A stretch of DNA of 33,312 nucleotides, from the NCBI GenBank assembly GCA_003245525.1, contig QKCY01000568.1, forward strand, positions 1 through 33,312. The letters run 5' to 3'. The position numbers and the translations under genes were made by a program. Shown here in pieces: positions 1 to 33,312 of the stretch. The DNA is from Victivallales bacterium. Lineage in GTDB: Bacteria; Verrucomicrobiota; Lentisphaeria; Oligosphaerales; Lenti-02. The notes below the pieces were generated by a model. That model was not told the origin of the DNA. It saw nothing but the letters and a program-made list of their open reading frames with translations, and did not search any database. Positions within the stretch are counted from its first letter, which is position 1. Every line of letters starts with the position of its first letter.

Positions 1-128
1 CGGGCCTTGGCCAGGGCTTCGTCGCCCCAGGGATACCAGTCCACCGGATTGTGGGCGTGCTGGCGCAGATAGGGACTGAGAGAAGCGGCGAGACGATTGG
101 TATGGGTGGGCTGGGACATATCGGCCAT
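1..128 (-). CDS. YyaL/DUF255 family thioredoxin-domain protein, N-terminal fragment
   Basis: Only the first 42 codons lie in the window; the gene runs off the left edge. From the ATG at 128 the translation contains [18 protein letters not shown], the N-terminal signature of the DUF255 (thioredox_DsbH; YyaL/SSP411) family. These proteins are usually about 650-700 residues: a thioredoxin-like domain followed by an alpha/alpha-toroid domain related to N-acylglucosamine 2-epimerases. Their cellular role is poorly defined. A second in-frame ATG at 119 is possible, and no clear Shine-Dalgarno precedes either. The next gene on the right (416) is divergent, so the two share a roughly 290 bp upstream region. 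Family assignment is firm from the signature; nothing can be said about the missing C-terminal part. Confidence 0.85.
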
Positions 129-345
129 TGCGGAAGGGACAGAATCTGTTTGCTGGGCCAGACCAACTGCCAGGGGGCGGGTTCCCGAGGCGAGTCGCCT
201 TCACGTACGAGATTGGACTGTGGAAGGTGGAGGAAGGAGGTGTCTCTCGTGTCCAGGCAGGGAGTGGACAAGGGGTGCCTCCTAGGCATGGTTTGTGGAA
301 GATCTCACCAGCGGACAAGCCGCTGGCCTCGACTGAAGACCGGGC

Positions 346-373
346 TTGGCATCGTGAGGGGACTCGCTACATT
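346..373 (+). promoter_or_regulatory. Candidate sigma-70-type promoter for the Gfo/Idh gene
   Basis: TTGGCA at 346-351 and TACATT at 368-373 are separated by 16 bp, a reasonable -35/-10 match. Transcription would start near 380, about 35 nt ahead of the ATG at 416. This is a consensus match by eye only. The rest of the stretch from 129 to 415 shows no other gene or obvious structure. Confidence 0.4.
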
Positions 374-415
374 GCCGTCACATCGCTCTTCCTATGTACG
401 ATGGAGACATGCGAG

Positions 416-1561
416 ATGAAGGTCTACCGGTTCGGGATTATCGGTTGCGGATTGATGGGGCGCGAGTTTGGAAGTGCCGTGGCCCGCTGGTGCCATCTGA
501 CGGGTCTGGAGTTCCGGCCCGAGATCGTGGCGGTCTGCGACGCGAACCCGGCGATGATGGGCTGGTTCCAGGACAGCTTCGCCAGCGTCGCCCAGGCAAC
601 CACCGACTACCACGAGGTGCTGGCCAATCCCGCCGTGGACTGCATCTACTGTGCGGTACCGCACAATCTGCACGAGCAGTTCTACTGCGACATCGTGCGG
701 GCCGGCAAGCACCTGCTCGGCGAGAAGCCCTTCGGCATCGATCTGGCGGCCAATGCGGCCATCAATGCCTGCCTGGCCGAGCATCCCGAGGTCTTCGTGC
801 GCTGCTCCAGCGAGTTCCCCTTCTTCCCGCCCATGCAACGGCTGGGCCGGATGATCGAGGAGCGGGCCTTCGGACAAGTCATCGAGGTGAACTCGGGGTT
901 CCTCCATTCCTCGGATCTGAACCCCATGAAGACGATCAACTGGAAGCGCATGATCGCGGTGAACGGCGAGTACGGCTGCCTCGGCGATCTCGGGATGCAT
1001 CCCTGCCACATGCCTTTCAAGGCGGGCTGGTATCCGCGCAACGTGCGCGCCATCCTCTCGAACATCGTCACCGAGCGCCCCGACAAGAGCGGGGCCATGG
1101 TGCCCTGCGAGACCTGGGACAACGGCACCCTCCTCTGCGAAGCCGCCGATCCGGAGACGGGGGACGTCTTCCCGCTGACCATCAAGACCCAGCGTATCGC
1201 CCCCGGCGAGACCGACACCTGGTACTTCGAGGTGAAGGGCACGCGGGGCTGCGGTCGCTGGTCAAGCACCAATCCGCGGCGCATCGAGGTGCTGAGTTAC
1301 ACCCCCGGCGGCGATCAGGCCTGGCAACAGATCGACATGGGCTGGGAGGCATCCTTCCCCGGCATCACGGGCGGCATCTTCGAGTTCGGCTTCACGGACT
1401 GCATCCAGCAGATGTGGGCCGCCTTCCTCCACGAACTGCACCACGGTCAGCCCAAGAGCCGCTTCGCCGCCTGCGTGACCCCGGCGGAAGTGGCCTACAC
1501 CCACCGTCTCTTCACCGCCGCCCTGCGCAGCCAGGCACACGCCACCACCGAACCCGTGTAG
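416..1561 (+). CDS. Gfo/Idh/MocA family oxidoreductase
   Basis: A 381-residue NAD(P)-dependent dehydrogenase of the Gfo/Idh/MocA superfamily, which oxidises or epimerises sugars, inositols and their derivatives in the cytoplasm. The N-terminal Rossmann fold starts with FGIIGCGLMGREF (GxGxxG dinucleotide loop), followed by the family motif GEKPFGIDL near residue 105, whose Lys lies in the active site. A later GDLGMHPCHM segment fits the catalytic Asp/His region. Length is normal for the family. I chose the ATG at 416 because GGAG at 403-406 lies at a suitable distance; an in-frame ATG at 401 would add five residues and lacks such a site. It converges on the YkgJ-type gene with a 13 bp gap. The substrate cannot be told from sequence; the many glycan genes in the window suggest a sugar or sugar acid. 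Confidence 0.9.
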   Translation: MKVYRFGIIGCGLMGREFGSAVARWCHLTGLEFRPEIVAVCDANPAMMGWFQDSFASVAQATTDYHEVLANPAVDCIYCAVPHNLHEQFYCDIVRAGKHLLGEKPFGIDLAANAAINACLAEHPEVFVRCSSEFPFFPPMQRLGRMIEERAFGQVIEVNSGFLHSSDLNPMKTINWKRMIAVNGEYGCLGDLGMHPCHMPFKAGWYPRNVRAILSNIVTERPDKSGAMVPCETWDNGTLLCEAADPETGDVFPLTIKTQRIAPGETDTWYFEVKGTRGCGRWSSTNPRRIEVLSYTPGGDQAWQQIDMGWEASFPGITGGIFEFGFTDCIQQMWAAFLHELHHGQPKSRFAACVTPAEVAYTHRLFTAALRSQAHATTEPV

Positions 1562-1574
1562 CGCGCCGTCCGGG

Positions 1575-2816
1575 CTATTCCCAGCCGAGGCTGGTCTGGA
1601 GGGCGGTCCAGCGGGTGAAGAAGAAGGCTTCGAGCGACCGCCAGGGCCGGTACTGGAGCAGCGGGGAACGGCCCAGCGTGTGGTCTATGGCCCCGATGGC
1701 GTAGAACACATCGGGTTCCTCGACGCCGTCCGCCCCTCGGCTCCGGCTGTGGTGCCGGGCAGCGGCCAGGACCAGCGGGTAGGTCAGGGCCAACGCCCGC
1801 AGACCGACAAAGAGGGGTTCGTCGTAGAAAGTCACGCCACAGAACTGATAGGCTTCCAGGCGGCTGATCAGCCAGCGCCGGTAGCTTTCCCAGGTCGCCT
1901 GGTCGGAGGAATGGGCTTGCTTGCCGAAGGCGGGGCACCGGGCAAGGGAAGCCGGGGGATGCTCGCAACCCAGCCGGTGGAAGGAACCGCGCCCGAAGGT
2001 GACAGCCAGCATGGTCCAAACCCGCGCCGCCCGGTAGAAGGCCGTCGGCTTCACCCGTTCCGTATCGCGCCGCAGACAGGCCCCCAGCCAGGCCCGGAAG
2101 GCCGCCCGGCCAAACCAACCCAACCCGCGCTGCGGGGACTGCGGCACCGCAGCCTGGGCCTTGGCGATCAGATTGGGGATCATCTCGCGCAGAGCATCCA
2201 GATCGTTTGCAAAGCCCTTGATCTTCTCCAGGCGAACCACCACTTCGTGGAACACCCAGGCCCGCTGCCCCGGCGAAACCGGATCCGGTGCCTGCAACAC
2301 ACCCACCAACGCCTGGGCCAACGTCTCGATGGCCTCCTGGGTCAGCCCCTCCAGCACGCGCCGGTTGAAGGGAGACCGGGGATTCAGCTCCTCGACCAGC
2401 CCCTCGATCTCCCGCCGCTGGCTCGTCAGCGTCTTGCCCGCGTTCCGCTGCACGGCGGGGCAGTCCTGCCGGGCGATGGCGGAAACGTGGCCGGGAAAAG
2501 TCGAGGCGATATTCACCGGGTAGCCCCGGCAGCTCAGCGCCTTCTGCGAAAAGCCGAAGAGCGAGTGCATCCGGCAGTAGCCCGTGTCCTCGTCGAGGAA
2601 CACACAGCCCCCGCTCGGTTTCCGGGCGAAATAGGGTCGCCCGTCGATCCGGGTGACGAAGTCGCGTGGCAGGTCGTTGGGACGACTCTCCAGCAACCGG
2701 GCGATCCGGCGCGCGTCCTCCTCCGACATCAGCACGTGGAAGCGACGACAGCAGCGCCCGCACTGGATGCAGCCGTAGTTCTGGTTCTCGACGATATGGA
2801 CTTTGCGATCCGGCAT
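1575..2816 (-). CDS. YkgJ-type cysteine-cluster protein
   Basis: A 413-residue protein whose N-terminal third carries the YkgJ/CxxCxxCC signature (Zn- or Fe-S-binding; Pfam CxxCxxCC type): CIQCGRCC near residues 15-22, then a GGCVFL cysteine, a GYCRMH cysteine and LSCRGYPV. The remaining ~270 residues are largely helical, with no recognised domain. Proteins of this family are thought to bind a metal or iron-sulfur cluster, but few have a known function. The ATG at 2816 is 20 bp downstream of the heparinase-like gene's stop, and that gene is 33 bp downstream of dnaA, so the three probably share a transcript. The frame stays open upstream to 3668 inside the heparinase gene; that extension is an artefact of high GC. 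No Shine-Dalgarno is visible, so expression may depend on translational coupling. Confidence 0.8.
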   Translation of the reverse strand: MPDRKVHIVENQNYGCIQCGRCCRRFHVLMSEEDARRIARLLESRPNDLPRDFVTRIDGRPYFARKPSGGCVFLDEDTGYCRMHSLFGFSQKALSCRGYPVNIASTFPGHVSAIARQDCPAVQRNAGKTLTSQRREIEGLVEELNPRSPFNRRVLEGLTQEAIETLAQALVGVLQAPDPVSPGQRAWVFHEVVVRLEKIKGFANDLDALREMIPNLIAKAQAAVPQSPQRGLGWFGRAAFRAWLGACLRRDTERVKPTAFYRAARVWTMLAVTFGRGSFHRLGCEHPPASLARCPAFGKQAHSSDQATWESYRRWLISRLEAYQFCGVTFYDEPLFVGLRALALTYPLVLAAARHHSRSRGADGVEEPDVFYAIGAIDHTLGRSPLLQYRPWRSLEAFFFTRWTALQTSLGWE

Positions 2817-2836
2817 GGGGAAATGTACTGGCGCGA

Positions 2837-5359
2837 CTACGGCTGGCCAACCAGAGCCTGTTGGGCGATCTGTCCATCCGCGCCAAACCGCAGCAGGCCC
2901 GCCTGGGCCTGGACAGACAATCCCGCGCCGGACCAGGAACGGGAGTCGGGAGCGGCAAAGAGTACCTCCCGCCGGTTCCCGGCCTGTACTTCCACGGCCA
3001 CCATGCCATCGGCAGCGGCCGGTGCCAGCAACCGGGTCGCCAGGGGGAGAACCGCCGTATCCCGGTAGGGCACCAGCAAGGTCACGAACACCACAGGCAA
3101 CGCTCCCTGCTGGCGATAGCGCACATCGGGGCGGTCCGTCTTCTTGCCGTAACCGGTCATGATCCAGCTTGTGCCCAGGTTCAGCGTACCCTCGCCCACC
3201 GCCCGCACGAGCAGATTGCCGCCCGTGGGGAAGCCGGTGCGGACCTCGCGGTCCTTCGTCTGGGTTGGCCCGGCGGGGAGGTGGAAGTGGGCGTCCACCG
3301 TGTGCTCTCCGGTCCCGGTGAGCCGGTCGATCACCAGGAAGTAACCCGGGGAGTCGGCAGCAGGCCGCGCAAAGAGAACCTGTCGCCGGTGGACCACGCC
3401 TGGGTAGCCCGCCTGTTCCGCGTCGGCGAAGCTCAGCCCCGGCAGCGACTGGACCGTGTGGACCACGCACGGGGCGGTGTTCTGGTCCCCTTCGTCCACG
3501 GTGACGGTGGAGTGGAACGCGGTGCCCTGGAACTTGGCGCGCAAGGGACTGCCGTAGGCGAAGGGACCCGCGTCGGGAGTCAGCGTGCGCCCGTAGGCGT
3601 AGAGGATGATGCCAAGCGCATCGTAGTGCTGGTGCCAGCCACCCCAATGGCGGGCGGCGTCGAAACAAAGGTAGAGACCGTCAGGATCGTCGGTCCAGCC
3701 CGTGCGCATCGCGAAGTAGCCCGTCTCCGGCAACTGGGTGTCGAGGTAGTCGGGACGCTGCCCCTCCTGGCCGTCGCTGCCGACGAAGGCCATGTCCGGA
3801 CGGTGAAAGAGAGCCGCGCCACGCACGAGCAACGGTCCCTGCCGTCCACCCCACGAATCGCCCAGGTTGGGCTGGGTGCCGTCGGGCTTGGTCAGGTACA
3901 GTGTGTAGTTGTGCATCCGCTCCAGGCGTTCCCAGTAGAGCGGCGAGGGCTTCATATCGGTCCCCTCCACCATCTGGGCGGCGGCGAGGAAGGTGTTCAG
4001 CACACTGTTGTGGTAGCCGGTCGTCAACTCGTCCTGGGCACCGTCGGGGAGCACCTGGGCCGTGATCTCGCCCTCGAACCGGTGCCAGGCGGTCTCCCGC
4101 CACTGCTTGGCATGGGCGAATTCGGGGTACTGGAGCCCGACGGTGAGCAGGGCCTTGCTCTCGGTCGCCCCGAAGTTGTGCCCCGAGTGGAAATGCTCCT
4201 CGGGCAGCAGGTAGTCGAGATGCTCGGCCAGGGTGTTCAGGAACGCCACGTGGTCGGCGGAAGTGAAGTCCGGGGAATGGAGCAGATAGCGATAGACCTC
4301 GCCCCAGTTCATGGCTCGCAGGGAGACTTCCAGCGTGCGCCAGGACCACTGGGCCCCCGGGTAGTTCTGGGGAATCCAGTCGCGGACCAGCTCGATGGCC
4401 TTGCGCGTGTAGCGGGGGTCCTGTTCGATCTGCCCGGCTTCGACCAGCGCCTTCAGCCAGTGGTGCCACTGGAAATGCAGCAGCCATTCCTTGTCATCGA
4501 TGGCGTTGCGCGACCACTCGAAGTCCTTGCCCAAGGCGAAGAAATCGTTGCTGCCAATCGAGCGGAACCGATTCTCCAGGGCCTGGTTGCACTCCTCCAG
4601 CGAGCCGCGGCTGATTTCGCTCGGCTGGGGCGGCTGGGGCCAACGCTGGCGGAAGTGACCGACCAACGCCGCGACGGCACCGGTCTGGTCGCCCTGGTCG
4701 ATCTTGGCCTTCACGGCCGCCAGATCGGGGGAAGACAGATCCAAACGGTTCAGCAGGGTTCGCACGGCATCCTCCGGTTTGGCCAGCACCACGCGCAGAT
4801 CCTGGAACGAGGCCCGTTCCACGCAGGTGTGCGCACCCATCCAGCTTACCGCCAGAACCAGTTCGCGGCCAGCATAGGTGCGGCTGGCCTGGGCCATCTG
4901 TCGCTGCACGTCCACCGGCAACGCCTGGGGCTCGGTCACATCGGGTCCCCCCATGCCGTGCAGCTCGTAGCGCCACAGGGGACGGAAGTCGCCGTCGCAA
5001 CCCTCCGTCTCGGCGTCCTTCCCGAGACGGTCCCAGGTGGCGGAATCGAACAGGGCAAGGGTGACGGTGCCCGAACGGTGGTCCATCGCGCAGTAGGTGG
5101 TGTAGGCGAAAGCCAAGGTGGGAGCCCGGTCGGCCTCGATCCGCAGCCTCCGACCAACCAGAATGCAGCCCCGCGCGGCACCGTCTGGTTCGTCGATGCG
5201 CACCGCGGTCGGGGCGACCGTCACCTCCCAGGCCGGCTTGCCGCCTGCCTTGGCCGCATCGGAAGTACGCAGGCGACGGATCTCCCAGCCGCCCTCGTCA
5301 CCCCACAGCGAGGCAACCAGTAGCAACCCGATGCATCCCGCAATCGCTCGTCTGGGCAT
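2837..5359 (-). CDS. Secreted heparinase II/III family lyase-like protein
   Basis: An 840-residue protein with an N-terminal signal peptide (MPRRAIAGCIGLLLVASLWG), so exported. It has the two-part layout of heparinase II/III-type polysaccharide lyases (PL12/PL15/PL17/PL21 relatives): a helical alpha/alpha toroid (about residues 220-450, with SWRTLEVSLRAMNW and HSGHNFGATESKALL), then a beta-sheet domain (from about 480) containing AARHWGGWHQHYDALG, the His-rich motif of the heparinase II/III-like C-terminal domain. The N-terminal 200 residues look like an added beta-sandwich. Such enzymes cleave uronic-acid polysaccharides by beta-elimination; the substrate here is unknown. I chose the ATG at 5359 rather than 5386 because the signal peptide starts there and a GGAAAGGCGG stretch lies just upstream. 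It lies between dnaA and the YkgJ-type gene, an odd place for a lyase. Confidence 0.85.
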   Translation of the reverse strand: MPRRAIAGCIGLLLVASLWGDEGGWEIRRLRTSDAAKAGGKPAWEVTVAPTAVRIDEPDGAARGCILVGRRLRIEADRAPTLAFAYTTYCAMDHRSGTVTLALFDSATWDRLGKDAETEGCDGDFRPLWRYELHGMGGPDVTEPQALPVDVQRQMAQASRTYAGRELVLAVSWMGAHTCVERASFQDLRVVLAKPEDAVRTLLNRLDLSSPDLAAVKAKIDQGDQTGAVAALVGHFRQRWPQPPQPSEISRGSLEECNQALENRFRSIGSNDFFALGKDFEWSRNAIDDKEWLLHFQWHHWLKALVEAGQIEQDPRYTRKAIELVRDWIPQNYPGAQWSWRTLEVSLRAMNWGEVYRYLLHSPDFTSADHVAFLNTLAEHLDYLLPEEHFHSGHNFGATESKALLTVGLQYPEFAHAKQWRETAWHRFEGEITAQVLPDGAQDELTTGYHNSVLNTFLAAAQMVEGTDMKPSPLYWERLERMHNYTLYLTKPDGTQPNLGDSWGGRQGPLLVRGAALFHRPDMAFVGSDGQEGQRPDYLDTQLPETGYFAMRTGWTDDPDGLYLCFDAARHWGGWHQHYDALGIILYAYGRTLTPDAGPFAYGSPLRAKFQGTAFHSTVTVDEGDQNTAPCVVHTVQSLPGLSFADAEQAGYPGVVHRRQVLFARPAADSPGYFLVIDRLTGTGEHTVDAHFHLPAGPTQTKDREVRTGFPTGGNLLVRAVGEGTLNLGTSWIMTGYGKKTDRPDVRYRQQGALPVVFVTLLVPYRDTAVLPLATRLLAPAAADGMVAVEVQAGNRREVLFAAPDSRSWSGAGLSVQAQAGLLRFGADGQIAQQALVGQP

Positions 5360-5392
5360 TGTCCGCCTTTCCGGCGGGAGCGGCAACCCGGA

Positions 5393-6763
5393 TCAGGAGC
5401 CCAAACGGCGTTCGAGCAGGGCCACGTCCCGGCGCAGTTCCGCGTCCTCGCCCATCCGCTGCTCGATGGCGCTCACCGCATGCAATACCGTCGCATGGTT
5501 GCGGTTGAAGCGTTCGGCGATGGCGGGGGAGGACAGATTGGTCAGCCGACGGCTCAGGTACATCGCAATCTGGCGCGGCCAGGCGATGTTCTTCGGACGG
5601 CGGTTGCCGGTGATGTCGGCGAGGCGGATATCGTAGTGCTCGGCCACCAGGCGCTGGATGCGCTCCACCGTGACCGGTGCCGTCGCCTCCTCGTCCACCA
5701 TGCCGGCCAGCAGCTTCTCGGCCACGTCGCGGCTCACCGTCTGCCCGGTCAGCGAGGTGTAGGAGACCAGACGGATGAGGGCGCCCTCAAGCCGCCGGAT
5801 GTTGGATTTCACCCGGTCGGCGATGTAGTTCAGCACCCCGTCGTCGAGCTTCACCGAATGGTTGTCCTGCTTCTTGCGCAGGATGGCGATGCGGGTCTCC
5901 AGATCGGGCGGCAGGATATCCGCCGTCAAGCCCCACTCGAACCGGGAGACCAGCCGCTTCTCCAGCCCGCCAATCTCATGGGGCGGGCGGTCCGAAGTCA
6001 GCACGATCTGCTTGTGGCCGTTGTAGAGGGCGTTGAAGGTGTGGAAGAACTCCTCCTGGAAACGCTCCTTGCCGGTGAAGAACTGCACGTCGTCGATCAG
6101 CAGCACATCCACATTGCGGTAGACGGCGCGGAACTCGGCAAGCTGGCCGCCCTTGAGGGCTTCGATGAAGCGGTTCGAGAACTCCTCGCTCGAGATGAAC
6201 TCGATCCGGAGGGAACTCCGCCGCTCGTGCAACTGGTTGGCAATGGCCTGCAGAAGGTGAGTCTTGCCCAGACCGGAGGGGGAATGGATGAAGAGCGGGT
6301 TGTAGGTCGTGCCCGGATGGTCGGCCACGGCGCTGCACGCCGCCTGGGCAAAGCGGTTGTTCTCGCCCACCACGAAGCTGCCGAAGGTGAAGTGCCGGTT
6401 GTACCGGCGGTTCCACTCGGCCTCGTCCTGGGCGGTGTTCTCGCTCTGGTTGGAAACGACCACCGGTGCCATCGGCGCCTTGCTGCGGGTCTCGCGGACC
6501 GGCACCACGCGCGGGCTGTGCCCGGCCTCGAAGACCACGCGGATCGGTTCCCCCATCACCTCGCCGAGGGTGGAACTGATCAGCCCCTGGTAGTTGATGG
6601 TCAGCCACTCCCGGAACATGTCGTCCGAGACCCCCAACACGACCTCGCCGTCCACCTGCCGGACGGGAACGATCGTGGCAATCCAACGGTCAAACGTTTC
6701 CTGGTTCAGGAGCGTTTGCAGCGTCTCGCGCGCCTCTTGCCATATGGACTCGACGTTCTTCAT
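5393..6763 (-). CDS. dnaA: Chromosomal replication initiator protein DnaA
   Basis: A 456-residue DnaA of normal length, the AAA+ ATPase that binds DnaA boxes and opens oriC. Domain I is visible at the N terminus (ESIWQEARETLQTLL and FDRWIATI). A short variable linker follows. The AAA+ domain has Walker A SGLGKTHLLQ near residue 165 and Walker B VLLIDDVQFF. The C-terminal domain IV has helix-turn-helix NRNHATVLHAVSAIEQRM, close to the family DNA-binding signature. The ATG at 6763 matches the usual DnaA N terminus and has GGAG close upstream; the upstream extension to 6865 (starting MFRFRESS) is not DnaA-like. The gene is followed, in the same direction, by the lyase and the YkgJ-type gene. dnaN, recF and gyrB are not in the window, and no DnaA-box cluster was seen. 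Confidence 0.97.
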   Translation of the reverse strand: MKNVESIWQEARETLQTLLNQETFDRWIATIVPVRQVDGEVVLGVSDDMFREWLTINYQGLISSTLGEVMGEPIRVVFEAGHSPRVVPVRETRSKAPMAPVVVSNQSENTAQDEAEWNRRYNRHFTFGSFVVGENNRFAQAACSAVADHPGTTYNPLFIHSPSGLGKTHLLQAIANQLHERRSSLRIEFISSEEFSNRFIEALKGGQLAEFRAVYRNVDVLLIDDVQFFTGKERFQEEFFHTFNALYNGHKQIVLTSDRPPHEIGGLEKRLVSRFEWGLTADILPPDLETRIAILRKKQDNHSVKLDDGVLNYIADRVKSNIRRLEGALIRLVSYTSLTGQTVSRDVAEKLLAGMVDEEATAPVTVERIQRLVAEHYDIRLADITGNRRPKNIAWPRQIAMYLSRRLTNLSSPAIAERFNRNHATVLHAVSAIEQRMGEDAELRRDVALLERRLGS

Positions 6764-6864
6764 AGACTCCGTAGATATTTCATCTCTTGGACACGAGCAT
6801 CCCAGGGCCAGCCACAGAAGGACACGGTGAATCGGGTGGGGGGAGGACTCGCGAAAGCGAAACA

Positions 6865-6893
6865 AACTTAGCGAACGGCGGGGCTCTCCGCAA
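6865..6893 (-). promoter_or_regulatory. Weak candidate promoter for dnaA
   Basis: On the minus strand TTGCGG (6893-6888) and TAAGTT (6870-6865) are spaced by 17 bp, about 100 nt ahead of dnaA. The -10 keeps only the most conserved T, A and final T. The 227 bp between dnaA and nagA also hold a run of nine A (6963-6971) and no recognisable DnaA box. Confidence 0.25.
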
Positions 6894-6990
6894 GCGCACG
6901 GGGGGACATTTTATGGGTTCAGGCGGGGAGGATTGGGTGTAAGTGACTGGAACCATGTTGAGAAAAAAAAACCATTCGATAGATTGGGCC

Positions 6991-8274
6991 ATGCATCACG
7001 AACAACCCGGCGACACCATGCCCCAGGATACCTCCGACAACTCGCCTCCCGCCCTGGACTTCCTACCGGATGACGGGGCCTACATCCTCCGGGTCGACGC
7101 CTGCCTGACCCCCGGCGAGACGGTCCACCAGGCCTCCGTGCTCTGCCGCGGCGGGCTCATCGAGGCGATCGGGGCCTTCGATTCCCTCACCGCCCTGGCC
7201 GGGGACGTCCCCTGCCTCGACATGCGGGGCTGCCAGGCCATTCCCGGTCTGGTGGACACCCATCTGCACGGCAGCGGCGGCGGCGGGACCATGGATGCCG
7301 ACCACATGGACAGCCTGGCCCTGATCTCCCGCATGTTGGCCCGGCATGGTGTGACCAGCTTCATCTCCACCCTGCTCTCCGCCCCCCAGGAGAAGATGCT
7401 GAAGGTCGCCGAGGCCATCTGCCAACTGAGCGAGGACGCTCTGCCCGGAGCGGTGCCGATCGGCGTCCACTACGAGGGCCCCTACCTCCGGGTCGAGAAG
7501 CGGGGAGCCCAGCGGGAGCACTACATCCGCCAGATCGACCTGGGCGAAGCGCGCGAGCTGTTGGCCGTCGGGCAAGGCAAGATCCGCATGATGACCCTCG
7601 CGCCCGAACTCGAGAACAGCGAACGCCTGATCGAACTGCTCCGCGAATCCAACGCCGTTCCCAGCATGGGACACAGCCTGGCCGAAGAGAACGCCGTCAC
7701 CCGGGCCATCGACTGCGGGGCCACGCGGGTGACCCACCTCTACAACGGCACCACCCGGCTCGACCAGCGCAACTCCGGCCTCACCGCCGTGGCCCTGGTG
7801 GACGACCGGGTCACCATCGAGCTCATCGCCGACGGCTTCCATGTCCATCCCGTAATGCTTGAGATCGCCTGCCGGATCAAGCCCCTCAACCGGATCGTGG
7901 GCATCTCGGACGCCACCCAGGGCGCGGGCCTCAAGAACGGCCTCTACCACCTGGGCGACGACCGGGTCGAGATCGCCAACGGCTGGTGCCGTCGCTACGT
8001 GGACGGTCGCCTGGCGGGGTCCTGTCTGACGCTCGACCGGGCCATGCGCAACCTGCCCAAGTTCGCCTCCCTCGCCCGCGAGCAGGTGCTGACCTGCTTC
8101 ACCCACAACCCCGCCGCCAGTCTGGGTTTCCACGACCGGGGCCTGCTCTTGCCGGGGAAACGGGCCGACATCGCGGTGGTGGACGCCGACTGGAACGTGC
8201 GTATGACCATCGTCGGTGGCCGGGTCGTCTACGACGCCCGCACGGCGGAACTGCCCGCCGACTGGGCGGAATAG
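6991..8274 (+). CDS. nagA: N-acetylglucosamine-6-phosphate deacetylase
   Basis: A roughly 427-residue amidohydrolase-superfamily enzyme of the NagA family, which removes the acetyl group from GlcNAc-6-phosphate to give GlcN-6-phosphate for glycolysis or cell-wall recycling. Visible motifs are PGLVDTHLHGSGGGGT (metal HxH strand), GVHYEGPYLRVEKRGAQREH (metal Glu), MGHSLAEENAV (metal His), RVTHLYNGT (substrate His), LIADGFHVHPVML (His) and VGISDATQGAG (catalytic Asp). The start is uncertain: in-frame ATGs occur at 6955, 6991 and 7018, none with a convincing ribosome-binding site, and the family core starts only near AYILRVDACLTP. It converges on the GT4 gene with one base between stop codons. 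It may serve recycling of GlcNAc released by glycan degradation. Confidence 0.9.
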   Translation: MHHEQPGDTMPQDTSDNSPPALDFLPDDGAYILRVDACLTPGETVHQASVLCRGGLIEAIGAFDSLTALAGDVPCLDMRGCQAIPGLVDTHLHGSGGGGTMDADHMDSLALISRMLARHGVTSFISTLLSAPQEKMLKVAEAICQLSEDALPGAVPIGVHYEGPYLRVEKRGAQREHYIRQIDLGEARELLAVGQGKIRMMTLAPELENSERLIELLRESNAVPSMGHSLAEENAVTRAIDCGATRVTHLYNGTTRLDQRNSGLTAVALVDDRVTIELIADGFHVHPVMLEIACRIKPLNRIVGISDATQGAGLKNGLYHLGDDRVEIANGWCRRYVDGRLAGSCLTLDRAMRNLPKFASLAREQVLTCFTHNPAASLGFHDRGLLLPGKRADIAVVDADWNVRMTIVGGRVVYDARTAELPADWAE

Positions 8275-8275
8275 C

Positions 8276-9439
8276 CTAGCGCCCCAACAGCCGTCGGTAT
8301 TCGGCCTCCAGCACATCGCCCATGCGGTGCCAGGAGAACCGTTCCAGTACCAGTTCGCGCCCCGCGTCGCCCATGGCCCGGCGGCGGTCGGAATCGCCCA
8401 GCAGAGCGTTCACGGCCTCGCCCACGGCGACCGCATCGCCGGTGGGGCACAGCAGGCCCGTCTGGCCATCGAGGATGACCTCGGGCGTGCCGTCCAGCGG
8501 AAAACCAATGGCAGGCACTCCACTGGCCAGTCCCTGGACCACGGTCCGGGGCAACCCCTCGCGCAGGGAGAGGTGGACGAGCACGTCCATCAGCGCCGTG
8601 TAGCGGCAGACGTCGGCCGGGGGCACCAGGCCCGCGAAAACAAAATGCTCCTGCAAGCCGAGCCGGGCGATCTCCGCCTCCAGCTCGCCCCGGAGATTGC
8701 CATCGCCCACCAGCAGAAACCGCACGTGGGGGAAACGGGCCACGATGGCGGGAGCCGCCTGGATCAGGTACTCGTGCCCCTTCAGTTCGAACAGCCGTGC
8801 CACCTTGCCCACCACCAGAGCGTCGGGCGGAATACCCAGACTGGCCCGCAGTTCCGGTTCGGGCCGGGCGTTGGCGAAGGCGTCCATGTCCATGCCGCTG
8901 TAGACCACCTCGTACTTCTCGCGGGGAGCCACCCCGGCATCCACGCACTGGTCGATCATGGCCTGGGCCACGGCGTAGATCCGGTGGCAGCGACGGGCGG
9001 CGTAGCGTTCGGCCAGGATATACAGCCAATTCCGCCAAGCCGCCTGATAGGGATGGAACGCCTGGCCGTGGACGGTGTGCACCACCACCGGCACCCGTTC
9101 CTTCCACGCCGCCATCCGGCCCAGAATCCCGGCCTTCGAGGAGTGGGTGTGTACCACGTCGAAGGACCGGGAACGGAACAGCTCGCGCAACTCCCGGTAG
9201 GCCCGGCGGTCGGCCCCGAGGGAGAGCTCCCGGACCAAATGGGGAATCTCGATGATCTCCAGGCCCGGCAGGGGTTGCTTCTGCAGCAGTTTCCCCTCCG
9301 GGCCGGTGGTCGGTCCGGTTACCAATGCCACCGCGTGCCCCTTCTCCAAATGGTCGCGACAGGTCAGGAGGGTATTCTCCTGGGCCCCGCCCACGATCAT
9401 GCGGGTGATGACATGGCAGATGCGCATTGGTTCGGACAT
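8276..9439 (-). CDS. Glycosyltransferase family 4 protein
   Basis: A 387-residue GT-B fold glycosyltransferase. The N-terminal half begins ICHVITRMIVGGAQENTL, the typical GT4 start in which the GGA loop contacts the acceptor, and has DVVHTHSSKAGILGR. The C-terminal half has VGKVARLFELKGHEYLI, LLVGDGNLRGELE and HLSLREGLPRTVVQGLASG, which carries the E-x7-E nucleotide-sugar motif. Such enzymes transfer a sugar from a nucleotide donor during polysaccharide, LPS or glycolipid assembly at the cytoplasmic membrane. The donor cannot be predicted. It starts 10 bp after the stop of the GH4 gene and is probably co-transcribed with it. An alternative ATG at 9427 would begin at MRICHV. Confidence 0.93.
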   Translation of the reverse strand: MSEPMRICHVITRMIVGGAQENTLLTCRDHLEKGHAVALVTGPTTGPEGKLLQKQPLPGLEIIEIPHLVRELSLGADRRAYRELRELFRSRSFDVVHTHSSKAGILGRMAAWKERVPVVVHTVHGQAFHPYQAAWRNWLYILAERYAARRCHRIYAVAQAMIDQCVDAGVAPREKYEVVYSGMDMDAFANARPEPELRASLGIPPDALVVGKVARLFELKGHEYLIQAAPAIVARFPHVRFLLVGDGNLRGELEAEIARLGLQEHFVFAGLVPPADVCRYTALMDVLVHLSLREGLPRTVVQGLASGVPAIGFPLDGTPEVILDGQTGLLCPTGDAVAVGEAVNALLGDSDRRRAMGDAGRELVLERFSWHRMGDVLEAEYRRLLGR

Positions 9440-9449
9440 GGTCGGGACC

Positions 9450-10781
9450 CTACACAGCCAGGTTCGTGCCCCAGTACTCTTCCAGCCAGGGCCGCTCGGC
9501 CGCCAGAATCTCGTTGAAGCAGGTGCGGATGGTGGCGGGCGTGGCGCAGGCCGCGGTCGCCGGATCGATCTGGCAGGCCCAGAGCGCCTTCTGCAGGTCC
9601 TTCTCCAGCACCGCGTCGCTGGCCAGGGTCTGCATGTCGGCCATTCCCCGGCAGAGGGCGGCCAACTGGAGCGGCATCCGGCCCACCTGCTCGGGATGGA
9701 CGCCGGTGCGGTCCACCGTGCAGCGGACCTCGACGCAGTAGTCGTCGGGGAAGTTGGTGATGGCCCCGTTGTTGATCACGTTCAGGTGCATGCGGTAGAC
9801 CGAATCGGTCTCCAGCGCGTGCATGATGTGCATGCCGTACTCGAAGGTGCGCTCCAGCCGCATGGGCTTGCGGCCGTCCAACTGCTGGCGCAGGTCGGAA
9901 TCCTGGCCCCAGCGCGGGGAGGTGGTATCGACCTCGGCCTTGGTCTCGCGCGGCTTCACGCCCAACGCCTCCCAGGACTCGGGACGGGGCAGATAGTAGG
10001 GCAGGTACTCGGAGCAATGCCGGGCGGACTCGGTGGTGAAATAGCCGAATTCCTTCAGCAGTTCGAACTGCACGCCGCGCTGGCGGTAGACCTCCGGCTT
10101 CTCGATGGCCTTCAGAAGGTCCGGATAGGCGTCGCGCCCGTCCAGGTACTCCAGCCGCAGGAACCAATCCATGTGGTTGACTCCGGCCGCCGTGTAGCGG
10201 AGCTGCTTGTGGCTCACGCCCAGCCAGCGGGCCAGGTCGCGGATGCCGTACTGGATGTTGTGGCAAAGGCCCAGCATGTGGACCTTGGGGCAGGCGAAGT
10301 TCAGCGTCCGGGTAAGCATCGACATGGGATTGACGTAGTTGAACAGGTAGGCGCCGGGGCAACGCACCTCCATGTCCCGCGCGATGGCCAGCAACTCGGG
10401 CGCGGTACGCATGGTGCGGACCACGCCGCCGATCCCGGCGGTGTCGGCCACGCATTGCGGGATGCCGTGTTTGGCGGGAATCGCGATCTCGTGGTGGTAG
10501 GGGACGCCATTGTAGGCCGGGCCGCCCTGGGCGAAGGAGGTCATCACGTAGTCGGCCCCGTCCAACACCCCGCCGCGCCAGGCGGCCGCCGTCCGCACGA
10601 CCGTGGGAGCGTCGTAGTGGGCCACCACCTTGCGGGCGAACTCCGCCACCGGCTCCAGGTGGTTCGGATTCACGTCCACCAGCACCAGTTCGCATTCGCG
10701 CAGTTCGGGAAAGGACAGGATATCCACCACCGACTGGGCACCGAACCCACTGCCGGCTCCAATGAAGACGATCTTCGGCAT
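9450..10781 (-). CDS. Glycoside hydrolase family 4 (alpha-galactosidase/alpha-glucosidase type)
   Basis: A 443-residue GH4 enzyme, a family that hydrolyses glycosides through an NAD+- and divalent-metal-dependent redox/elimination mechanism in the cytoplasm. Visible are the NAD+ loop IVFIGAGSGFG at the N terminus, ADTAGIGGVVRTMRTAPE, NYVNPMSMLTR, the metal/catalytic motif GLCHNIQYG and AAGVNHMDWFL. The CHN and NH motifs fit the MelA/AglA branch better than the 6-phospho-glycosidase branch, but the sugar specificity is a guess. The ATG at 10781 has an excellent ribosome-binding site (GAGGAG, six bases upstream); the 25-residue extension to 10856 is unlikely. The GT4 gene follows after 10 bp. 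Confidence 0.92.
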   Translation of the reverse strand: MPKIVFIGAGSGFGAQSVVDILSFPELRECELVLVDVNPNHLEPVAEFARKVVAHYDAPTVVRTAAAWRGGVLDGADYVMTSFAQGGPAYNGVPYHHEIAIPAKHGIPQCVADTAGIGGVVRTMRTAPELLAIARDMEVRCPGAYLFNYVNPMSMLTRTLNFACPKVHMLGLCHNIQYGIRDLARWLGVSHKQLRYTAAGVNHMDWFLRLEYLDGRDAYPDLLKAIEKPEVYRQRGVQFELLKEFGYFTTESARHCSEYLPYYLPRPESWEALGVKPRETKAEVDTTSPRWGQDSDLRQQLDGRKPMRLERTFEYGMHIMHALETDSVYRMHLNVINNGAITNFPDDYCVEVRCTVDRTGVHPEQVGRMPLQLAALCRGMADMQTLASDAVLEKDLQKALWACQIDPATAACATPATIRTCFNEILAAERPWLEEYWGTNLAV

Positions 10782-10787
10782 GGCACG

Positions 10788-10793
10788 CTCCTC
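10788..10793 (-). promoter_or_regulatory. Ribosome-binding site of the GH4 gene
   Basis: GAGGAG on the minus strand lies six bases before the ATG at 10781. It fixes the start and excludes the longer frame. Confidence 0.75.
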
Positions 10794-10917
10794 AAGGCTG
10801 ATCGAGTTGGCAAGTCCGCGGGGCGAGGACACAGGTTTGGGCGGTACTCTACCCATCCGGCCCGCAGATACGAGTTGCGGCTACCGATTCGGTCGTCCCG
10901 AAAAGGCGGTCGTTCTC

Positions 10918-10945
10918 TTGCGTTCCCCGCCGCTCAAGCTAGATT
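10918..10945 (+). promoter_or_regulatory. Weak candidate promoter of the secreted calcium-repeat protein
   Basis: TTGCGT (10918-10923) and TAGATT (10940-10945) are spaced by 16 bp, about 70 nt ahead of the start at 11018. This lies in the divergent region shared with the GH4 gene. It is an eye match only. Confidence 0.3.
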
Positions 10946-11017
10946 TAGCGTTACATAGCGAAGATTCCTTTGCCATATCTGGTCGCCTTTCCGCCGTTGC
11001 CCGGGAGTTCTCCCCCA

Positions 11018-11980
11018 ATGCCTACTCCGTTGCGGACCGTCTATATCCTCCTCTTGGTGACTGCCATGGCGCGGGCCGACGTCGTCACCGCCGTGAGCGG
11101 CGTGTTCACCGTGGACACCACGCCCCCCAGCACTCCGGAGGCGGTTGCCCCGGTCCAGGGCGGCGACGTGATGGCTCCCTTCCTTCGCCTGGAAGCCAGC
11201 GCCAGCGATGCCCTCACCGGCGTGGCAGGCTACGAGTTCGAGCTGGTCGGCTTCGGCTCCGCCAGTGGCAGCGCCGACTACGCGGTGTTCCGGAATCTGG
11301 GCGCCAGCGTCTACACCTGGAACGTGCGGGCCAGCGACGCGGCGGGCAACCTGTCCGACTGGGCTTCCTTTACCTGCACCTACGCCTGGGGCGGCGACGA
11401 CGATACCGACGGCCTGCCGGACGCCTGGGAACTGGCCTGCTTCGACTCCCTGGACTACACCGACGGCAGTGCCGATTCCGACCTGGACGGCTTCACCGAC
11501 CTGGAGGAGGCCGAGGCCAACACCCATGGCTTCGAGTTCTACATCCCGCTTGTCGCGGGCTGGAATCTGGTTGCCCTGCCCTGCGACACCACGGAGGATT
11601 CCGCCGCCGCTCTGGTCGCGGCTGCCGACAGCCCGGTCTGGACCTGGAATGCCGCTGCTCTCTGCTACCGCGCCACCGTCGAACCGGCAGCCCGGCAAGG
11701 ACTCTGGATCTACGCCGGCACGGACAAGGGAACGATCACCGTCAGCGGCACCCCGCCGAAAACCAACCTGCTCCAGTTGGAGCTCGGCTGGAACCTGACC
11801 GGCACGGGCCTGCCCGCCACGCTGGACAGCGACACGGGCATCCGCGAGGCCATGGCCTGGACGAGCGATGGCTACGAGACCCATGACATCGCCGGCTTCC
11901 AGTTCGCGTTCCTCCAGGGCTACTGGATGAGCGTTTCCCAGGCTGGCCAGCGGCAGGTGATCCTGCTCGACGAGCAGTAG
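11018..11980 (+). CDS. Secreted protein with thrombospondin-type-3-like calcium repeats and duplicated C-terminal unit
   Basis: A 320-residue exported protein of unknown function. The N terminus (residues 1-20, LRTVYILLLVTAMARA) is a signal peptide. Residues about 35-120 resemble an Ig/fibronectin-like sandwich (DTTPPSTPEAVAP, then VYTWNVRASDAAGNLSDWASF). Residues 127-168 are rich in Asp in a DxDxDG pattern (DDDTDGLPDAWE, DSDLDGFTDLEE), the EF-hand-like calcium loop of thrombospondin type 3/dockerin-like repeats. Residues 180-316 contain two related units, each starting GWNL and ending in a GLW or GYW segment followed by Gly and a hydrophobic strand. No sorting signal or anchor is visible. 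The ATG at 11018 has GGGAG ten bases upstream; an upstream in-frame start at 10970 would spoil the signal peptide. It may be a surface or extracellular adhesin. Confidence 0.8.
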   Translation: MPTPLRTVYILLLVTAMARADVVTAVSGVFTVDTTPPSTPEAVAPVQGGDVMAPFLRLEASASDALTGVAGYEFELVGFGSASGSADYAVFRNLGASVYTWNVRASDAAGNLSDWASFTCTYAWGGDDDTDGLPDAWELACFDSLDYTDGSADSDLDGFTDLEEAEANTHGFEFYIPLVAGWNLVALPCDTTEDSAAALVAAADSPVWTWNAAALCYRATVEPAARQGLWIYAGTDKGTITVSGTPPKTNLLQLELGWNLTGTGLPATLDSDTGIREAMAWTSDGYETHDIAGFQFAFLQGYWMSVSQAGQRQVILLDEQ

Positions 11981-11993
11981 GAAGAGCTCTTCC
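11963..11993. terminator. Two adjacent palindromes at the convergent gene ends
   Basis: CTGCTCGACGAGCAG (11963-11977, seven-base arms around one base, inside the last codons) is followed by the perfect 14-bp palindrome GGAAGAGCTCTTCC (11980-11993), which overlaps the stop codon. They sit between a plus gene ending at 11980 and a minus gene ending at 12028, where a bidirectional terminator would be expected. There is no U-tract and almost no loop, so termination is only a suggestion. Confidence 0.25.
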
Positions 11994-12027
11994 AGCCCGA
12001 GGGATGCGGTGCCGCCGACGACACTGC

Positions 12028-13578
12028 CTACGTGTCGGTTCCCGGCAGGCGTTCGGCGGGCGGCCAGGAGGTGGGCTCCTGGTAGCTGGACTGGAGATGG
12101 CTCCAGTACCGGCGGCGCTTGTGGACGAGCTTCGTAGGGCTGTAGGGCTGCTGCCGGTCAAGCCGCCGGTCGTCCGCGAACTCCGTTTTCGGCTGGTAGT
12201 TCAGCGTGAAGGCCAGCAAGCGCTCGACCAGTTCCAGCCGGACGGTGGCATAGGCGGGATCGTCCCAGCGGTTGGCCACTTCGCCCGGATCGTCCCGGTG
12301 ATCGTATAGCTCGCCGCCTTCGGTGCCGCCGTAGTAGACCAGGCGGAAGTCCGCCGTGCGGATGGCCGAGACTTTGCGGTTCAGATGCCACCAGTCCCAT
12401 TCGGTGTAGGCGGCGTCGCGGTCAATCCGTTCCCCTGCCCCCACCGGGACCAGGGAGCGCCCTTCCCGGCCCTCGGGCAGCGGCACGTCGCACAGCTCGC
12501 ACAGGGTGGGATAGAAATCGACGGACTCGACGATGTCGTCGCAGGTTGTCCCCTGCGGTCCGCCGGGCCAACTGAGCAGGAAGGGAATCCGGCAGATCGA
12601 ATCGTACAGCCCGAAGTTCTTGTGGAAGAGGCCGTGGTCCCCGGAGAAGTCGCCGTGGTCGGCGGTGTAGAAGACGATGGTGTTCTCCAGCTCGCCCTCC
12701 TCGGCCAGCTTCTCGATGACCCGCCCGATCTCCTGGTCGATGCAGGTGATGAGCGCGTAGTAGCTGGCCAGACAGCGCCGCAGCCGGTCCGGATTGGGAT
12801 CGGCCAGCGGATAGCCGCAGCCCTTGGCCAGCATCCGGCGCATGAACTCCGGCTTGCCGGCAAAGCGGTTCTCGAAATAGTCGCGGGCGCTGTCCGGGAG
12901 CGTGAGCGAGGCGGGATCGTAGAGGTCGAAGAACTCCCGCGCGGGCGCGATCGGCGCGTGGGGCCGTTGGAAGCTCATATGGATGAAGAAGGGACGCCGC
13001 CGGTCGCGCTCCTCCAGGAAGGCCATGGTCTGGTCGCCGGTATAGTGCTCGATGGAATGCTCGTAGGGCAACTGGGCGGGGCCGCTCCCGTCGAGCGTGT
13101 ACTGCTGGCCGGGTTTCGGCGTGCCGTCCTCGTACCAGTCGGCCAAGCCCCGCTCGGCGAGGTAGGCGAAGTAGTGGCAGGTTGCCGGGTTGTCGCGGGT
13201 GGCATCGCACAGGTCGGTATAGCGCACCCGCTCGAACCCCTCGTCGTCCCAGCGGCGGATCATGTGGGCCTTGCCGAAGAGTCCCGTCTGGTAGCCATAG
13301 CGGCGGAAGAGGCAGGCCAGGCTGTTGGGCTCGGGCTCGGGCCACTCGGCGTGGTCGTTGCCGAACATCCCGTGGGTGTGCATATACTGCCCGGTCATGA
13401 AGCAGATCCGGGACGGGCTGCAGATCGGGTTGTTCGCGAAGGCCTGGCGGAAGCTGATCCCGCGGGCTGCGATCCGGTCGAGGTTCGGGGTCCGCACGTC
13501 GGGATGCCCGGCACACCCCATGGCACCGGCATGGTGCTGGTCGCTCATGAGCCAGAGAACGTTGGGTCGGCGCTGCAT
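12028..13578 (-). CDS. Sulfatase (type I, Cys-type formylglycine)
   Basis: A 516-residue arylsulfatase-family hydrolase that removes sulfate esters from a sugar or other substrate. The formylglycine motif CSPSR is at residues 53-57, within the usual CxPxR context, so a maturase must convert Cys53. Metal residues are visible at LMSDQHH (Asp13, Gln14) and at FYTADHGDFSGDHG. The ATG at 13578 has a perfect AAGGAGG ribosome-binding site, so the start is well supported. From this start there is no signal peptide, whereas many polysaccharide sulfatases are exported; this one may act in the cytoplasm on imported oligosaccharides. No anaerobic maturase (anSME) or FGE gene is in the window. The frame stays open upstream to 15381 inside the neighbour; this is not coding. 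Confidence 0.95.
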   Translation of the reverse strand: MQRRPNVLWLMSDQHHAGAMGCAGHPDVRTPNLDRIAARGISFRQAFANNPICSPSRICFMTGQYMHTHGMFGNDHAEWPEPEPNSLACLFRRYGYQTGLFGKAHMIRRWDDEGFERVRYTDLCDATRDNPATCHYFAYLAERGLADWYEDGTPKPGQQYTLDGSGPAQLPYEHSIEHYTGDQTMAFLEERDRRRPFFIHMSFQRPHAPIAPAREFFDLYDPASLTLPDSARDYFENRFAGKPEFMRRMLAKGCGYPLADPNPDRLRRCLASYYALITCIDQEIGRVIEKLAEEGELENTIVFYTADHGDFSGDHGLFHKNFGLYDSICRIPFLLSWPGGPQGTTCDDIVESVDFYPTLCELCDVPLPEGREGRSLVPVGAGERIDRDAAYTEWDWWHLNRKVSAIRTADFRLVYYGGTEGGELYDHRDDPGEVANRWDDPAYATVRLELVERLLAFTLNYQPKTEFADDRRLDRQQPYSPTKLVHKRRRYWSHLQSSYQEPTSWPPAERLPGTDT

Positions 13579-13582
13579 GGGG

Positions 13583-13589
13583 CCTCCTT
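13583..13589 (-). promoter_or_regulatory. Ribosome-binding site of the sulfatase gene
   Basis: AAGGAGG on the minus strand lies four bases before the ATG at 13578. It is the strongest Shine-Dalgarno seen in the window and fixes a start that gives no signal peptide. Confidence 0.8.
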
Positions 13590-13631
13590 GCGGGTGGAAG
13601 GCCCCACTATACCCGCCGGTCCGGCGAATGC

Positions 13632-16409
13632 CTATGCCGCCTCCCCGCTCTCCGCAGCGATGGCCTCGCCCTCCGCAGGTGGCCGAGGCCGACGACGGTG
13701 GGAGGCAAGGACCCGGATCAGCAGGTGGTGGATCAGGTGAATCCCCGCGAAGAAGATGAGCTGCACGAAACAGACCGTCAGGACGAACACCGGGTCCGAA
13801 AGATGCCGCTCCGACAGGGCGAAGTTCATCGAAGCCGTCGCGGCGAGCCAGGACAGCGTCATCGCGAGGGCGGCCGGCAGCGTCGGATGGCGCCAGCAGC
13901 GCGCCAGATCGCCGAACAGCCAGATGGCCCCCACTACCACGGGGCCGATCCAGTTCAACTGGTCGCCCACTTCGAGGATCCGTTCGGTGATCATGGTGTT
14001 CACCTCCAACGCGATCCAGGCCAGGGGCGAGACAATCCAGAGCACGGCGAGCCCGATGAAGAACAGGGAAGCGTGGCGACCGCTCACCAGATCCCCGCCG
14101 CCCATCACCCGGCGTCTCCGCAACAGAAAACCGACGGTCAGCATGGCGGCCAGATAGACGATGAGCGGACCCATATCGTGGAACACCTTCCCCCAGCTCA
14201 ACATGCCATCGTACCAGTCCGCGACGGTATTCACCCCGCCCAGGGCGAGGGCCAGACACCAGACGAAGAACACGGCGGACAACTGGCCGCTCAACTGGCT
14301 GCGGCGGGTGCCGATCACCGCCCGTTCGCGCCGCTGCTCGAACTCCAGGGCTTCGCGCCGCACATGGTCGGGCAGGAAGACTCCGGGCACATCCAGGAGA
14401 TGGTGCCAGGCCTCCCGGGCCGACCCCATCTCCCCGCGCTCCTCCAGTTCCCGCGCGAAGTTGTAGCGGGCGGCCACTTCGCTCTCCACGCACTCCGACA
14501 GGGTCCGCCGGGAGACGATGCCACCGTGGATCTCGCCCTCTTCCGTCCGTTCGAGCAGATCCGCGATCGCGTCCCAGTAGTTCTCCTTGAGGAGCGCCTG
14601 GACCGTACTCGTGATATTGCGTTCGATGGTCGCCATCACCGTGGCCATGCGGGTCTCGCACGCCACGTCGTCCGGGGACGGCGTGACCACCATGAGCTTC
14701 TTCGACAACCGGAAACCCGCCAGTTCGGCCCGGACCTGCAGGGCGTCGGTACGGGCTTCGGGATCGGCCAGCAGGTCCTCCGCCCGCCGCATCGCCGCAT
14801 GCCGCTCGTCGACCCGCCGGGTGCTGTCCTCCAGCAACTGGGCGCGCCGCTCTCCGAGAATGGCCCCGTTCCAGGGGCGCAGAGCCTCCAGAATGAGCCG
14901 GGCCCGGTCGAAGCACCGGGTCTGGTACGCGGTGTTGGCCTGGTAGATGCCATCGGCCAGCTCGGCCTGGTACCGGTCCAGCCGCCGGACCAGTTCGTCG
15001 GTGGCGGGCAATTCCTCGCCCATCTCGCCCAGCAACTGGACCGCTCCCTCGAAATTGGCCAAGTCCAGTTGGTCCTCGGACTCCTCCGCCATGCCGATCG
15101 CGGAATCCAGGGACATCTTCCGTTCGGCTTCCAGCGCGCGGACCTGCTCGTCGGGGAGGACGGACAGGTCCATGGTCGAGTACTCCTTCAGAGCGTTGCG
15201 CACGCCCTTCCAGTCCACGCTCGCCAGCGAGTGGCGCAGACGTTTGAGGAGGGTCTCGCCGTATTCGCGGGCGGCCTGGCGGTTGGCCTTCATGTTGGCC
15301 CCGCAGAAGGAGCAGAAGGTGGTGTCCAGATGCACTCCCTGTCCGCAGGCGGGACAGGGCTCCATGCCATAGGCACCGCACTCGCGGCAGTATTTGCCCT
15401 TCATCGAATTGAGGGTCTGGCAGGTCGGGCAGCGCCAGCGTTCCCCGTCGGGGGTCGGCTCCCCGGACGGGCTGGCTTCGGCGCGACCGCCGGCCGGCGT
15501 CAGCGCGGCGACCACTTCGCTGCCCGTCTTGAAGCGTTCTTCGGGATCGCGCATCAGCATGCGCTGGATGACCCGGGCCATCTCCTCCGGGAAATCGGGA
15601 ACCAGATCGCGGGGGGACGGGGCCTGGCGGTAGAGGTAGTCGGCCGAGGAGGAATCCTCGTCCACCCCGGCGAAGGGCGGTGCCCCGGTCGCCATGCGGA
15701 ACAGCAAGACGCCCAGCGCGTAGAGGGAGGCGCGGACATCGCGCGGCTGCCCCAGCACCAATTCGGGAGCCACCAACCCGCCCGGGGCAGCGTCTTCCTC
15801 CTCGGCGCCAGGATCAAGAAAGGTGCCGACCGGTTCACCGGCGCGGATCAGCCGCACCTGGTCGCCAGCGAGCAGCACATCCTCCGGCGACAGGCCATCG
15901 GCCAGCAACTGGCCTTGGTCCCAGGCCATCTGTAGCGCGGCGGCCAGCGACCGCCCGCAGCTGGCCACCTCCTTGGAACCCATCCGCCCCACCCGGGCCA
16001 GACGGGCGGCCACGCTCTCCCCCTCGACCAGCTCCGTACTGCGGAAGTACAGCCCCCCCTCCTCGCCGATGGCGTAGAGATGCACGAAGGCGGGGTGGTG
16101 CATGCCGGCCAGCCGCCGTGCCTGCGCGACGAAGTGCCGCACCAGCACCTTGTCGGACATGAGATGGGGCGAAAGAATCTTGAGCGCCACCTCCCGGCCC
16201 AGGCTGGTCTGGTGGGCCCGGTACAGGGGACCGGTCTCGCCCTGCGCGATCTCATCGCCGATGACGAAGTCGCTCAAGGACAGTGCCGAGGAGAGCGGCG
16301 GCGGCGGCGTCTCGACCCGACGGCGACAGTATCCGCAGACGAACGGACGCCCACGCATGGTATCGGGCAGAGTCACTATCGAGCTGCAAATGGGACAGAT
16401 AACGTTCAC
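13632..16409 (-). CDS. Polytopic membrane protein with zinc ribbons and a degenerate Ser/Thr protein kinase domain (probable pseudokinase)
   Basis: About 925 residues. Domains in order: a CxxC/CxxC zinc ribbon (residues 5-28); a kinase-like fold (about 48-305); a double zinc ribbon (about 326-371, CPTC/CREC and CPAC/CSFC); a long helical, perhaps TPR-like region (about 375-690); and about six membrane segments near the C terminus, ending in a basic and acidic tail. In the kinase domain the VALK lysine (Lys77) and APE motif remain, but the HRDxKxxN loop reads LLADGLSPEDVLL, the DFG motif reads LIRAGEP, the helix-C Glu is replaced by Gln, and the helix-F Asp by Ser. It therefore probably cannot phosphorylate and may act as a scaffold or sensor. 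I favour the GTG at 16409 because GGCGGG sits six bases upstream; a TTG at 16415 is possible. It lies 53 bp downstream of nothing on its own strand and upstream of the sulfatase. Confidence 0.85.
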   Translation of the reverse strand: MNVICPICSSIVTLPDTMRGRPFVCGYCRRRVETPPPPLSSALSLSDFVIGDEIAQGETGPLYRAHQTSLGREVALKILSPHLMSDKVLVRHFVAQARRLAGMHHPAFVHLYAIGEEGGLYFRSTELVEGESVAARLARVGRMGSKEVASCGRSLAAALQMAWDQGQLLADGLSPEDVLLAGDQVRLIRAGEPVGTFLDPGAEEEDAAPGGLVAPELVLGQPRDVRASLYALGVLLFRMATGAPPFAGVDEDSSSADYLYRQAPSPRDLVPDFPEEMARVIQRMLMRDPEERFKTGSEVVAALTPAGGRAEASPSGEPTPDGERWRCPTCQTLNSMKGKYCRECGAYGMEPCPACGQGVHLDTTFCSFCGANMKANRQAAREYGETLLKRLRHSLASVDWKGVRNALKEYSTMDLSVLPDEQVRALEAERKMSLDSAIGMAEESEDQLDLANFEGAVQLLGEMGEELPATDELVRRLDRYQAELADGIYQANTAYQTRCFDRARLILEALRPWNGAILGERRAQLLEDSTRRVDERHAAMRRAEDLLADPEARTDALQVRAELAGFRLSKKLMVVTPSPDDVACETRMATVMATIERNITSTVQALLKENYWDAIADLLERTEEGEIHGGIVSRRTLSECVESEVAARYNFARELEERGEMGSAREAWHHLLDVPGVFLPDHVRREALEFEQRRERAVIGTRRSQLSGQLSAVFFVWCLALALGGVNTVADWYDGMLSWGKVFHDMGPLIVYLAAMLTVGFLLRRRRVMGGGDLVSGRHASLFFIGLAVLWIVSPLAWIALEVNTMITERILEVGDQLNWIGPVVVGAIWLFGDLARCWRHPTLPAALAMTLSWLAATASMNFALSERHLSDPVFVLTVCFVQLIFFAGIHLIHHLLIRVLASHRRRPRPPAEGEAIAAESGEAA

Positions 16410-16448
16410 AACCAACCCGCCTTTTCAGGAGTACAATACCCACTCGCG

Positions 16449-16480
16449 ATGTAGAGATTGTAGGCTATCGCACTCTACAT
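16449..16480. promoter_or_regulatory. Dyad overlapping the pseudokinase promoter (candidate operator)
   Basis: ATGTAGAG (16449-16456) and CTCTACAT (16473-16480) are perfect eight-base inverted arms around a 16-base centre. The left arm lies just downstream of the -10 and the right arm abuts the -35 of the minus-strand promoter at 16457-16485. This is the usual geometry of a repressor site. The regulator is unknown. Confidence 0.4.
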
Positions 16481-16485
16481 AGCAA
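16457..16485 (-). promoter_or_regulatory. Sigma-70-type promoter of the pseudokinase gene
   Basis: On the minus strand TTGCTA (16485-16480) and TACAAT (16462-16457) are spaced by 17 bp. The -10 matches five of six consensus bases. Transcription would start near 16450, about 40 nt ahead of the GTG at 16409. Confidence 0.5.
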
Positions 16486-16498
16486 TAGGGGTGCCAGG

Positions 16499-16586
16499 CG
16501 ATTGCCCTGTTCCCTACGTGGCTGGGGTCGGCAATCGGGGCAAATGGCACGGCTCTCGCTTTCTCACATTCGCGAATTGGCAATCG
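16499..16586. repeat. Three copies of GGCAATCG in the divergent control region
   Basis: CGATTGCC (16499-16506, inverted), GGCAATCG (16530-16537) and GGCAATCG (16579-16586) occur within 88 bp between the pseudokinase and the UroD-like gene. The first two form an inverted pair. They could be binding sites for one regulator acting on either gene. This is seen directly; the function is inference. Confidence 0.35.
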
Positions 16587-16665
16587 CAAACGGCCCCCTT
16601 GCATGAATCGCCCTCGCGGGGTTACCGTAGTGCATTCCTGTCGCAGGCAGTTACGGAGACATCCC

Positions 16666-18111
16666 ATGGGTTCCGCCATCCCGACCGAGCGGCTCTACGC
16701 CCAACGCCTCACCCGCTACCTGACCGCGTTGCGGAACGAGAAGCCCGACCGCATCCCGGTCCGGCCCTTCGTGGCGGAATTCGCCGGCAAGTACGCCGGA
16801 TTCACGAACCAGGAGGTGACGCACGACTACCGCAAGGCCTTCGCGGCGGTCTGCCGTTGCGCCGCCGACTTCGACTGGGACGCGATGGTCGCCAACATGG
16901 TCTACGTCTGGACCGGGCTGACCCAGGCCATCGGCTTGCGCTACTATGGCATTCCCGGGATCGAGGTCCCCGCCGAATCGGGCTTCCAGTACCTGGAGCC
17001 GCCCGAGAGCGAGGCCTTCATGCGGGAGGACGAGTACGACGCCCTGATCGAGGACCCCACCTCCTTCCTCTACAACGTCTGGCTGCCCCGCGTCGCCCGC
17101 GACGTGCCGGCTCCCGGCCAGCCCGCCTCCTACCGCGGCCATCTGGCTCTGGTCAAGGGCGGCATGGCCATGCTGGACTACTTCACCGCCTTCGGCCCCC
17201 AGTGCGCCCGCCTCCGCCACGAGTTCGGCATGCCCGGCGCCATCGCCGGCATCCTCAAGGCACCGCTCGATATCATGGCCGACAAGCTCCGCGGCTACGT
17301 GGGCCTGACCATGGACCTCATGACCCAGCCCGACAAGGTCCGCCGCGCCTGCGAGGCCCTGGCCCCCCACCTTTGCCACGTGGCCAGCTGCACCGCCGAC
17401 CCGGCCCGCCAGTTGCCAATCGGCTTCTGGATGCACCGGGGCTGCGTGCCCTTCGTCACGCCCCAACAATTCGACACCATCTACTGGCCCACCCTCAAGC
17501 CCATCATCCTGGAGCTCTGGCGGCAGGGACACCAGACTCTCTTCTATGCCGAAGGCAACTGGAACCACCATCTCGGTGCCTTCGCCGAGTTGCCGGAGAA
17601 GTCCATCGTCTACCATGTGGACCACGCCGACATCTTCGCAGTGCATCGCCGTCTCGGCGACCGCTTCTGCCTCAGCGGCGGCATTCCCAACACCCTCCTG
17701 TGGAATGGGTCGCCGGAGGATGTCCGCGCCTATGCCAAACGGGTCATCGACGGTGTGGCGGCCGACGGCGGCTACATCATGGACGCCTCGGCGATCATGC
17801 AGAACGACACCAGCATCGAGAACCTCCAGGCCCTCACCGACTTCACCCACGAATACGGTACCTATTCCTCCACCGACGCCATGCCGTTGCGGGATGTGGA
17901 TGCGCCGACCTTCGCCCCCGAGGAGTACCGGAACCCCGGCGCGCCTCCCGCCTGCACGACCCGGAATCCGCCCGGTGTCTGTCTGCCCTGGGACGAGATC
18001 AGGCGCGATCTGCCGCCCGTCACCGGAGACACCGATCTGCTGCGGGAGATATGGGGCAACGTGGACGGGTTGGGCAATATGTTCATCTGGCAATGCCTGC
18101 TGTCATTCTAG
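16666..18111 (+). CDS. Uroporphyrinogen decarboxylase-like (URO-D superfamily) protein
   Basis: A 481-residue protein of the URO-D/cobalamin-independent methyltransferase-like superfamily. Features include RIPVRPFVAEFAGKYAGF near the N terminus, a DFDWDAMVANMVYVW segment, LTMDLMTQPDKVRRACEAL in the middle, and a C-terminal FCLSGGIPNTLLWNGSPEDV barrel strand, which is the family's glycine-rich motif. It is about 130 residues longer than true HemE, and the usual zinc/corrinoid-type HxCG(N) motif reads FYAEGNWNHH. It is therefore probably not the haem enzyme and more likely one of the many uncharacterised paralogues, some of which work in methyl transfer. The ATG at 16666 has GGAG seven bases upstream. 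A stem-loop follows the stop codon. Confidence 0.8.
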   Translation: MGSAIPTERLYAQRLTRYLTALRNEKPDRIPVRPFVAEFAGKYAGFTNQEVTHDYRKAFAAVCRCAADFDWDAMVANMVYVWTGLTQAIGLRYYGIPGIEVPAESGFQYLEPPESEAFMREDEYDALIEDPTSFLYNVWLPRVARDVPAPGQPASYRGHLALVKGGMAMLDYFTAFGPQCARLRHEFGMPGAIAGILKAPLDIMADKLRGYVGLTMDLMTQPDKVRRACEALAPHLCHVASCTADPARQLPIGFWMHRGCVPFVTPQQFDTIYWPTLKPIILELWRQGHQTLFYAEGNWNHHLGAFAELPEKSIVYHVDHADIFAVHRRLGDRFCLSGGIPNTLLWNGSPEDVRAYAKRVIDGVAADGGYIMDASAIMQNDTSIENLQALTDFTHEYGTYSSTDAMPLRDVDAPTFAPEEYRNPGAPPACTTRNPPGVCLPWDEIRRDLPPVTGDTDLLREIWGNVDGLGNMFIWQCLLSF

Positions 18112-18143
18112 AACCGCTCTGGGCATTGCATCCCGGGGCGCAA

Positions 18144-18161
18144 CCCCTACGTTGGTAGGGG
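18144..18161. repeat. Small perfect stem-loop after the UroD-like gene
   Basis: CCCCTAC (18144-18150), loop GTTG, GTAGGGG (18155-18161): a perfect seven-base stem. There is no T-tract, so it is not a classic terminator. It could be a short REP-type element or a transcript 3' end stabiliser. Confidence 0.4.
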
Positions 18162-18213
18162 GGAACCGAGCCAATCCCGCCGGTGTCGGTTCAGCCCAAG
18201 GATACTCCGATCT

Positions 18214-19281
18214 GTGAAACGGCTCCTACTGCTCATGTCATTGTTGATGCTGATCGCCGCCCTGGCGGCCATATGGTTCACCGGCGGCCTACAGGCTGGA
18301 GAGGACCAAGCCGAGACCAAGGCCGCCCCCCCCGCCAAGATGGAGCGGTTCGGAATCCGCTGGTTCGGCGATGGCGCCTGGCAGCCGCTGCCCGAGCGGT
18401 TGCCGGAACAGCTCGTGCTGCTGGTCCATGGCCTCGACGAGCCTGGCTACCTGTGGCGCGACCTGGCTCCTGCTCTGGCCCGGGCCGATGTCCCGACCGC
18501 CCGGTTCGACTACCCCAACGACCAGGGCGTGGTGCTGTCGAGCACCCTGCTCGGCTCCTGGCTGCCCCAGTTGCGCCAGCGGGGGACCAAGCAGATCGTG
18601 GTCGTGGGGCATAGCATGGGAGGCCTGGTCAGCCGCGAGTACCTCGCCGACCCGGTCCTGGACTACCGCAAGCACCTGCGCGAGGGCACGGTCCCCCGCA
18701 TCCGGACTCTGGTCATGGTGGGTACCCCCAACCAGGGCTCGCCCATGGCGCGTTTCCGCCTCGTCGCCGAGTGCCGCGAACAGTGGACCCGGTTCCTGCA
18801 GGGCGACGGCCAACTGCTCGGTGCCATGGCCGACGGCGACGGCGAAGCGGGCAAGGACCTCCTGCCCGGCTGCGAATTCCTGCGGGCCCTCAATGCCCGC
18901 GAACTGCCCCGCGACGTACACTTTGCGATCATCGCCGGGATTGTCAGTCCTCTCTCGGAGGCGGACCTGGCCAGTGCCGCCAGCCATTGGCAGCAGAACC
19001 TGCCGGGTTTCCTCCACGGTCCCGTCAATCAGATGGAGCGCCAGTTGGCCGACGTGGCCAATGGCATGGGCGACGGGGTCGTGTCCCTGGCTTCCACCCG
19101 GCTGCCCGGCGTCGAGGACCATACCTCGGTGCGGGGCAACCACATCTCCATGCTCCAAGGCGATGGCAAGCCCAACCACGAACCGCCTCCCGCCGTGCCG
19201 ATCATCCTGGACCGGGTCCGGCAAACCTGGCCCGAACGCTTTCCCAAACTGAATTCTTCCACGCAGGAGAACAAACCATGA
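18214..19281 (+). CDS. Secreted or membrane-anchored alpha/beta-hydrolase (lipase/esterase)
   Basis: A 355-residue alpha/beta-hydrolase that probably cleaves an ester or acyl bond. The N terminus (LLLLMSLLMLIAALAAIWF) is a signal peptide or membrane anchor. An oxyanion HG is at residues 72-73 (LLVHGLDEPGYLW), the nucleophile elbow GHSMGG has Ser134, Asp287 sits in MGDGVVSL, and His310 in RGNHISML, so a complete Ser-Asp-His triad can be seen. The order and spacing fit a lipase/PGAP1-like fold. The GTG at 18214 is preceded by AAGGAT. The stop overlaps the start of the flavin reductase gene (ATGA), so the two are translationally coupled. The natural substrate is unknown. Confidence 0.85.
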   Translation: MKRLLLLMSLLMLIAALAAIWFTGGLQAGEDQAETKAAPPAKMERFGIRWFGDGAWQPLPERLPEQLVLLVHGLDEPGYLWRDLAPALARADVPTARFDYPNDQGVVLSSTLLGSWLPQLRQRGTKQIVVVGHSMGGLVSREYLADPVLDYRKHLREGTVPRIRTLVMVGTPNQGSPMARFRLVAECREQWTRFLQGDGQLLGAMADGDGEAGKDLLPGCEFLRALNARELPRDVHFAIIAGIVSPLSEADLASAASHWQQNLPGFLHGPVNQMERQLADVANGMGDGVVSLASTRLPGVEDHTSVRGNHISMLQGDGKPNHEPPPAVPIILDRVRQTWPERFPKLNSSTQENKP

Positions 19282-19787
19282 ATCAGACGCCTGTCGCGCC
19301 CCTTTCCGTCCTGGGCGAGGTGATGGAACAGCTTCCCCGGGGTGCCTTTCTCACGGTCAAGCACAAGAACCGGGTCAACACCATGACCATCGGCTGGGGC
19401 CTGGCCGGGGTGGTCTGGAGCAAGCCCGTCCTCACCGTGCTCGTCCGCCCGGGCCGCCACACCTTCAAGCTGATCGAGCAGGCCCCCGATTTCACGGTGA
19501 GCGTGCCCCTCAAGGGGACGCTGGCCAAGGAACTGGGCTATTGCGGCAGCCATTCCGGCAGTGCCGTGGACAAGATCGCCGAGTGCGGTTTCACCCTCGC
19601 CACCGCCGAGGACTGCCACTCGCCCTTCCTGGCCTTTCCGGGCCTGCACTTCGCCTGCAAGACCATGCTCCGCGCCCCGCTGAATCCGGACCTGATGGAC
19701 CCCTCCATCGCCTCGGTCTATCCCCAGAAGGACTACCACACCTTCTACCATGGCGAGGTGATCGGGGCCTGGCGGCTGGAAGAGTAA
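19278..19787 (+). CDS. Flavin reductase family (FMN-binding) protein
   Basis: A 169-residue protein of the DIM6/NTAB flavin reductase family: a split beta-barrel that binds FMN and reduces flavin with NAD(P)H or acts in related redox steps. The start reads AFLTVKHKNRVNTMTIGWG, the family's N-terminal barrel, followed by KPVLTVLVRPGRHTFKLIE and DFTVSVPL, and a C-terminal YHGEVIGAW strand. It overlaps the lipase stop by four bases, with CAGGAG upstream, so both are made from one mRNA. How a flavin reductase would relate to an exported lipase is not obvious. It could also be a bystander with a general redox role. Confidence 0.9.
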   Translation: MNQTPVAPLSVLGEVMEQLPRGAFLTVKHKNRVNTMTIGWGLAGVVWSKPVLTVLVRPGRHTFKLIEQAPDFTVSVPLKGTLAKELGYCGSHSGSAVDKIAECGFTLATAEDCHSPFLAFPGLHFACKTMLRAPLNPDLMDPSIASVYPQKDYHTFYHGEVIGAWRLEE

Positions 19788-19856
19788 TCGGAGACCCGAA
19801 GAATCGCCTTTCCGGTGTGAATAGAACGGGCCGACGGAACGTCGCATAGGGTGTCG

Positions 19857-20486
19857 ATGCCATGCATCGGCCTGTGCAACCGTCGGCCCCCAGGACACGA
19901 CAAGCCCTTGGACGCCGCCACCAAAAACCTGTTGCGCCAAGCCCAGGAGGGCGACATGGAAGCGTTCGCGACCGTGTTCGAGCAGTTCCGCCCGCTGATG
20001 CACACCGTGGCCTATCGCCTGGTGGGCAGCGACGACTGCGACGACGTGGTCATGGATACCTTCCTCAAGGCCTGGCGGGCCCTGCCCACCATCCGCAACC
20101 TGGAAGCGGCGCGAACCTGGCTCTGCCGCATGGTCCGCAACACCGCCCTCGATCTGCTCCGCAAGCACAACCGCGAGCGCAGCCATGTGGTCGAGGACGA
20201 GGTGGACGAGGACGGCATCGGACTGCTCGACCGGATTGCCGACGAGGACGCCCCGGTTGCCGACCGGGCCGGGGAGCGGAACGAGCTGGCCGGCATTCTC
20301 CAGGAGGCGCTGGGGGAGCTCGGCGAGGAACACCGCACGGTCATCCTCCTCCGCGAGGCGGACGGTCTCAGCTACAAGGAGATCGCCGTCACCACCGGGG
20401 TCGGCATCGGCACGGTCATGTCCCGGCTCTTCTATGCCAAGCGCAAACTCCGCAAACTCCTGGCCGCACAGGGGGTGACGCTATGA
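19857..20486 (+). CDS. ECF-type RNA polymerase sigma factor
   Basis: A 209-residue extracytoplasmic-function (sigma-70 family group 4) sigma factor. Region 2 is seen in DMEAFATVFEQFRPLM, DCDDVVMDTFLKAWRAL and the following NTALDLLRKHNRER. An acidic linker (VEDEVDEDG) leads to region 4, with LGEEHRTVILLREADGLSYKEIA and a helix-turn-helix GVGIGTVMSRLFYAKRKL that would read the -35. Two starts compete: GTG at 19851 and ATG at 19857, the latter with AGGG at a short distance. The stop overlaps the next gene's ATG (ATGA), the usual arrangement of a sigma factor with its regulator. The target promoters are unknown. Confidence 0.93.
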   Translation: MPCIGLCNRRPPGHDKPLDAATKNLLRQAQEGDMEAFATVFEQFRPLMHTVAYRLVGSDDCDDVVMDTFLKAWRALPTIRNLEAARTWLCRMVRNTALDLLRKHNRERSHVVEDEVDEDGIGLLDRIADEDAPVADRAGERNELAGILQEALGELGEEHRTVILLREADGLSYKEIAVTTGVGIGTVMSRLFYAKRKLRKLLAAQGVTL

Positions 20487-20890
20487 AAATGAACCGCAAA
20501 ACCAACCTTGGCGAACTGCTCCGCACCACCGCTCGGGTCCCGGAACGCCCGGCGGCCGATTTCTGGGAGGATTTCCGCGCCCGCGCCACGCTGGTTCCCC
20601 AGGCGGTACCGTCGCGGACCGCCGCGCCGACGGGCCGCTGGCTACTGGCCGCCGCCTCCCTCGCCGCCGCCGTGATGCTGATCTTTGCCATCGCCCTCCC
20701 CCGCTCCGGAAGCAACGACGGCAGCTTGGCCGTGGCCTCTCTCCCGACCCCGGCCAAGAACGGCCGCCTGTCCCGGATCGAGGAGGTGCAAGTTTTCCTC
20801 GACAATGCCAGTGTCACCATCATTGAAGACAGCGAGAACGGTGGTACCGTGGTCTTCGTGGAGGCCGCACCTCAGCCCAACCGAACGTAA
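20483..20890 (+). CDS. Single-pass membrane protein, likely anti-sigma factor
   Basis: A 135-residue protein with a cytoplasmic N-terminal part (residues 1-50, including ADFWEDFRAR), one membrane segment (about 52-72, WLLAAASLAAAVMLIFAIALP is the core) and an outside segment ending DNASVTIIEDSENGG. It has no zinc-binding HxxxCxxC, so it is not a ZAS-domain anti-sigma factor, but the position, four-base overlap with the sigma gene and topology fit an anti-sigma partner. No known domain is recognised. The function is inferred from context only. Confidence 0.65.
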   Translation: MKMNRKTNLGELLRTTARVPERPAADFWEDFRARATLVPQAVPSRTAAPTGRWLLAAASLAAAVMLIFAIALPRSGSNDGSLAVASLPTPAKNGRLSRIEEVQVFLDNASVTIIEDSENGGTVVFVEAAPQPNRT

Positions 20891-20906
20891 CCTTGGAGAT
20901 CCGGCC

Positions 20907-21338
20907 ATGAACCTCGCGGGCAAACCAATCTGGCGGACAGTTCTCGTTGCCTGTCTCGCCATGCTCGCTTTTGCGACCGGGGCCGCGGCAGCGGACACGC
21001 TGGATGTGATCCTGGTCAAGGCCAGCAATGAAGGTGCGAGCGATGCGGCCCTCAAGGCCTACCTGCCCCTCCTCGAACGGTCCGGCTTCAAAGCCTACCA
21101 GACCGTCGTGCGCAAGGCCGTCCCCCTGCAGGCGGGCGACGTGACCCTCGCCCAGGGCTTCAAGGCCACTCTGGGGCAAGCCGAAGGCCGCCGCGTTCCG
21201 GTGACCATCTCCCGGGGCGACAACAGCCTCATCCGCACCACCGTCAACTTCTCCCCCGACCACCCCGTGATCCTCGGCACCTACGACGGCGACGGCGGCG
21301 GCAAGATGATCGTCATCCTCGTCCTGGCCACCCCGTAA
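20907..21338 (+). CDS. Small exported protein of the sigma-factor operon
   Basis: A 143-residue protein with a clear signal peptide (VLVACLAMLAFATGAAAA) and a mature region of beta-strand character (TLDVILVKASNEG, then KMIVILVLATP at the end). No domain is recognised. It follows the membrane protein by 16 bp, has GGAG ahead of the ATG, and is the last gene of the sigma factor, membrane protein, exported protein set. It may be an envelope sensor or an effector of the regulon. Its function is unknown. Confidence 0.75.
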   Translation: MNLAGKPIWRTVLVACLAMLAFATGAAAADTLDVILVKASNEGASDAALKAYLPLLERSGFKAYQTVVRKAVPLQAGDVTLAQGFKATLGQAEGRRVPVTISRGDNSLIRTTVNFSPDHPVILGTYDGDGGGKMIVILVLATP

Positions 21339-21345
21339 CCACCGA

Positions 21346-21497
21346 GAGCGCCGACATCCCTGCCGGCATCTTCCGGGGTCCACGGAACACACGGACTTCA
21401 CGGAATGGATGGGGCTGGTCGCGACCCTGCGGACGAGATGCGTTGTCTCTTGATCAGCAGCGCTCCACGGGGAATGCCGGCAAGGATGCCGGCGCTC
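21346..21497. repeat. REP-like inverted repeat pair between convergent genes
   Basis: GAGCGCCGACATCCCTGCCGGCAT (21346-21369) and ATGCCGGCAAGGATGCCGGCGCTC (21474-21497) are inverted copies with 22 of 24 bases matching, 104 bp apart. The second copy is itself a stem-loop (GCCGGCA, AGGA, TGCCGGC, 21476-21493). Next to it, GTAGGGACT occurs twice (21501-21509 and 21515-21523). This fits a REP/BIME or MITE-like element in the convergent gap between the exported protein and the Gfo/Idh gene. Confidence 0.55.
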
Positions 21498-21536
21498 CCG
21501 GTAGGGACTTCCCAGTAGGGACTCTCCCTGTGAGGG

Positions 21537-22580
21537 TTAGTGCGAGAGGCCGGCCTTGGCAGCGAGCTGGTCCACGAGGCTGTCGTCGAATTGGGCGGGG
21601 AAGGTGACGCGCCCCCCGCGCAGGGCGGAGACGTAGATGCCCATGAGCGCCTCGAAGGACAGCAGGGAGTTGTCCAAGTCCGAACTGTGCCCCACGGCGG
21701 GGTTGGCCACGTAGCGGGCCACATCATCGAGATGGGCGGCGATGGCGGCCACGAAGTGCTCGTCCCAGCTCGACGGCTCCACGTTGCGGGTGCCTTCGTC
21801 GAAACGGATCACTTCCAGGGTGCGGTTCAGGGTGATGGTGGCCATGCCCCGGTCGCCGATGGCGGTGATGCCGAAGTGGTGCCACTTGTTGGTCTCCCCC
21901 GGGTAGTTGGGGCCCACGTTGCCGACTTCGAGCAGGGCGCGCACGCCGTTGGCGAAGGCCAGTTCGGCGATGGCGGAATCGGGGGCCGAGGCCCCGGCCT
22001 TGGCGAGGCCGGAGAGGTCGTCGATCTGGCCCATCACCCATTCCAGGGGAGCATGGCCGTTGAAGTGCATAAGCATGTCCACCAGATGGGTGCCCTGCTC
22101 CAGCAGGTTGCCCTGGCAACTGGCGCGGAAGAACTGCACCTTGCCCAGCGCCCCGTCCTGGAGGAGCCCGGCCAGCTTGTGCCAGGCGGGGAGGTACTTC
22201 TTCTGATGGTTCACGGTGAGCAGCGTGCCCGTGGCCCGGCATTGCTCGGCGATGGTCTGCGCCTCGCTGGGGAGCAGGGCCATGGGTTTCTCGGTGTTGA
22301 CCAGGCGCACGAAGGGCCGCTTGCAGGCAGCGAGGATGGGAGCCACGCGGCAGTGGGGATTGCAGGAGATGTCCAGCACATCGGGGCGCAACTCGTCGAG
22401 CATCGCCTCCAGATCGGTTCCGCCCGGCACCCCGTACTCGCGGGTCAGGGCGTCCAGTTTGTCCTGGTTGCGGTGACCGCAGATACCGACCAACTCGATC
22501 TCCGAACACAGCCGGTACGCCTTGGCGTGGGCGCCTGCCCAGCCGCCGGTGCCAAGAAGAAGAGCACGACAGGTAGCCAT
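21537..22580 (-). CDS. Gfo/Idh/MocA family oxidoreductase
   Basis: A 347-residue NAD(P)-dependent dehydrogenase of the Gfo/Idh/MocA superfamily. The N-terminal dinucleotide loop reads ALLLGTGGWAGAHAKAY, followed by a Rossmann fold (ELVGICGHRNQDKLDAL), the NTEKPMALLPSEA motif with the active-site Lys, and GTHLVDMLMHF with the catalytic His/Asp region. GGAG sits upstream of the ATG at 22580. It is 34 bp downstream of the RNB exonuclease gene on the same strand and may be co-transcribed, although the two have no obvious link. It is clearly different in sequence from the dehydrogenase at 416. Confidence 0.9.
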   Translation of the reverse strand: MATCRALLLGTGGWAGAHAKAYRLCSEIELVGICGHRNQDKLDALTREYGVPGGTDLEAMLDELRPDVLDISCNPHCRVAPILAACKRPFVRLVNTEKPMALLPSEAQTIAEQCRATGTLLTVNHQKKYLPAWHKLAGLLQDGALGKVQFFRASCQGNLLEQGTHLVDMLMHFNGHAPLEWVMGQIDDLSGLAKAGASAPDSAIAELAFANGVRALLEVGNVGPNYPGETNKWHHFGITAIGDRGMATITLNRTLEVIRFDEGTRNVEPSSWDEHFVAAIAAHLDDVARYVANPAVGHSSDLDNSLLSFEALMGIYVSALRGGRVTFPAQFDDSLVDQLAAKAGLSH

Positions 22581-22614
22581 GATGCGTTGCCTCCCAGACG
22601 GGGTGTGGGACCAA

Positions 22615-24594
22615 CTAGACGACTTCGAGAATGAACTCGCTCTGCTTGGGGCGGATATCCTTGATGCGCACGTTCACCCGGTCGCCGATCTTCACCGGCT
22701 GCCGGACATGGAGCAGGCCGCGTTCGCCAATCGCCTCCAACTCGGCGAAGAGCATCCGGCCGTTCTGCTGGACCACAACCGCAGTGAGGACCTGGTCCAT
22801 GAGGTTGCGGCGCACGTGTTCGAGCAACCAGTGCCGGTTCTCCTCCCGTTCGAGGGCGCGGTTCTGGCTGGAGGTGCGGTCCACCGTGCCCACCACCTCG
22901 AAGAGCTCCTCCAGGGTGTAGGGGAAGGGTTCTCCCTCCACGTGGGCCGCCACCTGCCGCTGGATCACCAGATCGGCATAGCGCCGGATCGGGGAGCTGA
23001 CCTGGGTATACAGGTCCAGCCCGAGACCCGTGTGGGGCTGCGGATGGGTGGAGAGCCGGGTGCGCTTGATCTTCCGCACCTCGTTGATGAAGGCGATGGG
23101 ATCGTAGTCCACCAGCGTCTTCACCGGCTGCGAAGGCGGGTCCTGGACCCGGTAGATGATGGGGATGTCGTGGCGCAGGGCATACTCGGCGGTCAGCCGG
23201 TTGGCCAGGATCATGAGCTCGCTGACCAGACGGCGGCTGGGCGTGTTGGCCGCGATGAACTTCACCTCGATCTCGTCGTCGGCCACATGCACCTTGAGTT
23301 CGGGACGGTTCAGTTCGAAACCGCCAGCCGCCAGCCGCTCCGCCCGCAGCCGGTCGGTGATGGGGACCAGAGCCCGCGCGGCGGCGGCGACCTCGTGTTC
23401 CTCGGTGCCCGCCAGCATGGCGTCCACCTGTTCGTAGTCCAGCCGGTGGCGCACCTTCACCTGGGCCCCGCCGAAGGACCAGTCCCGGATCTCGCCGTCG
23501 GGGGCAAACCGCACCTCGAAACTGAGCGAAGGGCGCAGCACCCCCGCTTCCAGACTGGCCAGGTCGCACCCGATCCGCTCAGGCAGCATGGTGACGGTGG
23601 TAGAGGGCAGATAGAGCGTGAGCGGACGTTCCGCCGCCACCCGGTCCAGCGCATCGTCCTTGTGGACGAAGAAGGCGGGATCGGCGATATGGATGCCGAC
23701 CACCGTCTCGTCGCCCTCCCAGACCACGGAGAGGGCATCGTCCACCTCGCGGGTGTCGGCGTCGTCGACACTGAAGGCGACCAGCCCGGAGTAGTCGCGC
23801 CGCCGGTCGTCCGGCTGGTAGGGCGCAATCTCGGCCGCAGCGGCCAGGACGGCCTGGGAGAACCCGGCGTGGATGCCGTTTTCCAGCAGGAAGGCGTCGG
23901 CCCCCTCGGGCAGTCGCCCGGTGTGCTCGACCACCATGAGCGCCACCTTGCGGGGCGTCTCCTTCGGCCGGGCCGCCGCCAGCATCGGGATGATGTCGCT
24001 GTTGCAGCCCAGCATGAGGAAATCCAGGCACTTCTGGATGAAGGGCTCGAACTCCTCCGGCACGGCGACTGGCTCGGGGCCAGGCTTCTTCAACGCCTCG
24101 GCCAGCCAGAGTTCCTCCGCCTCGCGCTGCTTGGCCTTCTCGGCCCGCTTGGCCCGCAGTTCGAGGATTTCGGCCGCCTCCTCCCGGCTGCGGGGAGCCA
24201 TGTTGGCCCCCTTGCGCTGGAAGCGAACCGGATCGTCGAGCACCGCTTGCGCGATGGCGGCAACCTGCTCGGGACGGGCACTGCCGAAGTACTCGTTGGC
24301 CATGTCCGCGAAGGACACCTCGGCCTCCGCCTGGCCATCCAGCAGCGTCTCCCAGAGCAGCTCGATATCCACCTCCTCCTGGCAGGCCACGATCCGCTCC
24401 CGGACCTGCTGCATGGCGCTGGCCTCGTTTCCGGAGGCCGGTCCGTGGCTGACCAGCAAGGTCTTGGGGGTCACCCGTTCGGTGCGGTCGGTCTCGCCGC
24501 GCACCTGCAGGCGATCGTTGCCCCCCCGGATCACGAGGCCGAGCCGGACCTCGGTCCCTACCAGATAGCTGATGATGCAGTGTTCAAGATCCAT
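22615..24594 (-). CDS. RNB-domain (RNase II/R family) exoribonuclease
   Basis: A 659-residue 3'-5' exoribonuclease. The N-terminal ~270 residues hold a beta-barrel-like start and a helical, charged region (EILELRAKRAEKAKQREAEELW), as in the DrII/cyanobacterial branch. The RNB catalytic domain starts near residue 272 with FSVDDADTREVDDALSV; aligned to E. coli RNase II, the Asp ligands are at 277, 285 and 286, with Glu283 in place of the fourth Asp. The family signature SSPIRRYADLVIQRQV follows near the end of the domain, and a C-terminal S1-type barrel includes GDRVNVRIKDIRPKQ. The ATG at 24594 is the first that gives a normal N terminus; the extension to 24915 is arginine/proline-rich noise. 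It probably degrades mRNA or structured RNA in the cytoplasm. Confidence 0.92.
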   Translation of the reverse strand: MDLEHCIISYLVGTEVRLGLVIRGGNDRLQVRGETDRTERVTPKTLLVSHGPASGNEASAMQQVRERIVACQEEVDIELLWETLLDGQAEAEVSFADMANEYFGSARPEQVAAIAQAVLDDPVRFQRKGANMAPRSREEAAEILELRAKRAEKAKQREAEELWLAEALKKPGPEPVAVPEEFEPFIQKCLDFLMLGCNSDIIPMLAAARPKETPRKVALMVVEHTGRLPEGADAFLLENGIHAGFSQAVLAAAAEIAPYQPDDRRRDYSGLVAFSVDDADTREVDDALSVVWEGDETVVGIHIADPAFFVHKDDALDRVAAERPLTLYLPSTTVTMLPERIGCDLASLEAGVLRPSLSFEVRFAPDGEIRDWSFGGAQVKVRHRLDYEQVDAMLAGTEEHEVAAAARALVPITDRLRAERLAAGGFELNRPELKVHVADDEIEVKFIAANTPSRRLVSELMILANRLTAEYALRHDIPIIYRVQDPPSQPVKTLVDYDPIAFINEVRKIKRTRLSTHPQPHTGLGLDLYTQVSSPIRRYADLVIQRQVAAHVEGEPFPYTLEELFEVVGTVDRTSSQNRALEREENRHWLLEHVRRNLMDQVLTAVVVQQNGRMLFAELEAIGERGLLHVRQPVKIGDRVNVRIKDIRPKQSEFILEVV

Positions 24595-24710
24595 GCGGGA
24601 TTCCAGGAAGTCTCGGCCGCGACGACGGCGGCATCCGAAAGCGGATAGAGCAGACGGACCCTTGGGTCGGCCTGGCAAAGGAACGCAACAACTCCGTTCC
24701 ACGGCGCCCC

Positions 24711-24739
24711 AACATACCACCTGGCCGGGGCACCGTAAA
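24711..24739 (-). promoter_or_regulatory. Candidate promoter of the RNB exoribonuclease gene
   Basis: On the minus strand TTTACG (24739-24734) and TATGTT (24716-24711) are spaced by 17 bp, about 115 nt ahead of the ATG at 24594. The leader can form a small hairpin (GGAACG at 24680-24685 with CGTTCC at 24695-24700). Confidence 0.35.
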
Positions 24740-24791
24740 CGGGGGAACCACCCATTCCGCAAAGAAGAACGGGGGAAGCGGGGCCAACTCC

Positions 24792-26924
24792 CTACTTCGG
24801 AGACCGGACCGCCCGGACATAGAGGACGTCGTTTTTCTGGCGCAGGACCGTACGGACGGCCCTCATGTCGACCGCGAGGGCCTGGTTCACGTCCGTGTCC
24901 GGCACGCCGCTCCAATAGATCTGGCCCAGGCTGTTGGGGAACGCGCGGTCATGCTCCTTCTGCCCGAGTTGGGCGATCAGCCGGAGCTCCTCCTCGTCGG
25001 GCAGACGCCAGTCCTGGAAACCCGCGAAGACCAGCGCGTCGGCCCAGCGGAACGCCTCGTGCCAGTTCACCTGGCGTCCCCCCATACAGCCCTCGCCCTT
25101 GCCATCGCTAGCCCACATGAGCCCAGCCAGGTTGTCGGTGACCGTGCCCGGCTTGTCGAAGGTGAACCGCTCGGCAGGGATGAGCAGGTCCAGTTTCTTG
25201 AGGGCGGGAATGGCCGCCCGGTAGTTCTGTTCCTTGATCAGGGCCACCGAACGGCGGCTGTAAAGCTCGATCTCGGCTCTGTTGGCCGGGCGGAAACGCT
25301 CGATTCCGAGGGCAAAGTCCTTGGCCCGGGCGCCGCAGCTCTGCGCCAAGTCCAGCGCCTCGCGCCTCAGCGCCTCCATATCCTTCAGCGCCTTCTCCAG
25401 AAGCGTGGTCCACTCGCGGTACTTGGCCACGGCGTTCGTCACATCGCCCCGTTCCTCGGCGCGCTGGGCTTCCCGCATCACGGTGAAGATGGCATCGTAC
25501 TGCTTGTCCGGCAGGTTGACCTGGAGCAGGCCGGCCAGGGGGTTGGCCCGCAGGGCCGCGAGCTTGTCCTGGACCTCGGTGAGCCCGGCCAGCATGTTGG
25601 TCTTCTGGGCGACGATGGCATCCACCACTTCCTTCAGGCCATTGGCCCGGCCCAGGAGGGACACGATGTCGTCGCCGCGGCCGACCGCCTGCTTCATCTC
25701 GTTGAAGGTGACCACGACCTTGTCCCAGCCTTCCTTCAGATTCGCCTCGTAGAAGGTCACGTCGGCCTCGGCCGCATGGAATGCCATCTCGGCCTCCTGC
25801 ATGCGCTGCTGGAGTGTGGTGCGGGCCTTGGTGATCTGTTCGAGCATCTCGTTCACTTTGGCGACGCCCTGGTCGGCACCCTCTTTGACGGCCACGTATT
25901 GGAAGTCGGCGGAGGCCTGATTCAGCGCCTCGCGTTCCTTGGTCAACTCCTGCCACGCGATCTGGGCGTCGCGCGGCGCGCCCTGGTTCTTGGCCTCCGC
26001 CAAGGCCTTGTCGAAGGCGGCGACGGCAGTGATGGCTTCGGTCTTGGCCGTGCGCAGCTTGCCGATGGCCTTGGGCAACTCGGCCTTGGCACCCAGGTAG
26101 AGGCTGGTCGCCTCCTGCCAGTCCCGACGCTTGATGGCGTCCTTGGCAGCGGCCAGCTTCCCGGCCAGCACCTTGGCGTCCTCCGGGAACGCCTTCGCGT
26201 ACTCGTCCTGGCTGAATACGCTGCTCTGTTCCGTGAAGGCCGCCATTTCCTGGCGCAGCACCGTGATCTTCGGGAAATCGATGGACAGACCATCCAGGAG
26301 GTCCACCCCGCGACGATAGCCAGCCACCGCTTCCTCGCTACTGACGTCTTCCGCGGTCGCCTTGGCCCGGGCCTGTTCCACTCCGGCCCACAGGTCGGGC
26401 AACAGCTCGCCGATCCCGAGTTTCGTCGCCCGCTCATAGAGCGATTCGAAGTTGTTGCGGACGAAATCCACCTTCGAGGCGGCGTCACGCGCCTTCACCA
26501 GGGCACCGACCAGCAACTCGTCGGCCTGCCGGTACAGCTTCGCGACGGCGCGCGCCCCGCCTTTGCCCGCCTCGGCCTGCTTCTGCAGGCTGAGCACCCG
26601 CTGCCAGTCGCCGGCAGCATAGAGAGAGAGGATGGCGACATCGCTCTTGGCCTTCTCCATGCTCTCCTCGAAGGGCACCCGGGCGTTGTCCACCACGGTG
26701 CCGGCCCAGACTCGGTAGCCAATGAAGACGACCAGTCCCAGCAGGAGCACCCCCCCCAGCACCACCGGCAACAGCCAGCGCGGCCCCGGTCCGCGCATCT
26801 CGCGCTCGATGCGGGCCAGTTCCTTCTTCTGTCGCCTGGCCTCTTCGCGTTCGGCCCGGCGTTCGGCCCGAAGACGTTCGGCTTCGGACTGTTCCAATGG
26901 TTCTTGCGGTGCTTTGACGGGCAT
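24792..26924 (-). CDS. Membrane-anchored coiled-coil protein with C-terminal DUF1566 domain
   Basis: A 710-residue protein. The N terminus is a very charged helix (residues 11-45, rich in Glu, Arg and Lys), then one membrane segment at about 50-73 (WLLPVVLGGVLLLGLVVFIGY), then about 500 residues of mainly helical, coiled-coil-prone sequence, and a C-terminal DUF1566 (Lcl C-terminal) domain with TDNLAGLMWASDGKGEG, WHEAFRWADAL and FQDWRLPDEEELRLI. DUF1566 domains are usually exported and thought to bind something at the cell surface, but their function is unknown. The ATG at 26924 has GAGGACC upstream. The promoter at 27031-27059 lies ahead. It may be a scaffold that reaches across the periplasm. 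Confidence 0.8.
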   Translation of the reverse strand: MPVKAPQEPLEQSEAERLRAERRAEREEARRQKKELARIEREMRGPGPRWLLPVVLGGVLLLGLVVFIGYRVWAGTVVDNARVPFEESMEKAKSDVAILSLYAAGDWQRVLSLQKQAEAGKGGARAVAKLYRQADELLVGALVKARDAASKVDFVRNNFESLYERATKLGIGELLPDLWAGVEQARAKATAEDVSSEEAVAGYRRGVDLLDGLSIDFPKITVLRQEMAAFTEQSSVFSQDEYAKAFPEDAKVLAGKLAAAKDAIKRRDWQEATSLYLGAKAELPKAIGKLRTAKTEAITAVAAFDKALAEAKNQGAPRDAQIAWQELTKEREALNQASADFQYVAVKEGADQGVAKVNEMLEQITKARTTLQQRMQEAEMAFHAAEADVTFYEANLKEGWDKVVVTFNEMKQAVGRGDDIVSLLGRANGLKEVVDAIVAQKTNMLAGLTEVQDKLAALRANPLAGLLQVNLPDKQYDAIFTVMREAQRAEERGDVTNAVAKYREWTTLLEKALKDMEALRREALDLAQSCGARAKDFALGIERFRPANRAEIELYSRRSVALIKEQNYRAAIPALKKLDLLIPAERFTFDKPGTVTDNLAGLMWASDGKGEGCMGGRQVNWHEAFRWADALVFAGFQDWRLPDEEELRLIAQLGQKEHDRAFPNSLGQIYWSGVPDTDVNQALAVDMRAVRTVLRQKNDVLYVRAVRSPK

Positions 26925-27030
26925 CTGGGCTGGTCCTCGGGGTGATGTCCTGGACGACGCAACGGGAGACCGGTCCGGACACGTTCCGCCGGAACAATGC
27001 TCCTTTGGCCGGATATCGCCGCCCTGCTCT

Positions 27031-27059
27031 ACTATACGGGCAGGCAGACAGGATGACAA
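27031..27059 (-). promoter_or_regulatory. Near-consensus sigma-70 promoter of the DUF1566 gene
   Basis: On the minus strand TTGTCA (27059-27054) and TATAGT (27036-27031) are spaced by 17 bp; each box differs from consensus by one base. It is the best promoter match seen in the window. The leader to the ATG at 26924 is about 100 nt. Confidence 0.6.
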
Positions 27060-27084
27060 CGTGTTGCCCCCGGTCACTGGCCGA

Positions 27085-27113
27085 TTGGCGAAAGGGCAAG
27101 GCATGGCTAGCGT
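27085..27113 (+). promoter_or_regulatory. Weak candidate promoter of the toroid protein
   Basis: TTGGCG (27085-27090) and TAGCGT (27108-27113), spaced by 17 bp, lie 35 bp before the ATG at 27149, divergent from the DUF1566 promoter. The -10 match is poor. Confidence 0.25.
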
Positions 27114-27148
27114 AGGGTCCGTCCTTCCTTCAGCTTGGGAGAACCGCC

Positions 27149-28264
27149 ATGATCGCCCCCCACCGGAAGCGGGAACTGGAACTGGTCTGCGAAGCTATCC
27201 GCCAGTATCTACTGCGGACTCAGACGTGGACGCCCGGCGAGTACTTCGGCTCCTTCTGGAGCGAAAAGGCCTACCACGGCCCCTTGCTGGACTACCATGC
27301 CGGCGGCAGCCATCACCACCGGACCGCAGGCAGCGCCGCGCTGGCCCTCTGGCTGGCGGGACAGCGCCAGGACCGTCCCGCCTGGCAACGGGCGGCGGAA
27401 CACGCCTTCGATTGGCTGGTTGCCCGCCAGTCGCCCCGGGGAGGGTTCGCGGAGATCCAGAACCGGGAACGGCCGGCCGATTGGGAGAACACGGGCCGGG
27501 AGGAACTCTCGACCATCGCTCTGGGCTTTGTCGCGCATGGTCTGGGCCATGCCCTGCTGGCGGGGCTGCCACCGAAGAAGTCCTACCTGGATTGCCTGGA
27601 CCGGGCGGGCCAGTGGCAACTGGGCATCGAGTTCCCGCCCGGCTCGGGCGTGTTCCCGCACCACGAACGGAGCCCGTACAACACGCTCAACGCCGCCACC
27701 CATGCCGCCGAGACCCTCGCCCTCGCCCACGTTGCCCTGGACCGGGTCTATGGTCGCCGGGTGAACATCTTCCTGGAGGGGGCCCGGCGGGCGGTCGCCA
27801 ACGTCCTGGCCTGCCAATGGGATAGCGGCTGCTTCCCCTACCGCGACTACGGCGAGGTCACCATCAACTACACCAGTCTCGTGGTCTGGTGCCTGCTCAA
27901 TGCCAGGGATGCACTGGGAACCGCCGCGGGGCGGCTGGAACCCGACCGCCTGCTGGCGGCCTGCGAACGGGCGACCGGATTCCTTCGCGCCTGCGTGGGC
28001 GGGGACGGCCGCCTGCTATGGGAAGGCAACGAGACGTCCACCGCCAAGCACAATATCTGGACCTATGCGATCACCGCCCACGTGCTCGCCCGGATCGGCG
28101 GCCCGGAGAACCTGACGGCCGCCGACCGGCTCCTGGGTTGGCTGCTTGCGCAGCGGGCCGCCGATGGCCTCCTGCCCATGCGCGACGCGGGGGAGACCAT
28201 CACCGAATGCGCCTTCATGCAGGCCGACATGTGCCTCTTTCTCCAGCCCCTGGCCGAAGACTAG
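27149..28264 (+). CDS. Alpha/alpha-toroid (six-hairpin glycosidase-like) protein
   Basis: A 371-residue protein whose repeated helical hairpins with aromatic residues suggest an alpha/alpha toroid, as in many glycosidases, lyases and epimerases. Examples are YHGPLLDYHAGGSHHHRTAG, FDWLVARQSPRGGFAE, YNTLNAATHAAETLALAH, WDSGCFPYRDYG and AKHNIWTYAITAH. No signal peptide is seen, so it may act in the cytoplasm. I cannot assign a specific family or catalytic residue. The ATG at 27149 is preceded by GGGAG. The stop codon overlaps the stop of the LpxC-like gene in a CTAG palindrome. Confidence 0.65.
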   Translation: MIAPHRKRELELVCEAIRQYLLRTQTWTPGEYFGSFWSEKAYHGPLLDYHAGGSHHHRTAGSAALALWLAGQRQDRPAWQRAAEHAFDWLVARQSPRGGFAEIQNRERPADWENTGREELSTIALGFVAHGLGHALLAGLPPKKSYLDCLDRAGQWQLGIEFPPGSGVFPHHERSPYNTLNAATHAAETLALAHVALDRVYGRRVNIFLEGARRAVANVLACQWDSGCFPYRDYGEVTINYTSLVVWCLLNARDALGTAAGRLEPDRLLAACERATGFLRACVGGDGRLLWEGNETSTAKHNIWTYAITAHVLARIGGPENLTAADRLLGWLLAQRAADGLLPMRDAGETITECAFMQADMCLFLQPLAED

Positions 28265-29301
28265 TCGCGGCGCACGGGTGCCAGCAGATCCTGCAGGTAG
28301 AGATAGGTCGTCAGCCGGACATCCAAGGCGTGCCCCGCCTTGTAGGAGATCACCCGCCCCGCCAGGCGACCCGTCTCGACCAGCGACAGCGCCGCCACCA
28401 GATCCAGGGTGGCCCGGTGCCAGACCGCTTCGAGCGATCTGCCCTCGTGCAGCAGCTTCGGCTCGTTGGCGTACTGGTTGCGCCCGGCAATCAGGATGTT
28501 CCGGTGGGTATAGCCGAGATTGCGGATATCCGCGAAGAGCTTGCCGACCGTGCGCACGAACCACCACTCCAGGCGGGAGCAGTTGGTGCGGGCCTGGGCT
28601 CCATGGCTGAAGGCTTCGGGAAAGACATCGAACTGGATCCGCTGGTGCCCGATGGCCGTCGGGAAATCCACCGCGCAATCGACGTGCAGACGGCAATCCC
28701 CGTTCTCGGCAGGCAGCATGAGCAGGAAGCTCCCGTGGGGCCCCATCAGCGCCACCGGTTCCTTGACGGTCCAGTAGACCAGCTCCCGGTCCGTCTGCTC
28801 GACCAGTCCTGCCCGGACAACCTTGTCGATGATCGGCAGGCTGCCCACGTCGAACAGCGGGGGGTCGCCGGAGTTGGTGCGCACCATCACGCTGTCCAGC
28901 CCGAGTCCGAGCCGCAGGGCGACCACGTGCTCGACCATGCGCAGATAGTTGTGGGCCGAGCCCGAACGGAGCACGATGCTCCGCTTGGTGTCCCAGACGT
29001 TCCGGACGCTAACCCGGATCGGCAGTTGCTCCCGGTGGTCGGTACGGTCGATCCACCAGCCATCCTCGGCATACGGCTCGAAGTGCAGGGTGCTGCACGA
29101 GCGGCACTCGTAGGTGCCCCTGCCAGACACGTAGAAGGGCCGGCCGATGGTCGTTGGGTGCCGGGGCGGAACCCAGTCCGGCGGGGCGAAATAGGTCATA
29201 TCGACCGGGATCTCGTTCCAGGCGGCAAGGCTGGCCCGGAACTCCTCGGGATGACCGGCAAGAAGACGGCTCTGTGCGTAGGAATCCACCACCTGCGTCA
29301 T
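28261..29301 (-). CDS. LpxC-family protein (UDP-3-O-acyl-GlcNAc deacetylase-like) with atypical metal site
   Basis: A 346-residue homologue of LpxC, the zinc enzyme that commits UDP-GlcNAc to lipid A synthesis. Both domains can be followed: FYVSGRGTYECRSCSTLHF and DRTD (domain I start), RMVEHVVALRLGLGLDSV (Glu124 and His125, equivalent to E78/H79 of E. coli), FPTAIGHQRIQFDVF, QARTN (Thr239), EAVWHRATLDL (His295, Asp300) and YKAGHAL (His324, equivalent to H265). In E. coli LpxC the zinc ligands His238 and Asp242 are four residues apart; here they are five. DGS reads DVGS, and there are about 50 extra N-terminal residues. The ATG at 29301 is the best start seen but is poorly supported. It may be a diverged LpxC or a paralogue acting on a different acetamido sugar. 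Confidence 0.75.
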   Translation of the reverse strand: MTQVVDSYAQSRLLAGHPEEFRASLAAWNEIPVDMTYFAPPDWVPPRHPTTIGRPFYVSGRGTYECRSCSTLHFEPYAEDGWWIDRTDHREQLPIRVSVRNVWDTKRSIVLRSGSAHNYLRMVEHVVALRLGLGLDSVMVRTNSGDPPLFDVGSLPIIDKVVRAGLVEQTDRELVYWTVKEPVALMGPHGSFLLMLPAENGDCRLHVDCAVDFPTAIGHQRIQFDVFPEAFSHGAQARTNCSRLEWWFVRTVGKLFADIRNLGYTHRNILIAGRNQYANEPKLLHEGRSLEAVWHRATLDLVAALSLVETGRLAGRVISYKAGHALDVRLTTYLYLQDLLAPVRRD

Positions 29302-29712
29302 CCTCTCTGCGTCCGCTGCGGACGATAGTAGTACGGGAACATGGCCGCGTGCCGCCCGGGTGGACCAGGCGCGGAGCACCGGCGACGGGGGCCGGCCGGA
29401 GCAATTCCGGGAAAGCGCGGGTCCACCGACCACATAGCACGCAACATCGCGGGGGCTTGGGTTGTCGATTGGGGCAACATGCAGGACAATCCCCGATGAG
29501 ATCAATGACTCAACATAACCCCAACCCCGGAACTGGCCATTCCCCCAGGTCCGGGGAGGGCAATCCCGAAGGACGGCCGGAAGACTCGCTCGCCATTCGC
29601 TTTGCGGTTGGGAGGAACGTGCTATGGTAGGAAAATACCGGAATAGTTTTTCTGGATACTGTTTGGTTATGGTGTCTGCCAGCGGGGAAGCAGCTAGGGA
29701 CCCAATTTCGCT
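29302..29712. other. Intergenic region between the LpxC-like gene and the hybrid kinase
   Basis: About 410 bp with no gene that I can support. It holds an imperfect stem-loop at 29525-29556 and an AT-richer patch (29625-29680, with TATGGT and runs of T) that probably contains the promoter of the hybrid kinase gene, but no well-spaced -35/-10 pair is clear. Short frames here (for example 29298-29489, minus) resemble no family. Confidence 0.5.
29525..29556. repeat. Strong stem-loop in the divergent region before the hybrid kinase
   Basis: CCCCGGAACTGG (29525-29536) pairs with CCAGGTCCGGGG (29545-29556) with one mismatch, giving 11 of 12 base pairs around the loop CCATTCCC. It lies about 155 bp ahead of the kinase start and about 225 bp ahead of the LpxC-like start. 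No T-tract follows on either strand. Confidence 0.45.
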
Positions 29713-31449
29713 ATGAGTGCAGCCAAAACCCGCGAGGAACTTTGTCGCGAGATCGCCAGTTTGCAGGCCAAACTGACGGCATCGGAAGAGGCGGAGCGCG
29801 CCGCCTGGGACGGGCAGACGGCCCTGGGGCAACTGGTGGACAACCTCCCCGGCATGGCCTACCGTCTGGTCTACGAGAGCGGCGACGAGGGTCGGATCGA
29901 GTTCCTTAGCTCCGGCACGGAGCTGCTGACTGGCTACCCGGCCGCCCGGATCATCCGCGAACCCCGTTTCTTCGAGACCCGGGTGGTCCATCCCGACGAC
30001 GTGGAAGCCCGCCGGAATGTGATCCGCGCGGCGCTGGAACGGCACGAGAGCTACCAGCACAGCTACCGGCTGGTCACCCGGGGAGGGACCGTGAAATGGG
30101 TCTCCGAGCGGGGACTGTGCCAATCCGACGGCAACGGCACCATCCTCGCCCGCGAAGGGTTCGTCCACGAACTCAGCGGCAGGGACACGACCGATGTCGC
30201 CGACCGCCAGGACGTCGAGGACCTGCGCGAGCGGATCAGCCTGCTCCTGCGGCAGCGCGAGGCGGACGAACGCCAGCGCCAGGCCATGCAGCGGCATCTG
30301 CGCCATTCCCAGCGGCTGGAAAGCCTGGGAACGCTGGCGCTCGGCCTGGCCCACGACTTCAACAACATCCTCCAGGCCATCCTCGGCTACGGACGGGTCG
30401 CCCTCGGCGAACTGGACCCCGCCGGAGCGGCCCACGGCCACGTCGGGCGGATTCTCACCTCCGCCGAACGGGCCCACGAACTGACCATGCGTCTGCTCAC
30501 GTTCTGCGGCGAAGGCGAACCCTCTCCCGAGCCCCAGTTCATCGAGCCGCTGCTGCGCGACGCGATCCGGATGCTCCGCAGCGTGCTTCCCGCCACCATC
30601 AAGCTCGAGCTCGAACTCTATCCCGAGCCCGGCGTGGTGGTCGGCGACACGACCCTCCTGCTCCAGGTGTTCGTCACCCTCGCCACGTGCGTCTCCCGCA
30701 GTTTGGACGAGCAGGGGGGCACGCTGGAGTTCCACCTGAACGAAGCGTATGTGGACCACGCCAACAATGGCGAGGTGCCGCACGAACTGCCCGCCGGTCT
30801 CTACACGCGGGTCTGCGTGGGCGAGAGCCACGATGTCGGGGTCTCCCTCGAACGGAACGCCCGCTGGCAAGCTGCGGGTGGCAAGGACTGCGAGCAGCCG
30901 GGCCTGGCCATCATCCTGGATATCATCCGGGAACTGGGCGGCTGCCTGACCATGTGGCAGAGCGATAGCAGGCAGCCGGTCTTCCGGGTGTATCTGCCCG
31001 TCCAGGAGGATGGCGTCCCCGACCCCGCCGCCAACGAGAAGCCTGGCCGCTACGAGGCCTCCCTGGATGACTATGCTAGCGCCGGCGAACACGTGCTGTT
31101 CATCGACGACGAGCAGATCCTGGTCGAACTGGGCACGCTGGTCTGCGAGGAGCTGGGCTATCGCGTCACCGCCTGCCGCTCCAGCCTCGACGCCCTGCGC
31201 CGGTTCGAGAACGATCCGGCCTCCTTCGATGTGGTCCTCACCGACCAGACCATGCCCGACCTGACCGGCTTCGAGCTCGCCCAGCGCATGCTGGGCATCC
31301 GGCCCGACATTCCCATCATCCTCACGACCGGCTACAGCGAGATGGTGGACGAGGTGCGGGCCCGGGAGATCGGCATCCGCGAGTACCTGATGAAGCCCCT
31401 GACGCCGGAAGGGTTGGCGGCGGTCCTTCGCCGCGTGCTGGACGAGTAG
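29713..31449 (+). CDS. Hybrid sensor protein: PAS, HisKA, degenerate ATPase domain, receiver
   Basis: A 578-residue soluble hybrid two-component protein. A short coiled coil (about 6-32) leads to a PAS fold (about 38-150), a coiled linker, and a HisKA domain with an intact H-box (SLGTLALGLAHDFNNIL, His214). The ATPase domain that follows (about 275-430) has lost its key motifs: the N-box reads LQVFVTLATCVSRSL instead of the NLxxNAxxA type, the DxGxG box reads VGESHDVGV, and the GTGLGLA box reads CEQPGLAI. The final strand FRVYLPV is normal. The receiver domain (about 459-578) is complete: Asp465/Asp466, phospho-acceptor Asp511, Thr539 and Lys561. It may act as a phosphatase, phosphotransfer or non-catalytic relay rather than a kinase. 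No membrane segment is seen. It probably leads an operon with folC and the LamG-type gene (gaps 27 and 24 bp). Confidence 0.88.
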   Translation: MSAAKTREELCREIASLQAKLTASEEAERAAWDGQTALGQLVDNLPGMAYRLVYESGDEGRIEFLSSGTELLTGYPAARIIREPRFFETRVVHPDDVEARRNVIRAALERHESYQHSYRLVTRGGTVKWVSERGLCQSDGNGTILAREGFVHELSGRDTTDVADRQDVEDLRERISLLLRQREADERQRQAMQRHLRHSQRLESLGTLALGLAHDFNNILQAILGYGRVALGELDPAGAAHGHVGRILTSAERAHELTMRLLTFCGEGEPSPEPQFIEPLLRDAIRMLRSVLPATIKLELELYPEPGVVVGDTTLLLQVFVTLATCVSRSLDEQGGTLEFHLNEAYVDHANNGEVPHELPAGLYTRVCVGESHDVGVSLERNARWQAAGGKDCEQPGLAIILDIIRELGGCLTMWQSDSRQPVFRVYLPVQEDGVPDPAANEKPGRYEASLDDYASAGEHVLFIDDEQILVELGTLVCEELGYRVTACRSSLDALRRFENDPASFDVVLTDQTMPDLTGFELAQRMLGIRPDIPIILTTGYSEMVDEVRAREIGIREYLMKPLTPEGLAAVLRRVLDE

Positions 31450-31476
31450 CGAAACGCGGCACGGAGTTGCCACCCG

Positions 31477-32709
31477 ATGAGAGACTGGGATCAGGACCGC
31501 GAAGCGGCCTTTTTTGCCATCCTTTCCCGCTATCTGGATCTGGAACGGGACACCAGCCGTTCCTATTCGGCGGGGGAGTATTCGCTTGAGCGCATGCCTG
31601 TCCTCGCCGCCCTGGCGGGGAACCCCGAGCGGTGCCTGGGCACCATCCATGTGGCGGGGACCAAGGGCAAGGGATCGACCTGCCATTTCCTCACCAACCT
31701 CCTGGTGGCAAGCGGGTTCCGGGTCGGCACCTTCGCCAGCCCCCACCTGAGCACCGTCCGGGAACGGTTCCTGGTCGACGGGCGCCCGGTGGCCTATGCC
31801 CCGCTGCTCGAACAGGCCAGCAGGCTGGTCGCCGCCCTGGAAGCCCAGCGACTGGAACCGGGCTTCTTCGAGATTCTCACGGTCCTCGCGCTCCGCCTCT
31901 TCGCGGACGAAGGCTGCCAGTTGGCCGTGGTGGAGACCGGCATCGGTGGCCGCCTCGACGCCACCAACTACCTGGAAGCGCCCCTCTGTACCGCCATCAC
32001 CCCCATTAGCTTCGACCACATGCAGTTGCTGGGCAACACCATCGAGGAGATTGCCGCCGAGAAGGCGGGCATCCTCAAGCCGCGGGTTCCCCTGGTCCTG
32101 GGCGCGCAACCCTTTCCGGCGGCGGAACGGGTGATCCTGGCCCGCGCGGCGGAACTTGGCGTGCCCGTCGAACGACCGGTACCGCTGGCCGAGGCGCGGG
32201 AATGGCTCCCCGCCACGACTCCGCCCTTCCTGGTCGAGAACTTCGCCGTCGCCCTGCGCATCTGCCAACTCCTGGGCTACCGTCCGGACACCGCCCGTTT
32301 CACGGTGCCGGAACTGCGCGGGCGCTTCGAGATCGTCCACCAGGAACCGCTGGTCATTCTGGATGCCGCCCACAACGCCGACTCCGCCCGCCGTCTGGCG
32401 GAGGCTCTGCGCCAGCGCTTTCCCGGCCAGTCCTGGACGGTGGTGCTGGGCGTCGCCAAAGGCAAGGATGTACCTGGCATTGTCCGCGAGCTGGCCGCCC
32501 TCGACGCGGATTTTGTCCTGACCAATCCCCGCCCCCCCAAGACGTCGGCCCTGGAAGAGTTGACGGCAGCCGCCGCGGAGGCTAGGCTTCGCTACCGCGT
32601 CATTCCCCAGATTGCCGCCGCCGAGGATCTGCCCAGCGACCGTCCCCTGCTCTTCACCGGCTCCTTCTTCGCCGCCCTGATCGGGGAGGAACTGTTCAGC
32701 CAGCGCTGA
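31477..32709 (+). CDS. folC: Folylpolyglutamate synthase/dihydrofolate synthase
   Basis: A 410-residue Mur-ligase-family enzyme that adds glutamate to folates, and often also makes dihydrofolate from dihydropteroate, in the cytoplasm. The ATP loop GTKGKGST, followed by GTFASPHL, VVETGIGGRLDATN, the family signature FDHMQLLGNTIEEIAAEKAGI, LRGRFEIV and the C-terminal ILDAAHNADSA are all seen. Length is normal. The ATG at 31477 is 27 bp after the hybrid kinase stop, with GGAG further upstream. Its grouping with a sensor protein and a secreted lectin-like protein has no clear metabolic logic. Confidence 0.95.
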   Translation: MRDWDQDREAAFFAILSRYLDLERDTSRSYSAGEYSLERMPVLAALAGNPERCLGTIHVAGTKGKGSTCHFLTNLLVASGFRVGTFASPHLSTVRERFLVDGRPVAYAPLLEQASRLVAALEAQRLEPGFFEILTVLALRLFADEGCQLAVVETGIGGRLDATNYLEAPLCTAITPISFDHMQLLGNTIEEIAAEKAGILKPRVPLVLGAQPFPAAERVILARAAELGVPVERPVPLAEAREWLPATTPPFLVENFAVALRICQLLGYRPDTARFTVPELRGRFEIVHQEPLVILDAAHNADSARRLAEALRQRFPGQSWTVVLGVAKGKDVPGIVRELAALDADFVLTNPRPPKTSALEELTAAAAEARLRYRVIPQIAAAEDLPSDRPLLFTGSFFAALIGEELFSQR

Positions 32710-32733
32710 TCGGCCTCCCCCTGGAGACCGCCC

Positions 32734-33312
32734 ATGATCCGCCTCGCCCTCCTCTGGCTCTGCACCGGTTCCTGCCTCTTCGCCGCCGCTCCCCAACCCA
32801 TCGTGGAGTTCCTGCTCGGCGGCCACCTGCGCAACACCGGCAGCTTGGGAGGCGCGGGCGAGTTCGCGCCCGCCCCCGCAGGCGAGGAGATCCACTTCGG
32901 CACGGGCCACCGAGGGCTGGGCCTGGACACGCGCGCCGCCCGGCGCGGTGGCGGCGGCGACCGCGAACCGGCGGGGGGGGCCGTGGTGTTCCCCGGCGAC
33001 CGGATTCCGGCGATGGAGAGCCTGACCATCGGCGTCTGGTTCCGCCCCGAACCCGGCAATGCTCCCGCCCGTCTGCTCTATCTCTCCAACCGCTTGGACC
33101 TCTATCTCGGCAACACTACGGTGGGGTTCAACGTGCGCCATGGCGAACCGCCCCGCGACCACCAGATGCGCACGCCCGGCGACCAGGCCCCGGTCGTGCT
33201 CGGAGTCTGGAACTACCTAGCCATGGTCCATGACGGGAAGCAGCACACCATCACCTGCTACCATGGCACCGACTCCGGCCCGTTGCGGGAAGTGACCGTG
33301 TGGCGCGACGTG
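32734..33312 (+). CDS. Secreted LamG/concanavalin-A-like protein, N-terminal fragment
   Basis: The frame from the ATG at 32734 stays open for 193 codons to the right edge of the window. The N terminus (RLALLWLCTGSCLFAAAP) is a signal peptide. The mature part has SLTIGVWFRPEPG, RLLYLSNRLDLYLG and VVLGVWNYLAMVHDGKQH, the strand pattern of LamG-type/concanavalin-A-like jelly-roll domains (family LamG_3/Laminin_G_3). Such domains are common in large surface or secreted proteins of Planctomycetes and relatives and probably bind sugars or proteins. GGAG precedes the ATG. It starts 24 bp after folC. The C-terminal part and any enzyme domain are outside the window. Confidence 0.7.
   Translation, partial: MIRLALLWLCTGSCLFAAAPQPIVEFLLGGHLRNTGSLGGAGEFAPAPAGEEIHFGTGHRGLGLDTRAARRGGGGDREPAGGAVVFPGDRIPAMESLTIGVWFRPEPGNAPARLLYLSNRLDLYLGNTTVGFNVRHGEPPRDHQMRTPGDQAPVVLGVWNYLAMVHDGKQHTITCYHGTDSGPLREVTVWRDV

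What the first reader, a model, noticed from the sequence alone, without database searches (positions are those of the whole stretch)
13632..16409. Large zinc-ribbon membrane protein with a catalytically dead Ser/Thr kinase domain
The kinase-like domain keeps the VALK lysine and APE, but the HRDxKxxN loop reads LLADGLSPEDVLL, DFG reads LIRAGEP, the helix-C Glu is Gln and the helix-F Asp is Ser. It is flanked by an N-terminal zinc ribbon and a double zinc ribbon, then a long helical region and about six C-terminal membrane segments. I know of no characterised bacterial protein with this order of domains. It may be a scaffold or ligand sensor in a signalling or membrane complex.
Basis: partly seen in the sequence, partly recalled or inferred. 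Interest (0 to 1): 0.7.

Follow-up and report, generated by a model that had tools for sequence, protein, structure and literature searches.

The report
Membrane-anchored dead kinase in Lentisphaeria
This gene encodes a large membrane protein whose protein-kinase domain has lost nearly all of the residues needed to transfer phosphate, although most relatives with the same layout still look active, so it appears to be a former signalling enzyme kept for a structural or regulatory job.

Summary
The catalytic residues are gone: His-x-Asp reads Ala-Asp-Gly, Lys is Ser, Asn is Asp, DFG is RAG, the helix-C Glu is Gln and the helix-F Asp is Ser. The beta-3 Lys, two loop glycines and APE remain. In 39 relatives these positions are nearly invariant. 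A second species of the genus shares the loss at 66% identity, and the kinase domain is under purifying selection (dN/dS about 0.22), so this is neither an assembly error nor a decaying gene. The domain order is not unique: it defines a family found here only in the class Lentisphaeria, whose members mostly keep an active-looking kinase. Activity was lost on the stem of this genus and again in a paralogue of a sister genus (partial gene). Most likely it is a membrane-anchored, non-phosphorylating scaffold or regulatory pseudokinase, working like EssB/YukC or MviN but belonging to neither family. In three relatives an active member precedes an NfeD gene. Function is inferred.

The parts
13632..16409 (-). 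whole gene: 925-aa zinc-ribbon / pseudokinase / double zinc ribbon / helical / membrane protein
   Evidence: ORF with GTG start behind AGGCGGG, conserved in the same-genus orthologue; full-length relatives
16326..16397 (-). N-terminal zinc ribbon, C5/C8/C25/C28
   Evidence: CxxC-x16-CxxC shared by most relatives
15501..16274 (-). Hanks-type kinase fold, residues 46-303
   Evidence: Pfam Pkinase E 3.1e-16; AlphaFold pLDDT 88.9, pTM 0.85; PknA/PknB best in PDB
16179..16181 (-). beta-3 lysine K77, retained
16122..16124 (-). helix-C Glu position: Gln96 (Arg in G001)
15873..15908 (-). degenerate catalytic loop LLADGLSPEDVL (residues 168-179)
   Evidence: LLADGLRPEDVL in G001
15837..15845 (-). DFG position: Arg-Ala-Gly (residues 189-191)
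15726..15728 (-). helix-F Asp position: Ser228
15300..15431 (-). double zinc ribbon (DZR), residues 327-370
   Evidence: Pfam PF12773 E 3.1e-7; cysteines invariant in the family
14394..15293 (-). six long-short helical hairpins, about 50 aa each, residues 373-672
   Evidence: AlphaFold model m4a2b7436dbdf; no confident PDB match
13695..14342 (-). C-terminal membrane region, about six helices, residues 690-905
   Evidence: model; hydropathy finds 4 segments here and 4-6 in most relatives

Best explanation
A membrane-anchored pseudokinase derived from an active Lentisphaeria kinase. The kinase fold is kept but transfers no phosphate. The protein most likely works as a scaffold or regulatory subunit: the membrane domain places it in the inner membrane, the zinc ribbons, pseudokinase and helical hairpins face the cytoplasm, and the pseudokinase binds a partner protein, perhaps one of the genome's active kinases or their substrates. 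Shown here: predicted fold, loss of catalytic residues, descent from active-type kinases, selective maintenance. Inferred: topology, lack of activity in a test tube, scaffold role, partner.
For: Catalytic and metal-binding residues are lost in both species of the genus while near-invariant in 39 relatives. The lost state is conserved at 66% protein identity; kinase-domain dN/dS is 0.22, as low as in the rest of the protein, and the catalytic loop (12/15) and the APE-helix F stretch (28/34) are identical above the domain mean. The kinase fold is predicted with confidence. The tree nests the pseudokinases inside active members and forces at least two losses. This is the only full-length member of the family found in either genome of the genus, so the protein is kept without catalysis. 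Other kinases in the genome are mostly intact. Precedent: EssB/YukC and MviN are membrane pseudokinases, EssB/YukC with a scaffold and recruitment role (PMC12599244).
Against: No partner or operon is conserved: only a divergent URO-D-like gene is shared with G001. K77 and two P-loop glycines are retained, so nucleotide binding is not excluded. Pseudokinases can gain other chemistry (SidJ, SelO). Both genomes are incomplete (about 88% and 92%), so a second, active copy could be missing. dS is near 1, so dN/dS is approximate, and it rests on two sequences.
Confidence: 0.68

Rival explanations
1. Ligand or nucleotide sensor: the pseudo-active site still binds ATP without metal, or another small molecule, and signals by a shape change to the membrane domain.
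For: K77, G57 and G60 are kept, and the catalytic-loop region is better conserved than the domain mean in the two species.
Against: DFG Asp, catalytic-loop Asn and helix-C Glu are all lost; the comparison rests on two sequences; the MviN pseudokinase domain, also degraded, binds neither ATP nor Mg (PMC12599244).
Confidence: 0.15
2. Allosteric partner of an active kinase: it forms a mixed dimer with a zinc-ribbon kinase of the same genome (such as G000:C502) and switches it on or off, or is its substrate.
For: G000 and G001 each keep an intact zinc-ribbon kinase related to it; PknB-type kinases are known to work as dimers (general knowledge).
Against: No synteny or co-occurrence signal was found; untested.
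Confidence: 0.1
3. A different enzyme: the fold catalyses another transfer, as in SelO (AMPylation) or SidJ (glutamylation).
For: Known for other pseudokinases (PMC12599244).
Against: SelO and SidJ keep a metal-binding Asp at the DFG position that is lost here (table).
Confidence: 0.03
4. Relic: the kinase domain is drifting and only the remainder of the protein matters.
For: Catalysis is lost; the activation loop diverges freely (4/17 identical).
Against: dN/dS 0.22, 70% identity (above the membrane domain's 57%), open frame and confident fold.
Confidence: 0.04

Closest known systems
Full-length zinc-ribbon/kinase/DZR/helical/membrane proteins of Lentisphaeria (G010, G016, G020, G022, G053, G002a/b; uncharacterised)
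   Same: same domain order, alignable over the full length at 24-31% identity
   Different: HxD, Lys, Asn, DFG Asp and helix-F Asp intact, so presumably active kinases
EssB/YukC of type VII secretion (Firmicutes)
   Same: membrane pseudokinase with all three motifs degraded and a shortened activation loop; scaffold role (PMC12599244)
   Different: single membrane span and no zinc ribbons (partly general knowledge); no type VII secretion genes seen in the window; not among the listed PDB sequence or fold matches
MviN / ActPs3 pseudokinases of Actinobacteria
   Same: pseudokinase joined to a multi-span membrane protein; deletion in the activation loop (PMC12599244)
   Different: membrane flippase part comes before the kinase; VALT in place of the VALK kept here; no zinc ribbons (general knowledge)
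PknA/PknB Hanks-type kinases
   Same: same fold, nearest in sequence (E 4e-22) and structure
   Different: active enzymes with all catalytic residues and other sensor domains

Membership tests
Hanks-type kinase fold (Pkinase, PF00069) | profile match above the curated cut-off | tested here: met
   60 bits against a cut-off of 31.7; active relatives score about 160
Hanks-type kinase fold (Pkinase, PF00069) | two-lobed kinase structure | tested here: met
   predicted model and PDB matches
Active Ser/Thr kinase | HxD Asp, catalytic-loop Asn, DFG Asp, helix-C Glu | tested here: not met
   G172, D177, R189, Q96
Bacterial pseudokinase | kinase fold lacking one or more of the K/D/D residues | tested here: met
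   K kept, both Asp lost; maintained with dN/dS 0.22
Bacterial pseudokinase | no phosphotransfer in vitro | not testable with these tools
   needs purified protein
Lentisphaeria ZnR-kinase-DZR-helical-membrane family | homology outside the kinase domain over the full length | tested here: met
   E down to 2e-135 outside the genus; C-terminal profile
EssB/YukC | family sequence match and type VII secretion genes nearby | tested here: not met
   no such Pfam or NCBIfam match for the protein; none in Pfam scans of window neighbours
MviN/ActPs3 | MurJ/MviN flippase domain before the kinase | tested here: not met
   a zinc ribbon precedes the kinase; no such Pfam or NCBIfam match

The most novel reading that the evidence does not exclude
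A membrane-kinase family of Lentisphaeria whose core job does not need phosphotransfer: catalysis was discarded at least twice while the membrane and helical parts were kept, perhaps for organising membrane protein quality control together with NfeD, next to which active members lie in three relatives.
Probability: 0.25. Interest if true: 0.55.

Novelty: new variant of a known kind. Interest (0 to 1): 0.4.

Why it matters
Membrane pseudokinases are known in bacteria but few have a traced origin. Here the dead forms nest among active-looking relatives with the same layout, with at least two separate losses, so what the fold does without catalysis can be asked by comparing natural relatives. It also adds a pseudokinase architecture from a group not mentioned in the 2025 review of bacterial pseudokinase families (PMC12599244).

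Tried and rejected
Assembly or frameshift artefact: rejected, a second species has the same loss. Misaligned motifs: rejected, the catalytic loop aligns without gaps to the relatives. Operon partner: the sulfatase downstream (starts at 13578) has no counterpart beside the G001 copy; only the divergent URO-D-like gene is shared. The single-protein scan of named genomes found nothing; the C-terminal profile named the lineage. Fold search of the C-terminal half gave no match at E <= 0.001. Literature searches turned up no characterised zinc-ribbon kinase of this group.

Full report
Observation. The gene at 13632-16409 (-) has a GTG start behind AGGCGGG; the start codon is conserved in the same-genus orthologue. 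It encodes 925 aa. Pfam finds Pkinase at 50-294 (60 bits) and a double zinc ribbon at 327-370. An N-terminal CxxC...CxxC ribbon is shared by most relatives. AlphaFold gives a confident kinase fold (pLDDT 88.9, pTM 0.85) whose nearest solved structures are PknA and PknB. The C-terminal half is modelled as six long-short helical hairpins followed by about six membrane helices (pLDDT 84.8, pTM 0.59), without a confident match in the PDB.

Where it comes from. Named relatives found with the C-terminal profile are mostly Lentisphaeria/Victivallales metagenome-assembled genomes. Long matches to the C-terminal part were found in 13 genomes of the class (G000, G001, G002, G003, G010, G016, G020, G022, G053, G058, G060, G061, G062). 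Among 388 genomes drawn from the phylum, listed matches outside the class covered no more than about the first quarter of the profile.

Loss of catalysis. In 39 other kinases of the class, His170, Asn177, DFG Asp189 and helix-F Asp228 are invariant, and the catalytic Asp172, Lys174 and helix-C Glu96 are present in 37-38. Here those seven positions read A170, D177, R189, S228, G172, S174 and Q96; the same-genus G001 has the same residues except R174 and R96. K77, G57, G60, the DFG Gly and APE stay. The segment before APE is three residues shorter than in the active family members. Pfam scores fall from about 160 bits in active members to about 60.

It is maintained. G000 and G001 share 66% of residues overall and 70% in the kinase domain. 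dN/dS is about 0.22 for the kinase, 0.15 for the DZR, 0.25 for the helical part and 0.45 for the membrane part (NG86). The catalytic loop (12/15) and the APE-helix F stretch (28/34) are more conserved than the domain as a whole (179/258), the activation loop much less (4/17). These are small counts from two sequences.

How it arose. A tree of the C-terminal part, which leaves the kinase out, nests G000+G001 (100/100) among active members; a paralogue in the sister genus, G002c, also lacks the catalytic residues (HGAIEPAH, GFS) while its sisters G002a and G002b keep them. At least two losses are forced by well-supported branches. G002c is cut at its 5' side by the contig end, so its N-lobe was not seen.

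Wider kinome. Of the kinases fetched from G000, G001 and G002, nearly all keep both motifs. G000 has further divergent or dead kinase domains: C67 (HRH), C12 (HGN, GLG) and a tandem pair in C553 whose counterpart is also present in G001.

Context. Only the divergent URO-D-like gene is shared with G001. In a sister subfamily the active kinase is directly followed by an NfeD gene in G053, G058 and G061; in this genome the NfeD hits lie on other contigs. NfeD and flotillin are studied together in bacterial membrane microdomains (e.g. PMC11222466, title and abstract only). This is a lead, not evidence for the window protein.

Mechanism. The best-supported account is a membrane-anchored pseudokinase scaffold or regulatory subunit. 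EssB/YukC and MviN are working analogies (PMC12599244); membership in either family was tested by domain content and not met. Topology, partner and the absence of activity are inferred.

Noticed in passing
L102:7439-11880, L103:5921-10477, L105:3455-7787: In three relatives an active kinase of the sister subfamily is followed on the same strand by an NfeD1b-type membrane protein gene (Pfam in G053 and G061, homologous in G058); a possible link of the family to membrane microdomains.
   Followed up: partly
L142 (G000:C553:8000-18391) and L148 (G001:C382): A pair of large proteins with very divergent kinase-like N-termini, present in both species of the genus; possibly further pseudokinases.
   Followed up: partly
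L146 (G000:C67) and L145 (G000:C12): Two more kinase domains with altered catalytic loops (HRH; HGN with GLG) in the same genome.
   Followed up: no
window 13578-13605: Inverted repeat GGGGCCTTCC...GGAGGCCCC around the ribosome-binding site of the downstream sulfatase; could be a terminator-like or RBS-hiding hairpin.
   Followed up: no
window 24792-27104 (-): 770-aa protein with a membrane helix, a long helical region and a C-terminal Lcl_C domain, another large membrane-helical architecture.
   Followed up: no
window 16603-18111 (+): URO-D/methylcobamide methyltransferase-like gene, 86% identical in G001 and divergently placed to the pseudokinase gene in both.
   Followed up: no

Follow-up and report, generated by a model that had tools for sequence, protein, structure and literature searches.

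The gene at positions 29713-31449 of the DNA analysed here, a Victivallales contig stretch of 33,312 nucleotides which we call the window, encodes a protein with the parts of a hybrid histidine kinase, in which the ATP-binding motifs are degraded. This raises the question of what such a protein can still do, and which of its parts matters. The features of the gene are the following:

29713..31449, + strand: pseudo-hybrid histidine kinase gene, 578 aa, ATG start
29902..30159, + strand: PAS_3 sensor domain, residues 64-149 (Pfam PF08447, E 8.9e-12)
30310..30528, + strand: DHp / HisKA region, residues 200-272 (weak Pfam HisKA match; helices in the models)
30352..30366, + strand: H-box core H214-D215-F216-N217-N218 (HDxxN), read in the sequence; absent in the member from genome G009
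30529..31008, + strand: degenerate CA (ATPase-like) domain, residues 273-432 (HATPase_c unmatched; Bergerat fold in the model)
30661..30705, + strand: former N box LQVFVTLATCVSRSL, residues 317-331, Asn326 replaced by Cys (homologue alignment, by eye)
30817..30846, + strand: former G1 box VGESHDVGVS, residues 369-378, Asp replaced by Glu371 and a three-residue insertion (homologue alignment)
30847..30906, + strand: former ATP lid, F box and G2 box, residues 379-398, Gly397-Leu398 as sole remnant (homologue alignment; low model confidence)
31093..31428, + strand: receiver domain, residues 461-572, with D465, D466, D511, T539 and K561 (Pfam PF00072, E 2e-20)

Loss of the ATP-binding site

The codon periodicity of the reading frame is normal (GC by codon position 0.72/0.43/0.87), and an equally degenerate counterpart with 70% identity is found in another, independent genome from this genus (G001, locus L002). 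Together these identify a real gene. A scan for sigma-70 promoters gave no match. Regarding its membership in the hybrid histidine kinases, the HisKA histidine (H214 in LAHDFNN) and the receiver residues DD/D/T/K are present and HATPase_c is absent; HisKA itself (PF00512) is matched at residues 206-264 with an E value of 7.3e-4 and 20.0 bits, under its Pfam cut-off of 26.9. The closest NCBIfam rows are the VirA-like PRK13837, PRK13557 and CckA. His214, Asp465/Asp466, Asp511, Thr539 and Lys561 all stand where the initial annotation of this DNA had placed them.

HATPase_c was not detected in the protein by HMMER at E<=10, subject to the filters of the program. In the alignment of homologues it was matched in 46 of 50 sequences. 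The unmatched ones are the window protein and three relatives, and scanning these four (L001, L002, L003 and L006) singly gave no HATPase_c match at E<=10 either. The initial annotation had recommended to collect homologues and score their boxes: when read by eye, the N, G1, F and G2 boxes are jointly absent in only 4 of 112 distinct homologues (from 122 loci after removal of duplicates; L084 is partial), and these form one clade. The remaining homologues have recognisable boxes by eye, L007 alone with an altered F box. In this protein (L007:1501-2679, minus strand, genome G003), the F box reads EPFSMAS, the N, G1 and G2 boxes are present and the HATPase_c match is clear. A further 44 homologues carry the boxes as well; regular expressions missed boxes in six of them (L138, L140, L148, L150, L151 and L170), and L170, missed by two expressions, is by eye a kinase with variant boxes.

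Compared with intact homologues, the ATP site of the window protein has Cys in place of Asn326, Glu371 in place of the G1 Asp together with the insertion of three residues, and no F box, and of the G2 glycines Gly397 (in GL) alone is left. The segments previously quoted as lost N, G1 and G2 boxes begin at residues 317, 369 and 393 (the third being CEQPGLAI) and are indeed degraded, with Glu371 and Gly397 as remnants. The loss of the ATP site is thus a degradation, not an erasure. The copy in genome G002 retains the G1 Asp (IGDS), and the N-box Asn (position 326) has been replaced by Cys, Cys, Lys and Gly in the four members; such variety of replacing residues is expected if the site is out of use. 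The motifs DxGxG, GxG[LM] and NxxxNA are encoded in no reading frame of 30501-31060. Accordingly, a frameshift or an alternative register concealing them is ruled out, and intact motifs in a different register, which had been named as a possible refutation, found no support.

The predicted structure was likewise a proposed check, with regard to an ATP lid. AlphaFold models have a mean pLDDT of 74.7 for the whole protein and of 82.8 for DHp-CA alone, which was modelled separately because receiver matches filled the VIA-align results of the whole model. The class I kinase core is present, and the former ATP lid is predicted with low confidence in both models. The CA part superimposes on the CA domain of NtrB (1r62) with Z 17.8 and rmsd 2.1 over 133, and the receiver has its best VIA-align match in 3jte (Z 21.5, rmsd 1.3 over 121). 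Structural matches of the DHp-CA model include CckA, RetS and DivL chains, the RetS kinase-region chain 7n0e_B being the rank 6 Foldseek match. The predicted CA fold is that of an ordinary kinase CA (Bergerat) domain despite the motif loss, in a model whose alignment consists mostly of intact kinases and is biased towards their fold. The use of ATP through unusual residues could appeal to this fold, to the single G2 glycine left and to Glu371 as a conservative substitute for the G1 Asp. However, the N-box Asn, the F box, the lid and the other glycines are absent, the replacements differ among members and HATPase_c is scoreless, so that we regard continued ATP use as very unlikely.

A clade of four members and its distribution

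The members without ATP boxes are:

L001: the window gene, in its own genome (G000)
L002: genome G001, same genus
L003: genome G002, same family
L006: genome G009, another family of the same order

They form a single clade with a support of 100/98 in a tree calculated from DHp and receiver columns, the CA domain being excluded. This tree comprises 67 of the 112 rows, taken mostly in score order together with six more distant Victivallales, and 195 columns; L046, L079, L084 and L092 were left out as gappy. The sister of the clade is an intact deltaproteobacterial kinase, L024 (support 97/85). A search of 47 genomes of the order found clade members in four, at 972, 963, 863 and 742 bits, with the next match at 307. 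No additional member was detected in a sample of 387 genomes of the phylum, with three first-look candidates scored per genome, so that a weak member could be missed there. Within the genomes searched, the clade therefore consists of only four sequences, two of which end at contig edges. A plasmid homologue, H3, was considered as a convergent case and dropped, since its ATP boxes are intact despite the annotation 'response regulator'; two of the five plasmid matches listed (H1 and H3) were inspected, and both have intact boxes.

In sequence, the parent family is the class of CckA, VirA-like and FixL-NtrB kinases, whose intact relatives also have the order DHp-CA-REC; all of these are intact kinases, in contrast to the window protein with its lost ATP boxes. 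The best analogue is RetS of Pseudomonas aeruginosa, which passages of PMC5992135 describe as a hybrid kinase with a degenerate HATPase domain lacking G-boxes, an intact H-box with phosphatase motif and a functional receiver. According to the same passages, the REC2 Asp of RetS takes phosphate from GacS, and RetS dephosphorylates the GacS receiver and blocks GacS autophosphorylation. The window protein is composed of the same types of parts: the degenerate HATPase domain without G-boxes is present, and so is HDFNN, which is absent in G009. RetS differs in its periplasmic sensor and in having more than one receiver, while the window protein has PAS_3, one receiver and, by Pfam, no such sensor. 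The clade profile matched 36 PDB sequences at E<=1e-10; these include FixL chimeras, LvrB and CckA but no RetS chain. From these sequence comparisons the clade is likely to be a lineage separate from RetS, in a tree that does not contain RetS. It is a new lineage of an already known kind; none of the papers listed by literature searches named the window protein. In plants, the ethylene receptors combine a diverged kinase domain with a receiver; they are eukaryotic, and their sensor is unrelated to that of the window protein.

Receiver constraint and the H-box

Between the window gene and its G001 counterpart, Nei-Gojobori dN/dS values are 0.039/0.606 (0.06) for the receiver, 0.125/0.746 (0.17) for DHp (residues 200-272 in identity and dN/dS comparisons), 0.208/0.607 for PAS and 0.278/0.745 (0.37) for CA, and the overall ratio is 0.28. 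The identity is 92% in the receiver (112/122) and 62% in CA (100/160), this receiver identity being the highest of seven kinase ortholog pairs. All seven are reciprocal-best pairs; 4 of the 11 kinases of the window's own genome have no reciprocal partner. The ratio of receiver to CA identity is 1.48, versus 0.84-1.14 in the six intact reciprocal-best pairs of the same two genomes. The values per domain and this ratio indicate that the gene is retained and that the weight has shifted to the receiver, which is the domain under the strongest constraint. The clearly degraded CA domain, in genomes that are fragmented metagenome assemblies, might suggest a gene in decay or an assembly error. Yet the open reading frames are intact in four genomes, the dN/dS values are low overall and in CA, the identical degenerate state occurs in independent assemblies and the synteny with G001 is preserved. 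Decay of the gene is ruled out by the dN/dS values and the intact reading frames, and decay or error taken together is hardly probable.

All five active-site positions of the receiver are retained in each of the four members, whereas the H-box is not. HDFNN is intact in G000, G001 and G002. The G009 member reads IRSFNS for AHDFNN, so that it lacks His, Asp and the last Asn, with the receiver DD, D, T and K retained. Without phospho-His and phosphatase residues, this member argues against a His-dependent role across the whole clade, and the loss of its H-box alongside the retained receiver leaves phosphate acceptance by the receiver as the sole phosphochemistry possible for all four. The well-conserved H-box in G000 and G001, as seen from the DHp ratio, fits a His-dependent role in these two. 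The initial annotation had proposed a phosphotransfer or phosphatase role fed by another kinase. Its view of a protein that does not autophosphorylate and is supplied from outside agrees with a clade that lacks the ATP boxes and is under purifying selection; a role based on His214 is possible in three of four members and is not clade-wide. The sequence comparisons give good support to the view that the window protein would be unable to autophosphorylate and would obtain its phosphate from another kinase.

As a phosphotransferase of the ChpT or PhyT type, the protein would take phosphate onto His214 from its own or another receiver and pass it to a response regulator, the dead CA domain aiding partner binding. 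Passages of PMC3433190 describe ChpT with an atypical Bergerat domain, without ATP binding and with a relay via His33, and passages of PMC5898713 describe PhyT with the DHp His, a degenerated ATPase domain and phosphate passing from SdrG to PhyR. Both precedents share the DHp His and the degenerated ATPase domain with the window protein, and HDFNN is intact in three members. On the other hand, these passages mention no C-terminal receiver in either protein, whereas the window protein combines a PAS sensor with a receiver of its own; moreover, one clade member lacks the His, and the receiver, not DHp, is most constrained. SPOB_a reaches E 0.19 and 11.8 bits versus a cut-off of 28.1, other phosphotransferase families being unmatched, and at E<=0.01 it is found in 7 of the 50 homologues as well, the intact L007 included. 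The structural matches listed for the models showed no ChpT chain on inspection, which carries no weight against a likeness to ChpT. We give this role a rather low probability. Less probable is a PAS-controlled phosphatase that would act on a partner receiver via HDxxN and have no kinase activity: D215 and N218 are retained in three of four members and RetS has such an activity with a degenerate HATPase domain (passages of PMC5992135), but both residues are absent in G009, and the strict retention of the receiver would not be required.

Two further proteins without transmitter or receiver, from genomes G021 and G019 of the family of G009, bear on the sensor:

L171:1290-2366, + strand: PAS_3-PAS protein
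L172:1596-2516, - strand: PAS_3-PAS protein

The similarity of the G021 and G019 proteins to the window protein covers its coiled-coil and PAS_3 (40% and 38%, respectively), and both proteins stop after the second PAS. The G021 protein has 56% identity to the PAS_3-PAS part of the G009 member. No receiver of the pseudo-hybrid kinase type was found in either genome at E<=1e-20. By sequence, they could either be orthologs with lost output or represent the source of the sensor, and since they lack a receiver, the sensor module may have a receiver-independent job. These sensor-only homologues, as well as the persistence of the modelled CA fold without motifs, would suit a scaffold or sensor that works by PAS-gated dimer or heterodimer contacts without phosphochemistry, its receiver residues being kept for fold or docking. 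The retention of five active-site positions in all four members and the receiver dN/dS speak against such a scaffold, and we consider it quite improbable.

Proposed role and genomic setting

With moderate confidence, we favour a catalytically dead hybrid kinase that would, through its receiver, regulate an active kinase as a phosphate acceptor, sink or relay. Starting from what the comparisons demonstrate (loss of the ATP boxes, a single clade, purifying selection and receiver constraint), the protein would not phosphorylate itself from ATP. Judging from its predicted fold, it may be dimeric, or heterodimeric, via the DHp/CA core. The receiver would accept phosphate from an active kinase that is encoded at another place in the genome, the PAS_3 domain would set the timing of this acceptance, and the protein may act on the active kinase as RetS does on GacS. 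Members with the H-box could add phosphatase activity or His-to-Asp transfer, which we rank as secondary because one clade member lacks the H-box. By analogy, contact inhibition would also be open to all four members. Donors are plentiful, with 43 matches to receivers (E<=0.001) and 5 to Hpt in the window's own genome. A receiver search of this genome found no partner kinase, the closest paralogue being the hybrid kinase at G000:C292, with 39% in the receiver, and the rest 37% or less.

More tentatively, one order of Lentisphaerota may record the stepwise dismantling of a hybrid kinase: the ATP boxes (G000, G001, G002), then the phospho-His as well (G009), and, for the PAS_3 module, all output (G019, G021). 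In the dead kinase, the receiver may have become the working part, accepting phosphate from other kinases under the control of the sensor. Few systems are known in which a degenerate hybrid kinase has a working receiver, RetS being the foremost. The clade adds a second lineage, probably a separate one, whose members differ in how much they have lost. It offers a natural test of which part matters, and domain counts which treat every hybrid kinase as an ATP-driven input misread such genes.

The neighbours of the gene in the window are:

28264..29595 (stretch as scanned), - strand: LpxC-like gene, divergent upstream neighbour (PF03331, E 1.7e-31)
31477..32709, + strand: folC, next downstream gene after a 27-base gap (TIGR01499, E 1.3e-86; order identical in G001)

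The pseudo-hybrid kinase gene thus lies between the divergent LpxC-like gene and folC in both the window and G001. In G002, dxr follows downstream in the same orientation and murF is close by, and in G009 the gene faces uppS and a cdsA-like gene in convergent orientation, a single open reading frame lying between. Envelope and cell-wall precursor neighbours in three settings, counted without a control set, are a hint of envelope control. The LpxC-like protein has a long N-terminal extension and scores 55 bits against the TIGR00325 LpxC equivalog cut-off of 187; judged from these scores, it is possibly a divergent paralogue. A large protein with a C-terminal Lcl_C domain is encoded at 24795-27104 on the minus strand, and a similar gene occurs near the pseudokinase in G001 too. 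Finally, the initial annotation had counted the hybrid kinase as the second kinase-like protein in the window unable to use ATP. This fits the reading frame at 13635-16415 on the minus strand, a Ser/Thr protein-kinase-like protein with a double zinc ribbon and a Pfam Pkinase match, in which the VALK Lys is present; since HRD and DFG are absent, it is probably also a pseudokinase.
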